From assembly GCF_026968045.1 (NCBI RefSeq), contig NZ_JAPVBQ010000001.1, forward strand, positions 1,067,238-1,131,237: a stretch of DNA of 64,000 bases. The letters are read 5' to 3'. Each line of letters opens with the position of its first letter. The first letter of the stretch is position 1. The stretch is from Modestobacter sp. VKM Ac-2977. GTDB lineage: Bacteria; Actinomycetota; Actinomycetes; Mycobacteriales; Geodermatophilaceae. The notes beneath the pieces were generated by a model. It ran no database searches and was not told the origin of the DNA. It saw only the letters and a program-made list of their open reading frames with translations. A program made the position numbers and the translations under genes. Shown piece by piece: positions 1-64,000 of the stretch.

Positions 1-1
1 G

Positions 2-82
2 CGGGCGTTCAAGAAGCTGATGGACCTCGAGCAGCTGGCCATCTCGCTCCGCAAGCGGGCGTCCGGCGGGCTGACCCCGTGA
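2..82 (+). CDS. 3' end of an unidentified gene
   Basis: An open frame enters from the left edge and ends at TGA 80-82. Only 26 residues are visible, ending in a basic, helical tail (KKLMDLEQLAISLRKR). The next gene starts at GTG 79, so stop and start overlap by four bases and the two are probably translationally coupled. Too little is present to name the family. Confidence 0.65.
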   Translation, partial: RAFKKLMDLEQLAISLRKRASGGLTP

Positions 83-639
83 GCCTGATCGAGCGGGTGC
101 GCGGGAGGTTCGCCCGCCCACCGGAGCCGGTGCGCGCGGCGCTCGACGTGGACGCCGAGGAGCGGGCCCTGGCGTGGGGGGAGCGGGTCGACGGTGGCTG
201 GACCGTGGCCACCTCGCGCGGCCTGCGCGTCGTCCCGGCCGGCTCGGGTGAGGACGTGACCCTGCTGGCGTGGCATGAGATCGGCACCGCACGGTGGAGC
301 GCGGCCGGCGCGGGAGGCACGTTCGTGGTGACGCCGCTGGTCGAGGTGGAGCCCGGGGTGCAGGCCCGCCAGGCGCCGCAGCGGCACGTGCTGCGGGAGG
401 CCGGCGGGCTGCCCGGCATGCTGCGCAGCCGGGTCGACCGCACCGTGGTGACCAGCCAGCGGCACCCGCTGCCCACGGGGGGAGGGGTGCTGCTGGTGGC
501 CCGCCGGGTGCCCGGTCAGGCGGCGCGGGAGTGGACCGTGGTCTTCGACGACGACGCCGACCGGGACGACCCGGTGGCCCGGCAGATCGCCCGTGACCGC
601 CTGGCCGCAGCGGTGGACGCCGACGACCCCAGCCGCTGA
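79..639 (+). CDS. conserved hypothetical protein, 186 aa
   Basis: This gene starts at GTG 79, overlapping the stop of the upstream gene (GTGA), and ends at TGA 637-639. The protein is soluble, without signal peptide or membrane segment. It has many short beta-like strands (LAWGERVDGGWTVATSRGLR, then VTLLAWHEIGTARWSA), a pattern common in small actinobacterial proteins of unknown role. A run of V, D and R near the end (WTVVFDDDADRDDPVARQI) suggests a charged surface helix. I recognise no catalytic motif and assign no function. The strongly G+C-rich third codon positions and the coupling to the upstream gene support that it is real. Confidence 0.8.
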   Translation: MSLIERVRGRFARPPEPVRAALDVDAEERALAWGERVDGGWTVATSRGLRVVPAGSGEDVTLLAWHEIGTARWSAAGAGGTFVVTPLVEVEPGVQARQAPQRHVLREAGGLPGMLRSRVDRTVVTSQRHPLPTGGGVLLVARRVPGQAAREWTVVFDDDADRDDPVARQIARDRLAAAVDADDPSR

Positions 640-646
640 CCCGGGG

Positions 647-859
647 TCACTTGCTGCCGGTCTCGTTCCCCAGCCGGTGCTTCACCGAGTCGACGGCGGC
701 GTCGGCACGTGCCTGGGCCACGCCGGCGGCGGTCTGCAGGCGAGGGTCGTCCTTGGCGTGGTTGTAGGCGCGGCGGATCTGCTCGTAGCGCTCACGGCCG
801 GCCTTGGCACCGAGGACGTAACCGGCACCGAAGCCGGCGAGGAAGGACAGCTTGGCCAC
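647..859 (-). CDS. small YtxH-like protein, 70 aa
   Basis: A 70-aa protein that begins MAKLSFLAGFGAGYVLGAKA. This short glycine-rich hydrophobic segment with repeated GxG/GxxxG spacing is followed by a basic amphipathic helix (GRERYEQIRRAYNHAKDD) and an alanine-rich tail. It is a very common small actinobacterial protein, often annotated as YtxH-like; its role is unknown, possibly membrane association through the N-terminal glycine-rich segment. It converges with the 79-639 gene, with only seven bases between the stops. A good Shine-Dalgarno stretch (GGAGGTCCCC on the coding strand) lies just upstream of the ATG at 859. Confidence 0.8.
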   Translation of the reverse strand: MAKLSFLAGFGAGYVLGAKAGRERYEQIRRAYNHAKDDPRLQTAAGVAQARADAAVDSVKHRLGNETGSK

Positions 860-927
860 GGGGGACCTCCTGGGTTGGGGCGGAAGTGATCACGCTACCG
901 GCCCAGCGGTGTTCCGACCCGTCGAGC

Positions 928-1618
928 TCAGGAGGTCGGGCTCAGCTCGCGCGGGCGGTCGGCGGCGTAGGCGATCCGGTCGCGCCCGGCCCGCTTGGCC
1001 TCGTACAGCGCCCGGTCGGCGGTGCTGAGCAGGGAGAGGACCGCGTCGACCGGGTCCTGACCGGGCGGCGGCTCCGAGGTGACCACCCCGATGCTGACGG
1101 TGACCGGCGGCAGGTCAGGCACCGACAGGTCCCGCACGGCGGCGAGCAGCCGCTCCGCGGCTCGCGCGACGTCCTCCGGGCCGGGGGAAGTGGGCGACCC
1201 AGCCGAGCTCTTCCCCGCCGAGGCGCACGACCTCGGTCAGCACCCGGTCGCCGACGGCTTGCCCATGGGTGTCGTTCACCGTCTTGAAGTGGTCGAGGTC
1301 CAACACCATCACGGTCACCGGTTCACCGGCCGCGCCGGCTGCGGCCACGATGGCGCCGGCACGGTCTTCGATGCCGCGGCGGCCGCCGTCCCGAGGTCCC
1401 AGCCGACGGTGGATGGCCACGTAGCCGGCCATGCACCCCCAGACCGAGGCGCCCAGAGCAGCGAGCCGGGCGTCGGCGTGCGCGCCCACCGACCGCTGGA
1501 AGGCGCTGACCACGAACAGCGGGATGCTGCCGGTCAGGCAGATGGTGAGGAGCGTGACGGCGCGCCAGCCGATGTGGCAGCCCACGCACGCGACTGCTCG
1601 CTCCCGCCACGCCCGCAT
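928..1618 (-). pseudogene. GGDEF diguanylate cyclase, frameshifted and internally deleted
   Basis: From ATG 1618 the frame gives two membrane segments (WRAVTLLTICLTGSIPLFVV and LGASVWGCMAGYVAI). The start of a GGDEF domain follows (LDLDHFKTVNDTHGQAVGD) and then RLGGEEL. About 16 residues that normally separate the GD.VL helix from the GG(D/E)E(F/L) loop are missing. Just after GGEELGWVAHFP the frame shifts at a run of five C (reverse-strand TTCCCCCGG, near 1190). The domain continues in another frame to 928 (AAERLLAAVRDLSVPDL, VTVSIGVV, ADRALYEAKRAGRDR). One extra C would explain the shift, but the deletion is independent, so the gene is probably inactive rather than a sequencing error. A live gene would make c-di-GMP. 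Confidence 0.75.
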
Positions 1619-1763
1619 GCACACAGCGTCGGCAGCGGTACGCCCGGCTTGACCGTCCTCACCGGTCGGGTGCCGGAGGCGCGACCCGCCGGGACCCACC
1701 CCCGGCCCGGGACCGGCCCAGGCGTGGGGTAATCTCTGAGGGCGCGCGGGCACCACCCGCCGA

Positions 1764-1836
1764 TCCCCCGTAGCTCAATTGGCAGAGCATGCGACTGTTA
1801 ATCGCAGGGTTATAGGTTCAAGTCCTATCGGGGGAG
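1764..1836 (+). tRNA. tRNA-Asn (GTT)
   Basis: The gene folds as a standard cloverleaf: acceptor TCCCCCG (1764-1770) pairs with CGGGGGA (1829-1835), the D arm starts TAGCTCAATTGGCAGAGCA, and the anticodon GTT is at 1797-1799 in the loop CTGTTAA. The T arm is ATAGGTTCAAGTCCTAT and the discriminator base is G1836. CCA is not encoded. The 3' half is the integration target of the adjacent island and is duplicated at 18437. Confidence 0.97.
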
Positions 1837-1878
1837 CAAGCCAAGGCCCTGACCAGCGGAGACGCCGGTCAGGGCCTT
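1802..1878 (+). repeat. attL: 3' half of tRNA-Asn plus terminator
   Basis: This 77-bp segment is repeated directly at 18437-18513. The first 38 bp (anticodon arm, variable region, T arm, acceptor) are identical. Beyond that only positions 1840, 1841 and 1871 differ. The site begins inside the anticodon stem, the usual crossover region for tRNA-targeting tyrosine integrases, and the integrase gene starts 69 bp downstream. It marks the left end of the island. Confidence 0.92.
1845..1876 (+). terminator. hairpin downstream of tRNA-Asn
   Basis: GGCCCTGACC (1845-1854) pairs perfectly with GGTCAGGGCC (1867-1876) across a 12-base loop. It is followed by TTACTTCTTCCC rather than a clean T run. It lies inside the duplicated att segment. 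The right-hand copy (18480-18511) has one G-U pair and is followed by TTTT. Confidence 0.8.
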
Positions 1879-1904
1879 ACTTCTTCCCATCACACGAGCA
1901 CCCT

Positions 1905-1927
1905 GGCACTCTCTAGGCACTCAGTAT
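1905..1927 (+). repeat. possible integrase arm-type site
   Basis: GGCACTC occurs twice, 11 bp apart (1905-1911 and 1916-1922), immediately upstream of the integrase. GCACTCAGTAT (1917-1927) recurs as GCACTCAATAT at 18323-18333, near the other end of the island. The spacing of one helical turn and the position at both ends fit arm-type binding sites, but the match is short and could be chance. Confidence 0.3.
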
Positions 1928-1946
1928 CGAGAGCCGGAGGTGCCCC

Positions 1947-3182
1947 GTGGGCCGTCCACCGCTACCGCTGGGCACCAGCGGCAAGACGCTGTTCGCCACC
2001 ATGCCCAACGGCATGGTCAAGGCCCGGGTCAAGTTCCGCGACTTCGACGGCGAGGTCCGGCTGGTCTCCAAGACCGCCTCCTCCCGAGCGGCCGCCGAGC
2101 GGGCGCTGAAGGTGGAGCTGACCGTCCGCCGCTCTCCCGGAGGCACCGGCTCGCTGACCGCGGGCAGCCGGGTGTCGGCGTTGGCCGACGCGTGGCTGGC
2201 CGCCGACCACGGCTGGTCGACCGGCACCGAGCGCACCTACCGCTCGGCGGTGCGCGCCCAAGTCGTCCCCACCTTCGGCCGGCTCTGCCTGCGCGAAGTC
2301 ACCCCCGGCGTCATCAGCCGGGGGCTGGCCACGATGGCCCAGACCAGCGGCCCCAGCGCGGCCAAGACGGCGCGTGCTTGCCTCTCCGGGATGTTCGCGC
2401 TCGCCATCGCCGACGGTGCGGTGATGGTCAACCCCGTGCGCGACTCCGGGGCCCGGTTGAACTCCAGCGCCAAGAAGGCGCCGCGGGCGTTGACGGTGGG
2501 GGAGACCGCTCGGTTGGTCGAGCTGCTGCGGGGGAGTGCTCGGGCCGCCGAGCTGGACGTCGTCGACCTGATCGACTGGATGCTCGCCACGGGCGCGCGG
2601 ATCGGCGAGGCGGTGGCACTGCGGACCGGTGAGACCGCCGGCCGGCCGCTGCTGGACCTGGATGCCGGCACCTGGGAGGTCAACGCCACTGCGGTGCGTG
2701 TGCCTAAGAGGGGGATGGTCGTCCAGCCGCGGACCAAGACCGCGGCCGGCTGGCGGATCATCGCCGTGCCGGAGTTCGCGATCAACATGGTGCGCCGCCG
2801 GCTGACGTCACCACACCGGCCGGACACCGAGCTGGTGTTCCCGGCGCCGGTGGCCGGCACGCTGCGCGACCCGAACAGCGTTTCCGGTGACCTGCGCCAG
2901 CTGCTGGACTCCTTCGAGTGCGAGGCGTGCGACGGGACCGGCTTCCAGCCGGCGACGAAGACGACGGCTGCTGGCCGACCGCTCCGCTGCACCGAGGGCC
3001 CGTGGTCCTGGGTCACCTCGCACACCTTCCGCAAGACCGCCGCAACGCGCTTGGACGAAGCCGGCTTCACCCCGCGCCAGGTCGCCGACCAGCTCGGCCA
3101 CGCCAACCCGTCGATGACCCTGGACGTCTACTTCGGCCGCCAGGTGGTCAGCGCCGAAGCCGCCCGAGTCCTCGGTCGGTGA
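1947..3182 (+). CDS. int: tyrosine recombinase, island integrase
   Basis: A 411-aa phage-type integrase starting at GTG 1947. The N-terminal part (about 1-65) resembles an AP2-like arm-binding domain. Residues 75-165 form the SAM-like core-binding domain. The catalytic domain has the complete set R218 (TGARIGE), K264, H359-x-x-R362 (SHTFRK), H385 (LGHAN) and nucleophile Y395 (DVYFGR). A short cysteine-bearing insertion (CEACDG at 325-330 and C348) sits between the second and third catalytic blocks and may bind zinc. The gene lies directly beside tRNA-Asn and its duplicated 3' end, so it is the integrase of this island, catalysing site-specific integration and, with an excisionase, excision. 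It looks intact. Confidence 0.95.
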   Translation: MGRPPLPLGTSGKTLFATMPNGMVKARVKFRDFDGEVRLVSKTASSRAAAERALKVELTVRRSPGGTGSLTAGSRVSALADAWLAADHGWSTGTERTYRSAVRAQVVPTFGRLCLREVTPGVISRGLATMAQTSGPSAAKTARACLSGMFALAIADGAVMVNPVRDSGARLNSSAKKAPRALTVGETARLVELLRGSARAAELDVVDLIDWMLATGARIGEAVALRTGETAGRPLLDLDAGTWEVNATAVRVPKRGMVVQPRTKTAAGWRIIAVPEFAINMVRRRLTSPHRPDTELVFPAPVAGTLRDPNSVSGDLRQLLDSFECEACDGTGFQPATKTTAAGRPLRCTEGPWSWVTSHTFRKTAATRLDEAGFTPRQVADQLGHANPSMTLDVYFGRQVVSAEAARVLGR

Positions 3183-3313
3183 CCGGGTCCCATCCTTCGG
3201 GTGACCGGGGCCATGCTGCTGCTTGGCGTCGCCTGGGGATGCACGGTCCGCGACGGCGAGTTGTTCGTCGATGAGCCCGTCAAGGAAGTTGGACCTGTAG
3301 GAGAGTGGGCGGG

Positions 3314-4828
3314 GTGGAGAAGCGCTATTACCAAGTCTTCGTCAGCTCGACCTACATCGACCTTGTGGACGAGCGCGAGCAGGTGACAGAGCAGCTGCTG
3401 AGGTCTCGCTGCATCCCGTCTGGGATGGAACTTTTCACGGCCAGCGGACGGCCGCCGTGGGACGTGATCACGTCAGCGATCGAAACCACCGACTACATGG
3501 TCTTGATCCTCGGGGGCCGCTACGGCAGCGTCGGCGACGACGGGCGGAGCTTTACTGAACGGGAATACGACGAGGCTCAAAGCCGCGGGATTCCTGTTCT
3601 CGCTTTCCTGCATGAAGACGTCGACAGCCTGCCCCGACGGAACGTCGACGTTGGCGAGGAGGGTGAGTCGCTGGCGAAGCTTCGCGCCAAGGTCAGCGAC
3701 AGCGAGCGCCAAACGGTTCAGTTCTGGAGTGACGCCCGCGACCTTGCTCAGAAGGTCGGTACGGCCATCCGAGAAGCGATCATCAACGAGCCGCGACCGG
3801 GATGGGTGCGCGGTGGCGATGTGCGCGTCGTAGATGAGGGCTCCGGGAGCGACCAGGAGAGCGACCAACGAGTTCCCCCGCTACCCTCGCTGACCTCAAC
3901 CTCCGACGAGTTGCGCGAGACGCTGGCTCTGCCGGGAGGCGAGGCGCGTCTTGAACGCTCCATTGGCACTGCGATCAAGCAGGTCAAGCGTCTGCCGTTC
4001 ATCGTCGGGGATGCCGAGTACGACGGTGTGGCCAACCTCGATGCCGAGCGCGCTCAGAGAATGGCGGCTCTTGAGGATGCGGCTCCACCGCTCGTCTTGA
4101 GCGTTGCCGCAGCCGCGCGGTGGGGGACGCCAGACCTAGATCAATACTTGTGTGATTTGGTTGAGGAACTGAACAGCAGCCCCCGGCGCAGCGGATACAC
4201 GAGCTTGATCGACATGATGCGGGCCCCTGCCGTGCTCGTTTTCACTGCGGCCGGCGTAGGGGCGTGCGCCGGGAAACGGGACGATTTAGTCGGGTTGCTT
4301 CTGTCCGAGGAGTTGACCATGGACGACCCCATGCGCGACGAGGATGCTCCGGTAGCGAGCCTCCTCTCGGCTGGGCTCCTGTACCCGTACGGCTGGCCCA
4401 GTAAGTCCATGCGGGAGTACTTCGAGAAGGCACTCGGGGCTGACCCGGCTTGGGAGGGGTCAGTGCTCGACCGAGCATGGGAGCGCTGGGAGTATCTCGC
4501 CGCGGTCGCGCGGCTTCACCTCAGTGAGCGCTTCCAGACGCCGCGAGGCGAGCGTCCGTACCTACGGATCGAGGATGGTGCTGGCAGGGCGCGTCGGACA
4601 ACCGTTGGCAAGAGCATTCGCAGGCAGGTCAAGCAAGCAGGAGAAGCTCACCCGCTGATGCGGGCCGGCTTGTGTAAGGGAAGCGCAGAGGCATTCGAGG
4701 GCGCTGCTGCGAGCCTCGACGGCGACTATGGGGCGTGGGGCGAGAACCAAGACTTCGCAGCTCTCCCAGGCATGGGCGGCGCTCTACCGAGCGGCCCGCA
4801 CTACCCCGGCAGTCGATCGGGCTTCTGA
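3314..4828 (+). CDS. DUF4062-domain protein, candidate defence effector
   Basis: This protein is about 504 aa. I prefer GTG 3314 because AGGAGA ends about nine bases upstream; the GTG at 3305 is too close to that site. The N-terminus (KRYYQVFVSSTYIDLVDERE, then LILGGRYGSV and SFTEREYDEA) is a typical DUF4062 domain, a Rossmann-like fold related in shape to TIR and usually placed at the N-terminus of large signalling or NTPase proteins. Here no NTPase follows. Residues about 180-500 are a helical region I do not recognise, with no Walker motif, membrane segment or repeat. Base composition is visibly less G+C-rich than in the flanking chromosome. Its place in an island with other immunity-like genes suggests a phage-defence or stress-response role; that is inference. 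Confidence 0.75.
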   Translation: MEKRYYQVFVSSTYIDLVDEREQVTEQLLRSRCIPSGMELFTASGRPPWDVITSAIETTDYMVLILGGRYGSVGDDGRSFTEREYDEAQSRGIPVLAFLHEDVDSLPRRNVDVGEEGESLAKLRAKVSDSERQTVQFWSDARDLAQKVGTAIREAIINEPRPGWVRGGDVRVVDEGSGSDQESDQRVPPLPSLTSTSDELRETLALPGGEARLERSIGTAIKQVKRLPFIVGDAEYDGVANLDAERAQRMAALEDAAPPLVLSVAAAARWGTPDLDQYLCDLVEELNSSPRRSGYTSLIDMMRAPAVLVFTAAGVGACAGKRDDLVGLLLSEELTMDDPMRDEDAPVASLLSAGLLYPYGWPSKSMREYFEKALGADPAWEGSVLDRAWERWEYLAAVARLHLSERFQTPRGERPYLRIEDGAGRARRTTVGKSIRRQVKQAGEAHPLMRAGLCKGSAEAFEGAAASLDGDYGAWGENQDFAALPGMGGALPSGPHYPGSRSGF

Positions 4829-4855
4829 GAGGGCTCGCTCTGCGTGCGGTTAACA

Positions 4856-4890
4856 GTTCGCCCCGGGAGGCACGAGCTCCCGGGGCGAAC
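4856..4890. terminator. strong bidirectional hairpin
   Basis: GTTCGCCCCGGGAG (4856-4869) and CTCCCGGGGCGAAC (4877-4890) form a perfect 14-bp stem around a 7-base loop. It sits between the convergent DUF4062 gene and the HTH gene at 4910 and can serve both. Confidence 0.8.
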
Positions 4891-4909
4891 CGGTTCATAC
4901 CCGATCGGC

Positions 4910-5104
4910 TTAGCGGTTGCCGTACAACGACGCCGCGACCTTGGTCTCCCACCACCGGTCGCACTCCGCCTCGTCGTACAGCACCCGACGGCCGGCCTTG
5001 ACCCCGGCGGGGCCGATGCCGATGTGGCGCCAGTAGCGCACGGTGGCCGGGCTGGTGCGGAATCGCGCGGCCACCTCCTCGGTGGTCAGCAGACGAATGG
5101 CCAT
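4910..5104 (-). CDS. xis: excisionase-like HTH protein, 64 aa
   Basis: A 64-aa protein with one winged-helix (MerR/excisionase-type) domain: MAIRLLTTEEVAARFRTSPA, then TVRYWRHIGIGP and a GRRVLYDEAECDRWW wing. Such proteins bind att-region DNA and steer integrases toward excision. The TTEEVA...VRYWR pattern and the tryptophan pair near the end are typical of actinobacterial excisionases in tRNA-inserted elements. It is separated from int by the DUF4062 gene instead of lying beside it. A cluster of GGGGTGACGT-like repeats (5185-5239) lies directly upstream and is probably its control region. The ATG at 5104 is preceded by CGAGGAGATGCC, a good ribosome-binding site. Confidence 0.8.
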   Translation of the reverse strand: MAIRLLTTEEVAARFRTSPATVRYWRHIGIGPAGVKAGRRVLYDEAECDRWWETKVAASLYGNR

Positions 5105-5184
5105 GGCATCTCCTCGGACGACGACGGGTGGAGCCGGTCATCTCGAGGAGGCGCTGGTGGCGTGCGGTTGCTGCCAACAGCGTT

Positions 5185-5239
5185 GGGGTGACATTCAGTA
5201 GGTCGACGTCACCCCGGGTTGACTGGCACGTCACCCCGG
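5185..5239. promoter_or_regulatory. cluster of GTCACCCC repeats upstream of xis
   Basis: ACGTCACCCCGG occurs at 5206-5217 and again at 5228-5239, exactly 22 bp (two helical turns) apart. An inverted GGGGTGAC is at 5185-5192. Further copies are at 5781-5790 (upstream of the zinc-finger gene), 7092-7101 and 7239-7246. The spacing and placement suggest operator or iteron sites for an element-encoded DNA-binding protein. Confidence 0.5.
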
Positions 5240-5247
5240 CGTCGTGG

Positions 5248-5748
5248 TCAGGGCGCGCGAGGTGCTGTACGGCTGCGGATGTAGAGCCGGCGGGTCATCG
5301 CGACGCCGAGCGCGGCCAGTGCGACGGACAGCTCGTCCAGGTCCCGGTTGTAGATGCGGCCGCTGTCGAGCTGGGTGAGGAGCTCGCCGAGCAGGCGCGG
5401 CCAATCGTGGCGGGTCGGCGGGATGGGCACCGGGGTCTCCACGCGTCGTTCGACGACCTGCACCGCCGAGAGTCCCGATGAGGCCGCGCGTACTTGCTCC
5501 CAGGCCCGCTGCCGGCACGTCGCAGAGCACCACTTGGGAAGCCGCCCCGTCGCCTTGACGGTGATCGGCCCACCGCACCACCCGCACGTCGACGCGGCGC
5601 GCCGCCGGGGCTGGGGGACAGACTCGACTGCCCCGGCCGAATGGGCGCCCGATTCACCGGACGGCGAAGTGCTCGGCTGCTGTACCTGTCGCCTCTTTGC
5701 TTGGCGCTGGGTCTCCGATCGCCCTGAAGCACTTCGACGTCTGCTCAT
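5248..5748 (-). CDS. zinc-finger protein of mobile elements, 166 aa
   Basis: I take the start at ATG 5748 (MSRRRSASGR); an in-frame start 39 bases upstream would overlap the GTCACCCC repeat at 5781. The first 50 residues are basic and low-complexity. A four-cysteine finger follows (CGWCGGPITV, then LPKWCSATCRQRAW), then a helical C-terminal half with a short conserved-looking block (SGRIYNRDLDELSVALAALG). Proteins of this architecture are common next to excisionase genes in actinobacterial integrative elements; the finger plus RQRAW motif suggests nucleic-acid binding. The xis gene lies downstream on the same strand, so the two may be co-transcribed, although the repeat cluster between them hints at a separate promoter. 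Confidence 0.65.
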   Translation of the reverse strand: MSRRRSASGRSETQRQAKRRQVQQPSTSPSGESGAHSAGAVESVPQPRRRAASTCGWCGGPITVKATGRLPKWCSATCRQRAWEQVRAASSGLSAVQVVERRVETPVPIPPTRHDWPRLLGELLTQLDSGRIYNRDLDELSVALAALGVAMTRRLYIRSRTAPRAP

Positions 5749-5780
5749 GCTGGCCACTGTCCGGATCGATGTCCCACCGG

Positions 5781-5790
5781 ACGTCACCCC
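5781..5790. promoter_or_regulatory. isolated ACGTCACCCC copy upstream of the zinc-finger gene
   Basis: This is the same 10-bp motif as the pair upstream of xis, located 33 bp upstream of the chosen start of the zinc-finger gene. It suggests that both genes respond to one regulator. Confidence 0.4.
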
Positions 5791-5836
5791 GATCTGTCAC
5801 GACGGAACGAGAGGCCTGGATGACGCTCCTCTTGTG

Positions 5837-6991
5837 TCAAGCGCTGTCGGCAGCGGCTTGTTCGGGGTCTGCTGATGGCAGGGGCGGGACCAGTCGGAGG
5901 GTGGCCGCGGCCGGCGGGGTGGGGCTGATGTGGTGGTAGATCTCGCGGGCGACGTAGCGCTTGAGGCAGCGCATGATGTCGCGTTTGGCCAGGCCTTCGG
6001 CGGTGCGGCGGGTGACGTAGTCCCGGGTCGGTGGATGGGTCTTCATCCGGACCAGGACGATGCGCCAGAGCGCGCTGTTGGCTTGGCGGTCACCGCCCCG
6101 GTTGAGCCGGTGGCGGTGGGTGTTGCCCGAGGAGGCCTGCACTGGGGAGGCGCCGCAGAGGGCCGCGAAGGCCTGTTCGCTGACCAATCGTTCGGGGTTG
6201 TCCCCGGCGGCGACCAGGAGGGCGCCGGCGGTGTCGGGGCCGACTCCGTGAGCGGCGAGCAGGTCGGGATGGGCGGCGGTGAGGATGGCCTTGAGGTGGG
6301 TGTCCAGGCCCTCGATCTCAGCGTCGAGGTGCTGGATCCGGCGGGCCAGCGCGCTCATCGCGTACTTGGCTGCCGCGCTGGTCGTGGTGAGCTCGCCGGG
6401 GCGGAAGCGGGCGGCGGTCGCGATGAGCTGGGCGTAGCGCAGCTTCTTGACGGTGTCGCGCAGCTCGTCGGGGGCGGTATCGGCCAGGGCCTGGAGCTGG
6501 AGCAGGGCTTGGGTGCGCTGCTTGATCGCCGAGCGGCGGGCCACCCGTAGCTGGCGGGCCATCTCCACCGGTCCGGTGCCGGTCTTGGGCACAGTCCGGG
6601 CTCGACCGGCCACGACTGCGCGGGCGGCTTCCTCGGCGTCGATGGTGTCGGACTTGCCGCGTCGGCGGCGGGCTTGCCGGTTGGGCCGGTCGACCTCGAC
6701 GACGTGCACGTCGCGGGCGGCCAGCCAGCGGGCAAGTCCACCGCCCCAGCAGCCGGTGCCCTCGATGCCGACAGCGGCCAGCTCCCCGTGGGAACGCAGG
6801 AACCGGAGCAGCGCCTTGAACCCGGCGGTGGTGGTGGGGAAGGTGTCGCTGGCCAGCACCCGGCCGAGGGGGTCGCAGACCGCGGCGACGTGGATGTGCT
6901 TGTGGGTGTCCACTCCGCCGATGACGGCACCGGGTGGCCATTCGGGGCGCTCGAGGTGGTCGCGGACGTGGCGTTCTGCCAACCTGGACAT
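5837..6991 (-). CDS. IS110-family transposase, 384 aa
   Basis: The best start is ATG 6991 (MSRLAERHVRDHLE), preceded by GAAGAGGAAC. The N-terminal RuvC-like DEDD domain begins GAVIGGVDTHKHIHVAAVCD, with a further acidic site in GIEGTG and the D in KSDTIDAEEAARA. A coiled helical linker follows. The C-terminal Transposase_20 domain holds HGVGPDTAGALLVAAG, the serine-containing block FAALCGASPVQASSG and NRGGDRQANSALWRIV. Length is in the usual IS110 range of about 330-420. All recognisable motifs are present, so the enzyme may be active. It works by RNA-guided recombination in characterised relatives. Confidence 0.93.
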   Translation of the reverse strand: MSRLAERHVRDHLERPEWPPGAVIGGVDTHKHIHVAAVCDPLGRVLASDTFPTTTAGFKALLRFLRSHGELAAVGIEGTGCWGGGLARWLAARDVHVVEVDRPNRQARRRRGKSDTIDAEEAARAVVAGRARTVPKTGTGPVEMARQLRVARRSAIKQRTQALLQLQALADTAPDELRDTVKKLRYAQLIATAARFRPGELTTTSAAAKYAMSALARRIQHLDAEIEGLDTHLKAILTAAHPDLLAAHGVGPDTAGALLVAAGDNPERLVSEQAFAALCGASPVQASSGNTHRHRLNRGGDRQANSALWRIVLVRMKTHPPTRDYVTRRTAEGLAKRDIMRCLKRYVAREIYHHISPTPPAAATLRLVPPLPSADPEQAAADSA

Positions 6992-7260
6992 CGCCGTTCC
7001 TCTTCTGCTGCAGCGCGGATGAGAGGTGCGGCACGCACGGCCGGGACGGCGGACAGGACACTGAGTGGGCCTGGTCGCACAAGCTCCTCTGAAGTCACCC
7101 CGCCCGACCGGTCGTGCCGCAGACACCGGGGCCGTGACAGCCGACCGGTCACCTTCCAGACAGCCCGACGGCGTCAGCAAATGTGGGAGTCAGACCGCCC
7201 CGGACCCCGGTGCCCTTGGCCCGCAGCCTCCTCGGAACGGGGTGACTGCGGTAGCCCGAT
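6992..7260 (-). ncRNA. candidate IS110 bridge-RNA region
   Basis: In IS110-group elements the non-coding end upstream of the transposase is transcribed into a structured RNA that pairs with target and donor DNA. Here about 270 bp between the transposase start and the next sequence carries no convincing gene in either strand. It contains several short inverted repeats. The assignment rests on family knowledge and position; I could not fold it or locate its guide loops. Confidence 0.3.
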
Positions 7261-7867
7261 CCCATCAGTGCAAGAGGTGTGTCGGTCATGATCTTGTTTG
7301 TGGGCAGTGGCGCCGGTGGGGCGACTGATGCCGTTCTGCGGCGCGCTCTTGACACTGCTGAGATTGAGACGGTCCGTTGCCTCGCGGCTAGGTCACCGCG
7401 CATGACCGGCATTGGGTTCCCGGAAGAGCGCTGCCCAGTGACATCCAACTCGAGGCGATGGCCGCACGTCACCGCCCCGGGGCCCAGTCCTCGCGGGCGG
7501 TCGTCCCGTGGAGGAACCCTGCCGGACGCGACTCACTGGCTAGCCCCGGGGTCGTAAGCATGACTGCCAGGAAGACGGTAATCTATTCTGTCGTGCAATT
7601 GTCACCGACAGTCAGGAGCCATGACGTCAGCCTGAGTTCTCGCCTCACGCGGTAGTGGCAGCTTGGCGGTCTCATTAACTCGGTAGCATGCGTGCCGTTC
7701 TTTGGTGAAGGCCTGAGCTTGCCCGCAATAGGCCGGAGTGGCGGGCGTGAGGTCGTCGCGGGCGCCATGGCGTTGGCTATTTACGGCGATTGACGACTGA
7801 GGAGAAGTCGCGTGCTTCCTGACTCAGGTGCTGATGATCGATGAGCCCCGCGATGTACCGGCTCGCG
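7261..7867. other. gene-poor stretch of the island
   Basis: I see no convincing gene. Several open frames of 60-110 codons exist in both strands, but none has the third-position G+C bias of the neighbours or a recognisable motif. The part 7560-7720 is noticeably less G+C-rich. An AGGAGCC followed by ATG at 7621 opens a frame of only four codons, which looks like the abandoned start of a lost gene. Confidence 0.5.
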
Positions 7868-8065
7868 TTACGAGGCCCCCTGCGACACGTCGGCGTGGAT
7901 GTTGAGCGGCTGCCGGACGACCAGGCTGCGACCGTCCGGCAGGCTGTCCCGGTTGTCCTCGGGGTGCGAGAAATTCACCGGGCGGGTCTTGCGGGACGGC
8001 GGACGAGGAGCATCTGCTCTGTCCTGCGGTGTTCCCGACTTGGGTTCCTTCCACGGAATGCGCAT
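7868..8065 (-). CDS. small hypothetical protein, 65 aa
   Basis: An ATG at 8065 opens a frame ending at TAA 7868-7870. The C-terminal 35 codons have strong C/G third positions and read NFSHPEDNRDSLPDGRSL then VVRQPLNIHADVSQ, unlike random sequence. The N-terminal 25 residues are basic and proline-rich. It may be a small real gene or the tail of a decayed larger one, since the frame stays open for another 100 codons upstream but with poor codon usage. No function is assigned. Confidence 0.4.
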   Translation of the reverse strand: MRIPWKEPKSGTPQDRADAPRPPSRKTRPVNFSHPEDNRDSLPDGRSLVVRQPLNIHADVSQGAS

Positions 8066-8339
8066 ACCGTCCCGAAGAATGCAGACTGACGCGACAGACA
8101 ATGCGTGTCTATGCCGTGAACGTTCAGTCCTTGCTCCGACGTCGACACCCTCAGAGATGCCCGTAGTGTCACCTTCCGCTCCTGCACTGCACGGTGCCGC
8201 CCGGTGCTCGTTCTGTTGAACGATCGCCACGCCCAGGCCATGAGGTGCCTTTGACTTGGGCATTCCGGCCGAAAAGTCGAGCGAACAACACGGAGCGCGG
8301 GAGTCCTGGCGACGACTACTCGTGTCGGTAGGGGCTCTC

Positions 8340-9785
8340 TTAGTGGTTGTCGCTTGGGTTGTCCTCAGGCTCATCCGCCTCGTCTCCCGGCAACGGGGTG
8401 CCCGCGAGCAATGCGGTCACGTCTGCTTCGTCGGTGGGATCGCGGTACGCCAGGATCGTTAGCGCAGTGTGCGTGAGTGTCGCCAGGTCGGTATCGGGCT
8501 TCGCGTCGAGCATCATCTCCGTGAAGTCAGCGGTGATCTCAGACCGCTCGTCACCGAAACCCGTCGCGACCGTCACGGAGGGCAGGTAGAACGAGTCGTC
8601 CGCGGTTTCGATGAACGCGCCGATGCGCTGCTTCATGTCTTGCGTCGATTCCTGCGCCCCGTACTGGCTTCTGGTCGTGACGCCATTTAGGTCCACCGCC
8701 GTCACGGTGTATGTCTGCAGGCTTGGCAGGAGGTCGTCCCAGCGCGCAGACGTCAGGCTGCGATTCGCGGTCTTCAACTTCTGGGCCTTGTTGGCGAACG
8801 TCAGCCGCCAGTTGCCAACCTCCGCTGACAGGAGGTTGCCGGTCACGGACCATCGGGGCGTGCGGTCGTAGTCCTCGTCGTCGATCGCCTCGGACCGCGC
8901 GCTCACCAGTACACGCTTGGCGCGCCACAGCCCGCTCGCCGCGGAGGCCAGCGGCGTCAGGTCGAGGTCGGCGAACTGGTGCCACATACGCTCGATTTCG
9001 GCTAGGTCAATCAACCGCGCCACCGCCACCCAGAAGTCACGATCGCGGGTCACGCCTTCGAGGCTGAGAAGATACGGCACCAGTTCACGGATCTCGGTCT
9101 CGCTCAGCCGACCTGACAGCAACAGCGCCTCGAGGCTCGGCTCGTCCGCGAGGGCTTGTTCGACGATGCCGAAGACGCGGTTGATGCGGAGCACCGCGTC
9201 CTCGGAGAAGACCGACGAGACGGTCTCGGAGAACGCGTCCAACTCCGCCTGCGTGATCTGCCGGTCACGAGGAAGAACGAGGTTCTCGACGTCGGATCCG
9301 AGGATCGCGCCCTTCGCACTACGTACGATGCTGGACCTCACCAGCCCAAGCACCGGGTCGGGAGTCGCCGTGGTCGGGGTCAGGTCGTCGAGTGCGGCCA
9401 CCGTGGTGACCAACACCCGGCTCTCACGGTGTTCTCTGGCACGGGCGCGGACTCGCTGGGTCTCCTCCTCCGGCTCTTCCGGGGCCAGCGAGAGGTAGAA
9501 CGCCGTGAGGTCGTTCCGGTCGAAGTCCGCCAGGTCGCCGGATGCGCGGCCCGATCGTAACGAGTGCCGCAGGAATACGGGGCGCTCGAACGCCTCCCGC
9601 CCCTTGCCCCACTGCATGATGAGATCGGGCACGTACGAGTGGTTGAAATAGCCGGTGATATCGGTCGTCGCAGTCGGGTCCAGGCTGCGCAATTCCTGCG
9701 CCACGACCTGATGCACCCGGTGCCCTGCCTCCTGAGCATCCGAAGTGTCCAGCGCGGCTGAGATCTGCTCCACGAACGTGCTCAT
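8340..9785 (-). CDS. unrecognised 481-aa partner of a nuclease-like protein
   Basis: The start is ATG 9785 and it overlaps the stop of the upstream nuclease-like gene by four bases (ATGA), so the two are a coupled operon. I do not recognise the family. Residues 46-75 (GYFNHSYVPDLIMQW, then RPVFLRH) look like the PD and following strand of a PD-(D/E)XK fold in which the (D/E)xK strand has lost its acid and lysine. Residues about 100-300 are mostly helical with many acidic pairs. Residues 300-440 are strand-rich (WSVTGNLLSAEVGNWRLTFA and TYTVTAVDLNGVTTR). The C-terminus is very acidic. There is no membrane segment, no P-loop and no signal peptide. A regulatory, sensor or DNA-binding subunit of a two-component restriction-like system is a reasonable guess, no more. 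Base composition is less G+C-rich than the chromosome. Confidence 0.7.
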   Translation of the reverse strand: MSTFVEQISAALDTSDAQEAGHRVHQVVAQELRSLDPTATTDITGYFNHSYVPDLIMQWGKGREAFERPVFLRHSLRSGRASGDLADFDRNDLTAFYLSLAPEEPEEETQRVRARAREHRESRVLVTTVAALDDLTPTTATPDPVLGLVRSSIVRSAKGAILGSDVENLVLPRDRQITQAELDAFSETVSSVFSEDAVLRINRVFGIVEQALADEPSLEALLLSGRLSETEIRELVPYLLSLEGVTRDRDFWVAVARLIDLAEIERMWHQFADLDLTPLASAASGLWRAKRVLVSARSEAIDDEDYDRTPRWSVTGNLLSAEVGNWRLTFANKAQKLKTANRSLTSARWDDLLPSLQTYTVTAVDLNGVTTRSQYGAQESTQDMKQRIGAFIETADDSFYLPSVTVATGFGDERSEITADFTEMMLDAKPDTDLATLTHTALTILAYRDPTDEADVTALLAGTPLPGDEADEPEDNPSDNH

Positions 9786-10369
9786 GCGCGGTACCCCTCT
9801 TTCCGCAGGTGGTACAACGCCAACCCCGCCTCATCTTTGGTCAGCCGGAGATTCACCTGCCGCTGATGCACCAACAGGACCCCAATCCGTTGTGCGACCT
9901 TGGACAATAGGTCGTCATCTATCACCGCTCCATCGAGGAGACTGCCGTACTCCTCAATGCATCCCCGCAGGTGAGTCACACTCAACAACTCGTTCCATTT
10001 CGTCTGGGAGAAGGGGTGGTACGTCACCCACAGGAACTCTCGCTCGGCGTCACCTCCCATCGAGTTGATCGTGTGCACCGTGTTGGCGTACGCGACGGCC
10101 AGGAACTCGCGGTAACCCTCCGCCTGACCACCGACAGTCGTGTACTTCTTGCACTCGACGCTCACCGGACGGGGCCGCTCGTCGGGCGCTCCCACGGTGT
10201 TCCCCTCCAGGTCGAGCGCCTTCTTGGTTCCGTCGGGACACTCACGGGTGCACATGGGCTCGCTGTCCCAGACCGTGTACGAGAACGCGAATCTCGTCGT
10301 GGCCTCTAGCCACTCCTTGATTTCGTGCAGACCCTCGTGCCCGATCCGATGTGCAGTTTCCTTTGCCAC
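9782..10369 (-). CDS. PD-(D/E)XK nuclease-like protein, 195 aa
   Basis: I place the start at GTG 10369 because AGGAGG lies eight bases upstream; the longer frame to 10426 would use TTG without such a site. The protein begins with an amphipathic helix rich in E (GHEGLHEIKEWLEA, residues 10-23). Then come D53 in KALDLEGN and the strand VSVECKKY with E72-C-K74. Helix, acid, ExK is the core pattern of PD-(D/E)XK nucleases such as Mrr-type restriction enzymes. Two cysteines (C40, C44) precede the core and could bind metal. The C-terminal half is helical and ends HLRKEGYRA. It is first in a coupled pair with the 481-aa gene. It probably cuts DNA as part of a defence system; substrate and trigger are unknown. 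Confidence 0.65.
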   Translation of the reverse strand: MAKETAHRIGHEGLHEIKEWLEATTRFAFSYTVWDSEPMCTRECPDGTKKALDLEGNTVGAPDERPRPVSVECKKYTTVGGQAEGYREFLAVAYANTVHTINSMGGDAEREFLWVTYHPFSQTKWNELLSVTHLRGCIEEYGSLLDGAVIDDDLLSKVAQRIGVLLVHQRQVNLRLTKDEAGLALYHLRKEGYRA

Positions 10370-10565
10370 TCGATGCGCCTCCTGGCACTCGACCCTAGCC
10401 GTTGCGCACACCGGCGGCGCGCGCAACGGTCAAGAGTCGCCACGTGACCTCTTCACCGCGATGAGAGGTATCACCAGGCAAGGATCGTTCGTCCGGACGC
10501 CCTCTCGAGTCTCCCGGGTGCTCGGCCAGGCAGACCAGCGTCAACCGAACCTGAAGCAGTCCCGA

Positions 10566-10760
10566 TCAGCGACGTTTGCGTGGCTTGCTGGGCCGTTCGA
10601 TCGCCGAGCCGTAGCCGACAACGTGCCACCAGCCGCAGTAGGGGCAAAGCTGGGCCTCAGCGCCCTTGCGGACTCCGGCGGCAATCGCGCTTGCCTCTGC
10701 ATGCGACTCGATGGCCGCACGGGTTGTTCGGCACCTGACGCTCTTCATGCTGCGCAACAT
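10566..10760 (-). CDS. small CxxC zinc-binding protein, 64 aa
   Basis: A basic 64-aa protein (60 aa if the second methionine at 10748 is used) with a CPYCGWWHVVGYG motif near the end. It is preceded by a helical stretch rich in alanine and histidine and followed by a basic tail (ERPSKPRKRR). Short proteins with CP.CG.WH are frequent in actinobacterial phages and integrative elements. They probably bind zinc; the role is unknown. It lies upstream of the nuclease/partner operon on the same strand, separated by about 200 bp, so co-transcription is possible but not evident. Confidence 0.6.
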   Translation of the reverse strand: MLRSMKSVRCRTTRAAIESHAEASAIAAGVRKGAEAQLCPYCGWWHVVGYGSAIERPSKPRKRR

Positions 10761-10911
10761 AGGGCGCGGATACGACAGCAGCGAGCCTGCCGGCCCATCG
10801 CCGGGGGTCGCCTAGGCCGGGGGCCAGACGATCGCGGCGGAGGCCTACTTGGTGGGCGTGCGGACCACATGGTGCCGGGCTTGGATGTGGAGTCGGTGAC
10901 CTCCCCGTTGG

Positions 10912-11165
10912 GCAGCTGACCCGAAGGCCGCCGCGCAGCGCGACGCCGCCTTCAAGGCCGGCCGGGCCCTGCCGCCGCCGATCTACCCACCGTCATGGCC
11001 AGTGAGGTCCACCACCAGCCCGACGGCACCGTGGCCGCGTCCGCCGGCAGCTTGGTGCCGCAGGGCCGGGTCACCGCCGGCGATCGCACCGGCCGCTTCG
11101 ACGACGTCGTCGGCCGCGGCTTCCTGCTCGCCTCGGCCATCCCGTTCGATGCGTTCACACCGGTG
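10912..11165 (+). pseudogene. remnant of an MhpA-like FAD monooxygenase
   Basis: Two adjacent frames match consecutive parts of the C-terminal region of aromatic flavoprotein monooxygenases. The first is AAAQRDAAFKAGRALPPP (from 10924), the spacer before the thioredoxin-like domain. The second, from 10995, has QPDGTVAASAGSLVPQGRV then TGRFDDVVGRGFLL, the typical PQGRV...GRFDDV.G.GF signature. The frame changes near 10985-10995 and nothing of the FAD-binding domain remains upstream. It is therefore a frameshifted fragment of a once larger gene, brought in or left behind during island assembly. Confidence 0.65.
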
Positions 11166-11243
11166 CGCGTTGTGTCGTCTTTGAGGGGAACCGCCTCTGG
11201 CGGTTCACCTCCGGCGTCGGGACCGTGTCATCCAGGAGCGGCG

Positions 11244-14200
11244 TCACCGCTCCACGCTGTCGAGCTCCTCGTCGATGGATCCAGCCTGTAAGACGACCAG
11301 TTCGTCGATGAGGTCTAGGCACCGTTGCCGGACGACCGGGTCGCTGTGCTGGCTGTGCAGCCGGAGCGCGAGCCGGACGACGTACATCGCGTCAGCCGAC
11401 GCCGCGGAGGCGAGGTCGGCGATTTCGCTGCGGTGTGCGGAGACGAACCGCTCGCACAAGTCGAGCGTCACGGCCGGCAGCGGCCGACGGGTCTCCTCCA
11501 GGAACATCAGCATGCTACTGGCGTCGTCGGCCGCGGCCGGGCTGGCGGCGTACGAGCGCAGCAGGTCTGCATGCTGCTCCAACGAGTGGCCGGTGAGGTG
11601 GTGGAAGGCCCGCTGAGCGGCGTCCCGGACGGGCTGCTCGGTGTCGTTGAACGCCGCCGAGAGCAGGGCGGTGCACCGGCCCCATCGTGTGGCCGAGGGC
11701 AGGTTGTCGGCGGCCACTTCGGTGACGGCTACACGGCTCCCCACGTGGTCACCGGCGAGTAGCGCATCGACCTGGGCGTCGAGCGCAGGATTGCCCAGCG
11801 ATGCGACGGTGAGTAGCCGTGCACCGGCCTGCCGTGCGTCGTCGTCGTCGCTCGAGGTCATCCTGTCCAGCAGCGCGGCCAGGTCGGCGTAGCGGTCGCG
11901 GATGACGGCGTGAAACACGAACAGCTCGACGCCGTTCGTGCCGAGCAGCGCGTCCGGTGCCTCCAAAACCAGGCTGGAGAGCAGGTCCAGAGCGAGATCA
12001 GGATCGAACTGCAGCAGCTGGGCCACGGCAGCGGCTGTTGCCGCGCGGACGCCCCAACTCGGGTCGCCCGCCAACGTGCTGAGTGCGGGACGCAGGACGG
12101 CCAGCCGCGCCGGTTCCGCCGCCAGGAGGGCTCCCACAGCGCGGGCGACGGCGCCGCGGGCGGAGTTCCAGCCGACGCTGTCGATCCGCCTCGCCGTAGG
12201 CGGGTCATCCACGCTCCAGTCGGGATGCTCCTCGGGGTCTACGCCGGTGGCGATGTCTCCGAGCATGGTCAGCAGTTCATCGGGCACCGAACCAGCTGCC
12301 TGGGCGCCGATCAGCTGGGCCACGTCGCGGTCGCTGTCGCCACCACGGGATCGGACGTGCTCCAGCAGGGGGGTGAGTACGTCGATGTCCAGGCGGGAAT
12401 CGACCAGGCCGCGCAGGATGGCATTGACGTAGGCCCCGGGGACCTCATCGGGGATGTCCAGCAGCAGGCGGGCGAACCGCTCCGGGTCCTCTCGGGTCAG
12501 GTCTTCCAGGACCTGCCCCTGGGTCTGCGCATCCCCGATCATCCGGCCGTCGGCGCCGAAAGACGTGGGCCGGATGCCGTGGCGCCGCATGGCCCGAAGC
12601 CACTGGGCGTCGGTCATGTGCCTGGCGCGCTCGGAGGGAATCGGTGGCGGCACCTGCCCCCCGGTGATCCCGCGTGGGGGCGGCACGTCAGTGATGCCGA
12701 ACTTACGCCGCAGCTCCTCCAGCCGACGGTTCACCGCTGCACCACGCCGGGTCGGGTCTAGGGCGTTGAGCAGACCCAGTTCGGTGCGGCCGCGGGCCCG
12801 GAAGCCGTCGATGCTGCGCTCCCGCGGCGTGGCGTAGTACAGGCACGCGTTGCGCAGCTGGTCGAGCACCGGCTCCCGTAGGTGCGGGGTGATCTCCGCG
12901 AGGAGCTGCCGGGACAGCGACGACCGCTCATCGGCGTAGCCGACGGTGAAGGCTCCCGGCGTGGCGAGGAGCCAGGCGGCGGACTGCTCGGCGAAGACCG
13001 TCGGGTTGCCCAAGAAGCCGCGGATCAACAGCACCGCGGACGACTCGTATCGGTCCCCGCTCAGGGCGGCCAGCGGCGGTGCCGCCGCGTCGGGGTCGAG
13101 CCGAGCCAGCTCCGCGAGCGCGGCCCCCAGGGCCTCGAGCAGTGCGTCGCTGAACCGGAGCCGGCTGCCGTAGATCCGCGGGTACCAGACCGCGTCGAGG
13201 GTCAGGAGGTCGTCATCGGTCCACGACGGGCGAGCTGTGGTGCCGATGATCTCCCGGACCGGGGGCAGGACTCGGGCTACGAACTCAGCCGGTGCCGTCT
13301 GGGCCAGCACCGCCACCGCCGACTCCAGGCTGGTGCCGCGGGTGCGCGGCAGGGGACCGGCGTCGTTGAACGGACCGGCGTCGGTGTTGACCGTCACCGC
13401 CTGCGCTCGGCGAAGCGTCGCCTCCACCAGCTCCGCGCCCCAGGCCGGCTGGTGCTGGGCGAGCATCCGGGCCGCATGCCACAGGTCGCTATTCGATGTG
13501 CCGTCGAAGTCGCCGTCAGCGATGGCGGTCAGCAGCTCGGTGAACCACACCCGAGAGGTGTGCAGGTCTGCTCGGCGGAGCAGGGCCCGTCGCTGCGCCC
13601 GCCACTGCTCGGGGGCAAGGCCACTCTTGAGCAGCGCCAGCGCCCGCGTGGAGTGCTCAGGGGCCGCCCCGCTGATCGCCCACCGGGCGCGCTCGGCGAG
13701 GTCGCTGTCGTCCGCGCGGAGCCAGGCCTCCCACTGCCCGACCTCGTCGAGGACCGGGAACCAGCCAGGATTGCGACGCAGTACTTGCCACAGCCGGGCT
13801 TGCAGCGGGGAGGCCTCGGTGGCGGTGAGCGGCGCGATCAGCTGCCACTCCTCGATGCTTGGGTCCGCCACGGTCTCCAGCAGGGACAGCGCGAGCGCCT
13901 TGAGGTGAAGACGCACGTCCGGGGCGCCGAGCATCCAGCCGAGATCGGCAAGGTAGGTCCGGCGATCGCTGCTGCGTTGGTAGGTGAGGATCTGGCGCAC
14001 CTGGGCGCGGCGGAACAGGTCCTGCTCGCCGGAGACGAGCAGGTCCCGCAGCGTCCGGCCGTCGGCGATGAAGGTACGGGCGAAGCAGTAGTCGAAGAAG
14101 GTCTCGTGGACGAAGGTCACCTGCCGGGCGGTCACCTCGAGGACGCCTTCGGAGGCCATCACGTTCAGCTGTTGGTCGAACGCGTCGAGCCGCGGCCGTG

Positions 14201-15719
14201 GTGCGGTGAGCTGCTGCTGGTTGCTCATGATGGTGACCAGCACGTCGATGACGTCCAGCCACTCATCGACGCCGTTCCGGGCGTCGCGGCAGGCGGCGCG
14301 CTTCACCTCCCAGAAGGCGTCGTACAGGTCGGTGAGGCTGCGGGCCTGGTCGACCTCGGAGACGCCCTTCTGTGCCAGATCCACATAGACGGCGAGGTTG
14401 ATGGGCACGGTGAGCAGATGGCGCAGCGGGCCGGCCGAAGGCGCTTCCAACCCGGCCAGCGCGAACGCGGTGTTGACCTGCGCCGCGGTGAGCTCGGCGA
14501 CGTCAAGGGGCAAGACCTCTGGGGTCGCGGCGAGCGTGCGCAGCTCGCGGTCGTTATCGAGGTCGAACCTTCGACAGGCCAGCAGGATGCGCAGATTCGG
14601 ATGGCTGTCGGCCTCGGTGAGCAGCTGTCCCAAGAGCTCGATGCGGTCCGGGTGCCGACCCGAGATCTTGCTCAGCGCGTCGAGCTGGTCTATGACCAGC
14701 AACGCGGGGCCGCCCCGGGCCAGGCCGGCGAGTACCGTCACCGGGGAGTCGGGTAGGTCCAGCTGCTGGCCGAGCTGCGGCGGCGTGCGGGCGTCGGACC
14801 ACCGGTCGGCGGACAGCACCAGGACCGGCCAGCCGAGGTCGCGGGCGCCGGCCGTGACTTGCCCGGTGACGACGCTCTTCCCACAGCCGGCGCCGCCGGC
14901 GACAAGCACCCGACCGCCAGCGCGCAGATGTGACAGGGCCTGGTCTGCCTCCTTGCGAGGCAGCTCATGCCCGCCGACGTGCGACCGGCGCAGCCGGGCC
15001 AGGTAGTTGATGGTGATGCTCTCGACCGTCGCGACGAGGCGGGCATCCTGGTCGAGGTTGCGTGCGGTGATGCCTTCGGGCGTCAGCACCTCCCATACGT
15101 CCGCCGAGGTCAGCACCCGGTGGACCGAGTCGTCGGCCAGCTGCGCCAACAGTGCCGCCGCGACGGTGGGGCTGCCCGTCACCGCGACCTTGAGCCGGTC
15201 GAGCACCCACTGCCCGAGCTGCTTCTCGTCGATGGTTCGGACGTTCACCAGGTGCAGAGCCCGGTAGACCTCTTCCTCACTCGGGTTGGACCACGCCCGA
15301 CGCAGCCGCTTGAAGTGATCAGCCGGGTCCTTCGCCTTGAGGAACTCGGTGTGGAACTCCTGCCAGTCGGCGGCGTCGATCGCGCGCTCGGTCAGCTCGT
15401 GGAGCTCGGTGGCGCCGGTGCCGCTGACGAAGACGCACTGATCGCCCTTCTTGAGCTTCGCCCACCAGGGTTGGAGGATGCCGTCGTTGGCCATCGCGTT
15501 GACGGTCCACGGGCCGGCTGCCCGTTGGCGCTTGGCCTGATGCCACTGGGCTTGGCCGTCGGCAACCAGCCGGAACTCCGCTCCGACGCCGTCTTCGCCG
15601 GGAACTTCGATGCGCAACGACTCGGCGCGGCCGGTGAGCAACTCGATGAGCACCCAGATGGTCCAGCGACGCTCGAAGCTGTTGCCCGCCTTGTCCGACG
15701 GGCCACCAGCAAGCGGCAT
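11244..15719 (-). CDS. Avs-like STAND NTPase with N-terminal nuclease-like domain, 1491 aa
   Basis: Residues 10-70 look like a Cap4-type PD-(D/E)XK domain: NSFERRWTIWVLIELL, E38, D43 and Q61-x-K63 in WHQAKR. A linker leads to a STAND/NACHT-like ATPase with P-loop GGAGCGKS (275-282), Walker B LVIDQLDA (341-348) and a sensor arginine block LLACRRF (379-385). A winged-helix-like part ending FVHETFFDYCFAR follows. From about residue 600 to the end the protein is alpha-helical with HEAT/ARM-like repeats (for example PSWGVRAATAAAVAQLLQF). Effector, STAND core and helical sensor is the layout of Avs/bNLR antiphage proteins, which oligomerise on sensing a phage protein and then cut DNA. Start ATG 15719 follows GAAGAGG. 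The gene is unbroken. The exact family is not certain. Confidence 0.8.
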   Translation of the reverse strand: MPLAGGPSDKAGNSFERRWTIWVLIELLTGRAESLRIEVPGEDGVGAEFRLVADGQAQWHQAKRQRAAGPWTVNAMANDGILQPWWAKLKKGDQCVFVSGTGATELHELTERAIDAADWQEFHTEFLKAKDPADHFKRLRRAWSNPSEEEVYRALHLVNVRTIDEKQLGQWVLDRLKVAVTGSPTVAAALLAQLADDSVHRVLTSADVWEVLTPEGITARNLDQDARLVATVESITINYLARLRRSHVGGHELPRKEADQALSHLRAGGRVLVAGGAGCGKSVVTGQVTAGARDLGWPVLVLSADRWSDARTPPQLGQQLDLPDSPVTVLAGLARGGPALLVIDQLDALSKISGRHPDRIELLGQLLTEADSHPNLRILLACRRFDLDNDRELRTLAATPEVLPLDVAELTAAQVNTAFALAGLEAPSAGPLRHLLTVPINLAVYVDLAQKGVSEVDQARSLTDLYDAFWEVKRAACRDARNGVDEWLDVIDVLVTIMSNQQQLTAPRPRLDAFDQQLNVMASEGVLEVTARQVTFVHETFFDYCFARTFIADGRTLRDLLVSGEQDLFRRAQVRQILTYQRSSDRRTYLADLGWMLGAPDVRLHLKALALSLLETVADPSIEEWQLIAPLTATEASPLQARLWQVLRRNPGWFPVLDEVGQWEAWLRADDSDLAERARWAISGAAPEHSTRALALLKSGLAPEQWRAQRRALLRRADLHTSRVWFTELLTAIADGDFDGTSNSDLWHAARMLAQHQPAWGAELVEATLRRAQAVTVNTDAGPFNDAGPLPRTRGTSLESAVAVLAQTAPAEFVARVLPPVREIIGTTARPSWTDDDLLTLDAVWYPRIYGSRLRFSDALLEALGAALAELARLDPDAAAPPLAALSGDRYESSAVLLIRGFLGNPTVFAEQSAAWLLATPGAFTVGYADERSSLSRQLLAEITPHLREPVLDQLRNACLYYATPRERSIDGFRARGRTELGLLNALDPTRRGAAVNRRLEELRRKFGITDVPPPRGITGGQVPPPIPSERARHMTDAQWLRAMRRHGIRPTSFGADGRMIGDAQTQGQVLEDLTREDPERFARLLLDIPDEVPGAYVNAILRGLVDSRLDIDVLTPLLEHVRSRGGDSDRDVAQLIGAQAAGSVPDELLTMLGDIATGVDPEEHPDWSVDDPPTARRIDSVGWNSARGAVARAVGALLAAEPARLAVLRPALSTLAGDPSWGVRAATAAAVAQLLQFDPDLALDLLSSLVLEAPDALLGTNGVELFVFHAVIRDRYADLAALLDRMTSSDDDDARQAGARLLTVASLGNPALDAQVDALLAGDHVGSRVAVTEVAADNLPSATRWGRCTALLSAAFNDTEQPVRDAAQRAFHHLTGHSLEQHADLLRSYAASPAAADDASSMLMFLEETRRPLPAVTLDLCERFVSAHRSEIADLASAASADAMYVVRLALRLHSQHSDPVVRQRCLDLIDELVVLQAGSIDEELDSVER

Positions 15720-15915
15720 GACACCTCTTCTCGGGAATCGAGATCATGTTACGGCGGTGCTGGGCATCCCCACCTCTTGTGTCCGCGGCCTGAGCCCGGG
15801 GCCTGTACCTCGGCTGCGTCGCGGGCGCTCTGGGGGTTGCTGATCATCGCCGGAGCTCTCCCGGCTGAGGGCCGCTCCCAAGTTGGGGGGCCACGGCTCG
15901 GTCGGAACGGTTCGC

Positions 15916-16548
15916 TCAGCCCGCTGCCCAGGTGAGGATGTCGAGCACCCGCAGGTCGGTCAGCTCCGCGAGTCGGCGCACGGACTCGCGGTCGTCCTGA
16001 GCGCATCGGGCTTTCAGCGCGCCGATGCTGTCCCGGTTGGCGAGCAGGTCGTCGCGAACCGCGGCCCAGTACATGTAGCGGTAGCCGCGTGCGGGGTGGC
16101 GGAAGGCCGCACTGCGGGCGGAGCGGCGGTAGGTCGCGGTGAGGTGGCTGTCGAGGATCGGCACGAGCGCGGGCCGCTTCGGGTGCAGTACCTTGCTGAT
16201 CTTGGCGATGTTGATGCCGCGCGGGGCGTCGCTGCGGAAGTACTGGTAAAGGGCCTCGCCCTGGTCGTAGGCGCCGCTTCGCTCGCCGGGGTCGGCGTCG
16301 CCGAGGTCGGCGTCCGGTGCAACCTTCGTCCACGGTGCGGTCTGGGCGCGCTCGAGCAGCCAGACGAGCTCACGATCGCTGATGCGGGAGGCGATCTTTC
16401 GAGTGCGCCGAACGTCGTCCGCGGACAGGCCGCACAGGTCACCGGGGTCGGCCAGGTCGTAGTGCAGCAGCGTGGCGCCGTACCTGTTCGCGTAGTTGGC
16501 CAGCTGGTCGAACGGGTTGCTCACCAGCGTCCCGGCGAGGGTGATCAT
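15916..16548 (-). CDS. DUF6308-like protein, 210 aa
   Basis: Start ATG 16548 (a GTG codon lies directly in front). The soluble protein opens ITLAGTLVSNPFDQLANYAN. The middle block ISKVLHPKRPALVPILDSHL with the following YR..ARSAAFRH is the most conserved-looking part and matches my memory of the actinobacterial DUF6308 family. An arginine- and tyrosine-rich stretch (ARGYRYMYWAAVRDDL) and a short C-terminal helix follow. Some of these features resemble HhH-type DNA glycosylase-like folds (helical, with IxKVL...RP), but no catalytic residue can be assigned. It sits immediately upstream of the Avs-like gene on the same strand with about 200 bp between, so it may or may not be part of that system. 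Confidence 0.6.
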   Translation of the reverse strand: MITLAGTLVSNPFDQLANYANRYGATLLHYDLADPGDLCGLSADDVRRTRKIASRISDRELVWLLERAQTAPWTKVAPDADLGDADPGERSGAYDQGEALYQYFRSDAPRGINIAKISKVLHPKRPALVPILDSHLTATYRRSARSAAFRHPARGYRYMYWAAVRDDLLANRDSIGALKARCAQDDRESVRRLAELTDLRVLDILTWAAG

Positions 16549-16712
16549 CACGTCCTGGCCCCTTCCTGCTTCCTGGCGGTACCGCCGAGGATCGGATCAC
16601 GGGTCCAGTTGCGCAAAGCACGCCAGCCCCGGCGGCGGTTTCGACCGGGCTGGTCGTGGCCTGGGCTCAGCTCTAGAGGCGGGCCTGGACGTCACCCAAG
16701 GTCGACCCAAGC

Positions 16713-17429
16713 TCATCGGCCCGTCCGCCATCGATCGACGGTCTTGGTCAAGTCCCTCAACGCCTTCTCGACTTTGGCAAGACTCCCGGCATCGGCCTCG
16801 GCCGCCTGACCGGCAAAGTCGGCCAGCGAGAGGTCGTAGACCAGCGGCTCCACCTCGCCAAAGGGGCCGTGGCAACGGACTGTCACCGTGCTCGGCGGGG
16901 GTGGTGCTTGCCCCTCCGCGAAGTAGCTGAAGGACGTTCCGAGATGCCACGACAACGACCCGCCGGGCGGTAGGAACGTGATGCCTCCGTCGAGGCCATC
17001 GAATGTGCCAGAGTCAGGTCCTAGACGACGCTGCAACGGCGGGTCGAAGGACACTCGGACATCTCGGGCGACTGAGTTCCCTCGGTTCTCAACAACGACC
17101 TGCAGAAGATGTCCACTGTGCGGGCTGGCACGTACGTCGGCCACGACATACGGCTGGGCCCGATCACGCTGCGTCTGCTCGGACAACTCGTTCTGTCGCT
17201 CTGCTGCAGCCACCTGTTCGCGAGCGGCCGCCACCTGTTCGCGAGCCGCCATCACCTGGTCGCGCGCACTGCTTGCCTGCACGTTCGCTGCCTGCGCGGA
17301 TTCCTTGGCGCTCCGCGCTTGGTCTTTGGCGCTTTGCGCGGACAGAATTGCTACGACGAGCGCTCCCCCCGCGATCGCTACCGACACAATGGCCACAATG
17401 AGTTCCCCGCTCATGCGGCCAATCGTCAC
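16713..17429 (-). CDS. membrane-anchored coiled-coil protein, 238 aa
   Basis: Start GTG 17429, or ATG 17414 in the same frame; neither has a strong ribosome-binding site. One N-terminal membrane segment (ELIVAIVSVAIAGGALVVAI) leads into about 60 residues of alanine-rich coiled coil with clear heptads (AREQVAA repeated, residues about 60-78). A strand-rich domain of about 120 residues follows (PYVVADVRASP, LLQVVVENRGNSVARDVRVS, GGSLSWHLGTSF). That domain resembles the immunoglobulin-like or CARDB type found on the surface of small anchored proteins. The topology probably places it outside the membrane or as a cytoplasmic anchor. Function unknown; a divergent beta-helix gene follows at 17550. 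Confidence 0.65.
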   Translation of the reverse strand: MTIGRMSGELIVAIVSVAIAGGALVVAILSAQSAKDQARSAKESAQAANVQASSARDQVMAAREQVAAAREQVAAAERQNELSEQTQRDRAQPYVVADVRASPHSGHLLQVVVENRGNSVARDVRVSFDPPLQRRLGPDSGTFDGLDGGITFLPPGGSLSWHLGTSFSYFAEGQAPPPPSTVTVRCHGPFGEVEPLVYDLSLADFAGQAAEADAGSLAKVEKALRDLTKTVDRWRTGR

Positions 17430-17549
17430 AGCTCAGTCTCAGAATCAGCAGCCGCCACGCGCACAGGGAACGTCCCGACAGGTGTCCCGTTGACGAGGTG
17501 GGTCTCGCTTGGGCCACTGCGGGAGGGTCTCCGCAGGTAGCGTGAGGAC

Positions 17550-18038
17550 ATGAATCACGAGCACGCCTTGGACATCCATATCCTGGCGGACGGCTCCGAG
17601 GAGCGCCGGGAGCCATGGGTGATCACCGACGGGCACGAGACGCTGACTGAGGCTCACTCTGGCGGCGTGTGCGTTCACGCCGAGGCGTCGTTCGAGATCG
17701 CGAGGCGGGGGCAGCTCTCCGGGTCACTCTCGCTTCAGCCCGGCAGCTCGGCTCGCATCGCCGGGCAGCACGCTGGATCGCTGCACGTGGAGGCCGGGGC
17801 CGTAGCGGAGGTCGTCGGCGACCAGAGCGGCTCGGTGCACGTGGAGGACGGAGGCCTGGTGAGGGTCCACCCCGGCGGCAAGCTGGCTGGGTCGCTGCAC
17901 GTGGCGGGCCTCATCGAGAACCGGGGCACTCGGGGAGGCTCCGTTCAGCTGAGCGGTGGTGTGGTTGAAGATCTGGACGGTGGGTCCGTGAAGCAGCCGA
18001 CCGAGGGCCCGCGCGGCGAGAACGTCTACAAGTGGTGA
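17550..18038 (+). CDS. beta-helical repeat protein, bactofilin-like, 162 aa
   Basis: The ATG at 17550 follows GAGGAC. After an N-terminal strand pair (MNHEHALDIHILADG) the protein is built of near-regular repeats of 16-20 residues that begin GS(L/V)x(L/V). They are GSLSLQPGSSARIAGQHA, GSLHVEAGAVAEVVGDQS, GSVHVEDGGLVRVHPGGKLA, GSLHVAGLIENRGTRG and GSVQLSGGVV. Such repeats form a right-handed beta-helix like bactofilins or pentapeptide-type DNA mimics. No membrane anchor or enzyme motif is present. It is the last gene before attR and is oriented toward it. Function unknown; a polymerising scaffold or a DNA-mimic inhibitor are possible. Confidence 0.7.
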   Translation: MNHEHALDIHILADGSEERREPWVITDGHETLTEAHSGGVCVHAEASFEIARRGQLSGSLSLQPGSSARIAGQHAGSLHVEAGAVAEVVGDQSGSVHVEDGGLVRVHPGGKLAGSLHVAGLIENRGTRGGSVQLSGGVVEDLDGGSVKQPTEGPRGENVYKW

Positions 18039-18436
18039 CGCCGGGCGCGAGCGCTTGACAGTTCGTCGGGCGGGGGCCGGTCGAGCCAGGTGAGAGCTGC
18101 GGCCGTCAGCTCGTTCGGTGCGTCTCTCAACGCCTGCTGGCATGGCCCTAACGTGCCGGTTCACCACCCGGCTGCACGCAGGCAGGGAAGACGACGCTCG
18201 TCGTCTGTCCGGCCTGGAGTACCTCGAGTTCGGGTCGGGCCCTCGTGGCGGGCGACGCGCCCAACGCAGTCCGGGTGTCCTCCGTGTCAAGGTCAGCAAG
18301 ATTGGCCGCAGACACCCTTTAAGCACTCAATATGGTCGTTAATCGCAATTAAAGGTTCGCGTTACCCATGGGTAGAACGACCCTTGAGCTGCGCTTATAC
18401 GGCATGGCCAACGCCAGCAAACGGATCAAGACCAAT
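18039..18436. other. non-coding right end of the island
   Basis: I see no convincing gene here. The last 120 bp before attR (about 18310-18430) are much less G+C-rich than anything around them. They contain GCACTCAATAT (18323-18333), a near match to the sequence beside int, and so may hold integrase or excisionase binding sites. Confidence 0.5.
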
Positions 18437-18513
18437 TCGCAGGGTTATAGGTTCAAGTCCTATCGGGGGAGCAAAGCAAGGCCCTGACCAGCGGAGACGC
18501 CGGTCGGGGCCTT
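18437..18513 (+). repeat. attR: duplicate of tRNA-Asn 3' half
   Basis: This 77-bp copy of 1802-1878 has 3 mismatches; the first 38 bp are identical. The 5' half of the tRNA is absent here, so this copy is not a tRNA gene. It marks the right end of the island; recombination with attL would release about 16.6 kb and restore tRNA-Asn next to the better terminator at 18480. Confidence 0.92.
18480..18511. terminator. terminator hairpin inside attR
   Basis: GGCCCTGACC pairs with GGTCGGGGCC with one G-U pair and is followed by TTTT. It is probably the original tRNA-Asn terminator and now also lies just past the end of the minus-strand gene at 18522. Confidence 0.75.
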
Positions 18514-18521
18514 TTCTCGTG

Positions 18522-18980
18522 TCACCGGACGGCGCCTCCAGCGCGGCGGCCACGAGCCAGCCAGCGCAGGAGCCCCCGGTCGGTCGCCGCGGCGGCGAGC
18601 GCGGCCGTCACGAGGGCAGCACCCCACAGCGTCGGCGCTAGCCACGCCTGGCTGGTCAGCTCGGCGGGCAGCACCGCCACACCGTGCAGCGCCAGCGCAG
18701 GAAGGCCGGCGGCGCCCACGGCCAGCAGCGCCAGCGCCAACACCGCGGCCAGCCACCGGTCCGCCGGTGCGTGACCGGTGTCCCGACTGGCGAGCAACCG
18801 CCGGGCGGCCCAGCCGGCGGCGCCCAGGCCGACCAGCCCACTCACGACGAGGAGGTCGGCGCCGGCGACGGCAGTGGCGCCGCCTCGGCCGCCGGCCACC
18901 CGGACCGCCACGGCCGGGGCGAGGAGCGCTCCCATCACCAGCACCGCGTACCCGGCGGCGAGCGCACGGTCCCGGGTCAT
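18522..18980 (-). CDS. membrane protein, 152 aa
   Basis: A 152-aa hydrophobic protein with four predicted membrane segments (AAGYAVLVMGALLAPAVAV, AGADLLVVSGLVGLGAAGWA, WLAAVLALALLAVGAAGLPA, LAPTLWGAALVTAALAAAAT) and a basic tail. The start ATG 18980 overlaps the stop of the metallophosphoesterase gene by four bases, so the two form an operon and may work together at the membrane. No family is recognised. Confidence 0.75.
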   Translation of the reverse strand: MTRDRALAAGYAVLVMGALLAPAVAVRVAGGRGGATAVAGADLLVVSGLVGLGAAGWAARRLLASRDTGHAPADRWLAAVLALALLAVGAAGLPALALHGVAVLPAELTSQAWLAPTLWGAALVTAALAAAATDRGLLRWLARGRRAGGAVR

Positions 18981-19942
18981 CGGCCCTCCCGGGCGCGCAG
19001 CTCGAACCGGTCCAGCAGCCGGCCGTCGGCCCGGACGGCCCGCCCGGCCAGCCGGTCACCGGCGACGTCCACGTGCAGGTACTGCAGGGCCGAGGCAGCT
19101 GCCGCGGTGGTGGCGCTGCGGCCCACCGGCGTGGTCTTGCACCCCCCGCCGCTGACCACGTGGGTGACCCCGTGCACCGGCCGGCTGCGCTCGTAGTGGT
19201 GGTCGTGGCCGGTGAGCACCAGGTCGACCGCCCGGCGGGCGAGGATCGGCTCGACCGCCTCCTGCGCGCCGGGCGTGGGCCCGTGGGAGCCGGAGGAGTA
19301 GAGCGGATGGTGCATGCAGACGACCTTCCACTGGTTCGTCGAGCTGGCCAGGGCGTCGTCGAGCCACTCCAGCTGCGCGGTCGAGTCCTCGCCGAACAGG
19401 CCGGGGGCGCTGGAGTCCAGGTAGAAGAAGTCGACCGGCCCGTGGCTGGTCGTGTAGTGGCGGGCCGGGGTGCCCAGCAGTCGCAGCTCGGCGTCGATCT
19501 CGGTCAGGCTGGCGTCGCTGTGGTGCAGAGCGCCATCGTGATTGCCGATGGCCAGTTCGAACCGGACCCCCGCATCGATGAGCGGGCGCATCGGCCGGGT
19601 GAAGACGTCGTCGAAACGGTCTTCCACGGAGCCGTAGTAGCAGAGGTCCCCGAGGTGGGTGACCAGGCCGTACGGCGAGTCCTGGTAGCCGAGGGCCATC
19701 CGCTCGGCCACGGCCATCGCCTGCCGTCCACCGCTGCCGGTGTCGCCGACCGCCGCGAAGGTCAGGTGGTCCGGGCTCTGGGACCAGGCCGTCGCGGGGA
19801 GCGTGAGCCGGGACATCTCACCCGGCACCAGGTCCTCACGCCCGAGCGTCGACCACAGCGAGCCGCTCAACCCCCCACCGGCGAGCGACCCGGCGACCCC
19901 CAGGCCGGCGGCGAGCAGCTGTCTGCGGCTGAGCTGGGGCAC
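18977..19942 (-). CDS. Tat-exported metallophosphoesterase, 321 aa
   Basis: Start GTG 19942. The N-terminus SRRQLLAAGLGVAGSLAGGG is a twin-arginine signal (strictly RR-x-hydrophobic), so a folded enzyme is exported. All calcineurin-like metal-binding blocks are present: AAVGDTGSGG, HLGDLCYYG, AIGNHDG, CMHHPLY and TGHDHHYER. The fold is that of purple-acid-phosphatase or alkaline-phosphatase-like hydrolases acting on phosphomonoesters or diesters outside the membrane; the substrate is unknown. It is translationally coupled to the downstream membrane protein at 18522. A GC-rich gap of 100 bp separates it from the next operon. Confidence 0.88.
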   Translation of the reverse strand: MPQLSRRQLLAAGLGVAGSLAGGGLSGSLWSTLGREDLVPGEMSRLTLPATAWSQSPDHLTFAAVGDTGSGGRQAMAVAERMALGYQDSPYGLVTHLGDLCYYGSVEDRFDDVFTRPMRPLIDAGVRFELAIGNHDGALHHSDASLTEIDAELRLLGTPARHYTTSHGPVDFFYLDSSAPGLFGEDSTAQLEWLDDALASSTNQWKVVCMHHPLYSSGSHGPTPGAQEAVEPILARRAVDLVLTGHDHHYERSRPVHGVTHVVSGGGCKTTPVGRSATTAAAASALQYLHVDVAGDRLAGRAVRADGRLLDRFELRAREGR

Positions 19943-20044
19943 GAGGCGGTCTACCTCCAGAGATCCGGGCGGGCGGTACCTGGGACAACGCCGGGTCCTC
20001 GCCGCGCTGTTCCGGCTCCCGTGGGCCGGGCGGTCCCGGGCGTG

Positions 20045-20458
20045 TCACCGGTCGCGCGCGTCGACCCCGTCGGCGGGGGTGACGGTCTGCAGGTGCAGGA
20101 CGTCGACCAGCAGGTGCTGGACCCGGGCGTCGGTCAGGCAGCCGCGCAGCTCCCGCCGCTCGAACTCGTCCAGCCCCGGCCGCAGGCGGAAGGCGAACAC
20201 GCCTGGCTCCACGGTCAGGAAGGACTCGGCCACCACGTCGGCGTTGACCAGCAGGCGGCAGGTGCTCACCAGGCCACGGGTCATCTCCTCGCGGACGGCC
20301 TCCGGGTCGTCCTCCTGCTTGACGTTCGCGGCGACGACGACGTCGGTGAACGACCCCTCCGGCGCATCGACCTCCACGGTCATCAACTCCGCGCGCAGCA
20401 GCAGCACGCCGACGGCCGTCAGCACGGCGAGGGCGAGCCAGACCAGCGGTCGCCTCAC
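20045..20458 (-). CDS. hypothetical membrane-anchored protein, 137 aa
   Basis: Start GTG 20458 overlaps the stop of the 181-aa gene (GTGA). One N-terminal hydrophobic segment (LVWLALAVLTAVGVLLL) is followed by a soluble domain with alternating strands and helices: MTVEVDAPEGSFTDVVVAAN, CRLLVNADVVAESFLTVEP, FAFRLRPGLDEFERRELRGC. The two cysteines of the soluble domain lie at CRLL and GCLTD and might form a disulfide if the domain is outside the membrane. It is the last gene of a three-gene coupled operon with the PEP-synthase-like enzyme. Function unknown. Confidence 0.75.
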   Translation of the reverse strand: MRRPLVWLALAVLTAVGVLLLRAELMTVEVDAPEGSFTDVVVAANVKQEDDPEAVREEMTRGLVSTCRLLVNADVVAESFLTVEPGVFAFRLRPGLDEFERRELRGCLTDARVQHLLVDVLHLQTVTPADGVDARDR

Positions 20459-21000
20459 CTCGTGCCGCCCGCGGCCGGGGGACCCAGGAGCAGCCGCACC
20501 GCCGGGTCGCCGCTGGTGGCGGGGCCGGCCAGCGCCTCGGCGCGCGAGGGCACCAGTGGTTCGTCCGGGAAGGCGATGTCACGCAGCGAGGCGGCCAGCT
20601 CTTCCTCGACACCCGCCCGCGCCGATGCCCCGGCCAGCCGCTCGATCAGCCAGGCGAGGCCGGAGACCAGCACCCCGCCCCCGAGCAGAACGGGGATGAA
20701 GATGTGCGTCCGGTTCAGGTCCTGCGGTCGCAGCCACCGGAAGGGCGGCGACTCCACCGGTGCGGCCCGCAGCCGCTGCAGCGGGTCGGGCACCTGCCCG
20801 GCGCGGGGGTGGCTCCGGGCTGCCTCCAGCCGGTTGAGTCGGCGCAGCACCAGCGCGGTGCTCATGCCCACCAGCGCGCCCAGGAAGAGGATGCCGACCA
20901 GTTGGGCGCGGTGCCACTCCCACCGGTACACGTAGACCAGCACGTAACCGCCGGAGGCCAGCAGGGTGACGACGGCGAGGATCCAGCTCAGCTTCTTCAC
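20455..21000 (-). CDS. hypothetical membrane protein, 181 aa
   Basis: Start GTG 21000, overlapping the stop of the PEP-synthase-like gene by four bases. Three membrane segments are visible: LSWILAVVTLLASGGYVLVYV, LVGILFLGALVGMSTALVL and IFIPVLLGGGVLVSGLAWLI. They are separated by a cytoplasmic basic loop containing RRLNRLEAARSHPRAG. The C-terminal 60 residues are soluble and acidic or proline-rich. The protein is coupled on both sides and therefore very likely acts with its neighbours, but I recognise no family. Confidence 0.75.
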   Translation of the reverse strand: MKKLSWILAVVTLLASGGYVLVYVYRWEWHRAQLVGILFLGALVGMSTALVLRRLNRLEAARSHPRAGQVPDPLQRLRAAPVESPPFRWLRPQDLNRTHIFIPVLLGGGVLVSGLAWLIERLAGASARAGVEEELAASLRDIAFPDEPLVPSRAEALAGPATSGDPAVRLLLGPPAAGGTR

Positions 21001-23063
21001 GGTGCCTCCTGCTGCTCGACCTCGCCGGTGGCGCCGTCGACGCGGACCACCGTGCCGGGTGGGAACTTCTCCAGCGCGTCGGGCAGGCCCACGACGGTGG
21101 GCACCCCCGACTCGCGGGCCAGGATCGCCAGGTGCGCCAGGACGCTCCCGGTCTCGGCGATCAGGCCGGCCAGCCGGGGGAGCAGCGGCGCGAGGCCGGG
21201 GTCCAGGTTCCGGACCACCAGTACGGAGCCCTCCGGCGGGTCCTCGCCCTGGTGCACCGGGCCGGTGCCGGTGCCACCGCCCGCACCGGTGGCGCCCGCA
21301 CCACCGGCCACCGGCACCGGGTGGCCCGTGTCGCTCATCCGGAACCTGGCCGGCAACGGCTCGCCGGGGACGACCGGCCGGCTGGTGAGCGTCGCTGCGT
21401 CGTCGTCCACCGCGGCGGTGAGCTGGGCCAGCCCCACCCCGCGGAGGTCCTCCGGCCGGGGCAGTCGCCCCGCGGCGGCGAGCCGTTCCGCGAGCACCCA
21501 GGCGGCCCGGGCACCCGCCTCCTGCAGCCAGCGCGCCCGCAGCCGGAGCGCCTCCCGCAGCACGCCGGGCTCGGTCTCGTCACCCGGCGGACCGGCCTCC
21601 GGGGCCCGGACGCCGGGCGGCAGCGTGGGCGCGGGCCCCACCTGCGGAGCCGCCAGGGCGAGCACCACCGGGTGCTCGGCGATGATCTCCGCGTCGGCGA
21701 GCCCGGCCCGGCGGGCGTTCGCCAGCACCCGCAGGGCCGTGGTGGCGCCGGTGGTCCGCGGCGCCTGAGGGTCCACCAGCAGTCCGACCAGGAGCTCGTG
21801 GGCGTGCACCGAGACCAGGGCCGGACGCAGCCGGTGCAGCAGCGCCACCAGCTGCCGGTCGTCGAGGTCGGCCAGCGCCGGGACGTCGACCAGGGCTGCG
21901 TCCGCGGCGTCCACCACGTCCCGGGCCAGCGCCGGCAGGGCGGACCGCAGCCGACCCACCCGCCAGGACGCGTGCAGCCGCCGTAGCCGCGGCCGCGGGT
22001 CCAGCCGCTCCCGCAGGCCCGGGGACCCGTGGCGAGGCTCGAGCAGGTCCAGGTCGACGGCCACCCGGCCGTCCAGGACCGGTACCAGCGGCGATGCGTC
22101 CACCGCGGACGCGGTGGCCGTGCCGGCCAGCACCAGCGCACGTCCCAGCGCTTCCCGTAGCGGGTCCACCCACAGGTCGACCTCGAGGGGCTGCAGCGGC
22201 TCGGGGAAGGTCTCGGCGACCGGGCCGGGCCCCAGGACCGGCCCGGTCGGTCGGCCCCGGGGCTCGGCGGTGACCGGCCGGCTCTGCAGCAGCCGCAGCC
22301 GGCCGTCGTCCCCGTAGCCCCACTCGACGTCCTGCGGGCCACCGAAGATCGTCGCCGTACGAGCCGCCAGCTGTGCCAGCTCCCGCAACCGCCGACCGCT
22401 CAGCCGTGCCCCGCCGTCTCCGTTGGTGACCGACGTTCGTCGTCCGTCGGGCCGGATCTCGTACCGGCTGCCGTCGACCTCCCCGCTGACCAGCCGGTCC
22501 GGGCCGCCGGTCACGGCGGCCACGACGAGCCGGTCCTCCCGCCCCGACACGGGGTCGATGCCGAACAGCACCCCTCCGCACTCCGCCGACAGCAGCGGCT
22601 GGACCAGGACGGCCAGCGGCTCCCGCCCGGTGACAGCGGCGGAGCCGGCCGCCGCCTGCTCCCGGGAGGCGATCACCACGTCCACGGCGCGACGGAACTC
22701 CTCCGCGCCCCGCACCCCGACGACCGACTCGAACCGGCCGGCCATCGAGGACTCGCCGAGGTCCTCCACTGTCGAGCTGCTGCGGACCACGAGCGGACGG
22801 GTGCCGTCCGCGGAGACGTCGCGCCAGGCGTCCTGCAGCGCCGACGGCCACGGCTGGCCGCGGGCCAGGCGCTCGACCGCCGCGGTGGTCAGCACGAAGC
22901 CCGGGAGCACCGGCAGCCCGGCCCGAGCAGCCGTCGCGAGCGCCGCGGCCTTGGCGCCGGTGAGCGCCGGATCGCCGGCCCGCTGGTCGTCCAGGAGCAC
23001 GACCAGGGGCGGGTCCGGGGCATCGGACCCGCCGGACCGGTGGCTGGAGGGGGTGGGGCGCAC
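20997..23063 (-). CDS. PEP-synthase-like enzyme, 688 aa
   Basis: I place the start at GTG 23063; the open frame runs upstream to 23339 but that would overlap the divergent tfdB-like gene. The N-terminal half is an ATP-grasp pyruvate/PEP-binding domain: GAKAAALATAARAGLPVLPG, LVVRSSSTVEDLGESSMAG, GGVLFGIDPVSG and DVEWGYGDDGRLRLLQSRPV. The C-terminus is the mobile swivelling domain with the phosphohistidine in SVLAHLAILARESGVPTVVG. The layout is ATP-binding, helical linker, swivel, as in rifamycin phosphotransferase and PEP synthase, and the catalytic elements look intact. The PEP-synthase C-terminal barrel is missing, so it may phosphorylate a small molecule rather than make PEP. It heads a three-gene operon with two membrane proteins. 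Confidence 0.75.
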   Translation of the reverse strand: MRPTPSSHRSGGSDAPDPPLVVLLDDQRAGDPALTGAKAAALATAARAGLPVLPGFVLTTAAVERLARGQPWPSALQDAWRDVSADGTRPLVVRSSSTVEDLGESSMAGRFESVVGVRGAEEFRRAVDVVIASREQAAAGSAAVTGREPLAVLVQPLLSAECGGVLFGIDPVSGREDRLVVAAVTGGPDRLVSGEVDGSRYEIRPDGRRTSVTNGDGGARLSGRRLRELAQLAARTATIFGGPQDVEWGYGDDGRLRLLQSRPVTAEPRGRPTGPVLGPGPVAETFPEPLQPLEVDLWVDPLREALGRALVLAGTATASAVDASPLVPVLDGRVAVDLDLLEPRHGSPGLRERLDPRPRLRRLHASWRVGRLRSALPALARDVVDAADAALVDVPALADLDDRQLVALLHRLRPALVSVHAHELLVGLLVDPQAPRTTGATTALRVLANARRAGLADAEIIAEHPVVLALAAPQVGPAPTLPPGVRAPEAGPPGDETEPGVLREALRLRARWLQEAGARAAWVLAERLAAAGRLPRPEDLRGVGLAQLTAAVDDDAATLTSRPVVPGEPLPARFRMSDTGHPVPVAGGAGATGAGGGTGTGPVHQGEDPPEGSVLVVRNLDPGLAPLLPRLAGLIAETGSVLAHLAILARESGVPTVVGLPDALEKFPPGTVVRVDGATGEVEQQEAP

Positions 23064-23226
23064 GACGGACGGGTTCCCGGCCCGCTGCGGAGGTAAGCAT
23101 GCGCGGGCCCGGACCCGGGCGAATTGCCCATCATACTGTGATGCATGGCACAGTCCGGATCGACCCCTGAGGGCGACCCGGCCGCGGCTGCGGACGGCTG
23201 CCGTCCGCACCCGAGAGAGGAACTCC

Positions 23227-25023
23227 ATGACCGCGTCACCACCGCACGACTCGGCTCCTGCGCAGCCCGCCGTGACCACCGACGTCCTGGTCGTCGGCTC
23301 GGGGCCGGCCGGGGCGTCGGCAGCACTGCTCCTCGCCACCTACGGGACGTCGACGCTGCTGGTCACCAAGTACGGCCGGCTGTCCGACACGCCTCGAGCG
23401 CACATCACCAACCAGCGCACGATGGAGGTGATGCGGGACATGGGCCTGGAGGAGCGGCTCATGCGGGAGGCGACGCCCTGGGACCACATGGGCAACACGA
23501 CCTTCTGCACCAGCCTCGCGGGGGAGGAGCTCGGCCGGATCCCGTCCTGGGGCACCGACACCGTGCGGCACGCCGACTACGAGCTGCAGAGTCCGTGCGC
23601 GATGGTGGACGCCCCGCAGACGATCACCGAGCCGATCCTGGTCCAGGCAGCGCAGGAGCGCGGGGCGCAGGTCCGGTTCGACACGAGCTACGTCTCGCAC
23701 GTCCAGGACGACGACGGCGTCACGACGACGCTGCAGGACCGGCTGACCGGCGCCCAGTACACCGTCCGGTCGAGGTACCTGATCGGCGCCGACGGTGCGC
23801 GCAGCCAGGTGGCCGCGGACCTCGACCTGCCCTACGAGGGCCCGGGCGCCGTGGGGGGCGCGCTGAGCATCGTCTTCGAGGCGGACCTCTCCCGCTTCGT
23901 CGCGCACCGGCCGTCGGTCCTCTACTGGATGCTGCAGCCGGGGGCGGAGCGCGAGGGCGTCGGGCTGGGTGTGCTCCGCATGATCAAGCCCTGGACCGAG
24001 TGGATGCTCATGTGGGGCTACGAGGTCGCCGGCGGCCCGCCCGACCTCAGCGACGAGGTCGTCCGGGAGCTCGCGGTCGCGCTCGTCGGCAGTGACGACT
24101 TCGAGATGCAGGTGAAGTCGCGTTCCCCGTGGACGGTGAACCACCACTACGCCACCACGATCGCCCGCGGGCGGGTCTTCTGCGCCGGCGACGCGATCCA
24201 CCGGCACCCGCCGACCAACGGCCTGGGCTCCAACACCTCGATCCAGGACGCCTACAACCTGGCGTGGAAGCTCGCCCACGTGGTGGCCGGTACCGCAGAC
24301 CCCTCCCTGCTGGACAGCTACGACGCCGAGCGGGCGCCGATCGCCCGGCAGGTCGTCGAGCGGGCCAACCAGAGCATCGCGGACACCGGGAGGATCCTCA
24401 GCGCGCTCGACCTGGAGCACACCGAGGCGGCGGCACTGGAGCGGCAGCTCGCGCTGTGGAAGGCGCCGGGCCCGGAGGGGGAGAAGATCCGCACGGCCCT
24501 GCGGGAGGCGATCGCCTACAAGGCGCACGAGTTCGACGCCCACGGGGTCGAGCACAACCAGCGCTACGCCAGCTCCGCGGTCGTGGGCGACGGGACGCCG
24601 ATGCCGGAGTACCGCCGGGACCCGGTGCTCTACGCCCAGCCCACCACCTGGCCCGGCGCCAAGCTCCCGCACACCTGGGTGACGCAGGACGGGCACCGGG
24701 TGTCCACCCTCGACCTGGTCGGCCGTGGCCGGTTCAGCGTGGTGACCGGCATCGGTGGGGAGGCGTGGCTGACGGCGGCCCGCGCCCTCGGCGAGGAGCT
24801 CGGACTGTCGATCACGTCGGTGTCGATCGGGCCGGGTCAGCCCGTCGAGGACCCGTACGGCACCTGGGCCGATCTGCGGGAGATCGAGGACGGCGGCGTG
24901 CTGCTCGTCCGGCCGGACCTGTACGTCGCCGCCCGCCACGCGTCGTCCCCGGCGTCGGAGCAGGCCGCGGCCGACTGGCTGTCTGGTGCCCTGCGCGCCG
25001 TCCTCGGACGCCGGGAGAGCTGA
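23227..25023 (+). CDS. TfdB-like phenol hydroxylase (FAD monooxygenase), 598 aa
   Basis: Start ATG 23227, after GAGAGGAACTCC. It is a class A flavoprotein monooxygenase: GSGPAG (24-29) binds FAD, GADGARSQV is the DG motif, and RVFCAGDAIHRHPPTNGLGS is the GD motif with the HPP.GG-like loop. A thioredoxin-like C-terminal domain follows. The length equals that of 2,4-dichlorophenol 6-monooxygenase (TfdB) and the early stretch SDTPRAHITNQRTMEVMRD matches that branch. It would hydroxylate a phenolic ring ortho to the hydroxyl, using NADPH. No ring-cleavage gene is next to it, so the pathway context is missing. It is divergent from the PEP-synthase-like gene with about 160 bp between starts. Confidence 0.82.
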   Translation: MTASPPHDSAPAQPAVTTDVLVVGSGPAGASAALLLATYGTSTLLVTKYGRLSDTPRAHITNQRTMEVMRDMGLEERLMREATPWDHMGNTTFCTSLAGEELGRIPSWGTDTVRHADYELQSPCAMVDAPQTITEPILVQAAQERGAQVRFDTSYVSHVQDDDGVTTTLQDRLTGAQYTVRSRYLIGADGARSQVAADLDLPYEGPGAVGGALSIVFEADLSRFVAHRPSVLYWMLQPGAEREGVGLGVLRMIKPWTEWMLMWGYEVAGGPPDLSDEVVRELAVALVGSDDFEMQVKSRSPWTVNHHYATTIARGRVFCAGDAIHRHPPTNGLGSNTSIQDAYNLAWKLAHVVAGTADPSLLDSYDAERAPIARQVVERANQSIADTGRILSALDLEHTEAAALERQLALWKAPGPEGEKIRTALREAIAYKAHEFDAHGVEHNQRYASSAVVGDGTPMPEYRRDPVLYAQPTTWPGAKLPHTWVTQDGHRVSTLDLVGRGRFSVVTGIGGEAWLTAARALGEELGLSITSVSIGPGQPVEDPYGTWADLREIEDGGVLLVRPDLYVAARHASSPASEQAAADWLSGALRAVLGRRES

Positions 25024-25030
25024 CCGCAGG

Positions 25031-25083
25031 ACCGGTCCCGGTCGTCCGCAGGAGGAGCGAGCCTGCGCACGGCCGGGACCGGT
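25031..25083. terminator. hairpin between tfdB-like gene and ctlX
   Basis: ACCGGTCCCGG (25031-25041) pairs perfectly with CCGGGACCGGT (25073-25083) across a 31-base loop. The two flanking genes converge here, so it likely stops both. Confidence 0.7.
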
Positions 25084-25095
25084 GCAGGTGCCGCG

Positions 25096-26088
25096 TCAGG
25101 GTGTGACGGGTACCCGCGCCGGACCGGGGAGTGCGCCGAACAGCGGTGTGCGCCGGAGGTCCGCCGTCCGGGGCTGGAGGTGCACCCCGGCGATCATGCA
25201 GCGCACGGACCCGCCCGCCAGCTCGATGGTCGGCACGGCCACCGGCAGGAGCCGGGTCGTCGCCTCGATCCGCCGGCGCTGGTCTGCGGTCAGGCTGGCG
25301 GCGGCCCGCGCGGACAGCGCCAGCACCGGTCCGTCGCGGCCGGTCAGCTCGATGGCGTTGCCGGCGAACTGGCGGACCTGGTGCTCGGAGAGATCGACGA
25401 CGTCCCGTCCGGTCGCAGCCAGCCGGTCGGTCACCCGGGCTCGATCGGCGGCCGTGCTGATCAGCCCCAGCCCGACCAGCGCCACCGCGCTGCCCACCGT
25501 CATCAGCACGTTGGTGTGGTAGACCGCCCGGCCCTCGGCGTCGGCCGTGTCGAACAGCACCGCCTCGTAGCCGAACGTCGCGCAGAACCGCGCCAGCGCC
25601 TCGGGGTGCGCCCGGTGGGAACGGGAGACGTAGGCGACCCGCTCCTGGTGGTCGAGCACCATGGCCCCGGTCGACTCGAGGAACAGCCCGTCGCGCTCCA
25701 TGCCGGAGAAGTCCACGACCTGGTCCACGCGGTACTGCTCCTGGAGCAGCTGGACGACGTCGGCTCGCCGCTCGCTGCGCCGGTTGACGGCGAACATCGG
25801 GTAGAGCGCCACCCGGCCGTCGGGGTGGGTCGACAGCCAGTTGTTCGGGAAGACGCTGTCCGGACGGTCGTGCGCGTGGTCGTCGAAGACGTGCACGACC
25901 ACCCCCGCCGACTCCAGCGCCTCGGCCAGCCGGGTCACCTCGTCGCGGGCCTGCGCGGCGACGGCGGCGGGGTCCGTCCCGGCGGGCAGCGACTGGAAGG
26001 CGTTGTCGACCCGGGTCAGCTCGTTGGGCCGGAACCAGTGCGGGCGGATGAGCACGACGGCTCCCGGCGCCTGCACGGGTACGGCCAT
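25096..26088 (-). CDS. ctlX: citrulline hydrolase CtlX-like (amidinotransferase fold), 330 aa
   Basis: Start ATG 26088. The guanidino-group-modifying fold is clear: RPHWFRPNELTRVDNAFQ at the start, SVFPNNWLSTHPDG with the aspartate/asparagine substrate loop, AVYHTNVLMTVG with the catalytic histidine, and GGSVRCMIAGVHL with the catalytic cysteine near the C-terminus. CtlX converts citrulline to ornithine, CO2 and ammonia; related enzymes act on arginine or dimethylarginine, so the exact substrate is a family-based call. A divergent Lrp/AsnC regulator (26286) lies about 200 bp upstream, the normal context for amino-acid-catabolic enzymes. Confidence 0.85.
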   Translation of the reverse strand: MAVPVQAPGAVVLIRPHWFRPNELTRVDNAFQSLPAGTDPAAVAAQARDEVTRLAEALESAGVVVHVFDDHAHDRPDSVFPNNWLSTHPDGRVALYPMFAVNRRSERRADVVQLLQEQYRVDQVVDFSGMERDGLFLESTGAMVLDHQERVAYVSRSHRAHPEALARFCATFGYEAVLFDTADAEGRAVYHTNVLMTVGSAVALVGLGLISTAADRARVTDRLAATGRDVVDLSEHQVRQFAGNAIELTGRDGPVLALSARAAASLTADQRRRIEATTRLLPVAVPTIELAGGSVRCMIAGVHLQPRTADLRRTPLFGALPGPARVPVTP

Positions 26089-26285
26089 CAGGCTCCGACC
26101 GGGTCGACGGTGATCCGACGGGCTGCGGCCCAGCGGTGCGGGACGTCGGCGAGCGAGGTCATCCGAGCCTTCCTGTCAGGGTCGATCTCAAGGCTAGGAA
26201 CGGGCGATGTGCACGCGCAACGAACATCCAGCTCGATTCCCGGCGGCCAGCTGAGCAGGAGTTGCGCCGCGAATAGGCTTTCTGC

Positions 26286-26717
26286 ATGACCGCGTTGACC
26301 GAGCTCGACCGCCGACTGCTCGCGGTCCTGCGCGAGGACGGCCGTGCACCCGTCGCCGAGATCGCCCGCCGGCTCGGGATCTCCCGGGCCACGGTCACCA
26401 GCCGGATGGACCGCCTGGTCGCGCAGGGCGTCATCGTCGGCTTCACCGTGCGGGCACGGGAGGACGCGGTCGCCGGTGAGGTCCGCGCGGTCACGCTGAT
26501 CGAGGTGGAGGGGCGTTCGACGGATGCGGTGATCCGCCGGCTGCGGGGCTTCACCGAGATCGACGCGCTGCACTCCACCAACGGGGGCTGGGACCTCGTC
26601 GCGGAGGTCCGCACCCGTGACCTGATGGAGTTCGACCGGCTGCTCGGCCGCATCCGCTCGATCGACGGCGTCGTGAACAGCGAGACCAGCCTGCTGCTGT
26701 CCTCCGTGCTGCGCTGA
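26286..26717 (+). CDS. Lrp/AsnC family regulator, 143 aa
   Basis: Start ATG 26286. The N-terminal HTH reads LTELDRRLLAVLREDGRAPV then AEIARRLGISRATVTSRMDR. The C-terminal RAM (ligand-binding, oligomerising) domain begins AVTLIEVEGRSTDAVIRRL, with GGWDLVAEVRTRDLMEFDRL. Length is typical of the family. It is divergent from ctlX and probably senses citrulline, arginine or ornithine and controls that gene from the shared intergenic region. Confidence 0.92.
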   Translation: MTALTELDRRLLAVLREDGRAPVAEIARRLGISRATVTSRMDRLVAQGVIVGFTVRAREDAVAGEVRAVTLIEVEGRSTDAVIRRLRGFTEIDALHSTNGGWDLVAEVRTRDLMEFDRLLGRIRSIDGVVNSETSLLLSSVLR

Positions 26718-26722
26718 CCACG

Positions 26723-26779
26723 GGCCGGCCCCGCCCCGGCGCAGCCGGAGACAGGAGTCGGCTGCGACGGGGCGGGGCC
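26723..26779. terminator. long hairpin between the Lrp and alpha-glucosidase genes
   Basis: CCGGCCCCGCCCCG (26723-26736) pairs with CGGGGCGGGGCCGG (26766-26779), and an inner stem GCAGCCG/CGGCTGC (26739-26745, 26757-26763) closes the loop. It lies between convergent genes and probably ends both transcripts. Confidence 0.8.
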
Positions 26780-26785
26780 GGGGCA

Positions 26786-28417
26786 TCAGTCCTCGGTGAG
26801 CCAGACGGCGGTGTTCGGCGGCAGCGCGATGCTGCCGGCCGAGGCGTGCACCCGCGACGTCGAGGCGAGCAGCACCTCACCGCGGGCGCGGACCAGCACC
26901 GTTGCCGAGCCCATGTTCACCACGCAGCGCACGGTCTCCTCGTCCCCGACGCAGCGGACGGTGAGGACGTCGCCGTCCGTGCGGACCGTGGCGTCCCCGG
27001 AGCCCAGGGCCGGGTGCGCCGCGCGGAGGGCGAGTGCCCGCCGGTAGAGGGTCAGCATCGATCCGCCGTCCCGGGTCTGACCGGAGACGGCGTAACCGCT
27101 CCACTCGGCCGGGATCGGCAGCCACGGCTCGGCCGCGCCGTCCGGGGAGAAGCCGACACCGGCGGAGTCGTTCCACGGCATCGGGACCCGGCAGCCGTCC
27201 CGGCCGGCGCGCTCGCCGCCGCTGCGGAAGAAGATCGGGTCGGTCTTCGCCTCGTCCGGCACCACGGCCTGGGGCAGCCCCAGCTCGTCGCCGGCGTACA
27301 GGTACGCCGACCCGGGCAGCGCGAGCATCAGCAGGGCGGCGGCCCGCGCGCGGGCGGTGCCGAGGGCGCCGCCGCCGAAGCGGGTGACCTGCCGGTCCTT
27401 GTCGTGGTTGCCCAGCACCCAGGACACCGGGGCGCCCACCCGGCCGAAGGCATCGAGCGCGGTCTGCACACCGTCGGCGAACGCCGCGGTCTCCCACGGC
27501 GACTTGAGCAGCCGGAAGGAGAACGACTGGTGCATCTCGTCGGATCGCGAGTAGAGCGCGACCTCGTCCAGGTCGGCCAGGCAGACCTCGCCGACCAGCA
27601 TGGTGTCGGGGTACTCGTCGCAGACCGACCGCCACTGGCGCCACACGTCGTGCACCTCCGGCTGGTTCCAGGTCATCGCCTGTTCCGGCCCGTGGCCGAA
27701 CAGGGTGGGGGAGTAGGCGCCCGGGTTGTCCCGCAGATCGGCGTCCTTGAACAGCCCGTAGGCGACGTCGACCCGGAACCCGCTGACCCCGCGGTCCAGC
27801 CAGAACCGCAGCGTCTTCTCGAAGTCGGCGGCGACCGCCGGGTCCCGCCAGTTCAGGTCGGGCTGCTCGGGGGCGAACAGGTGCAGGTACCACCGGCCGT
27901 CCGGGGTGCGCGACCAGGCCGGGCCGCCGAACAGCGAGCGCCAGTTGTTCGGCGGCTCCTCCGACGGCGGGGCGAAGTGGTAGCGGGCGGCCTCGGGGGA
28001 GTCCGGGTCGGCCAGCGCGGCCTGGAACCAGGGGTGCTGGTCGGAGGTGTGGTTCGGGACGACGTCCAGGACGACGCGGAGTCCGAGCTGACGGGCGTCG
28101 GCGACGAGAGCCTCCAGGTCGGCGACGTCGCCGTAGTCCGGGTCGACCGCCCGGTAGTCACAGATGTCGTAGCCGCCGTCGGCCCCGCCGGAGGGGTAGT
28201 GCGGGTTGATCCAGAGCGCGTCGACGCCCAGCCAGGAGAGGTAGGGCAACCGCGAGCGCAACCCGGCCAGGTCACCGATCCCGTCTCCGTTGCTGTCGGC
28301 GAAGGAGCGCAGGTAGACCTGGTAGACCACGGCTGACCGCCACCAGGGCGACGGGGACCGCTGGGCCGCGACCTGCTGCTCGGTCGAGGTCCGCATCGTT
28401 GCGAGCCGACGTGACAT
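26786..28417 (-). CDS. GH13 alpha-glucosidase, 543 aa
   Basis: Best start ATG 28417 (MSRRLATMRT); an ATG seven codons further in is an alternative. A glycoside hydrolase family 13 TIM barrel: VVYQVYLRSFADSNGDGIGD, LRVVLDVVPNHTSDQHPWF (region I), GFRVDVAYG with the nucleophile D (II), MLVGEV with the acid/base E (III) and VLGNHDKDR (IV). The C-terminal beta domain ends at NTAVWLTED. The subgroup with the WSRTPDGRWYLHLF stretch corresponds to oligo-1,6/alpha-1,4-glucosidases. No signal peptide is visible, so it probably splits imported maltose- or isomaltose-type sugars in the cytoplasm. No transporter gene is adjacent. Confidence 0.9.
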   Translation of the reverse strand: MSRRLATMRTSTEQQVAAQRSPSPWWRSAVVYQVYLRSFADSNGDGIGDLAGLRSRLPYLSWLGVDALWINPHYPSGGADGGYDICDYRAVDPDYGDVADLEALVADARQLGLRVVLDVVPNHTSDQHPWFQAALADPDSPEAARYHFAPPSEEPPNNWRSLFGGPAWSRTPDGRWYLHLFAPEQPDLNWRDPAVAADFEKTLRFWLDRGVSGFRVDVAYGLFKDADLRDNPGAYSPTLFGHGPEQAMTWNQPEVHDVWRQWRSVCDEYPDTMLVGEVCLADLDEVALYSRSDEMHQSFSFRLLKSPWETAAFADGVQTALDAFGRVGAPVSWVLGNHDKDRQVTRFGGGALGTARARAAALLMLALPGSAYLYAGDELGLPQAVVPDEAKTDPIFFRSGGERAGRDGCRVPMPWNDSAGVGFSPDGAAEPWLPIPAEWSGYAVSGQTRDGGSMLTLYRRALALRAAHPALGSGDATVRTDGDVLTVRCVGDEETVRCVVNMGSATVLVRARGEVLLASTSRVHASAGSIALPPNTAVWLTED

Positions 28418-28605
28418 GTCGCCATCATCGGCAGCCGACTGGCACGGCATGTGTTGCACGTCTCACGAACGAGCACTCCGGCGTTGGCTGATGTCGCCAA
28501 GCCGATGCGGTCGTCCCCGGTGGTCGACGTGCGCACGCCTGCCCGGGCGGCCACCCGGCGGCCATCGCATGATTGGCCGGCTGTGGCGTGGGGCACAGTT
28601 GAGGT

Positions 28606-28860
28606 GTGGACAGCTACGCCGTCGGATTCGCCCGGCCGGATCGCCGATCCTGGGCCCAGCCGGTCGACCAGCCCAAGTCCTGGCACGCCGTCGAGGCGCA
28701 CCGGCCAGCCGACGAGCTCGACGGGGAGGTGGAGCTCGCCGTGTGCGGTGCGATCGTGCAGATCTGGGGCGCGCAACGGTGGGGGCGGATGAGCAGTGGC
28801 CGCGACACCTGCGCCGAGTGCCGGCGCCGCACGGCGCCGGCACTGCGACAGGTCGGCTAG
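28606..28860 (+). CDS. small cysteine-containing hypothetical protein, 84 aa
   Basis: A GTG at 28606 opens an 84-codon frame whose stop overlaps the convergent acyl-CoA dehydrogenase gene by four bases. Residues 45-75 (VELAVCGAIVQIWG, then SSGRDTCAECRRR) give C..., C-x-x-C and a basic helix, a pattern of small zinc-binding proteins common in actinobacteria. G+C-rich third positions support coding. No function assigned. Confidence 0.6.
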   Translation: MDSYAVGFARPDRRSWAQPVDQPKSWHAVEAHRPADELDGEVELAVCGAIVQIWGAQRWGRMSSGRDTCAECRRRTAPALRQVG

Positions 28861-30080
28861 ATCGACTGCGGCGGCTCGGCCGGCTTCTGCTCGGCGCGAG
28901 GCGTCCGCCGGCCGGTGATGGCCGAGATGCCGGTGATGTCCCGGCCCACGATGAGGGCCTGCACGTGGTCGGTGCCCTCGAACGTGTAGATCGCCTCGAT
29001 GTCGGCGTGGTGCCGGGCGATGTGGTGCTCCAGCAGGATGCCGTCACCGCCGAACAGGTCCCGGGCGTCGGCCACGATCTGCCGGGCCTTCTTGCAGTTG
29101 TTCATCTTCGCCATGGAGGCCATCGCCGCGGTCATCCGGCCCTCGTCGGCCAGCTTGCTCAACCGCCAGCTCAGCAGCCGCATGCTGGTGATCTCGGCCA
29201 GCATCCGGGCCAGCTTCTCCTGCACCAGCTGGTAGCCGGCGATCGGCTGGCCGAACTGCTCCCGCTGCATCGTGTGCTTCAGCGCCAGCTCGTAGGCGGC
29301 CTCGGCGATGCCCAGCGCGCGCCAGGCCACCGTGTACCGGGTGCGGTCCAGCACCACCGAGACGTCCTTGAACGAGCGGCAGTTGGCCAGCTTGTTCTCC
29401 GCCGGCACCCGCACCTCGTCCAGGGTGATCTCTGCCTGCCACACCGCCCGCAGCGCGGTCTTGCCGGTCATCCGGGTCGCGGTCCAGCCGATCGACCCCT
29501 TGGGGACGACGTAGCCGCCGACCGCACCCTCCTCGTCCCGGGCCCAGATGAGCACCAGGTCGGCGATCGTGCCGTTGCCGATCCACTTCTTGGCGCCGTT
29601 GAGCACCCACTCGTCGCCGTCCCGACGGGCGCTGGTCTCCAGGGCGACGGCGTCCGAGCCGTGCGCGGGCTCGGTCAGGCCGAACGCACCGATCAGCTCC
29701 ATCCGGGCCATCGCCGGCAGCCAGCGCTCGCGCTGCTCCTCATCGCCCAGCAGGGCGATGGACTGCATGGCCAGGAAGCTGTGCACGCCGTAGAAGGTGC
29801 CCAGGCTGCCGTCGGCGCGGGCCCACTCGGCGGCCACCAGCCCGGCGGCGACGGCGCTCATCCCGGCCGAGCCGTACCCGGCGACCGTGCCGCCTGCGAC
29901 ACCCAGCTCGGCGATCTTGGGGACCAGCTCGAACGGGAACTCGGCCCGCTCCCAGTAGTCGTTGATGATCGGGGTGACCTCGCGCGTGCAGAAGTCGCGC
30001 ACCCGGTCCCGCAGTTCGATCTCCTCCGGCTCCAGGAGGTCGTCGAGGGCGTAGAAGTCAGGGGAAGCGTCGTTGCTCAC
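28857..30080 (-). CDS. gcdH: acyl-CoA dehydrogenase, glutaryl-CoA dehydrogenase-like, 407 aa
   Basis: I prefer GTG 30080 (VSNDASPDFYALDDLL), nine codons inside the longest frame. Standard acyl-CoA dehydrogenase order: N-terminal helical domain, beta domain (GAFGLTEPAHGSDAVALET, WVLNGAKKWIGNGTIADL) and C-terminal helical domain. The catalytic base lies in YTFEGTDHVQALIVGRDITG, which matches the glutaryl-CoA dehydrogenase motif (EGTxxxxALIxGRxITG) rather than the general family. GCDH oxidises and decarboxylates glutaryl-CoA to crotonyl-CoA with FAD in lysine and tryptophan breakdown. Substrate assignment is from that motif only, and no lysine-catabolic neighbours are present. Confidence 0.82.
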   Translation of the reverse strand: MSNDASPDFYALDDLLEPEEIELRDRVRDFCTREVTPIINDYWERAEFPFELVPKIAELGVAGGTVAGYGSAGMSAVAAGLVAAEWARADGSLGTFYGVHSFLAMQSIALLGDEEQRERWLPAMARMELIGAFGLTEPAHGSDAVALETSARRDGDEWVLNGAKKWIGNGTIADLVLIWARDEEGAVGGYVVPKGSIGWTATRMTGKTALRAVWQAEITLDEVRVPAENKLANCRSFKDVSVVLDRTRYTVAWRALGIAEAAYELALKHTMQREQFGQPIAGYQLVQEKLARMLAEITSMRLLSWRLSKLADEGRMTAAMASMAKMNNCKKARQIVADARDLFGGDGILLEHHIARHHADIEAIYTFEGTDHVQALIVGRDITGISAITGRRTPRAEQKPAEPPQSI

Positions 30081-30121
30081 CGTTCGGACGCTACCCGCGG
30101 GTGGCACCCGGTGCCGTGTGC

Positions 30122-30631
30122 TCAGCGCCGCTCCAGTACGCCTCGCAGGAGGGCTGCCTGCCCAGCGTGCTGGAGGTCGTCACCGACGACGCTGAGCAGC
30201 CGGACGCCGAGGGTCACCGGCGGGTCCCAGCGCTCGTCGACGACCCGGTCGAGGTCCGCGGCGGTGACCGTGCGCAGGAACTCTGCGGTGCGGGAGTGCA
30301 CGTCGGCGTGGTGGTCGACCAGCAGCTGTGGGTCGGTGACCTGCGTCCGGCCGACGTCGGTGCTGCTGAAGCCGTAGCCGATGGCAGTGGGGTCGAAGGG
30401 CAGACCGAACCGGTCGGCCCAGCCGTTGGCCGTGTAGGCCTGCTCGATCCCGGCCACCTCGGAGACGTGGTCGTCCTGCACCCGGGTCAGGTGCCAGGCC
30501 AGCCAGGCGACGGTGTTCGCCTCCGGGTCGACGCGGGCGTTCAGCAGCTCCGGGTCGATCCCCTCGACCGCCCCGCGGACGGCCTCCTCGACGTCGTCGA
30601 ACGCGGTCAGCAACAGGTCCCGGCTCTCCAT
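30122..30631 (-). CDS. DinB/DUF664 family protein, 169 aa
   Basis: A four-helix DinB-type protein: LLLTAFDDVEEAVRGAVEGI, NTVAWLAWHLTRVQDDHVSE with the first metal histidine, LLVDHHADVHSRTAEFLRTV, and DDLQHAGQAALLRGVLERR with the third histidine. Three histidines placed this way bind a divalent metal in mycothiol- or bacillithiol-dependent S-transferases. In an actinobacterium the cofactor would be mycothiol. It may detoxify an electrophile or be a maleylpyruvate-isomerase relative. Confidence 0.85.
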   Translation of the reverse strand: MESRDLLLTAFDDVEEAVRGAVEGIDPELLNARVDPEANTVAWLAWHLTRVQDDHVSEVAGIEQAYTANGWADRFGLPFDPTAIGYGFSSTDVGRTQVTDPQLLVDHHADVHSRTAEFLRTVTAADLDRVVDERWDPPVTLGVRLLSVVGDDLQHAGQAALLRGVLERR

Positions 30632-30661
30632 GACCGCCGGGCTACCCGAGCCCCCGCTCGA

Positions 30662-30775
30662 TCACTCGCCGGGCGGCTCGCTGGCCTCCTCCAGGTCCTC
30701 GACCTGCTCGGGGGTGGCCTGCTCCAGGGCGATGTCCCGGGGCTCGGGGAGGTCGTCGTCGGTCGGCGTCGTCAT
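30662..30775 (-). CDS. small acidic protein, 37 aa
   Basis: ATG 30775 to TGA 30662-30664. The 37 residues are strongly acidic (MTTPTDDDLPEPRDIAL then EQATPEQVEDLEEASEPPG) with one predicted helix in the second half and no aromatic residue. Codon third positions are nearly all C or G. Short acidic proteins of this kind are frequent in actinobacteria. Role unknown. Confidence 0.5.
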   Translation of the reverse strand: MTTPTDDDLPEPRDIALEQATPEQVEDLEEASEPPGE

Positions 30776-30843
30776 GACGACACCCTGAACCCACTCCGAC
30801 GCGCACGCTAGGTTGCTCGGGACCTCGACCTGGCAGGAGACTC

Positions 30844-31875
30844 GTGTTCGGCTTGTTCTCGCGCTTCTCGCGGGTGGTCCAGGCGCGGCTGCGCGGCTGG
30901 CGGCTGCCGTTGGCCGTGATGGTCTTCGTCTTCGTGACCAGCTGGCCGGCGATGGCCCTGGTGGAGGGCACCGACAGTGACATCGTCGCGCCGGCCAACT
31001 ACTGGTGGTACTTCGTCGTCACCGCCGCCACCGTGGGCTACGGCGACTTCTTCCCGGCCTCGGCCGCCGGCCACGTGGTCGGCGCCTACGTGATCATCGG
31101 TGGCATCGTCACGCTGACGTTGCTGTTCACGCGGCTTGCCGACTACCTGCAGTCGGTCCGCAGCAGACGCCTGAAGGGTGTGGACGAGCTGGACCTGACC
31201 GATCACGTCGTCGTGCTGGGGTACTTCCCGGGCCGCACCGAGCGGATGCTCGCCGAGCTGGCCGCCGAGGGGCGCACCCGGGTCGCGCTGTGTGCCTGGG
31301 AGGACGTGCCGGAGGACCCCGTGCCGGAGCGGACGGAGGTGTCCTTCGTCCGCGGCGACCTCAGCCACGTCGACGTCATGACCCGGGCCAACGTGGCCGC
31401 GGCCCGCGTGGTGGTGATCGACGGGCGGGACGACAACGAGACGCTGGCCATCGCGGTGGCGCTGCACCACGCCGCCCCGGAGGTGCACAAGGTCGCCGCG
31501 CTGCGCGACCTGGACCGCCGGGACAACCTCCGCTACGTCGACCCCCGGATCGCCTGCGTGCAGTGGCACATGCCCTTCCTGATCACCGAGGAGGCGCTGG
31601 ACCCCGGGCTCACCGAGGTCTACGGCGACCTGATGAGCAGCCACGGCCACGGCAACACCTACTCCGTCCGGCTGCCCTCCGGGCACCGGCTGGGCACCTT
31701 CGGCGACTGCCAGGTGCGCTTCGGCCAGGCCTTCGGGGCGACGGTGCTGGCGTTGCGCGGGCCCGACGGCCTGACGGTCAGCCCGGTCTGGGAGACCCCG
31801 GTGGCCGACGGGACGACGCTCTACTACGTCGGCCGCCGCCGGATCGACGCCGGAGAGCTGCTCGCCGCTCGCTGA
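30844..31875 (+). CDS. two-TM potassium channel with RCK domain, 343 aa
   Basis: Start GTG 30844. A membrane helix (LAVMVFVFVTSWPAMAL) is followed by the pore loop WWYFVVTAATVGYGDFFPAS with the K+ selectivity filter TVGYGD (63-68), and then the inner helix HVVGAYVIIGGIVTLTLLFT. The rest is a cytoplasmic RCK/TrkA-N domain starting LTDHVVVLGYFPGRTERMLA. The Rossmann glycine motif is degenerate (GYFPGR instead of GxGxxG), so nucleotide binding may be changed. The second half has a TrkA-C-like tail. It likely forms a tetrameric K+ channel gated by a ligand at the cytoplasmic ring. Confidence 0.88.
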   Translation: MFGLFSRFSRVVQARLRGWRLPLAVMVFVFVTSWPAMALVEGTDSDIVAPANYWWYFVVTAATVGYGDFFPASAAGHVVGAYVIIGGIVTLTLLFTRLADYLQSVRSRRLKGVDELDLTDHVVVLGYFPGRTERMLAELAAEGRTRVALCAWEDVPEDPVPERTEVSFVRGDLSHVDVMTRANVAAARVVVIDGRDDNETLAIAVALHHAAPEVHKVAALRDLDRRDNLRYVDPRIACVQWHMPFLITEEALDPGLTEVYGDLMSSHGHGNTYSVRLPSGHRLGTFGDCQVRFGQAFGATVLALRGPDGLTVSPVWETPVADGTTLYYVGRRRIDAGELLAAR

Positions 31876-31950
31876 ACCGGCCGTTTGCGTCGGCCGGGCA
31901 CCTCGTCGATGCTGGCCGCCCCGGACCCACCACAGCGAGGAGCGGGCTCG

Positions 31951-33462
31951 ATGCAGCAGTCGGCGACGCAGCGCAGCGGCAGTCGGGCGGGGCGGTGGCA
32001 GGCCCGGATGACGGCCGGCGTCGTCGGCTACCTGGTGTTCGTCGAGTTCACCAGCGGCGTCCTGCAGGGGTACTACATCCCGCTGCTCACCGACATCGCC
32101 CGGCACCTGGGCATCAACGACGCCGACGTCAACTGGCTCGAGGCCGGCCAGCTGATGCTGTCGGCGATCGCCGTCCCGGTGCTGGCCAAGCTCGGTGACC
32201 TGCACGGGCACCGCCGGATGCTGCTCTGGTCGGCGGCCGTCGTCGCGGTGGCCACCATCGTGCTCGCGTTCGCCCAGACCTTCCCGGTGTTCCTGCTGGC
32301 CTGGGCCGTGCAGGGCGTCTACGCGGCCTGGCTCCCGCTGCAGGTGGCGCTGATCTACAGCCGCTCCCGCGGGCTGCCGGACACCGCGGCCCGCACCCGG
32401 CGGGCCACCGGCCTCATCGTCGCCGCGCTGCAGCTGGGCGCCATCGTGGGGGCGCTCACCGGCGGGGTGATCGGCGACCTGCTGGGCGATGCGCTCTGGC
32501 TGGTGCTGCTGGCCCCCGGCGTGCTGGTCGTCGGGGTGGTGGTCGTCGTCTGGAGGCTGGTGCCGGAGGGGACCGACCGGATGCAGGGGGTCGTCGACTC
32601 CGGCGGCGCCGCGCTGCTGACCGCCGTCCTGCTGGTGGTCACCGGGGGCCTGACCTTCGTCCGGCTCAACGGTGACGAGGCGTGGCCGTGGCTGGTGGTC
32701 GCGGCCGGTCTCCTCCTGGTGTGGCCGTTCGTGCGCTACGAGCTGCGGCAGCCGGACCCGCTGGTCGACTTCCGGGTGCTGCGCAGCTCGGCGATGTGGC
32801 CGGTCCAGCTGACCGCGGGCCTGTTCGGGGTCAGCGTGCTGGGCGCACAGGGGCCGCTGTCGACGTTCGCCCGCACCGACCCGGACGTCTACGGCTACGG
32901 CCTCGGCCTGTCGACCAGCTCGGTGTCGCTGGTCATCGGCGCCTACGTGGTCTCGATGCTGGTCGGCGCGAGCCAGTTCGCCCGGGTCTCCCGGCTCACC
33001 ACGCCACGGCTGACCCTCATCGGGGCGGCGGCGCTGGTCGCCACGGGCTACCTGCTGCTGGTGCCGTTCCACGACCAGCTCGGCCAGGTGCTGGCCGGCA
33101 TGACGGTCGCCGGGGTGGGGTCGGGTGCCCTCGTCGCGGCCCTGCCCGCCGCAGCAGCCGCGGCGGCCCCGGCCGGCCGCACCGCCGTCGCCACCGGGCT
33201 CACCAACACCACCAAGGTCATCGGCGGGATGTTCGCGTCGTCGGTGTTCGCCCTCGCCCTCGCCGCCGGTGCACCCGTGCTGGCCGGCGGGGTCGAGGGC
33301 ACCGCCGGGTCGCTCACCGGGTACGTGACCGTCTGGACCATCTGCGGCAGCACGGCGCTGATCGCCGCTGTCGCGCTCGTGTTCGTCCCGCGGCTGGCCT
33401 TCGCCGACCCCGCGCAGACCGAGGACCGCACCGTCGCGGCCCGGGAGGAGACAGCTGGATGA
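31951..33462 (+). CDS. MFS transporter, DHA2-like, 503 aa
   Basis: Start ATG 31951, with GAGGAG nine bases upstream. About 14 membrane segments, the layout of drug:H+ antiporter family 2. Motif A is LAKLGDLHGHRRMLL between TM2 and TM3. The pattern VRYELRQPDPLVDFRVL after TM8 is typical of DHA2. It probably exports a drug-like or metabolite substrate with protons. The stop overlaps the start of the M20 peptidase gene (ATGA), so the two are one operon. Confidence 0.88.
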   Translation: MQQSATQRSGSRAGRWQARMTAGVVGYLVFVEFTSGVLQGYYIPLLTDIARHLGINDADVNWLEAGQLMLSAIAVPVLAKLGDLHGHRRMLLWSAAVVAVATIVLAFAQTFPVFLLAWAVQGVYAAWLPLQVALIYSRSRGLPDTAARTRRATGLIVAALQLGAIVGALTGGVIGDLLGDALWLVLLAPGVLVVGVVVVVWRLVPEGTDRMQGVVDSGGAALLTAVLLVVTGGLTFVRLNGDEAWPWLVVAAGLLLVWPFVRYELRQPDPLVDFRVLRSSAMWPVQLTAGLFGVSVLGAQGPLSTFARTDPDVYGYGLGLSTSSVSLVIGAYVVSMLVGASQFARVSRLTTPRLTLIGAAALVATGYLLLVPFHDQLGQVLAGMTVAGVGSGALVAALPAAAAAAAPAGRTAVATGLTNTTKVIGGMFASSVFALALAAGAPVLAGGVEGTAGSLTGYVTVWTICGSTALIAAVALVFVPRLAFADPAQTEDRTVAAREETAG

Positions 33463-34895
33463 AGCGGACACTGCTGACCACCGGAGCCGCCGTGGGAGCC
33501 GGCGCCGCCCTCACCCGGGTGCGCCGATTCCGGCCACCGGCCCGCCCGGACGTGCCGCACGCGGACGTCGGGGCGGTCGACGCCTGCCGGGCCGCCGACC
33601 ACCTCGCGCAGCTGATCCGGATCCCGACGGTGTCCCGGCGCGACCCCGAGCAGGTCGACCAGTCGGTCTTCAGCACCTTCCGCGAGCGGCTGGGCGAGCT
33701 CTACCCGCACACCCACCGGGAGCTGGAGCTGGAGCTGCTGGGCTCCGGGGCGATGCTGTTCCACTGGCGCAGCGGCAGCGACGCACCGCCCCTGGTGCTG
33801 ATGGCGCACTACGACGTCGTCCCGGCCGACGGGCAGGCGTGGACGCACGACCCGTTCGCGGGGGAGGTCATCGACGGCGTCGTGCACGGCCGGGGCGCCA
33901 TCGACGACAAGGGCGCCCTGGTCGCCGTCCTGGAGGCGGTGGAGTCGCTGCTGGCCGAGGGGTTCCACCCGGCCCGGGACGTGTACCTCTCCTTCGGCAA
34001 CGACGAGGAGGTGGCCGGCTCCGGGGCACGGACGGCGGCCGAGACGCTCGCCGCACGGGGCATCAGCCCCTGGGCGGTCGTCGACGAGGGCGGCGCCGTG
34101 GTCACCGGGGTCTTCCCCGGCGTCCCCGGGCCGATCGCCGTCGTCGGCATCGCCGAGAAGGGGGTCGTGGACCTCGAGCTGACCACCGAGGACGCCGGCG
34201 GGCACGCCTCCTCGCCGGTCCGCGGCGGCGCGACCGCACGGCTGGCCCGCGCCCTGGTCCGGCTGGACGAGCAGCCCTTCCCGGCCCGGGTCAGCGACGT
34301 GGTGCTGGCGCTCGTCGACACCGTCGGCCGGCACGCCCCGGCCGGGCACCGCGCGGTGTACGCGCACGCCGCACTGCTGCGGCCGGCGCTCGCCGGCCTG
34401 CTGTCCCGCGCCGGCCGGGAGGCCAGCGCCCTGGTCCGGACGACGGTGGCCATCACCCAGCTGGAGGGCAGCCGGGCACCCAACGTGCTCGCGACCCGGG
34501 CGCGGGCGATGGCCAACGTGCGGGTGGTGCTCGGGGAGACGGCCGAGTCGGCGATCGAGCGCATCCGCGGGGTGATCGACGACCCGAGCGTCCGGCTGGA
34601 GGCGACCCGCGCCGACGACCCGTCGCCGGTGTCCCGGACGGACAACGAGGCCTGGGCGACGCTGACCGCGGCGATCCAGGCGGCCCACCCGGCGGCGACG
34701 GTCACCCCGTACCTGATGGTGCAGGCCAGCGACGCGCGGCACTTCGCCCAGATCAGCGACAGCGTCTACCGGTTCATGCCCTTCGACCTCAGCTCGGCGC
34801 AGCTGGCGTCCCTGCACGCCGCCGACGAGCACCTCACCGTGGCGGCGCTGGCTCGCGGGGTGGCGTTCTACCGGGAGCTGCTGCAGCGGTCGTGA
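33459..34895 (+). CDS. M20 family metallopeptidase, 478 aa
   Basis: Start ATG 33459 overlaps the MFS stop by four bases. A short basic hydrophobic N-terminus (MKRTLLTTGAAVGAGAALTR) could be an uncleaved membrane anchor. The zinc-dependent M20 core is complete: LVLMAHYDVVP with the first histidine and aspartate, HGRGAIDDKGAL, LSFGNDEEVAGSG with the catalytic glutamate, and TEDAGGHASSP. The dimerisation lid is present and the C-terminal histidine lies in HAADEHLTVA. This form (about 480 aa, with YDVVPAD) resembles carboxypeptidase S or N-acyl-amino-acid hydrolases. Pairing with an exporter suggests handling of an acylated amino acid or peptide. Confidence 0.88.
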   Translation: MKRTLLTTGAAVGAGAALTRVRRFRPPARPDVPHADVGAVDACRAADHLAQLIRIPTVSRRDPEQVDQSVFSTFRERLGELYPHTHRELELELLGSGAMLFHWRSGSDAPPLVLMAHYDVVPADGQAWTHDPFAGEVIDGVVHGRGAIDDKGALVAVLEAVESLLAEGFHPARDVYLSFGNDEEVAGSGARTAAETLAARGISPWAVVDEGGAVVTGVFPGVPGPIAVVGIAEKGVVDLELTTEDAGGHASSPVRGGATARLARALVRLDEQPFPARVSDVVLALVDTVGRHAPAGHRAVYAHAALLRPALAGLLSRAGREASALVRTTVAITQLEGSRAPNVLATRARAMANVRVVLGETAESAIERIRGVIDDPSVRLEATRADDPSPVSRTDNEAWATLTAAIQAAHPAATVTPYLMVQASDARHFAQISDSVYRFMPFDLSSAQLASLHAADEHLTVAALARGVAFYRELLQRS

Positions 34896-35277
34896 GCTCG
34901 GCCGTCACCGCGGCGACCGCGGCGGCGGGGGAGGGCAGCCGGCCCGAGGCCAGCACCGCCCCGTCGACGATCAGCGACTCCACGGCGATCCCGGCCCGCA
35001 CCGAGCGCCGCAGCGCTGCGCCGCGCAGTCCGCGGCGGCGCCCGTCGGTGACCAGGGCCGGGACCAGCCAGAGCCAGTTCGTCGGCGCGACGACCTCCAC
35101 GGCGACGTCGTCGGGGAGTGCTGTGCGCAGCGCCCGGTAGACCGCGCCGACCTCGTCGGCCGGGGCGGCGTGCCGGTGGCCGCCGCCCTCGTCGAAGGGG
35201 CGGGCGGCCCCGCTGCAGCAGCCGCCCGACCCCGCGGCAGCGCGGGGCCCCCGCACCAGGACGACCCGGTGTCTCAC
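34834..35277 (-). CDS. hypothetical protein with CC motif, 147 aa
   Basis: Start GTG 35277, overlapping the stop of cstA by four bases, so it is translationally coupled to it. The 3' end overlaps the convergent M20 gene by 62 bp. The protein begins MRHRVVLVRGPRAAAGSGGC with a vicinal cysteine pair (GGCCSG), then a helix (VGAVYRALRTALPDD), strands (VAVEVVAPTNWLWLVPALV) and an alanine-rich tail. The beta-alpha-beta start with CC resembles a thioredoxin-like redox fold, though the motif is not CxxC. It stands where many relatives have the short YbdD protein next to CstA. Confidence 0.6.
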   Translation of the reverse strand: MRHRVVLVRGPRAAAGSGGCCSGAARPFDEGGGHRHAAPADEVGAVYRALRTALPDDVAVEVVAPTNWLWLVPALVTDGRRRGLRGAALRRSVRAGIAVESLIVDGAVLASGRLPSPAAAVAAVTAELTTAAAAPGRTPPREPAPPR

Positions 35278-37070
35278 TGCCGGTCGTCGCGGGACGTCTG
35301 GCCCAGCTCGGAGTCGTCGGTGGGGGACGTCGGGTTCGCCCGGGCGACCGCCGGGTCGGACGTGCCCCGCGCCTCGGCGCCGGGCTGGGAACGCTCACGG
35401 AACGCCGTCCGCAGCGCCAGGGCGGCCTCCACCATCAGCCAGATCGCCAGCAGGAAGATCAGCGCGTCCAGCGGGGCGAGCACCCAGTTGTCGGCCTCGA
35501 CGAAGCGCTGCAGGTTGACGATGAGCGCCCAGGAGGTCATCGCCAGCAGGAACACCAGCGGGATCAGCACGGCCAGCGGGTTGCGGCCCTGGCGGGTCAC
35601 CCACACTGCGATGACGGAGAGCGCCAGCCCCGCGGTCAGCTGGTTCGTCGTCCCGAAGAGCTGCCAGAGGACGCCGAAGGTGTAGCCGGCCTCGCCGCCG
35701 CCGGGCAGCAGGGCCATCGCCAGCGGGATCAGCACCGCGACGGTGGTGGCGAGGGTGAGGTTCCGGGCCAGCGCCCGGACCTTGATGATCTCGCCGATCT
35801 CCTGCACGACGTAGCGCTGCAGCCGCACGCCGGTGTCCATCGTGGTCGCGGCGAAGCTGATCACCACCACGGCGGCGAAGATGGTGGCGAGGTCCAGCGG
35901 GATGCCGATGTTGTTGGCGAACACCGCGACGCCGTCGACGAAGTTCTCGGTGGCGCCCCCGGAGGCGGTGGCGAAGTCGGGGTAGAGCGCCTCCCAGTCC
36001 GCCTGCGAGGCGGCGACGCCCGCGGTGGCGGCGAGCACGGCGCCGGTGGCCAGTGAGCCCTCGCCGACCGCGCCCATGTAGCCCACGTAGCGGGCGTCCG
36101 GTTCGGTGTCCAGCTGCTTGGACGTCGTCCCCGAGGAGACCAGGGAGTGGAACCCGGAGATGGCGCCGCAGGCGATGGTGATGAACAGGAACGGGAAGAA
36201 GCTGGGCGAGCCCTCCGGGACGTCGTTGACCACCGGGGCCTGGATGGTGTTCATCCCGACGATGACGCCGACGGCGATGACGGCCAGGGCGATGAAGAGC
36301 TGGTGGCTGTTGATGTAGTCGCGGGGCTGCAGCAGCACCCACACCGGGATGCGGGAGGCGATCCAGGTGTAGGCGAACAGCAGCACGACCCAGACGTTGC
36401 GGGTCTGCTCGACGCCGAGGGCCTCGGCCAGGCCGTCGAGCTCGATCGGGAAGGCGTTGCCGACCAGGATCAGCGCGTACAGCACGATGACGCCGACGAT
36501 GGAGGGGATCAGCGCCGAGGAGCGGGTCCGGTAGATGTACTGGCCGATCAGCATGGCCAGCGGGATCTCCACCACGATCGGGATGACCGCGCCCGGGTTG
36601 GCCACGAACAGGTTGCCGATGACCACCGCGAAGACGGCGTTCACCAGGGTCAGCAGGAAGAAGATGATCGCCAGGAACAGCATCCGGGCCCGGCCGTTGA
36701 CCACCTCGCCGGCCAGCGTCCCGATGCTCTTGGCCTTGTGCCGCACCGAGACCACCAGTGACCCGAAGTCGTGCACACCGGCGGCGAAGATGGTGCCGAG
36801 CACGATCCAGGCCAGCGCCGGTCCCCAGCCCCAGAACACCGCGATGGCCGGGCCGACGATCGGGGCGGCCCCGGCCACGGAGGTGAAGTGGTGGCCGAAG
36901 AGCACGTGCTTGTTCGTCGGCACGTAGTCGACGCCGTCGTTGAACTCGTGCGCGGGCGTGCGGAACGCCGGGTCCAGGATGTAGACCTTGCGGGCCAGGT
37001 AGCTCGAGTAGTACCGGTAGCCGAGGAAGAACAGCACCCCGACCACGGCGGCCACGGCGAATGCGGGCAC
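35274..37070 (-). CDS. cstA: carbon starvation protein CstA-like peptide/pyruvate transporter, 598 aa
   Basis: The likely start is GTG 37070, preceded by GGGGGG; the frame stays open upstream without coding character. Sixteen or so membrane segments. Family blocks include YILDPAFRTPAHEFNDGVDY, VLFGHHFTSVAGAAPIVGPA, WGWGPALAWIVLGTIFAAGV, ISGFHSLVSSGTTSKQL and QLFGTTNQLTAGLAL. CstA/BtsT proteins take up peptides or pyruvate with protons under carbon limitation. The protein is shorter than the roughly 690-aa E. coli CstA. The C-terminal 50 residues are polar and likely cytoplasmic. Confidence 0.92.
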   Translation of the reverse strand: MPAFAVAAVVGVLFFLGYRYYSSYLARKVYILDPAFRTPAHEFNDGVDYVPTNKHVLFGHHFTSVAGAAPIVGPAIAVFWGWGPALAWIVLGTIFAAGVHDFGSLVVSVRHKAKSIGTLAGEVVNGRARMLFLAIIFFLLTLVNAVFAVVIGNLFVANPGAVIPIVVEIPLAMLIGQYIYRTRSSALIPSIVGVIVLYALILVGNAFPIELDGLAEALGVEQTRNVWVVLLFAYTWIASRIPVWVLLQPRDYINSHQLFIALAVIAVGVIVGMNTIQAPVVNDVPEGSPSFFPFLFITIACGAISGFHSLVSSGTTSKQLDTEPDARYVGYMGAVGEGSLATGAVLAATAGVAASQADWEALYPDFATASGGATENFVDGVAVFANNIGIPLDLATIFAAVVVISFAATTMDTGVRLQRYVVQEIGEIIKVRALARNLTLATTVAVLIPLAMALLPGGGEAGYTFGVLWQLFGTTNQLTAGLALSVIAVWVTRQGRNPLAVLIPLVFLLAMTSWALIVNLQRFVEADNWVLAPLDALIFLLAIWLMVEAALALRTAFRERSQPGAEARGTSDPAVARANPTSPTDDSELGQTSRDDRQ

Positions 37071-37133
37071 GGACAACCCCCCACGTCCCGGGCGGCCGAG
37101 CGGCCACCGCAGGGCGAAGAGTAGACAGTTGCT

Positions 37134-37916
37134 GTGACAGGCACCACGGCCCTGGGCGCGGCGGTCCGCGCCGCCGGCGTCGCCGAGCTGGTGTGGCAGC
37201 GCAGCGGGCAGCCACCCGGCGCACTGGGCGTGGTGCCGCTGTGGCTGGGGGACCGGGCGGCGGTGGCCCTGCCCTGGGCCCAGGTCGAGGCGGCGCGCGC
37301 GGCCGCCGCGGGTGGCGAGGCGGCGCTGGTGCTCTCCGACCCGCGGCTGACCGGCCCGGGCTGGGAGCCGCTGGTCGCCACCGGCCGCCTCACCCTGGTC
37401 GAGGACGGCGACGGCAGCCTGTTCACCGAGCAGCTGCTGGACCAGGAGCTGCGCAAGCACCCGCCGTCCCGGGCGCTGGCGGACTCACCGATGCTGCGCC
37501 GGGAGCACTGGTGGTACCTGCCGCGGCTGGTCCTGCTGCTCGACCCGGTCGACGTCGTCCCCGGCGGGCGCCGGGACGGTCCGGCCGACGCGGTGCTCGC
37601 CGTCGACGACGACGGGCTGCACGTGCGCACCGTCCGGGTCGCCGACTGGGACGCCGACCCGCTGGCGTTGACCGGGGCACCGCCCGACGTCCGCGGACCG
37701 GCCGTGCTGGTCGGTCAGGAGCTGTCCGTGCCCGACGTCGAGCGGTGGACCGTGCACGTGACCAGCGGCCACGCCGCCGACGGCCGGCTCACCGGGGTGC
37801 AGCCGGCCGAGGACCGGGCCCTGGAACCGGTGCCGGGCCTGCGTGCGCGGGTGCGGCGGCAGCGGGCGCTGGAACGCGGCTGCGTCCAGGCCCTGCGGGC
37901 GGCCGGCCACCGCTGA
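37134..37916 (+). CDS. hypothetical protein, 260 aa
   Basis: Start GTG 37134, divergent from cstA. The soluble protein has a strand-rich first half (LGVVPLWLGDRAAVALPW, AALVLSDPRLTG, TGRLTLVEDGDGSLFTEQLL) that looks like a pyridoxamine-5'-phosphate-oxidase-type split barrel. The middle WWYLPRLVLLLDPVDVVP and DAVLAVDDDGLHVRTVRVAD contain further strands. It ends in a basic helix. This shape suggests FMN or F420 binding but no residue proves it. Confidence 0.7.
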   Translation: MTGTTALGAAVRAAGVAELVWQRSGQPPGALGVVPLWLGDRAAVALPWAQVEAARAAAAGGEAALVLSDPRLTGPGWEPLVATGRLTLVEDGDGSLFTEQLLDQELRKHPPSRALADSPMLRREHWWYLPRLVLLLDPVDVVPGGRRDGPADAVLAVDDDGLHVRTVRVADWDADPLALTGAPPDVRGPAVLVGQELSVPDVERWTVHVTSGHAADGRLTGVQPAEDRALEPVPGLRARVRRQRALERGCVQALRAAGHR

Positions 37917-37928
37917 CCGGCCCGGGGG

Positions 37929-38411
37929 TCAGTCGGTCGGGCCCTCCGGCGTGGGGGCGGGCAGCAGGCTGCTGAGCATCCGGGCGGTCATCTCGACCAG
38001 CGGCAGGTGCCGGGTCAGCGTGCGGGGCTGGGCGCGGGAGGCCACGCCGCAGAGGGTGCCGAACACCGCGCCGTCGCGGGTGACCAGCGGGACGCCGATG
38101 TAGGCGGCCACCCGTTCGGCGTGCCCGGTCATCAGGTCGCGGTAGGCGGGGGTCGCGGCGGCGACCGTGGCGACCCGGGGGCCGACCCCGCTGACCATCG
38201 AGTGGCAGAAGCTCTGTTCCCAGGGCACGACCGTGCCCTGGGGGATGACCTCCTGGGGATGGGAGAACAGCACCACCTGTGTCGGCTCCTCGAGGTGGGT
38301 GACCATCCACACGTCCAGGCCGACGGTGCGGTGCAGGAAGGCGAGCGAGGCGCGGGCGGCCGCCCGCCAGTCCTCGAAGGGAACGACGTCGTCCACGACG
38401 AGCGGGACCAT
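37929..38411 (-). CDS. GAF-domain protein, 160 aa
   Basis: Start ATG 38411. A single GAF domain fills the protein: helix ASLAFLHRTVGLDVWMVTHL, strands TQVVLFSHPQEVIPQG, WEQSFCHSMVSGVGPRVATV, AYIGVPLVTRDGAVFGTLCG and a closing helix HLPLVEMTARMLSSLL. Family members with SFCHSMV and GxLCGVA bind small ligands or act as sensors. No output domain is fused, so it may be a partner of a kinase or cyclase elsewhere. Confidence 0.82.
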   Translation of the reverse strand: MVPLVVDDVVPFEDWRAAARASLAFLHRTVGLDVWMVTHLEEPTQVVLFSHPQEVIPQGTVVPWEQSFCHSMVSGVGPRVATVAAATPAYRDLMTGHAERVAAYIGVPLVTRDGAVFGTLCGVASRAQPRTLTRHLPLVEMTARMLSSLLPAPTPEGPTD

Positions 38412-38554
38412 GCTCCCGATGATCCGCCTCCTCGGGCAGGCGTCAACGTCCGCGGACGGGGCCGATCCGGTACCGGTGCGAACCCACCGTAGCGTGGTCC
38501 TCCGCTCACCTTCGGCGACGGCTGGGGTGGCCGGCCGTCGGTACCGTGCAGGCC

Positions 38555-39013
38555 ATGGCCACGAGCAGGTCCGCGGGACCCGAGCCCACCGGCGAGCCGG
38601 TCCGGCCCGGCGTCCTGCGCTGGCTCTGGTACGCGATGGGCGGCGGGCTGCCCGAGCGGCACCGCAGCTGGGTGCTGCACGACACCACGACCGCCAGCTG
38701 GGGCTGGCGGCACGTGCTGCGGGCCGCGGTGCAGATGGCGGTGCCGATCGCGCTGGTCCTGCTGCTCGTCCCGGGCCCGTTCTGGATCCGCGGCATGACC
38801 GCGCTCGGCGGGCTGCTGCTCGGGCTGATCTTCTCCTTCGCCTACATGACCGAGACGACCGAGAACCGGGTGAAGAAGGCCGGCTACCCGGTCGGCACCG
38901 CCCAGACGGTCCGCGACCGGGCACAGGCCGGCCGGGACGCCGAGCAGACCGCCAAGCGGCGGGCGGCAGCGGACAAGCGGGCCGCCCGCTACCGGGAGCG
39001 TCAGGGCCGCTGA
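38555..39013 (+). CDS. DUF5313-like membrane protein, 152 aa
   Basis: I prefer ATG 38555 over the GTG three codons upstream. The stretch VRPGVLRWLWYAMGGGLPER then WVLHDTTTASWGWRH is the hallmark of the actinobacterial DUF5313 family. Two membrane segments (MAVPIALVLLLVPGPFWI and ALGGLLLGLIFSFAYM) and a long basic cytoplasmic tail follow. The tail is rich in A, R and K (DAEQTAKRRAAADKRAARYR). Function unknown. Confidence 0.82.
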   Translation: MATSRSAGPEPTGEPVRPGVLRWLWYAMGGGLPERHRSWVLHDTTTASWGWRHVLRAAVQMAVPIALVLLLVPGPFWIRGMTALGGLLLGLIFSFAYMTETTENRVKKAGYPVGTAQTVRDRAQAGRDAEQTAKRRAAADKRAARYRERQGR

Positions 39014-39396
39014 GCCCCCGGGGCCTCGAACCAGGTGACCTGGTCGGGCACGGCGGTGAACGGGTTGGCCCACTCCGAGGGGGCGCCGGTGATCGGCTGG
39101 GCGTCGGTGACGACGACGAACGGCGTCCCCGGGTAGACGGCGAGCACCCGGGTGGGGGAGGAGAGCTCCTCGGTGCGCTCGATCAGCTCCCCGCGGCGCA
39201 GCTGCTGGGTCGTGCGACGGCCGGAGAGCTGCTCGCCCACCTCGGCGACCCACTGGGCGCCGTCCTGCCCGAAGGCGATCGAGTGCACCCGCTGCCCGGG
39301 CGGGGCCGGCTCGCAGCCGGCGAACTCGGCCAGTGCCTCGTAGAGCCGTTCGGCCTGCTCGTCGTCGCTGGCTCGCGGGAGGAAGAAGGCCACCAT
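39001..39396 (-). CDS. hypothetical protein, 131 aa
   Basis: The start is probably ATG 39396 (MVAFFLPRASDDEQAERLYE), since the longer frame to 39426 lacks a good ribosome-binding site. The 3' end overlaps the convergent DUF5313 gene by 13 bp. The protein has helix-strand alternation (EALAEFAGC, RVHSIAFGQDGAQWVAEVG, RVLAVYPGTPFVVVTDAQP) and ends VTWFEAPGAQRP. No recognised motif. The next gene (DUF2505) is on the same strand upstream, 50 bp away, so the two may be co-transcribed. Confidence 0.7.
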   Translation of the reverse strand: MVAFFLPRASDDEQAERLYEALAEFAGCEPAPPGQRVHSIAFGQDGAQWVAEVGEQLSGRRTTQQLRRGELIERTEELSSPTRVLAVYPGTPFVVVTDAQPITGAPSEWANPFTAVPDQVTWFEAPGAQRP

Positions 39397-39445
39397 GACC
39401 GCCATCCTCGTCGAGCCGACCGACACTCCTGACCGTCGGCTGCGG

Positions 39446-39934
39446 TCAGCGCAGTCGGCGGCGGAGCAGCTCGTCCTCCTTGCGCAGCACCACCGTGACC
39501 AGCTCCCGCACCGCGCCCTCCGCCTGCCGGCCGATCAGCGGGGCGTCGACGGTGGCGTCGCCGGTGACCGTGGACCGGGTGCCCGTGGGGTCCGGGACCA
39601 GCCGCCGCTCACCGGTGACCTGGACGACCCGGCCGAACACCTCGGCCTGCACGTCGAGCTCGCTGCGGTGGCCGCCGGCGCCGTCCGGGCTCCAGGCGCT
39701 GCGTTCGACCACGGAGACCGACGAGCCGACGAAGCGGGCGAACACCGGCGGGATGCCGGTGGTGGGGGCGGCGAGCCGGGTGCTGGTGCTGGTGCCGGCC
39801 ACGGTCACCCCCTGGACCTGCGCGCCCAGCGCGGCGGCGCGGTCGCGGAGGAACTGCTCGTCGGTCAGGAGCGCGAGGACGGCGTCCGGGGTGGCGGGGT
39901 AGCTGCTGGCGGAGTCGATGGGCACGATCTCCAT
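39446..39934 (-). CDS. DUF2505 (SRPBCC-like) protein, 162 aa
   Basis: The start is ATG 39934 (MEIVPIDSASSYPATPDAVL). It has the helix-grip layout of the DUF2505 family: VLALLTDEQFLRDRAAALGA, TSTRLAAPTTGIPPVFARFV, SELDVQAEVFGRVVQVTGER, SRSTVTGDATVDAPLIGR-like strands and a long C-terminal helix (EGAVRELVTVVLRKEDELL). Such proteins bind hydrophobic ligands in a cavity; the ligand here is unknown. It is divergent from the siderophore uptake operon. Confidence 0.82.
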   Translation of the reverse strand: MEIVPIDSASSYPATPDAVLALLTDEQFLRDRAAALGAQVQGVTVAGTSTSTRLAAPTTGIPPVFARFVGSSVSVVERSAWSPDGAGGHRSELDVQAEVFGRVVQVTGERRLVPDPTGTRSTVTGDATVDAPLIGRQAEGAVRELVTVVLRKEDELLRRRLR

Positions 39935-40016
39935 CGTCGGCGGTGTGCGCCGTCCGCGCCGGGTCGGCCGCACTGTGACCAGCTCGTGATCGACAACTGG
40001 GCAAGCACACCCTAAG

Positions 40017-40035
40017 TTGCGTTAGGCAAACCTCA
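40017..40035 (+). promoter_or_regulatory. IdeR/DtxR-like iron box
   Basis: TTGCGTTAGGCAAACCTCA matches the 19-bp IdeR/DtxR consensus TTAGGTTAGGCTAACCTAA at 15 positions. It lies 66 bp upstream of the first gene of the siderophore uptake operon. Iron-loaded IdeR would repress the operon here. Confidence 0.7.
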
Positions 40036-40100
40036 GTTGCTCGTCCTGTCGGCCTCGCGTCGTGCCGCACGGGCGCTGTACCACCACCCGGAAGGACCCC

Positions 40101-41123
40101 ATGCGTCGCGCCCCGAGACTGGTCACGGTCTCCACAGCAGCACTGCTCGCCAGCGGCCTCGCCGCCTGCTCGTCGGACTCCTCGGCCGTCGAGACCGACG
40201 CCGCCGCGGACTTCACCCCGATCACCGTCGAGCACGCCTTCGGGACGACGACCATCGAGTCCGAGCCCGAGCGGGTGGCCACGGTGAACTGGGCGAACCA
40301 CGAGGTTCCGCTGGCCCTCGGCGTCGTCCCGGTCGGCATGGCCGCCGCCAACTTCGGTGACGACGACGGCGACGGCATGCTGCCGTGGGTCTCCGAGCGG
40401 CTCGAGGAGCTGGGCGGCGAGACCCCGGTGCTGTTCGACGAGACCGACGGCATCGACTTCGAGGCGGTCGCCGACACCGACCCCGACGTCATCCTCGCCG
40501 CCTACTCGGGGCTGACCCAGGAGGACTACGACACGCTGAGTGAGATCGCGCCGGTCGTGGCCTACCCGGAGGCGCCGTGGGCGACGCCGTGGCGGGAGAT
40601 GATCGAGGTCAACGCCGCCGGCATGGGCATGGCCGAGGAGGGTGACGAGCTCATCGCCGACATCGAGCAGGACATCGCCGACACCGTCGCCGAGCACCCC
40701 GAGCTCGAGGGCAAGTCGACGATGTTCCTCACCCACGTGGACACCAGCGACCTCAGCGAGGTCAGCTACTACACCCCGTACGACACCCGCAGCGCCTTCT
40801 TCGAGGACCTCGGGCTGTCCACCCCGTCCAGCGTGGCCGAGGCCTCCACCGACAGCGAGCAGTTCTCCGGGACGGTCAGCGCCGAGCAGGTCGACGTGTT
40901 CGACGACGTCGACATCATCGTGACGTACGGCGGCCAGGAGCTGGTCGACGCGCTGAACGCCGACCCGCTGCTGTCGCAGATCCCGGCGGTCGCCAACGGG
41001 TCGATCGTGTTGCTCCCGGACACCCCGCTGGGCACGGCGGCGAACCCGACGCCGCTGGCCATCCCCTGGGTGCTCGACGACTACGTGGACCTGCTCGCCG
41101 AGGCCGCCGACAAGGCAGCATGA
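40101..41123 (+). CDS. iron-siderophore ABC transporter, substrate-binding lipoprotein, 340 aa
   Basis: Start ATG 40101 after GGAAGGACCCC. A lipoprotein signal ends at the lipobox LAAC with C23. The FecB/BtuF-type periplasmic-binding fold follows: ITVEHAFGTTTIESEPERVA, WANHEVPLALGVVPVGMAAA, ADTDPDVILAAYSGLTQEDY, VDVFDDVDIIVTYGGQELVD and the C-terminal [20 protein letters not shown]. It binds ferric-siderophore outside the membrane and delivers it to the two FecCD permeases encoded immediately downstream. The stop overlaps the next start by four bases. Confidence 0.92.
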   Translation: MRRAPRLVTVSTAALLASGLAACSSDSSAVETDAAADFTPITVEHAFGTTTIESEPERVATVNWANHEVPLALGVVPVGMAAANFGDDDGDGMLPWVSERLEELGGETPVLFDETDGIDFEAVADTDPDVILAAYSGLTQEDYDTLSEIAPVVAYPEAPWATPWREMIEVNAAGMGMAEEGDELIADIEQDIADTVAEHPELEGKSTMFLTHVDTSDLSEVSYYTPYDTRSAFFEDLGLSTPSSVAEASTDSEQFSGTVSAEQVDVFDDVDIIVTYGGQELVDALNADPLLSQIPAVANGSIVLLPDTPLGTAANPTPLAIPWVLDDYVDLLAEAADKAA

Positions 41124-42163
41124 CCTCGGTCCTGGCCACCCCGGCCCCGGACGCCGCCGTCGTGCGGCGCCCGGGGCCGGTCCGGTTCCTCTGGCTGCTG
41201 GTCGTGGTCGGGTTGCTGGTCGCCCTGATGGCCCTCTCGGTCGCCGTGGGCTCCCGCGGGGTCGGCTGGTCCGACATCCTCGCCGCGCTCGGTGGGTCCA
41301 CGGACAACATCGGGCAGGCGGCGGTGACCAAGCGGATCCCGCGCACGGTCCTGGCGGTCGTCGTCGGCGCTGCGCTGGGCCTGTCCGGTGCGGTCATGCA
41401 GGGCGTCACCCGCAACCCGCTGGCCGACCCGGGGGTGCTCGGCATCAACATGGGCGCCTCGCTCGCGGTGGTCGCCGGCATCGCCTGGTTCGGCCTGTTC
41501 TCGGCGACCAGCATCGTCTGGACGGCGATCGTCGGCGCCGGCGTCGCGGCGGTCTTCGTCTACGCCGTCGGCTCCCTGGGTCGGGGTGGGGCGACCCCGC
41601 TGAAGCTCGCCCTGGCCGGCGCGGCCACCTCGGCCGCGCTCACCTCGTTCATCACCGCGGTGGCCCTGCCCCGCGGCGACATCGTGGAGAACGTCGTGTC
41701 CTGGGAGATCGGCGGCGTCGGCGGCGCCACGTTCGACGGCATCGGCACCGTGGCGCCCTTCCTCCTCCTGGGCCTGGTCGTCAGCCTGCTGTCCGCGCGC
41801 AGTCTGAACTCCCTCGCCCTGGGCGACGAGCTCGCCGCCGGCCTCGGGGAGCGGGTCGCCCTCGCCCGGGGTGTGGCCGCGCTCGGGTCGGTCCTGCTGT
41901 GCGGCGCCGCCACCGCGGTCGCCGGGCCGATCGGGTTCGTCGGGCTCGTCGTCCCGCACCTGTGCCGGCTGCTGGTGGGCGTGGACCACCGCTGGCTGCT
42001 GCCCTTCTCCGCGATCGCCGGCGCGTGCCTGCTGACCGGCGCCGACGTGCTCGGCCGGATCGTGGCCCGCCCGACCGAGCTGGACGTCGGCATCCTCACC
42101 GCGATCATCGGCGCCCCGTTCTTCATCGCGATCGTCCGCCGGCAGAAGGTGCGCGAGCTGTGA
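41120..42163 (+). CDS. FecCD-family iron-siderophore permease, 347 aa
   Basis: Start ATG 41120 overlapping the binding-protein stop. Nine to ten membrane segments. Family marks are [40 protein letters not shown] and [19 protein letters not shown]. It forms the membrane pore together with the second permease (42160) and is powered by the ATPase at 43209. The stop overlaps the next GTG start. Confidence 0.93.
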
Positions 42164-43212
42164 CCGCCGTCGTCACCCCAGCGCCCTCGACCGTCGACAC
42201 CGTCGCCCGCGGGCGCGTCCGCCGTGCGGCCCGCCGGCGGCTGGTGATCACCCTGCTCGCGCTCGCCGTCCTGGTCGCCTTCGCGGTGACGCTGATGGTG
42301 GGGCGCACCTTCTACCCGCCCGGGGACGTGCTCCGCGTCGTCCTGGGCTCCGACGTCCCCGGGGCGTCCTTCACGGTCGGGACGCTGCGGCTGCCGCGCG
42401 CCGTCCTGGCGGTGGTGGCCGGGCTCAGCTTCGGCCTGGCCGGCGTCACGTTCCAGACGATGCTGCGCAACCCGCTGGCCAGCCCCGACGTCATCGGCAT
42501 CACCTCGGGGGCCAGCGCCGCGGCGGCCTTCGCGATCGTGATCCTGGGCTGGTCCGGCACCGCGGTGTCGGTCACCGCGATCGTGGCGGCGCTCGGGGTG
42601 GCGCTGCTGATCTACATGCTGGCGTTCAAGGACGGCGTCGCCGGCACCCGGCTGATCCTGATCGGCATCGGCGTCGCCGCCATGGGCAAGAGCATCACCT
42701 CCTACGTGTTGTCGAAGGCCGGGGCGTGGGACTTCGCGGAGGCGCTGCGCTGGCTCACCGGCAGCCTCAACGGCAGCACCTGGGAGGCGACCGTGCCGGC
42801 CCTGGTGGCGCTGCTGGTGTTCGGGCCGGTCCTGCTCGGGCAGACACGCAACCTCTCCGCGCTGCAGCTGGGCGACGACACCGCCTCCGCGCTGGGGGTC
42901 CGGGTGGAGCGCACCCGGGTCATCGCGATCGTCGCCGCGGTCGCCCTGCTGGCCTTCGCCACCGCCGCGTGTGGTCCGATCGCGTTCGTGTCGTTCCTGG
43001 CGGGCCCGATCGCAGCGCGGCTCGTGGGGCCGAACGGCTCGCTGCTGGTGCCTGCCGCGCTGGTCGGGGCGCTGCTCGTGCTCGTGGCCGACCTGTGCGG
43101 CCAGTACGCGTTCGGCACCCGCTACCCGGTCGGCGTGATCACCGGCGTGCTCGGGGCGCCGTACCTCATCTACCTGATCGTCCGCAGCAACCGCACCGGA
43201 GGCTCCTTGTGA
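42160..43212 (+). CDS. FecCD-family iron-siderophore permease, 350 aa
   Basis: Start GTG 42160 overlaps the previous stop by four bases. It is a second FecCD subunit with the same topology: [40 protein letters not shown] and [20 protein letters not shown]. The two permeases would pair as a heterodimer. The stop overlaps the ATPase start (GTGA). Confidence 0.93.
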
Positions 43213-44045
43213 CCGCCACCCACTCACTGGCAGCCGAGGACCTCACGCTGGCCTACGGCGAGCGCACCGTGATCGAGGGCCTGGACCTGCTGGTGCCGCC
43301 CGGGCGGATCACCGCGGTCGTCGGGGCGAACGCCTGCGGCAAGTCGACGCTGCTGCGGTCGATGTCGCGGCTGCTGGCCCCGCGCAGCGGGCGGGTGCTG
43401 CTCGACGGCAAGGCGGTGCACCGGCTGCCGGCCAAGGAACTGGCCCGCACGCTCGGTCTGCTGCCGCAGTCGCCGATCGCGCCGGAGGGGATCACGGTCG
43501 CCGACCTCGTCGGCCGAGGGCGGCACCCGCACCAGCGGGTGTTCTCCCGCTGGAGCAAGGAGGACGACGCCGCGGTGGCGGCCGCCCTCGACGCGACGGA
43601 GACGACGCCGCTGGCCGACCGGGCCGTCGACGAGCTCTCCGGCGGGCAGCGCCAGCGGGTGTGGATCGCGATGGCGCTGGCCCAGCAGACCGACCTGCTG
43701 CTGCTCGACGAGCCGACCACCTTCCTGGACGTCGCGCACCAGATCGAGGTTCTCGACCTGCTGACCGACCTCAACCGGACCCGCGGGACGACGATCGTGA
43801 TGGTGCTGCACGACCTCAATCTGGCCGCCCGCTACGCCGACCACCTGGTCGCGCTGTCCGGTGGGCAGATCCACGCCGCCGGCACCCCGGAGGACGTGCT
43901 CACCGAGGAGTGCGTGCGCGCGGTGTTCGGGCTCGACAGCCAGGTGATCGTGGACCCGACCTCGGGCAAGCCGCTGATGCTGCCGATGGGCCGCCACCAC
44001 ACCGCCCCGCGCGCCGACGTCCTGCAGAGCACGTCCGGCAGCTGA
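43209..44045 (+). CDS. iron-siderophore ABC transporter ATPase, 278 aa
   Basis: Start GTG 43209. The ABC ATPase of the uptake system has Walker [10 protein letters not shown] (39-47), Q-loop [14 protein letters not shown], signature [15 protein letters not shown], Walker [10 protein letters not shown]-loop and the H-switch VLHDLN. The last 58 residues ([19 protein letters not shown] onward) form the regulatory tail. The coding DNA for that tail (43871-44045) recurs with 92% identity at 45940-46114. Last gene of the operon controlled by the IdeR-like box. Confidence 0.94.
43871..44045 (+). repeat. first copy of 175-bp ABC ATPase 3' end
   Basis: This segment and 45940-46114 align without gaps over 175 bp with 14 differences, mostly at third codon positions, and both end in the stop codon TGA. 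The DNA between the two copies carries an ArsR regulator and two SRPBCC proteins. Confidence 0.9.
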
Positions 44046-44080
44046 ACCGCCGGGAGGACGCAAGGCAGGGAACCAGACCT

Positions 44081-44093
44081 GGCTTATATAACC
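44081..44093. promoter_or_regulatory. palindromic TTATATAA region upstream of the ArsR gene
   Basis: GGCTTATATAACC is a near-perfect 13-bp palindrome in an otherwise very G+C-rich region, 24 bp upstream of the ArsR start. It could be both a -10 element and the autoregulatory operator. Confidence 0.4.
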
Positions 44094-44116
44094 GGGAGCC
44101 GGTACGTTTCTGGATC

Positions 44117-44524
44117 ATGCACGCGTTCGACGTCCTCGGCGACCCTCGACGCCGGCGCATCCTGGAGCTGCTCGCCGACGGCGAGCAGACCTCTGGCGCG
44201 ATCACGGACGTGCTCCGGGCTGAGTTCGCGATCTCCCAGCCGGCTGTCTCACAGCATCTGCGCGTGCTGCGTGACAGCGGTTTCACCTCGGTGCGAGCTG
44301 AGGGCGCTCGCCGGTTCTACGCCGTCGAACCCGCGGCGCTGAGCGAGGTCGACGCATGGCTGGACCGCTTTCGCCGGTTCTGGGAACAACGCCTCGACGC
44401 CCTGGGGACCGAGCTGGCCCGGGGCAAGCGTGCAGCTCGGCCTGCGACTGGCGGGGAGCCCCCACGACCGGCCGAGTCCGGCACCGATGCGGACGCGACC
44501 GATCCTTCAGCGAGGGGGACGTGA
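44117..44524 (+). CDS. ArsR-family regulator, 135 aa
   Basis: Start ATG 44117. The winged-helix domain is MHAFDVLGDPRRRRILELLA, then AEFAISQPAVSQHLRVLRDS and GFTSVRAEGARRFYAVEPAA. No metal-binding cysteine pair is present; the form with VLGDPRRRRIL and an RFYAV wing is the subgroup that usually stands next to an SRPBCC/AHSA1 protein. The C-terminal 40 residues are low-complexity. It is followed at once by the SRPBCC gene, and both are probably regulated together from the palindrome at 44081. Confidence 0.88.
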   Translation: MHAFDVLGDPRRRRILELLADGEQTSGAITDVLRAEFAISQPAVSQHLRVLRDSGFTSVRAEGARRFYAVEPAALSEVDAWLDRFRRFWEQRLDALGTELARGKRAARPATGGEPPRPAESGTDADATDPSARGT

Positions 44525-44525
44525 C

Positions 44526-45170
44526 ATGAAGGACGTACTGGACGAACTGGCTGCCGCGCGCCGGGCTGTGGGCAGAGGCAGCGTGCCTGCCGGCGACGCG
44601 TACACCGTCGAGGTGCGGCGTCGATACGAAGCGCAGATCGACGACGTCTGGGATGCCCTCACCAACCCCGAGCGGCTGCATCGCTGGTTGAGACCGGTCA
44701 CCGGGGACCTGCGGCTCGGTGGGGAGTTCGAGCTGGACGGTGGTGAGCACGGCGAGATCCTCCGGTGCGAGCCGCCGCGTCTGTTGAAGGTGTCCTGGCT
44801 CTACGGGCCGGACGCCGACGCGTGGCCCGGCACGAGCGAAGTGGAAGTGCGCCTGCTCCCGGGCCCCACCGGCGACACCGCATTCGAACTGGTCCACGCA
44901 GCGGTCGTCGAGGAGCCCCTCTTCCCGACCTACGGCCCCGGCGCCGGCGGCGTTGGCTGGGACCTGGCTCTCCTCGCCCTGGCCCAGCTGTTGGCCGATG
45001 GAGAGGCCGCCGACCACGAGGGGGTCCAGAAGTCGCCCGAGGGGCGGGAGTTCATCCGGCGCAGCGCCGCTGCCTGGGGACAGGCTCACCTGGCCGCCGG
45101 CGGCGAACCGGAGCACGTCGCGGCGGCAGTCGAGGCCACCACCGAGTTCTACGCACCCGACCCGACCTGA
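44526..45170 (+). CDS. SRPBCC (AHSA1-like) protein, 214 aa
   Basis: Start ATG 44526, two bases after the ArsR stop. Helix-grip fold: VEVRRRYEAQIDDVWDALTN, PERLHRWLRPVTGDLRLGGE, GEILRCEPPRLLKVSWLYGP and VEVRLLPGPTGDTAFELVHA. The C-terminal extension (GVGWDLALLALAQLLADGEA onward) is unusually long for AHSA1 proteins. Co-location with an ArsR regulator of this type is standard. Ligand unknown. Confidence 0.88.
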   Translation: MKDVLDELAAARRAVGRGSVPAGDAYTVEVRRRYEAQIDDVWDALTNPERLHRWLRPVTGDLRLGGEFELDGGEHGEILRCEPPRLLKVSWLYGPDADAWPGTSEVEVRLLPGPTGDTAFELVHAAVVEEPLFPTYGPGAGGVGWDLALLALAQLLADGEAADHEGVQKSPEGREFIRRSAAAWGQAHLAAGGEPEHVAAAVEATTEFYAPDPT

Positions 45171-45316
45171 CATCCCCGCTGCGGTCGGCTGACCAGCATC
45201 CCTGGCGCTCGAACCGCCGATGAGAACGGTCGATCTCGACGGATCTCAGACCTCCGTCGAGGAGCCGGACGAATGGCACAAACGGCATGTCGTCCCACAC
45301 TTGAGGAGCACGAGCC

Positions 45317-45808
45317 ATGAAGCAGACCAACTCGATCCGGATCGCCCTGCCGCGGGAGGGCGTGGCCCAGCTGCTCGCCGACCCGGCACATTTCCCGAAG
45401 TGGCTGCGGGGCCTGGTGCTGCACGAGCCGGTGAGTGGGACACACGGGCAGCTCGGGACCAGGTCGCGGGTCGTGATGCAGTCGGGGCAACGGGAGATGG
45501 AACTCACCGAGACGATCACACGCCGGGAGCCGGCAGACCTGCATGAGATCCCCACAGGGATCGTCGTCCACTTCGACCGCGAGGTCGTCGGCGCGGGCAT
45601 GTGGAGCGTCGTACGCGACCGGCTGACCGAAGCCGATCCAGAGACGACGCTCTGGGAGAGCGAGAGCGAGTACCGGTTCAACGGTCTGCTGATGCGACTG
45701 GTGGGGCTGCTCATGCCCGGCTCTTTCCGCAAGCAGGCGCAACAGCACATGCAGGACTTCAAGGAGTTCGCCGAACAGGGGAAGGACGTCCGCGACGGGC
45801 AGAACTGA
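45317..45808 (+). CDS. SRPBCC-like protein, 163 aa
   Basis: Start ATG 45317. Another helix-grip protein with IRIALPREGVAQLLADPAHF, PKWLRGLVLHEPVSGTHGQL, MELTETITRREPADLHEIPT and a C-terminal helix (GSFRKQAQQHMQDFKEFAEQ). It belongs to the polyketide-cyclase-like branch. It lies 146 bp downstream of the AHSA1-like gene on the same strand and may be part of the same acquired module. Confidence 0.82.
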   Translation: MKQTNSIRIALPREGVAQLLADPAHFPKWLRGLVLHEPVSGTHGQLGTRSRVVMQSGQREMELTETITRREPADLHEIPTGIVVHFDREVVGAGMWSVVRDRLTEADPETTLWESESEYRFNGLLMRLVGLLMPGSFRKQAQQHMQDFKEFAEQGKDVRDGQN

Positions 45809-45939
45809 TCTGCCGCAATCAGCACCGAAGGTCTTCGACGACGATCGGCAGCTGTTCGACGCGCCCGGTCACGGGATCACCAGGGCGTGATCACGATCGG
45901 GGACTGGCGCTCCCACGTTCGGGTTTCTGGTGAGCGATT

Positions 45940-46114
45940 CCACGCCACCGGCACTCCGGAGGACGTGCTCACCGAGGAGTGCGTGCGCGCCGTCTTCGGC
46001 CTGGACAGCAAGGTGATCGTCGACACCACCTCGGGCAAGCCGCTGATGCTGCCGATGGGCCGCCACCACACCGCCCCGCGCGCCGACGTCCTGCAGGGCA
46101 CACCCGGGAGCTGA
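45940..46114 (+). pseudogene. orphan duplicate of the ABC ATPase 3' end
   Basis: This 175-bp segment is 92% identical to 43871-44045 and encodes the last 57 residues of the ATPase ([20 protein letters not shown] onward). It is open from a GTG at 45887, but no ATPase core remains, so it cannot hydrolyse ATP. It is best read as the leftover 3' end of an original or diverged copy of the ATPase gene after the ArsR/SRPBCC module was inserted. Confidence 0.85.
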
Positions 46115-46390
46115 CGGTCTCGAGGCCGTCAGGTCGCGGGCGGCAGTGCCGGCCGCGGGGGACTTCGATGGGCAACTGGGCCCCGTCGCCCGAGGTCTGT
46201 GGGTCGTACCCCGGCGCACCGCCGTGCTCCGGGACGTCCACACCTCGGGGCGGTTACGCACTGTTGCGAGTCATGCGCGGACGGCGATTCCGGTTGCAGT
46301 CTCAACTACCGACCCATGGTCGTCAACAGCTACACTGTGTGACTAAGGACGGGGTTTCAGTCCGAAGTTGCGCCGCTAGGCTCACTCTCT

Positions 46391-47848
46391 GTGGTTACGC
46401 ACATTGATCGTTCCATTGCAAAGAGTGACGAGACAGCCCGGCACCTGAGTCGGAGGTACCGCTACCAGGGCAATCGAGTCCGCGACGATGCCATCACCGT
46501 TGCGCCGAACCCGTGGCTGATCACCGCGCTGTTCGTCGTCATCCTCGTCGCCGCCCTGGCCTGGTTCGACTGGCGCGGCACTCCTGGGTGGACCGTCTAC
46601 GGCACGGCCGTGGCCGTGCTCCTCGGCGGGAAGCTGCTGCTGTCCCTGCTGCCCGCCCGCCGATGGAAACGCCCCCCGGACCTGCGCGTCGCCGTGGTCG
46701 TCCCGTTCTACAACGAGGACCCGGCGATCCTCAGCCGTGCCCTGGCGAGCATCGACGCCCAGACGCACGTCCCCACCGCGGTCTACATCGTCGACGACGG
46801 GTCGACGCTCCCCGACGCTCGGCGAGTGGCCCAGCTGTGGGCGGCGACTCGTCCGCACGCCACCGTCGTCCATCAGCCCAACGCAGGTAAGCGCGAGGCG
46901 ATGGGGCAGGCGTTCCGTGCCCTCGCCGACCAGGTGGACGTGTTCGTGTGCGTCGACTCCGACACCGTCCTGGAAGCCGACGCCATCCGGAGAGGGCTGG
47001 CCCCGTTCTCTGATCCAGAGACCGCCGCCGTCACGGGCACCGTGGTTGCTCTGAACCAGGATGAGGGTCTGCTGCCCCGCCTGCTGGACCTGCGGTACGT
47101 GAACGCCTTCCTGTACGAGCGGGCCGCCTACTCGCGTCTGGGGTCCGTGCTCTGCGTGTGTGGGTCGCTGGCGTTCTGGCGGGCCGCCATCGTCAAGGAG
47201 CACCTGGACGAGTTCCTGGGGCAGACGTTCCTGGGGGCGCCGGCCGTCGCGGGGGACGACCGACACCTCACGAACCTGTCGCTGCTGCACGGCAACGTGG
47301 TGCTGGCTCGTGGGGCGGTGGCTCGGACGGCCGTCCCGGAGAAGAGCGGACACCTGATCCGGCAGCAGATTCGGTGGGGCAAGTCGTTCTTCCGCGAGTC
47401 CTGGTGGGCGCTGACACACCTGTCGCCGCGGCGGGTGGCGTGGTGGCTCACCGCTGTCGAGTCGGTGTCCTGGGCCGGTTTCACCGTCGGCCTGCTGATG
47501 ACCGCGTTCGTCATCCCGGCGTTCACGGGGCAGGTGCTGCTGATCGACTACCTGGGGTGGATCGTGCTCGCCGGCTACGGCCGGTCGGTGCACGTGTTCA
47601 GTGTTCAGCGGCCGGACTGGTCGCGGTGGCAGCAGGCCGGCGCCTTCCTCCTTGCTCCCGCCTACGGGATGCTGCACGTGCTGGTGCTGCTGCCACTGAG
47701 GCTGTACTCCCTGGCCACGCTGCGGCAGAGCGCCTGGGGGACCCGTGCCGCGGTCGAGGTGCAGGCGGCTCCGGTGGCCCCCGCGTCAGCGAACGTGGTC
47801 GCTGTGCAGTCGGAGGATCAGTTCCTGAGCCCGGCGGTCGCCCACTGA
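46391..47848 (+). CDS. hyaluronan-synthase-like GT2 glycosyltransferase, 485 aa
   Basis: Start GTG 46391. A processive family-2 glycosyltransferase embedded in the membrane. It has two N-terminal membrane segments (42-58, 70-88), VDDGS (134-138) for UDP binding, DSD (189-191) for the metal, GDDRHLT (288-294) with the catalytic base, and QQIRW (325-329), the Q/RxxRW motif of processive enzymes. Four C-terminal membrane helices follow. GDDRHLTN plus RQQIRWGKSFFRE is the hyaluronan synthase/NodC pattern rather than cellulose synthase. It probably makes and exports an N-acetylhexosamine-containing polysaccharide. No UDP-sugar gene is beside it. The less G+C-rich upstream sequence hints at transfer. 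Confidence 0.85.
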   Translation: MVTHIDRSIAKSDETARHLSRRYRYQGNRVRDDAITVAPNPWLITALFVVILVAALAWFDWRGTPGWTVYGTAVAVLLGGKLLLSLLPARRWKRPPDLRVAVVVPFYNEDPAILSRALASIDAQTHVPTAVYIVDDGSTLPDARRVAQLWAATRPHATVVHQPNAGKREAMGQAFRALADQVDVFVCVDSDTVLEADAIRRGLAPFSDPETAAVTGTVVALNQDEGLLPRLLDLRYVNAFLYERAAYSRLGSVLCVCGSLAFWRAAIVKEHLDEFLGQTFLGAPAVAGDDRHLTNLSLLHGNVVLARGAVARTAVPEKSGHLIRQQIRWGKSFFRESWWALTHLSPRRVAWWLTAVESVSWAGFTVGLLMTAFVIPAFTGQVLLIDYLGWIVLAGYGRSVHVFSVQRPDWSRWQQAGAFLLAPAYGMLHVLVLLPLRLYSLATLRQSAWGTRAAVEVQAAPVAPASANVVAVQSEDQFLSPAVAH

Positions 47849-47951
47849 CATCGAAGCCCTCGTTCTGCACACGCGGCTGAGCGGGGGCCGTCCTCCAGGG
47901 CGTGCCAACCCTGTCGCCGACGCGCGGAGCACGGGGGAGCGGTGGATCGAG

Positions 47952-48028
47952 TGGTGGGGCGGGTGGGGCTCGAACCCACGACCCAGGGATTATGAGTCCC
48001 ATGCTCTGACCGGCTGAGCTACCGCCCC
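47952..48028 (-). tRNA. tRNA-Met (CAT)
   Basis: On the minus strand the gene reads acceptor GGGGCGG (48028-48022) pairing with CCGCCCC, discriminator A at 47955 and an encoded CCA (47954-47952). The D arm is AGCTCAGCCGGTCAGAGC. The anticodon CAT sits in loop CTCATAA, and the T arm is GTGGGTTCGAGCCCCAC. It is most likely elongator methionine; a CAT anticodon alone cannot exclude the modified Ile-2 type. Confidence 0.94.
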
Positions 48029-48053
48029 AGGGCGTTCACGCTAGCGGTCGCCC

Positions 48054-49529
48054 TCACTCGCTCGGCACGGTGCTGCCGAGCACGCGCCCCTCGGCGTCCA
48101 GCGCCTCGACGGCCAGGTACGCCGGGTCGCCGTCCACCGGCAGGCGGGTCTCGAACCCGGACCGAGCGACCGGCTCCCCGGCCTCCGCTGCCACCTCGTC
48201 CTCCCCGGCGACCAGGCGCCAGGAGGCGACCTCGGTCGCACCGTTCCAGCTGACGTGCACGGCGCCGTCGGCAAGCACCGCGTCCGGCGGGTCCGCCGGC
48301 GTCGCGCTCCACTCGGCTCGGTAGGCGCGGTAGTTGTCGCCGCTGCCCAGTGCGGCGTCCCAGAGCAGCGTGCCGTCGGCGTCGAACTCCGAGTAGTACG
48401 GCCGCGACCCCCACCCGATGAAGACGTTGCCGTTCGGCAGCACCTCCAGGCTGCCCTGGCTGCCGGCCAGCCGGTCGGGGTCGGGCGGCAGGTACTCGGT
48501 CAGCAGCGTCGCGGTCTTGGCCTGCTCGTCGAGCGCCAGTCGCAGCCCGCGCGAGGTCGGGCCGATGTCCGGCTCGGACTGGTTGTCGAACAGCGTCAGC
48601 GTGCCGTCGGCCTGCCGCTCCGCATCGTGCTGCCAGGCGAACTCCACTCCGTCACCGAGCTCGAAGTCGCTCTCCTCGCCGCCCAGCGTCCACAGCACCT
48701 CGCCGGACCCCCGGTCGACGTCGTAGACCCCCCAGGTGTTGCGCGCTGAGATGAGCAGCGACCCGTCGGCGTCCTCGGCGACCGAGTTGACGTGGAAGTA
48801 GTCGAACGGCTCGTCCTCGGTGCCGACGTCGTCGGAGAACTCGCTCTTGGTCGCCTCCAGCGGCACGTGGTCCAGCGATCGCCAGGAGAACAGCACCTCA
48901 CCGGTCTCGACGTCGACCTCCTGGACGACGTTGTCCCACACCCAGCCGTCCTCGGGGCCGCCGACCGGGGTGAGGTCGATCTGCTCCTTGACGTAGGCGG
49001 CGATCAGCGCGGTGCCGTCGGAGGTGAGCCGCCCCTCGTGGATGTCGGCCTGCCCCGGCTCGACGTCGCCGCCGGTGGTGATCGTGGCGATCTCCCGGTA
49101 CGAGTCGTCGACGACGACGAACTCCCCGAGCCCCATCCCGACCACCGGGCTGGTGCCCTGCCACCAGGTCAGCACCGGCTCGCCGTCGAGCTCCTGCACG
49201 CGGACGTCGTAGCTGCGGCTCTCGGTCGGGTGGATCCAGATCGGCTCGCCCGTCTCGTCGACGATCAGCACCCCGTTGAGCGGCGCGCCGTCGCTCTTCG
49301 GTCCGAGCAGGACGACCGACCCGTCCGCCTCCGGTGCGGCCGCCGCCGGAGTGATCTCGATGTCGGGGGCGGTGAGGTCGGGGCGGCTGACGTACGCCGG
49401 CACGGCGGGCCCGACCGAGACCTCGGCCTCCTCCTCCGCCGCGCCGCCGTCCGTGCCGCAGCCGGCGACGAGAGCCAGTGATGAGATGCTGGCGCACATC
49501 GCGAGGGGCAGGGACCGGGTCCGCGGCAT
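48054..49529 (-). CDS. arylsulfotransferase-like lipoprotein, 491 aa
   Basis: Start ATG 49529. The signal ends in lipobox VAGC with C24, so the protein is anchored outside the membrane. The body matches the arylsulfotransferase (ASST) beta-propeller family: GVLIVDETGEPIWIHPTESR, LTWWQGTSPVVGMGLGEFVV, ADIHEGRLTSDGTALIAAYV, FDYFHVNSVAEDADGSLLIS and EFAWQHDAERQADGTLTLFD, with histidines placed as in the family. ASST enzymes move sulfate between phenols; many actinobacterial members are uncharacterised and the substrate here is unknown. An immunoglobulin-like domain forms the C-terminal 90 residues. Confidence 0.85.
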   Translation of the reverse strand: MPRTRSLPLAMCASISSLALVAGCGTDGGAAEEEAEVSVGPAVPAYVSRPDLTAPDIEITPAAAAPEADGSVVLLGPKSDGAPLNGVLIVDETGEPIWIHPTESRSYDVRVQELDGEPVLTWWQGTSPVVGMGLGEFVVVDDSYREIATITTGGDVEPGQADIHEGRLTSDGTALIAAYVKEQIDLTPVGGPEDGWVWDNVVQEVDVETGEVLFSWRSLDHVPLEATKSEFSDDVGTEDEPFDYFHVNSVAEDADGSLLISARNTWGVYDVDRGSGEVLWTLGGEESDFELGDGVEFAWQHDAERQADGTLTLFDNQSEPDIGPTSRGLRLALDEQAKTATLLTEYLPPDPDRLAGSQGSLEVLPNGNVFIGWGSRPYYSEFDADGTLLWDAALGSGDNYRAYRAEWSATPADPPDAVLADGAVHVSWNGATEVASWRLVAGEDEVAAEAGEPVARSGFETRLPVDGDPAYLAVEALDAEGRVLGSTVPSE

Positions 49530-49824
49530 GCGGGGATCCTCGCAGTGGCCAGGGATCCTCGCAGGCGCTGCGACACCGTGGACATCTCCTGCCCAGAATG
49601 TCCACGTGTCGCGTCAATCGATGCTCTGACCTGCTGGATCATCCGTCTCGTTGGACCACTCCAGTCCCAGACGTCTCATCTGGACCGCTCCGCACTGGCG
49701 CAGCAAGGTCACGATCAGGCAAACTGTCGATCGGTTGCTCCTGGAGCCGCCGAGGTACGAATGCAGTCATCGCGCGACAGGTCCGTTGGGGAAGACGAAC
49801 CAGTCGAGTCGATGGAGGTGCGCC

Positions 49825-50325
49825 GTGCAGCGACGGTCAACCCAGGGTGTCGTCTTCGTGCACGCGTGCCCGAAGGCGCTCTGCCAGCACGTCGGATGGG
49901 CGCTCGAGAGCGTTCTCGGCGCGCCGGTGTCTTTGTCATGGGCTGACCAGCCCGTGGCGCACGGGGCCTACCGTGCCGAGATCGCCTGGACGGGCGCCCC
50001 CGGCACAGGGGCCAAGCTCGTCGCTGCCCTCAAGCAGTGGCCGATGCTGCGCTTCGAGGTCACCGAAGAGGCCAGCCACGGCAACGACGGCGAGCGCATG
50101 TCCTACGTGCCCGGGCACGGCGTGCACCGGTCGCCGGTCAGCGCCAACGGCGACCTGGTCATCAGCGAGCAGCAGTTGCGGCACCTGGCCGCGACCGCCA
50201 CCTCGGTGGAGGCCTTCCGGCACGGCGTCGACGCCCTGCTCGGCTCAGCCTGGGACGCAGACCTCGAGGCCTACCGCTACGCCGGTGACGCCACCCCGGC
50301 CACCTGGCTGCACCAGGTCGTCTGA
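49825..50325 (+). CDS. DUF3145 family protein, 166 aa
   Basis: Start GTG 49825, with GGAGG six bases upstream. The sequence MQRRSTQGVVFVHACPKALC then HVGWALESVLGAPVSLSWAD is the DUF3145 signature, and the length is normal. It is an actinobacterial family of unknown function that regularly stands beside the fatty-acid synthase II genes, as here. It converges with accD across a strong terminator. Confidence 0.9.
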   Translation: MQRRSTQGVVFVHACPKALCQHVGWALESVLGAPVSLSWADQPVAHGAYRAEIAWTGAPGTGAKLVAALKQWPMLRFEVTEEASHGNDGERMSYVPGHGVHRSPVSANGDLVISEQQLRHLAATATSVEAFRHGVDALLGSAWDADLEAYRYAGDATPATWLHQVV

Positions 50326-50495
50326 GGACCTGCTCGCCACACTCGTGAGCGCGGCGGACAGTGGGAGCGGACGGCGTCCTGACTCGACCGCCGTCTGCTC
50401 GTCCTCCCGCACCGTGTGGGCACCCACCCCACGGCAGACCGCGCGGTAGGTCCCCCCGCGATCAGGTCACCTGATCCCGGGGCGAACACGCACAA

Positions 50496-50529
50496 CGGCC
50501 CGGCACCCTCCGCGGAGGGTGCCGGGCCG
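50496..50529. terminator. 34-bp perfect palindrome between DUF3145 and accD
   Basis: CGGCCCGGCACCCTCCG (50496-50512) is followed immediately by its reverse complement (50513-50529), giving a 34-bp palindrome that can form a long hairpin with a minimal loop. Flanking CACA and TGTG extend it with one mismatch. It ends two converging transcripts. Confidence 0.85.
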
Positions 50530-50544
50530 CTGTGCGTGCTGGGC

Positions 50545-51960
50545 TCAGAGCGGGATGTTGCCGTGCGCTCCCCGGCCGGAGGGCGCCTGTGCCAGCGCGG
50601 CGACCAGCCGGCGCTTGGTCTGCGCCGGCTCCACGACCTCGTCGACGACGCCGATCTCGCGGGCGCGGTTGACCCCGCCGGCGATCCGCTCGTGCTCGGC
50701 GGCCAGCTGGGCGTGCAGCGCCTCGCGCTCACCGGGCGGGGCAGCGGCGAGCTTCTTGCGGTGCAGGATGCCGACGGCGGCCTTCGCTCCCATCACGGCG
50801 ACCTCGGCGCCCGGCCAGGCGAACACGGCGGTGGCGCCCAGCGAGCGGGCGTTCATCGCGATGTAGGCGCCGCCGTAGGACTTGCGGGTCACCAGCGTCA
50901 CCCGCGGCACCACGGCCTCGGCGAAGGCGTGCAGCAGCTTGGCGCCGCGGCGCACCACGCCGTCCCACTCCTGGCCGACGCCGGGGAGGTAGCCGGGGAC
51001 GTCGACCAGCACGACCAGCGGCACCCCGAAGGCGTCGCACATCCGGACGAAGCGGGCCGCCTTCTCCGCCGACGCGGAGTCCAGGCAGCCGCCCAGCCGC
51101 AGCGGGTTGTTGGCGATCACGCCCACGGTCCGGCCGGCCAGCCGACCCAGCGTGGTCACCACGTTGGGTGCGAACCGCGGGTGCAGTTCCAGCCCGGGGC
51201 CGTCCAGCAGCGAGGCGACCAGCGGCTTGACGTCGTAGGCCCGGTTGCGCTGCTCGGGCAGCAGCGCCATCAGGTCGACGGCGGGCTCCTCGGCGGCCGG
51301 GGCGAAGGTGCCCTGGGCGGCGAGCAGGTCGACGGCCTGGCGGGCGGTCTCCAGGGCCTCGGCCTCGGTGTCGGTGACCACGTGCACGACACCGGAGCGC
51401 CGGCCGTGGGTGTCCGGGCCGCCCAGCTGCTCCTGGTCGACGACCTCACCGGTGACCGAGCGGACGACGTCCGGGCCGGTCACGAAGACCCGCCCGGCCG
51501 GGCCCATGATCACCAGGTCGGTCAGCGCCGGCCCGTAGGCCGCCCCACCCGCGGCCGGGCCGAGGACGACGGAGACCTGCGGCACCCGCCCCGAGGCGCG
51601 CACCATCGCGGCGAACACCTCACCGACCGCGTGCAGGGCGGTGACGCCCTCGGCCAGCCGCGCACCGCCCGAGTGCCAGATCCCGACGACCGGCACCCGC
51701 TCCCGCAGGGCGGTGTCGATCGCGTCGACGATGTGCCGGCAGCCGTCCAGGCCCATGGCACCGCCCATGATCGTGGCGTCGGTGCAGTAGGCGACGGCGG
51801 GGGAGCCGGCCACGGTGCCCCGGGCGGCGAGCGCCCCCGAGGTGTCCCGGGCCGACAGCAACTGCATCGAGCCGGGGTCGAAGAACCGGGCGAGCCGGTC
51901 CTCGGGGTCCCGCGGGTCGACGGTCGGAGTGGTCGGCGGGGCGACGGAGACGGTGGTCAT
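50545..51960 (-). CDS. accD: acyl-CoA carboxylase carboxyltransferase (beta) subunit, 471 aa
   Basis: Start ATG 51960, with GAGGAG seven bases upstream. Carboxyltransferase fold in two crotonase-like halves: GGAMGLDGCRHIVDAIDTAL, VVGIWHSGGARLAEGVTALH, VVLGPAAGGAAYGPALTDLV with the oxyanion loop, NNPLRLGGCLDSASAEKAAR and TLVTRKSYGGAYIAMNARSL. No N-terminal zinc finger, as is normal for the actinobacterial type. Transfers carboxyl from biotin to acetyl- or propionyl-CoA; next to fabF-acpP-fabH-fabD it most probably makes malonyl-CoA for chain elongation. The biotin subunit is not in the window. Confidence 0.85.
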   Translation of the reverse strand: MTTVSVAPPTTPTVDPRDPEDRLARFFDPGSMQLLSARDTSGALAARGTVAGSPAVAYCTDATIMGGAMGLDGCRHIVDAIDTALRERVPVVGIWHSGGARLAEGVTALHAVGEVFAAMVRASGRVPQVSVVLGPAAGGAAYGPALTDLVIMGPAGRVFVTGPDVVRSVTGEVVDQEQLGGPDTHGRRSGVVHVVTDTEAEALETARQAVDLLAAQGTFAPAAEEPAVDLMALLPEQRNRAYDVKPLVASLLDGPGLELHPRFAPNVVTTLGRLAGRTVGVIANNPLRLGGCLDSASAEKAARFVRMCDAFGVPLVVLVDVPGYLPGVGQEWDGVVRRGAKLLHAFAEAVVPRVTLVTRKSYGGAYIAMNARSLGATAVFAWPGAEVAVMGAKAAVGILHRKKLAAAPPGEREALHAQLAAEHERIAGGVNRAREIGVVDEVVEPAQTKRRLVAALAQAPSGRGAHGNIPL

Positions 51961-52054
51961 GAGCAACTCCTCGAAGCGCGGGTCGGGAGGGTGCGGCCGC
52001 GCTGCAGGGTCCCGCTGCGAGGTCGCGCCTGGTGGGGGGCAGCGGGGTCCTGCA

Positions 52055-53296
52055 TCACGCCGTCGTGAACACCAGGGCCATGTTGTGGCCGCCGAAGCCG
52101 AACGAGTCGTTCAGCGCGGCGGAGAAGGTCGCCTTCCGCGGTTCGCGGCGGACGATGTCGAGGGCCTGGACGGCGGCGTCGTCGTCGGGGTCGTCGAGGT
52201 TGGCGGTCGCGGGCACGATCTGCTCGCGCAGCGCCAGGATCGAGAACACCGACTCCAGTGCACCGGCCGCGCCGAGCAGGTGCCCGGTCTGGCTCTTGGT
52301 GGCGGTGACCAGCGGGTGCTCGCCGATCGCGTCGCGGATCGCCGCAGCCTCGGCGGTGTCGCCGATGGGGGTGGAGGTGGCGTGGGCGTTGACGTGGCCG
52401 ATGTCGGCCGCGGTCAGCCCGGCGTCCCGGATGGCGGCGGTGATCGCCCGCCCGGCGCCCTCGCCCTCGGGGTGCGGGGCGACGAGGTCGTAGCCGTCGG
52501 CGGTGCCGCCGGCGCCGGCCAGCCGGGCGTGGATCTTAGCGCCGCGCGCCGTGGCGGCGTCGGCGCGCTCGAGGACGAGGGCGGCAGCGCCCTCGCCGAG
52601 CACGAAGCCGTCGCGGCCCTTGTCGAACGGGCGGGAGGCGCGCTCGGGCTCGTCGTTGCGGGTGGTCATCGCGCGCATCGCGGAGAAGCCGGCCATCGGC
52701 AGCGGGTGGATGCAGGCCTCGGTCCCGCCGACGACGACCATGTCGGCGCGGTCCAGCCGCAACAGGTCCAGGCCCCAGCGGATGGCCTCGGCCCCGGACG
52801 CACAGGCGCTCACCGGGGCGTGCACCCCTGCCCTGGCACCGACGGCGAGGCCGACGGCCGCGGCCGGGCCGTTGGGCATGAGCATCGGGATGGTGAACGG
52901 GGAGACCCGCTTGGGCCCCTTGCTCCCGAGGATGTCGTTCTGGTCGAGCAGGGTCACCGCACCGCCGATGCCGGTGCCGAACACGACCGCGACCCGCAGG
53001 GGGTCGACGCCGGAGTCGGCGCCGGCGGCGTCGCGCCAGGCCTCCTCGGCGGCGATCACGGCGACCTGCTGGCTGCGGTCCAGCCGCCGGATCCGTACCC
53101 GGTCGAGCACGTCGGCCGGCTCGGTGGACAGCCGGGCGACGAGCTGGGCCGGGAACTCCTTGGCCCAGTCGTCGGTGATCCGGCTGACCCCGGACCGGCC
53201 GGCCAGCAGCGCCTCCCAGGTGGAGGCCACGTCGCCACCGAGGGGCGTGGTGGCGCCGAGCCCGGTGACGACGACGTCAGCGGTGGGGGTGCTCAT
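52055..53296 (-). CDS. fabF: beta-ketoacyl-ACP synthase II, 413 aa
   Basis: Start ATG 53296. Thiolase-fold condensing enzyme with the active cysteine in VSACASGAEAIRWG, the first histidine in VNAHATSTPIGDTAE, the lysine in KSQTGHLLGAAGALE and the second histidine in SFGFGGHNMALVF. Elongates acyl-ACP with malonyl-ACP. About 100 bp separate it from acpP upstream on the same strand and from accD downstream, consistent with one transcript from fabD to fabF. Confidence 0.95.
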   Translation of the reverse strand: MSTPTADVVVTGLGATTPLGGDVASTWEALLAGRSGVSRITDDWAKEFPAQLVARLSTEPADVLDRVRIRRLDRSQQVAVIAAEEAWRDAAGADSGVDPLRVAVVFGTGIGGAVTLLDQNDILGSKGPKRVSPFTIPMLMPNGPAAAVGLAVGARAGVHAPVSACASGAEAIRWGLDLLRLDRADMVVVGGTEACIHPLPMAGFSAMRAMTTRNDEPERASRPFDKGRDGFVLGEGAAALVLERADAATARGAKIHARLAGAGGTADGYDLVAPHPEGEGAGRAITAAIRDAGLTAADIGHVNAHATSTPIGDTAEAAAIRDAIGEHPLVTATKSQTGHLLGAAGALESVFSILALREQIVPATANLDDPDDDAAVQALDIVRREPRKATFSAALNDSFGFGGHNMALVFTTA

Positions 53297-53398
53297 GGAC
53301 GTTCCTCCTGGTAGTAGCTGGGCCTGGCCGGACGGCCGGGTGGTGGAGCTGGTCGGCCACCCTTCAGGCGCCCGCGTGGGGGGAAGGGTGGTCCTTCC

Positions 53399-53644
53399 TC
53401 AGCCCTGGTTCTTCTCGATGAAGGAGATCGCGTCGCCGACGGTCTTGATGTTGGCGAGCTCGTCGTCCGGGATCGCGACGCCGAACTTGTCCTCGACGGC
53501 GGTGGCGATCTCCACCATCGACAGCGAGTCGACGTCGAGGTCGTCGGTGAAGGACTTCTCGGGGGTGGCGTCGGCGGGGGCGACCCCGGCCACCTCCTCC
53601 AGGATCTCGGCGAGACCGGCCTGGATGTCTGCGGTGCTGGGCAC
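53399..53644 (-). CDS. acpP: acyl carrier protein, 81 aa
   Basis: Start ATG 53644. A four-helix acidic protein with the phosphopantetheine serine in LDVDSLSMVEIATAVEDKFG. It carries the growing acyl chain for FabD, FabH and FabF, whose genes flank it. Normal length and no anomaly. Confidence 0.96.
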   Translation of the reverse strand: MPSTADIQAGLAEILEEVAGVAPADATPEKSFTDDLDVDSLSMVEIATAVEDKFGVAIPDDELANIKTVGDAISFIEKNQG

Positions 53645-53744
53645 GCGGGGTCCTCTCTCTGGCGTGGGTGGCGGGAGCCCGGGAGGGTCCCCACCTCGTC
53701 CGGGACGGGTGTCCCGGGGGTCTGTGGTCGGTCGGGTCGGCGCC

Positions 53745-54713
53745 TCAGGGGAGGCGCAGCACCTGGCCGGCGAAGGTGAGCCCGGCGCCGTAGCCGAGCA
53801 CCAGGGCCAGGTCGCCGGACTTGGCCTCGCCGGACTCCATCAGCGCGGTGAGCGCCAGCGGGACGGAGGCGGCCGAGGTGTTGCCCGACTGGACGACGTC
53901 GCGGGCGATCACGGTGTCCTCGCCGAAGCCGAGCTTCTTGGCCATCGACTCGATGATCCGCAGGTTCGCCTGGTGCGGGGCGAAGACGTCGATGTCGGCG
54001 GCGGTGACGCCGGCCTTCTCCATCGCCTCGACCAGCGTCTGGGTCAGCTTCGTGGTGGCCCAGCGGTAGACGGTCTGACCGGCCATCGTCATGGTCGAGC
54101 GGCCGGCGGCGATCTCGATGGCGGTGTACTGGTCACCGTCGCTGCCCCAGGCGACCGGGCCGATGCCGGGCTCGTCGGTCGGGCCCAGGACGGCGGCCCC
54201 GGCCCCGTCGGCGAAGATCACCGCGGTGCTGCGATCGGTCTGGTCGGTGACGTCGCTGAGCCGCTCGACCCCGACCACCAGCACGTTGGTGGCCTCGCCG
54301 GTGCGGATGGCGTCGGCGGCCACGCTGAGCGCGTAGCAGAACCCGGCGCAGCCGGCGTTGAGGTCGAAGGCGCCGGGGCGGGGGATGCCCAGCCGGTGCG
54401 CGACCTGCGGGCCGATGCCCGGGATCGGGGCGGTCAGGCTCGCGCTGGCCACGATGACGAGGTCGATCTGGTCCGGCGCCAGCCCGCTCGCCGCCAGCGC
54501 CTTGCCGCCGGCGGCGATGGACATGTCGACCAGCGTCTCGTCCTCCGACGCCCAGCGGCGCTCGGCGATGCCGACGCGGGACTGGATCCACTCGTCGTTG
54601 GTGTCCATCACCTGGGCGAGCTCGTCGTTGGTCACCCGGCGGCGGGGGCGGTAGGAGCCCAGACCGAGGATGCTCGCGCCGGGGGCTCCTTCCCGCAGCT
54701 TGATGGTGGTCAC
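53745..54713 (-). CDS. fabH: beta-ketoacyl-ACP synthase III, 322 aa
   Basis: Start GTG 54713, overlapping the fabD stop by four bases. Active cysteine in LNAGCAGFCYALSV, histidine in VFAPHQANLRIIESM and asparagine in VQSGNTSAASVPLAL. Starts fatty-acid synthesis by condensing an acyl-CoA primer with malonyl-ACP; actinobacterial forms accept branched primers. Confidence 0.96.
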   Translation of the reverse strand: MTTIKLREGAPGASILGLGSYRPRRRVTNDELAQVMDTNDEWIQSRVGIAERRWASEDETLVDMSIAAGGKALAASGLAPDQIDLVIVASASLTAPIPGIGPQVAHRLGIPRPGAFDLNAGCAGFCYALSVAADAIRTGEATNVLVVGVERLSDVTDQTDRSTAVIFADGAGAAVLGPTDEPGIGPVAWGSDGDQYTAIEIAAGRSTMTMAGQTVYRWATTKLTQTLVEAMEKAGVTAADIDVFAPHQANLRIIESMAKKLGFGEDTVIARDVVQSGNTSAASVPLALTALMESGEAKSGDLALVLGYGAGLTFAGQVLRLP

Positions 54714-55912
54714 GCGGACACCTCCGGGTAGAGACGGGCGATCGGGTCACCGGCGTCGACGAGGTCGCCGTCGTGCACGAGCCACTCGGCGAGGACGCCG
54801 TCGTAGCCGGTGGAGACGTTGACCTCCTCGCGCCGGCTCTGCACGGAGCCCAGCGGGCTCCCGGCGGGGAGGCGGGTGCCCTCGGGGACCTCGGCCGGGC
54901 GCACGGTGCCCCGGACGGGGGAGACCACGACGCGCCAGTCGGGGGAGTGCTCGGCCTCGGCCCGGCCGCGCTCGGCGTCGATCAGCTCGCGGGCGCGGTC
55001 CAGGTCGGCGGGGCTGGTCAGCGCGAGCACCTCGATGTCCGAGCCCTTCCACTCGCGCTTGGCCAGGCCGGCCAGTGCGCCGGCGGGCGGCAGCTCCAGC
55101 ACGGCGGTGACGCCCAGGTCGCGCAGGGTGGCCAGGCAGGCGTCGAAGCGGACCGGGCTGGTGACCTGGCTGACCAGCCGGGAGAGCACCTCGGCGCCGT
55201 TGTCGACCGCGGCGCCGTCGGCGTTGGAGAGCAGCAGCCGGCTCGGGTCGGCCGGGCGGAGCCCGCCGATCAGCGCCTCGAGCTCGGCGCGGGCGGAGGC
55301 CATGTGGTGGGTGTGGAACGCCCCGGCCACCGACAGCGGCATGATCCGGGCCTTCGTCGGCGGGTCGGCCTTGAGGGCGGCCAGGCCGTCGAGCGGGCCG
55401 GCGGCGACGATCTGCCCACCACCGTTGCGGTTGGCCGGCACCAGGCCGTGCTGCTCGAGGGCAGCGAGCACCTCGTCGGGGTCACCACCGAGGACGGCGG
55501 ACATCCCGGTCGGGGTCTGCGCGCAGGAGCGGGCCATGGCCCGGCCGCGGACGGCGGTCAGCGCGATCGCCGCCTCGACGGAGAGGACACCGGCCAGTGC
55601 AGCGGCGGTCAGCTCGCCGACGCTGTGCCCGGTGATCACGACGTCCCGCCCGGCGTGCGGGGAGTGCACCACCGGCCCGGGCATCCCACCGAGCTCGCGG
55701 GCGATGAACAGGCTCATCGCGACGACCAGCGGCTGGGTGACCGCGGTGTCCTTGATGGCCTCGGCGTCACCGGTGGTGCCGAGCTCCAGGAGGTCGGCGT
55801 CGGCTATCGCACCGGCCCAGCGGAAGAAGGACTCTGCGCCGGGGAGCTCGAGCCAGTCGGTGAGCATCCCGGGCTTCTGGGCACCCTGTCCGGGGGCGAG
55901 GACGGCCAACAC
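54710..55912 (-). CDS. fabD: malonyl-CoA:ACP transacylase with biotinyl/lipoyl-like C-terminal domain, 400 aa
   Basis: Start GTG 55912. Residues 1-315 are a standard FabD: PGQGAQ (7-12), nucleophile S97 in GHSVGE, R125-type VRGRAMA and H200 in GAFHTHH. It is unusual that a further domain of about 70 residues follows (328-396). It reads VSPVRGTVRPAEVPEGTRLP, then AGSPLGSVQSRREEVNV and DGVLAEWLVHDGDLVDAGDP, which is the hammerhead fold of biotinyl/lipoyl domains. The usual EAMKM hairpin is replaced by QSRREE, so the modifiable lysine is absent. The domain may bind ACP or partner enzymes or be a structural cap. The normal FabD role is to load malonyl onto ACP. Confidence 0.93.
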   Translation of the reverse strand: MLAVLAPGQGAQKPGMLTDWLELPGAESFFRWAGAIADADLLELGTTGDAEAIKDTAVTQPLVVAMSLFIARELGGMPGPVVHSPHAGRDVVITGHSVGELTAAALAGVLSVEAAIALTAVRGRAMARSCAQTPTGMSAVLGGDPDEVLAALEQHGLVPANRNGGGQIVAAGPLDGLAALKADPPTKARIMPLSVAGAFHTHHMASARAELEALIGGLRPADPSRLLLSNADGAAVDNGAEVLSRLVSQVTSPVRFDACLATLRDLGVTAVLELPPAGALAGLAKREWKGSDIEVLALTSPADLDRARELIDAERGRAEAEHSPDWRVVVSPVRGTVRPAEVPEGTRLPAGSPLGSVQSRREEVNVSTGYDGVLAEWLVHDGDLVDAGDPIARLYPEVSA

Positions 55913-55923
55913 GTGTTCACCGT

Positions 55924-55951
55924 GCCAGCCCGGCGGCCTCCGCGGGCTGGC
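55924..55951 (-). promoter_or_regulatory. inverted repeat in the fabD leader
   Basis: GCCAGCCCG (55924-55932) and CGGGCTGGC (55943-55951) can form a 9-bp stem around a 10-base loop just upstream of the fabD start codon. It could be a leader hairpin that influences translation. Confidence 0.4.
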
Positions 55952-55979
55952 ATCGCCCACGAAGATCTGCGACCTCTTC

Positions 55980-55996
55980 TTGGAGGATCCCTCCAA
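55980..55996. promoter_or_regulatory. palindrome in the fabD promoter, probable FasR operator
   Basis: TTGGAGG-ATC-CCTCCAA is a perfect 7-3-7 inverted repeat 68 bp upstream of the fabD start and 66 bp from the end of fasR. FasR of streptomycetes activates this operon by binding the fabD promoter; the symmetry and place make this the best candidate site. Confidence 0.55.
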
Positions 55997-56061
55997 ACGG
56001 GGGGCCGGCAACCCGACTCCGAGGCCGCGTGTCGGGCCGAGAGACCACAACGGGCGGCCGC

Positions 56062-57243
56062 TCAGTGCCAGAGGGAGCGGCCACCCTCGAGCTGCGCGAG
56101 GGCCAGTGCCAGCTGCAGCGTCCAGGCTCCCCGGGGGTCGGTGGCCGAGTACCCGGTGAGCTCGGCGGCCCGCTTGAGCCGGTACCGCACGGTGTTGGTG
56201 TGCACGAACAGCGCCCGGGCGGTGGCCTCCAGGTTGCCCCCGTTGCCCAGCACGGTGCGCACGGTCTCCAGCACCTCGGCGCCGGCCGCCTGCAGGGGCG
56301 CGGCCACCCGGTCGGCCAGCGCGGAGCGGGCCAGCGGGTCGCCGTCCAGCGCCCGCTCGGGCAGCAGGTCCTCGGCCTCGACCGGCCGGGGCGCGCCGGG
56401 CCAGGCCGCGGCGGCCCGCAGCCCGGCCAGGGCCACGGTCGCGGACTCCCCGGCGTGGGCCAGCGAGTCGACCCGCGGGCCGAGCACCACCGGGCCGGGG
56501 CCGAACTCGCGGCACACCCGGGAGGTGATCTGGGCCAGGTCGGCGGCACCGCCGAGGACGACGACCAGCTCGTCGGCGTGGACCCCGACGAGCACCTCGC
56601 AGCCGAGCGACCGGGCCGCGCGGCGGACGGCGGCGCGGGCGTCGTCCTCACCCGGCGGGGCCGAGCCGACCAGGACGACGACCGGCTCGGTCTCCGTCCA
56701 GCCCAGGGCCGCGGCCCGGCCGGGCAGCTCGTCGGAACGGTCACCGCGGACCAGGGCGTCGACGACCAGTGCCTCCAGCCGGGCGTCCCAGGCGCCGCGG
56801 TTCTCGGCGAAGCTCGCGTAGACGTGGGCTGCGGCGAAGGCGATCTCCCGGCTGAACTGCAGCACGGTCAGCCGCAGCCGGTCGGCGTCGCCGGGCTCGG
56901 CGACCTGCTCGACCCGGTCCTCGACCACCTCGACGGTCACCTTGATCAGGTCGACCGATCGCTTGAGCGGCACGGCCTGCATCAGCTCGCGGGGGGCGGC
57001 GCCGAAGACCTCCCCGGTCAGCCGCGGCGGCCGGCCGGGGTTGCGGCACCACTCGACCAGCGAGGCGATGCCGGCCTGGGCGACCAGCGTCACCCAGGAC
57101 CGCTGGCTGGCGGGCATCGCCCGGAACCAGGACAGCTCCTCGTCCATCCGGGCCACCGCCTGGGTGGCCAGGGCGCCCGAGGAGCGCTCGAGCCGGCGCA
57201 ACGTCGCCTCCGAGGGCTGCGTGCGCACCGGTCCTGCTCCCAT
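56062..57243 (-). CDS. fasR: FasR-like PucR/CdaR-type regulator, 393 aa
   Basis: Start ATG 57243. N-terminal helical region (RSSGALATQAVARMDEELSW), a central GGDEF-like CdaR fold (VVVLVGSAPPGEDDARAAVR and VLVGVHADELVVVLGGA) and the C-terminal PucR helix-turn-helix: LGNGGNLEATARALFVHTNT then VRYRLKRAAELTG. Position directly before fabD-fabH-acpP-fabF matches the streptomycete activator FasR, which switches on FAS II genes. The downstream palindrome at 55980 is the likely target. Confidence 0.9.
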   Translation of the reverse strand: MGAGPVRTQPSEATLRRLERSSGALATQAVARMDEELSWFRAMPASQRSWVTLVAQAGIASLVEWCRNPGRPPRLTGEVFGAAPRELMQAVPLKRSVDLIKVTVEVVEDRVEQVAEPGDADRLRLTVLQFSREIAFAAAHVYASFAENRGAWDARLEALVVDALVRGDRSDELPGRAAALGWTETEPVVVLVGSAPPGEDDARAAVRRAARSLGCEVLVGVHADELVVVLGGAADLAQITSRVCREFGPGPVVLGPRVDSLAHAGESATVALAGLRAAAAWPGAPRPVEAEDLLPERALDGDPLARSALADRVAAPLQAAGAEVLETVRTVLGNGGNLEATARALFVHTNTVRYRLKRAAELTGYSATDPRGAWTLQLALALAQLEGGRSLWH

Positions 57244-57345
57244 CCCACCAGCCTGTCACGGTGCGCCCCGCGTGCGGGATCGTGGAGTGGTGCACACCGC
57301 TCCTCCGGGTCACCCCGCCCCCGCCGTCCGCCGCGAGACCGCCCG

Positions 57346-57876
57346 ATGAGCGGGCTGGACTCCCGGGTGCTGCTGGCCCCGGAGGACGGGTCGCTGGGCC
57401 CCCTGCTGCGGCTGGCCGACGACCGGCTCGGCGCAGCCGCCGGATACGGACGGCACGCCCACGCCGACGTCGACGTGGTGGCGGTCGTGCTCGCCGGCTC
57501 GCTGCGGCACGCCTGGGGGCGCGAGGCCGTGCTGGGGGCCGGCGACGTCGCCGTCCTGCGCGCGGGCCGGGGGCTGGAGCACGACGAGGTCGCCGGCACC
57601 GGGGGAGCGCACGTCGTCCAGGCCTACCTGCGGGCCGCCGACCCCGGGGCGCTGCCGGCGCACGACGTGCTGCTGCGGCCGACCGGGTGGGTCGACCTCG
57701 GCCGGCCCGACGCCCGGCTCTGGGTCGGCGACGCCGGTGCCGACGTGCCGCCCGGGCTGCGGGTGCTCGTCCGGGACGGCGAGGTGACCGTCGCGCCGGG
57801 GGACGGCCCGGTCGAGGGCCCGGCGGCCGTGCTGGTCTGGCAGCTGGACGCCGCCCGGCCGGCCTGGGCGGACTGA
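57346..57876 (+). CDS. pirin/cupin-like protein, 176 aa
   Basis: Start ATG 57346. A bicupin-like barrel with the strands GRHAHADVDVVAVVLAGSLR, EAVLGAGDVAVLRAGRGLEH and AHVVQAYLRAADPGA. H-x-H...D/E and the later glutamate-histidine pair correspond to the metal site of pirin. Shorter than full pirins. Role unknown; possibly an iron-binding quercetinase-like protein. Confidence 0.75.
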   Translation: MSGLDSRVLLAPEDGSLGPLLRLADDRLGAAAGYGRHAHADVDVVAVVLAGSLRHAWGREAVLGAGDVAVLRAGRGLEHDEVAGTGGAHVVQAYLRAADPGALPAHDVLLRPTGWVDLGRPDARLWVGDAGADVPPGLRVLVRDGEVTVAPGDGPVEGPAAVLVWQLDAARPAWAD

Positions 57877-57914
57877 CCTACCGCAGGTGCTGAGCCCTGC
57901 TACAGACTGGCCGC

Positions 57915-59129
57915 ATGCCTGCCGACGCATCCCTCGCCGCTGACCTGCTCGCCGCCGCCCGGGCCGATGCCGAGCGCACCGTGGACCTGCGCCGCCGGCT
58001 GCACCGCCAGCCCGAGGTCGGCCTGCAGCTGCCGGCCACCCAGGCGATGGTGCTGGCCGCCCTCGGCGACCTGCCGATCGAGCTGACCACCGGCACCAGC
58101 ACCAGCTCGGTGGTCGGGGTGCTGCGCGGCGCCCGCCCCGGCCCCACCTACCTGCTGCGCGGCGACATGGACGCCCTGCCGCTGACCGAGACCACCGGGC
58201 TGCCGTTCGCCTCCGAGGTGCCCGGGGCGATGCACGCCTGCGGGCACGACACCCACGTCGCCATGCTGGCCGGCGCCGCGCGGCTGCTGGCCGAGCGCCG
58301 GGACAGCCTCGCCGGGCAGGTGGTGTTCATGTTCCAGCCGGGGGAGGAGGGCCACCACGGCGCCCGCTTCATGCTGGAGGAGGGGCTGCTCGACGTCGTC
58401 CCCGATGCCCCGGTCAGCGGCGCGTTCGCGCTGCACATCTCCACGGTGTTCCCGACCGGCACGATCAACGTCCGGGCCGGCGCCATGATGGCCTCGGCCG
58501 ACCAGTTCCGGATCATCGTGCACGGCCGCGGCGGGCACGCCTCGACCCCGCACCTGGCCGCCGACCCGGTGCCGGTCGCCGCCGAGATCGTGCTGGCGCT
58601 GCAGGCGATGGTCACCCGCCGGGTCGACGTCTTCGACCCGGCCGTGGTCACGATCGGGCACCTGGAGGCGGGCACGAAGGACAACATCATCCCGCCGTCC
58701 GCGGTCATGGACGGCACGATCCGCACCCTCTCGCCGGAGCGGCGGGCCGACGTCCTGGCCTCGGTGCAGCGGGTCGCCGAGCACGTCGCCGCCGCCCACG
58801 ACCTGCGGGCGGAGTTCGTCCGGGTCGAGGGCTACCCGGTGACCGTCAACGACGCCGAGGTGGCCGCCCAGGTGACCGCGGCGGCCGCGCAGCTGCTGGG
58901 CGAGCAGGCCAGCGCCGTCATGGCGGCGCCGCTCATGGGCGCGGAGGACTTCTCCTACGTGCTGGAGCAGGTGCCCGGCGCGATGGCCTTCCTGGGCGCC
59001 TGCCCGCCGGACCTCGACCCGGCGACCGCGCCGGGCAACCACTCCGACCTGGTCGTCTTCGACGAGGACGCCCTCCCGGCCGGGGTGGCCATGTACGCCC
59101 TGATGGCGGCCCAGGCTCTCGCGGGCTGA
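57915..59129 (+). CDS. M20D amidohydrolase, 404 aa
   Basis: Start ATG 57915. Metal-dependent hydrolase of the hippurate/IAA-amino-acid branch: LRRRLHRQPEVGLQLPATQA, LLRGDMDALPLTETTGLPFA, MHACGHDTHVAMLAGAARLL, FMFQPGEEGHHGARFMLEEG and GMGAEDFSYVL-like GAEDFSYVLEQVPGAMAFLG near the end. It cleaves N-acyl amino acids. No neighbour hints at a specific substrate. Confidence 0.92.
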   Translation: MPADASLAADLLAAARADAERTVDLRRRLHRQPEVGLQLPATQAMVLAALGDLPIELTTGTSTSSVVGVLRGARPGPTYLLRGDMDALPLTETTGLPFASEVPGAMHACGHDTHVAMLAGAARLLAERRDSLAGQVVFMFQPGEEGHHGARFMLEEGLLDVVPDAPVSGAFALHISTVFPTGTINVRAGAMMASADQFRIIVHGRGGHASTPHLAADPVPVAAEIVLALQAMVTRRVDVFDPAVVTIGHLEAGTKDNIIPPSAVMDGTIRTLSPERRADVLASVQRVAEHVAAAHDLRAEFVRVEGYPVTVNDAEVAAQVTAAAAQLLGEQASAVMAAPLMGAEDFSYVLEQVPGAMAFLGACPPDLDPATAPGNHSDLVVFDEDALPAGVAMYALMAAQALAG

Positions 59130-59133
59130 CGCA

Positions 59134-59970
59134 TCACCTCGGGTCCCGGAGCTCTGCCGCGGCCCGGAGCGCCCGGGCCGCGGCGGGCGGGTCGTCGGCG
59201 GCGAACCGCACGGCCTCCACCGTGGCGGTGCCCCGGCCCAGGCCGATCGTGGTGGGCCCGGTCAGCCGCACCTCCACACCCGTCGAGCCCGAGATCCCCA
59301 GCACCAGCTCCGCGTCGGCCACCGAGATCGTCCGGTCCGGTGCCGGTCGGCGGCGGACGGCGACCGAGGCCACCCGGTCCAGCGGCACCCGGACGTCGGC
59401 GAACGTGGCCGAGCGCAGCCGCAGCACCTCCTCGGTCACCACGTGCGGGCGGACGACGTTGGCGGCGGCCACCCCGGCGAGGAACAGCAGGGTCCAGACC
59501 CCGGCGACCAGGAGCACCCACCGCACGGTGGCCCAGGGCACGGCCAGCTCGACGACGGCCAGCTCGACCACCGCGAGCCCCAGGAACGCGACGGTGATCG
59601 GGCGCAGGTCGCGGTCGTAGGGGATCGCGACCGCCCCCGGCGGCACCCCGTGCCGGCGGTGGCGTGCCAGCAGCACCAGCGACGACCACAGCCGCAGCTC
59701 GTGGTGCACCGCGGTGGCGATCGGGCCGGGCAGCACCGTGCGGAGGGCCTCGTCGAGCGCCTCCTCCGCCTCGGCTCCGGCCGTCCGCGCCTGCCGGTAC
59801 CGCCGACGGGCGGCGACCAGCTGCCCGGCCACGGTCAGCGCGAGGAACGCCTCCACCAGGACGAACAGCAGGGCGGCCCGACCGAGGGAGAGCCGGCCCC
59901 CGACGACCAGCACCACCTCGACCAGCAGCACCGCCGGTGCGGCCCACCTCAGGGCGCGCACGTCGGCCAC
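59134..59970 (-). CDS. membrane protein with PH-like tail, 278 aa
   Basis: The likely start is GTG 59970 (VADVRALRWAAPAVLLVEVV), overlapping the end of the MerR gene by 22 bp. Four membrane segments (WAAPAVLLVEVVLVVGG, AALLFVLVEAFLALTVAG, ITVAFLGLAVVELAVVELAV, WVLLVAGVWTLLFLAGVAAA). A C-terminal strand-rich cytoplasmic part (RSATFADVRVPLDRVASVAV, GVEVRLTGPTTIGLGRGTAT) resembles a bacterial PH domain. It is probably co-expressed with the MerR-type regulator. Function unknown. Confidence 0.75.
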   Translation of the reverse strand: MADVRALRWAAPAVLLVEVVLVVGGRLSLGRAALLFVLVEAFLALTVAGQLVAARRRYRQARTAGAEAEEALDEALRTVLPGPIATAVHHELRLWSSLVLLARHRRHGVPPGAVAIPYDRDLRPITVAFLGLAVVELAVVELAVPWATVRWVLLVAGVWTLLFLAGVAAANVVRPHVVTEEVLRLRSATFADVRVPLDRVASVAVRRRPAPDRTISVADAELVLGISGSTGVEVRLTGPTTIGLGRGTATVEAVRFAADDPPAAARALRAAAELRDPR

Positions 59971-60713
59971 CCCCGTCCTGCCAGCTCGACGCACCGGCGC
60001 TGGGCCGGGGAGAGCGAGGCGAGGAAGGCCTCCCACGCCGTCCCGTCGTCCTCGACCGGCGGGCCGGTCGGGCCCGGGAAGAGCTCCGGGCCCAGCGCGC
60101 GCAGCTCCGCGGCCACCTCGGCGACCGCCGGGTCGGCCGGTGCCGCACGGGCCAGTGCCTCGAACCGCTCCGACCAGGCACTGATCCGGTCGACCGTGGT
60201 GGGGTCGGCGAGGACGGCCCGATAGCGATCGGCGATGCCGCTGAACTGCTCCGCACCCCCAGCGGTCTCCAGCAGTTCGAGCAGGTCCCGTTCCCGGGCG
60301 AGCTGGTCGGGAGCCGCGCCGGGCGCTGCGGCGGTCAGGTCGCGCAGCAGGGCGGCCACCTGCTCGGAGGTCGTCAGGTCCTCCCGGGCGAGGAGGTCGG
60401 CGAGCTGCCGGCGACGGGCGTCGATGGCCGCGGCCTGCTGGGTCAGGTCGGCGTCCAGGGCGAGCAGGGCGTCGCGGACGCCGGTCGGCCCGGCTCCCGG
60501 CTCGCCGGCCAGCGCGGCGGCGACCTCCGGCAACGGCAGGCCGAGCCCGACCAGCCGACGCACGCGGAGGAGCCGCGCCGCGTCGTGCGCGTCGTAGTCG
60601 CGGTAGCCGTTGGCCCGGCGGCGGGGCTCGGGGAGCAGGCCGACGGAGTGGTAGTGCCGGATCGTCCGCGTCGTCGTCCTCGCCAGCCTGGCCAGCGCAC
60701 CGATGCTCACCAC
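59949..60713 (-). CDS. MerR-family regulator, 254 aa
   Basis: Start GTG 60713 (a second GTG follows directly). The N-terminal winged helix is IGALARLARTTTRTIRHYHS then VGLLPEPRRRANGYRDYDAH, the classical MerR form. A coiled dimerisation helix (RRRQLADLLAREDLTTSEQV) and a 130-residue helical effector domain follow. No metal-binding cysteines, so a small-molecule ligand is likely. The downstream membrane protein overlaps it and may be its partner or target. Confidence 0.9.
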   Translation of the reverse strand: MVSIGALARLARTTTRTIRHYHSVGLLPEPRRRANGYRDYDAHDAARLLRVRRLVGLGLPLPEVAAALAGEPGAGPTGVRDALLALDADLTQQAAAIDARRRQLADLLAREDLTTSEQVAALLRDLTAAAPGAAPDQLARERDLLELLETAGGAEQFSGIADRYRAVLADPTTVDRISAWSERFEALARAAPADPAVAEVAAELRALGPELFPGPTGPPVEDDGTAWEAFLASLSPAQRRCVELAGRGWPTCAP

Positions 60714-60754
60714 GGGGTCAGGATGGACCTTGCCGCTACGTCAAGGTCAACACG

Positions 60755-60800
60755 ACGGACGGCCCGCCCCCCGGATCGGGGAGGCGGGCCGTTCGGTCGT
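60755..60800. terminator. terminator downstream of aceE
   Basis: CGGCCCGCC (60761-60769) pairs with GGCGGGCCG (60784-60792), with inner CCCC/GGGG pairing, and outer ACGA.../...TCGT arms extend it. It lies between the aceE stop and the divergent MerR start. Confidence 0.75.
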
Positions 60801-60818
60801 ACCGGAGCTCGTCGGCGA

Positions 60819-63632
60819 CTACGCCTCGGGCTGCTGCTCCGGGGCGGTGCTGGTGTCGGCGGGAGCCGCCTGCACCTCGCCGATCTGGTACTTCTCGACC
60901 GCCTGCCGGACGACGTCGCGCTCGACCTCACCGCGCTGGGCGAGCGAGGCCAGCGTGCGCACGACGATCGACTCGGCGTCGACCCGGAAGTGCCGGCGCA
61001 GCGCCGGGCGGGTGTCGGACAGGCCGAACCCGTCGGTGCCCAGCGACGTCAGGCCGCCCGGGACGAACGGGGCGAGCAGGTCCGGTACCGCCTTCATCCA
61101 GTCCGAGACCGCGATGACCGGGCCGGGGACGTCGGTGAGCTGCTGGGTGACGTAGGGGACCTTGGGCTCCTCCGCCGGGTTCAGCAGGTTCCACTCCTCG
61201 GCCTGGACCGCCTCGCGGCGCAGCTCGTTCCAGGAGGTCACCGACCAGACGTCGGCCGAGACGTTCCAGTCCTGGGCCAGCAGCTCCTGCGCCCGCAGCG
61301 CCCACGGCACGGCCACGCCGGAGGCCAGCACCTGCGCCTTGGTGCCGTCGGCCACCTGGGGGCCCTCGGCGTAGCGGTACATCCCGGCCAGCAGGCCGGT
61401 GACGTCGAGGTCCTCCGGCTCGGCCGGCTGGACGTACGGCTCGTTGTAGACCGTCAGGTAGTACATGACGTCGGGGCTGCGGTGCCCGCCCAGCGGGGCA
61501 CCCGGGTCCTCGCCGTACATGCGCCGCAGGGCGTCCTTGATGATGTGCCCGAGCTCGAAGGAGAACGCCGGGTCGTAGGACACGACCGCCGGGTTGGTCT
61601 CCGCGAGCAGCAGCGAGTGCCCGTCCTCGTGCTGCAGGCCCTCGCCGTTCAGCGTGGTGCGCCCGGCGGTGGCACCGAGCAGGAACCCGCGGGTCATCTG
61701 GTCACCGGCGGCCCAGAACGAGTCGCCGGTGCGCTGGAACCCGAACATCGAGTAGAAGATGTAGATCGGGATCATCGGCTCGCCGTGCGTGGAGTACGAC
61801 GTCCCGGCGGCGATGAACGACGCCGCGGAGCCGGCCTCGTTGATCCCCTCGTGCAGGATCTGCCCGGTCGTGGACTCCTTGTAGGCCAGCATCAGCTCGC
61901 GGTCGACCGAGGTGTAGTTCTGGCCGTGCGGGTTGTAGATCTTCTTCGTCGGGAAGAGCGAGTCCAGCCCGAAGGTGCGGGCCTCGTCGGGGATCACCGG
62001 GACGAAGCGGGGGCCGAGCTCCGGGTCCTTGATGAGCTCCTTGAGCAGCCGGACGAACGCCATCGTGGTGGCGACCTCCTGCTTGCCCGAGCCCCGACGT
62101 ACGACCTCGAAGGCCTTGTCGTCGGGTGCCTTGAGGGGCTTGGCGGCGTAGCTGCGCCGGGGGATGGACCCGCCCAGCTGACGCTTCCGCTCCATCATGT
62201 ACTGCATCTCGTCGGAGTCGGCTGCCGGCTTGTAGTACGGCGGCAGGGTCTTGTCCAGCTGCTCGTCGGGGATCGGCAGGTAGAGCCGGTCCCGGAAGTT
62301 CGCCAGGTCCTCCGCGGTCAGCTTCTTCATCTGGTGCGTGGAGTTGCGGCCCTCGAAGTGGTTGCCGAGCGTCCAGCCCTTGATGGTCTTGGCGAGGATG
62401 ACGGTGGGCTGGCCCTTGTGGTCCATCGCGGCCTTGTAGGCGGCGTAGACCTTGCGGTAGTCGTGGCCGCCGCGCTGGAGCTCCCAGACCTCCTTGTCGC
62501 TCATCCCCTCGACCAGCTTGCGGGTGCGCGGGTCGCGGCCGAAGAAGTGCTCGCGGACGTAGGCGCCGTCCTCGGCCTTGTAGGTCTGGTAGTCGCCGTC
62601 CGGCGTGGAGTTCATCAGGTTGACCAGCGCGCCGTCGCGGTCGGCGGCCAGCAGCTTGTCCCAGCCGCGGCCCCAGATCACCTTGATGACGTTCCAGCCG
62701 GCGCCGCGGAAGAAGGACTCCAGCTCCTGGATGACCTTGCCGTTGCCGCGGACCGGGCCGTCGAGCCGCTGCAGGTTGCAGTTGACGACGAAGGTGAGGT
62801 TGTCCAGCTCCTCGCGGGCCGCCAGGCCGATCGGGCCGAGCGACTCGGGCTCGTCCATCTCACCGTCGCCGAGGAACGCCCAGACGTGCTGGTCGGAGGT
62901 GTCGGCGATGCCGCGGTCGTGCAGGTAGCGGTTGAACCGCGCCTGGTAGATCGCGTTCAGCGGGCCGAGCCCCATCGAGACGGTGGGGAACTCCCAGAAG
63001 TCGGGCATCAGCCGCGGGTGCGGGTAGGACGACAGCCCGCCGCCGGGGTGGCTGACCTCCTGCCGGAAGCCGTCGAGCTGGTGCTCGTCGAGCCGGCCCT
63101 CGAGGTAGGCGCGGGCGTAGATGCCGGGGGAGGCGTGACCCTGGAAGTAGATCTGGTCGCCGCCGCCGGGGTGGTCCTTGCCGCGGAAGAAGTGGTTGAA
63201 GCCGACCTCGTACAGCGATGCCGACGACGCGTAGGACGAGATGTGGCCGCCCACGGCGATGCCCGGGCGCTGCGCCCGGTGGACCATGATCGCGGCGTTC
63301 CACCGGATGTAGGCCCGGATCCGGCGCTCGACGTCCTCGTCGCCGGGGAACCACGGCTCCTGCTCCGGCCCGATCGTGTTGATGTAGTCGGTGCTGCGCA
63401 ACGCGGGGACGCCGACCTGCTGCTCCCGGCTGCGCTCCAGCATCCGGAGCATCAGGTAGCGGGCTCGGCCCCGGCCGGCATGGTCGACGACCGCGTCGAG
63501 GGACTCCAGCCACTCCTGGGTCTCGTCCGGGTCGGTGTCGGGGAGTTGGCTGGCCCGCCCGTCGGTGATGACCGCACGGGGGCTGCCGATGGTGCGGGCG
63601 GGGTCTCCGTCCGACTGCTGCGTTGCGCTCAT
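60819..63632 (-). CDS. aceE: pyruvate dehydrogenase E1, homodimeric type, 937 aa
   Basis: Start ATG 63632; the open frame continues upstream to 63968 but without family similarity. Thiamine-diphosphate motif [20 protein letters not shown] ... [11 protein letters not shown], the transketolase-like core ([20 protein letters not shown]) and a C-terminal TK domain. Oxidatively decarboxylates pyruvate and passes the acetyl group to the E2 lipoyl domain, supplying acetyl-CoA. E2 and E3 genes are not in the window. Nearby FasR and FAS II genes make this an acetyl-CoA-to-fatty-acid neighbourhood. The C-terminus is alanine- and proline-rich ([18 protein letters not shown]). Confidence 0.96.
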
Positions 63633-64000
63633 GCCCCCATCGTCTCCTGCCGGGGCGGCGCGCGTCACGTCTGCCCCGTGTCGCGTCCCGAGGGACGGGA
63701 CGGCGGCGCGGCCGCGCAGCCCGGTCGAGGCCTTGCGCCTGCCCCCCGATGCCCTACGCTCCGCTGCAACGGTGGCCCGGACAGCGTGGGCCCGCACCCC
63801 GGCGACGTCGGGGGACGGGGCACGCCAGGGGCCGCCCTGCACCCGGGCAGAGGGGGTCGGGTCGAGCTGTTCAGAGGTCCCGACCAGGCAGCGCGGGCCG
63901 GGACAGGGCACGATCTCTCCAGGACCATCGCACCGGCGCACTCCGCGACGGGGCGCGCCAGACCGCACAGCAGCACACGAGACAGCCCGGGAGACCGGGC
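63633..64000. other. aceE upstream region
   Basis: No convincing gene is visible in either strand. The stretch presumably holds the aceE promoter. The aceE frame stays open through most of it, but the translation is arginine-rich and unlike the family, so I treat it as untranslated. Confidence 0.5.

Follow-up and report, generated by a model that had tools for sequence, protein, structure and literature searches.

Genes A and B, an adjacent pair in a tRNA island of Modestobacter sp. VKM Ac-2977, probably constitute a mobile stand-alone two-gene immune module, in which the product of A would be the DNA-cleaving effector, and the product of B, its obligate DNA-binding partner gating A. This reading is based on three features observed in defence-rich islands: the two genes are steadily paired, the active site of A is conserved, and the nuclease fold modelled for B is altered. 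We consider the pair to be a promising candidate antiviral system that the databases lack.

The gene pair and its island

The window, that is, the whole analyzed stretch of 64,000 nucleotides, carries both genes on its minus strand. Gene A (9782–10369) is an open reading frame of 195 aa with a GTG start, encoding a predicted PD-(D/E)XK nuclease; its partner, gene B (8340–9785), starts with ATG and encodes 481 aa. The stop codon of A and the start codon of B share the tetranucleotide ATGA (9782..9785 of the minus strand, tcat in the plus-strand sequence), as expected for translational coupling. An alternative start of A, the TTG codon 57 bases upstream of GTG, would yield a protein of 214 aa; GTG is preferred, since the start position across the family agrees with it. 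The complete operon spans about 2 kb, and its G+C content is lower than that of the whole window (60.9% in A and 65.0% in B vs. 72.1%). Both the overlap and the deviating composition had been noted in the original prediction, made from the sequence of this region, and are reproduced here.

The assignment of the pair to a tRNA island is also confirmed. A repeat search yielded two exact 38-bp direct repeats identical to the 3' end of tRNA-Asn, an attL-like one (1802..1839, plus strand) and an attR-like one at the right end of the island (18437..18474, plus strand), and these bound a 16.6-kb island containing the pair; for a 20-bp portion of the repeat, the chance expectation is 0.00 occurrences. 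The tRNA-Asn gene itself (1764–1837) marks the left end and is accompanied by the tyrosine integrase of the island (1947..3182, plus strand; Pfam domains Phage_integrase and Phage_int_M). The cargo comprises, in addition to the integrase and the A–B pair, a DUF4062 protein, an IS110-family transposase, a STAND protein and a DUF6308 protein.

Two of these proteins have matches in PADLOC. The DUF4062 protein (3305..4828, plus strand) has the DUF4062 domain at its N-terminus, while its C-terminal part matches the PADLOC candidate system PDC-S65 (E 1.3e-17). The STAND/Avs-like protein of 1491 aa, encoded directly upstream of A (11244..15719, minus strand), features the P-loop GGAGCGKS and a HEAT-like part (Pfam HEAT), and its family matches in PADLOC are weak (PDC-M54A, E 3e-14; Avs2, E 1.4e-4). 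Its N-terminal WHQAKRQ stretch could be another PD-(D/E)XK domain. This protein is a defence NLR candidate by itself, and constitutes the context of the A–B pair rather than a part of it.

Predicted nuclease fold of A

The structure of A was modelled by AlphaFold2 using an alignment of 44 sequences, plasmid-record sequences excluded (pLDDT 90.0, pTM 0.85). The succession of helices and strands, H2–24, E27–32, E49–51/54–58, E68–74, H82–104 and E111–116, has the alpha-beta-beta-beta-alpha-beta topology, that is, the PD-(D/E)XK core defining the superfamily. Of the predicted catalytic positions, E4 is placed in helix 1, strand 2 bears D53, and strand 3 bears E72-x-K74, in the very order read from the sequence initially; all four are invariant in 57 sequences (48 aligned and nine later ones), and the same is true for Q171. 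Residues G10, L21, G56, P119 and W125 are also invariant in the 48 aligned sequences, and all invariant residues that were rechecked in the nine later sequences retain this status. The Q82-xxx-Y86 pattern, which we take to resemble the motif of RecB-family nucleases, is frequent and not invariant, with Q found in 35 of the 48 sequences.

According to Foldseek, A comes closest to the solved folds of Avs3 (E 2.6e-4) and Cap4; MspJI, HamA, LmuA and DUF4297-HerA rank next, FokI is also among the matches, and most of them are immune-system nucleases. The TM-scores are modest (0.3–0.5, normalised by the query), which is expected, as the superfamily is diverse. Hence, the nuclease core suggested by the original prediction is present in the modelled fold, and A is predicted to be a metal-dependent PD-(D/E)XK DNA endonuclease.

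Altered nuclease fold of B

The AlphaFold2 model of B, built from a 45-sequence alignment, again with plasmid-record sequences excluded (pLDDT 85.5, pTM 0.81), consists of a restriction-endonuclease-like N-domain (approximately 17–133), a helical middle part (approximately 144–283), and an alpha/beta C-terminal part (approximately 288–461). The N-domain (H17–35, E40–43, E55–59, E66–73, H79–91, E95–99) has the same topology as A. Its best Foldseek match is FokI (probability 1.00, E 2e-3), followed by Ecl18kI, EcoT38I, BsaWI and BamHI; the similarity is moderate, with the best E-value of about 2e-3, and covers a part of the protein. For the helical middle and C-terminal parts Foldseek found no solved relative, and the library of viral structures yielded weak nuclease-like matches only.

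The catalytic acid of the (D/E)xK motif is replaced in B: F71-x-R73 is found instead, with the spacing D54-x16-F71-x-R73. Position 71 is occupied by F in 25 and by Y in 23 of 48 aligned sequences, and by F or Y in the later full-length ones, whereas none of the full-length sequences read lacks P53, D54 or R68. A basic residue is retained at position 73: R throughout the 48 aligned sequences, and K in four later ones (L105, L106, L107, L108), where the pseudo-site accordingly reads PD...(F/Y)xK. The stretches VPDLIMQW and PVFLRH, which had drawn attention to this region, are present as described, the former within residues 52–65 (9591..9632, minus strand), where the invariant P53-D54 forms part of the pseudo-active site. 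The earlier suggestion that residues 46–75 retain a related fold is supported by AlphaFold2 and Foldseek, while the proposed loss of the catalytic strand is not: the strand 66–73 is kept and only the acid is lost. Taken as a model, this supports a restriction-endonuclease-like fold without the catalytic acid in the B N-domain.

In the 45-sequence alignment eleven positions are invariant, and eight of them (T44, Y46, F47, N48, P53, D54, R68, R73) fall within one 30-residue stretch. Since T44–R73 holds most invariant residues of the 481-aa protein, the cleft appears to matter even without the acid. Outside of it, W252 and W312 are invariant. The helix that follows carries Asp84 in 41 of 48 sequences, and B may have residual or altered catalysis, since in some restriction enzymes the corresponding helix provides the second acid. 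The N-domain might be retooled rather than dead, being either a PD-(D/E)XK scaffold with new chemistry, or a sensor of nucleotides or DNA ends that gates the nuclease without an ATPase; we regard this as rather unlikely. If true, it would make the pair a minimal immune system with a sensor evolved from a restriction enzyme.

Profile–profile comparison of A and B reveals no significant similarity, and recent duplication was rejected as the origin of the two genes for this reason. Neither family nor fold searches detected a P-loop ATPase domain in A or B.

Distribution and evolution of the pair

Loci were collected using B as a query in genomes of the order, in plasmids, and in 84,980 prokaryotic species. 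In all 53 loci (48 distinct) a homologue of A is situated immediately upstream of B on the same strand, the genes overlapping by four bases or one base in most loci. Co-occurrence of the two genes, required by the original prediction, holds nearly without exception: A is full-length and directly upstream of B in 47 of the 48 distinct relatives collected first, and nine further intact pairs were found later. In L042 a C-terminal remnant of A (9787–9993) is all that is left of it beside an intact B, and in L015 gene B is split by a frameshift, as judged against the close relative L016. The reciprocal search of the order sample with A as a query produced twelve genomes, eleven of them identical to those obtained with B; the twelfth (L082) has a truncated A, residues 2–142, and no B in the fetched stretch. 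The class-wide search for B retrieved ten genomes, namely that of the window, seven with intact pairs, and two with C-terminal fragments of B. Two scans of viral contigs yielded one pair (L071), and the pair is also carried on plasmids.

The two clear remnants, L042 and L082, bear on an improbable explanation, a toxin–antitoxin-like pair, with A being a DNA-damaging toxin neutralised by B through binding, and phage protection, if any, being secondary. An intact B next to a residual A, as in L042, is what would be expected if B alone is harmless, and this explanation would also account for the tight operon with translational overlap and for the occurrence on plasmids and a viral contig; L082, on the other hand, retains A without B, although A is truncated there, and B is large (about 460–530 aa) with conservation concentrated in the nuclease-like cleft, which is atypical of an antitoxin, while the loci are islands with varied defence systems.

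All named hosts of more than 50 loci belong to Actinomycetota, and represent many families. The pair is rare and patchy: it was found in 11 of 399 genomes of the order sample, in 10 of 385 genomes of the class-wide one, and in 2 of 397 genomes, that is, in roughly 0.5 to 3% of sampled genomes, and the majority of the sampled genomes closely related to that of the window lack it. The closest relatives of B come from Modestobacter and Blastococcus (94–95% identity). The proteins from Gordonia otitidis and Humibacillus are 81–84% identical to B of the window, and judging by these identities, their presence would fit horizontal transfer. Streptomyces spongiae NBRC 106415 has two different A–B pairs on separate contigs (L030, L037).

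The distance matrices of A and B are correlated (r = 0.906 over 47 pairs), and none of 2000 permutations reached this value. In nine comparisons, dN/dS ranges from 0.02 to 0.13 for A and from 0.04 to 0.21 for B (with four close relatives, 0.06–0.13 and 0.14–0.21, respectively); at dN/dS of 0.02–0.21, both genes are therefore under purifying selection.

Genomic context of the loci

The neighbours of the pair are strongly enriched in varied known defence systems, and those of control loci are not. Three sets of neighbouring proteins (118, 108 and 102, 328 in total) were scanned against PADLOC-DB at E <= 1e-10 and matched 174, 136 and 143 models, respectively, while a control set of 118 proteins, taken from 10 loci in related genomes, matched 38; since models rather than proteins are counted, this comparison is a qualitative one. 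The models matched near the pair include those of DISARM (DrmA, DrmD, DrmMII), Lamassu (LmuB, LmuC), Druantia and Gabija, as well as type I and IIG restriction, Mza, PD-Lambda-1 and AbiLi. Among the 38 control models, the best 25 are each matched by at most three proteins, and are mostly of the kinase type (PD-T4-6 etc.). Defence islands are known to hold non-defence genes as well.

In individual loci, DISARM (L022), a type IIG enzyme (L050), or the candidate systems PDC-S28 and PDC-M37B (L018, L044) are encoded no more than a few kb from the pair; in annotated plasmids, a type I specificity subunit is encoded in its vicinity, and a type ISP restriction gene adjoins it. Near the pair we also observe proteins of approximately 1840–1870 aa that cluster together (L017:11754-17273, L020:11756-17281, L050:1800-7406); the one from L017 has a weak match only, to the DRT model RT_UG29.

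Clustering of the proteins encoded around the pair revealed no constant third gene. The most common shared neighbour is the family of the window's integrase, present in eight loci. Proteins with a helicase-associated domain, seen next to the Streptomyces and Arthrobacter plasmid copies, were considered as a possible partner and discarded, being absent from most other loci.

The same data speak to a second improbable reading, with about the same slim chance as the toxin–antitoxin one, in which the pair is not immune at all, but processes or repairs DNA for mobile elements, acting on recombination or replication intermediates with one active and one inactive subunit, similarly to XPF-ERCC1. Eukaryotic repair does employ such heterodimers of an active and an inactive nuclease subunit, the pair does reside in islands and on plasmids, and RdgC and phage exonucleases appear weakly among the matches of B. 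Still, the pair is not constantly linked to any one integrase, transposase or replication gene, has a patchy distribution limited to a small percentage of genomes, and, unlike the control loci, is strongly mixed with defence genes.

Finally, the pair is not accompanied by a cognate methyltransferase; methyltransferases are found nearby in some loci only, and belong to other systems. This argues against classical restriction-modification, where a cognate methyltransferase is encoded together with the nuclease, and makes the term "restriction-like", used in the original prediction, doubtful. The other part of that prediction, an active nuclease with a pseudo-nuclease partner, agrees with the modelled core and catalytic residues of A and with the predicted acid-less fold of B. 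Compared to type II and IIS restriction endonucleases such as FokI, Ecl18kI, BsaWI and BamHI, the N-domain of B has the same predicted fold and keeps the PD, but Phe or Tyr takes the place of the strand-3 Asp or Glu in all B sequences read.

The main rival of the immune module is a type IV-like modification-dependent, or else heterodimeric, restriction endonuclease, in which B would serve as the specificity and DNA-binding subunit, recognising either a modified base or a sequence, and A would directly cut the bound DNA without any sensing of infection. We deem it unlikely, albeit less so than the toxin–antitoxin and mobile-element explanations. The solved folds nearest to B are indeed restriction enzymes, and MspJI and FokI are found among the matches of A; nevertheless, A most closely resembles effector nucleases that belong to signalling systems, and not classical restriction enzymes. 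The lack of an accompanying methyltransferase is consistent with the type IV rule, and one may speculate that a base pocket in B is lined by the invariant W252 and W312; at the same time, no SRA, EVE or other known reader of modified bases is present among the B matches listed, and an NTPase as in McrBC is absent.

Comparison with known systems

Searches of Pfam, NCBIfam, PADLOC and PHROGs yielded no usable match for A or B, and PDB sequence searches, both with single sequences and with profiles, returned nothing usable; likewise, no usable match was obtained when the members of the first A and B alignments were each scanned against Pfam. A phmmer match of A to 4r0g (E 0.0067) was dropped, as it was absent when the search was done with a profile. 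In PADLOC-DB 2.0.0, which dates from 2023 and covers systems published up to that year, no family is matched by A or B at E <= 1. In the open-licence literature we found no description of the pair, of the accessions of its plasmid homologues, or of pseudo-nuclease defence pairs. The views that B belongs to no recognised family and that the pair matches no named system are thus upheld within these libraries.

In many two-gene defences described so far, the nuclease has a second-messenger system, a helicase or an ATPase as its partner, examples being Hachiman (PMC12278908) and HerA-DUF4297 (PMC11291478). Hachiman comprises two genes, and its small nuclease HamA is controlled by the larger helicase HamB within one complex (PMC12278908). 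The A–B pair resembles it in combining a small nuclease with a larger partner, and HamA (8vxy) is among the Foldseek matches of A, but a helicase or ATPase domain is absent from B, and neither gene has a PADLOC or Pfam match that would place it in Hachiman. HerA-DUF4297 also has two components, a nuclease and its ATPase partner (PMC11291478); the nuclease component is again among the matches of A, whereas an ATPase counterpart is not found in B. We set the pair apart from both systems, because neither A nor B shows a P-loop ATPase domain.

The effector nucleases of Cap4, DUF4297 and Avs are similar to A in the core, the ExK motif, the upstream D and the Glu of helix 1, and Avs3 and Cap4 provide its best solved matches. 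In contrast to them, A is a free-standing protein of 195 aa with no SAVED/CARF or STAND domain, is missed by their family models, and has a nuclease-like partner instead of a second-messenger receptor or an NTPase. CBASS with Cap4 is characterised by a SAVED domain and a CD-NTase gene, while A consists of the nuclease core only and has no constant neighbour besides B.

The nuclease superfamily of A is already known, and the novelty would lie in its combination with B. A small PD-(D/E)XK nuclease with an acid-less restriction-endonuclease-like partner and no ATPase is a candidate new combination with respect to the libraries searched, with PADLOC-DB being that of 2023, and to the open-licence literature.

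Proposed function and significance

As an immune module, the pair would most likely operate as follows. A would be the effector performing metal-dependent DNA cleavage. B would bind DNA, or a DNA structure made by the phage, via its pseudo-active cleft and C-terminal part, and would hold A inactive within a presumed A–B complex. A phage trigger would then cause B to license A, or to position it, to cut. Antiphage activity of the pair is what this scheme implies, and the putative sensor role of B is suggested by analogy, by how large the protein is, and by the invariance of residues in its cleft.

A parallel to such an arrangement is provided by XPF-ERCC1 and MUS81-EME1, repair proteins of eukaryotes and archaea, where a catalytic nuclease is combined with a partner of a related fold that lacks the catalytic residues. 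The comparison concerns the mode of action, and the A–B heterodimer is putative. If the proposed scheme is true, the pair would be a prokaryotic counterpart to active/inactive nuclease heterodimers, and a nuclease gated by an acid-less restriction-endonuclease-like partner would represent a new design of the immune trigger.

Actinobacteria are under-sampled in the discovery of defence systems, and many more such systems may await there (Georjon et al., 2023; PMC10482375). The A–B pair of this phylum, being small and complete, is directly testable.
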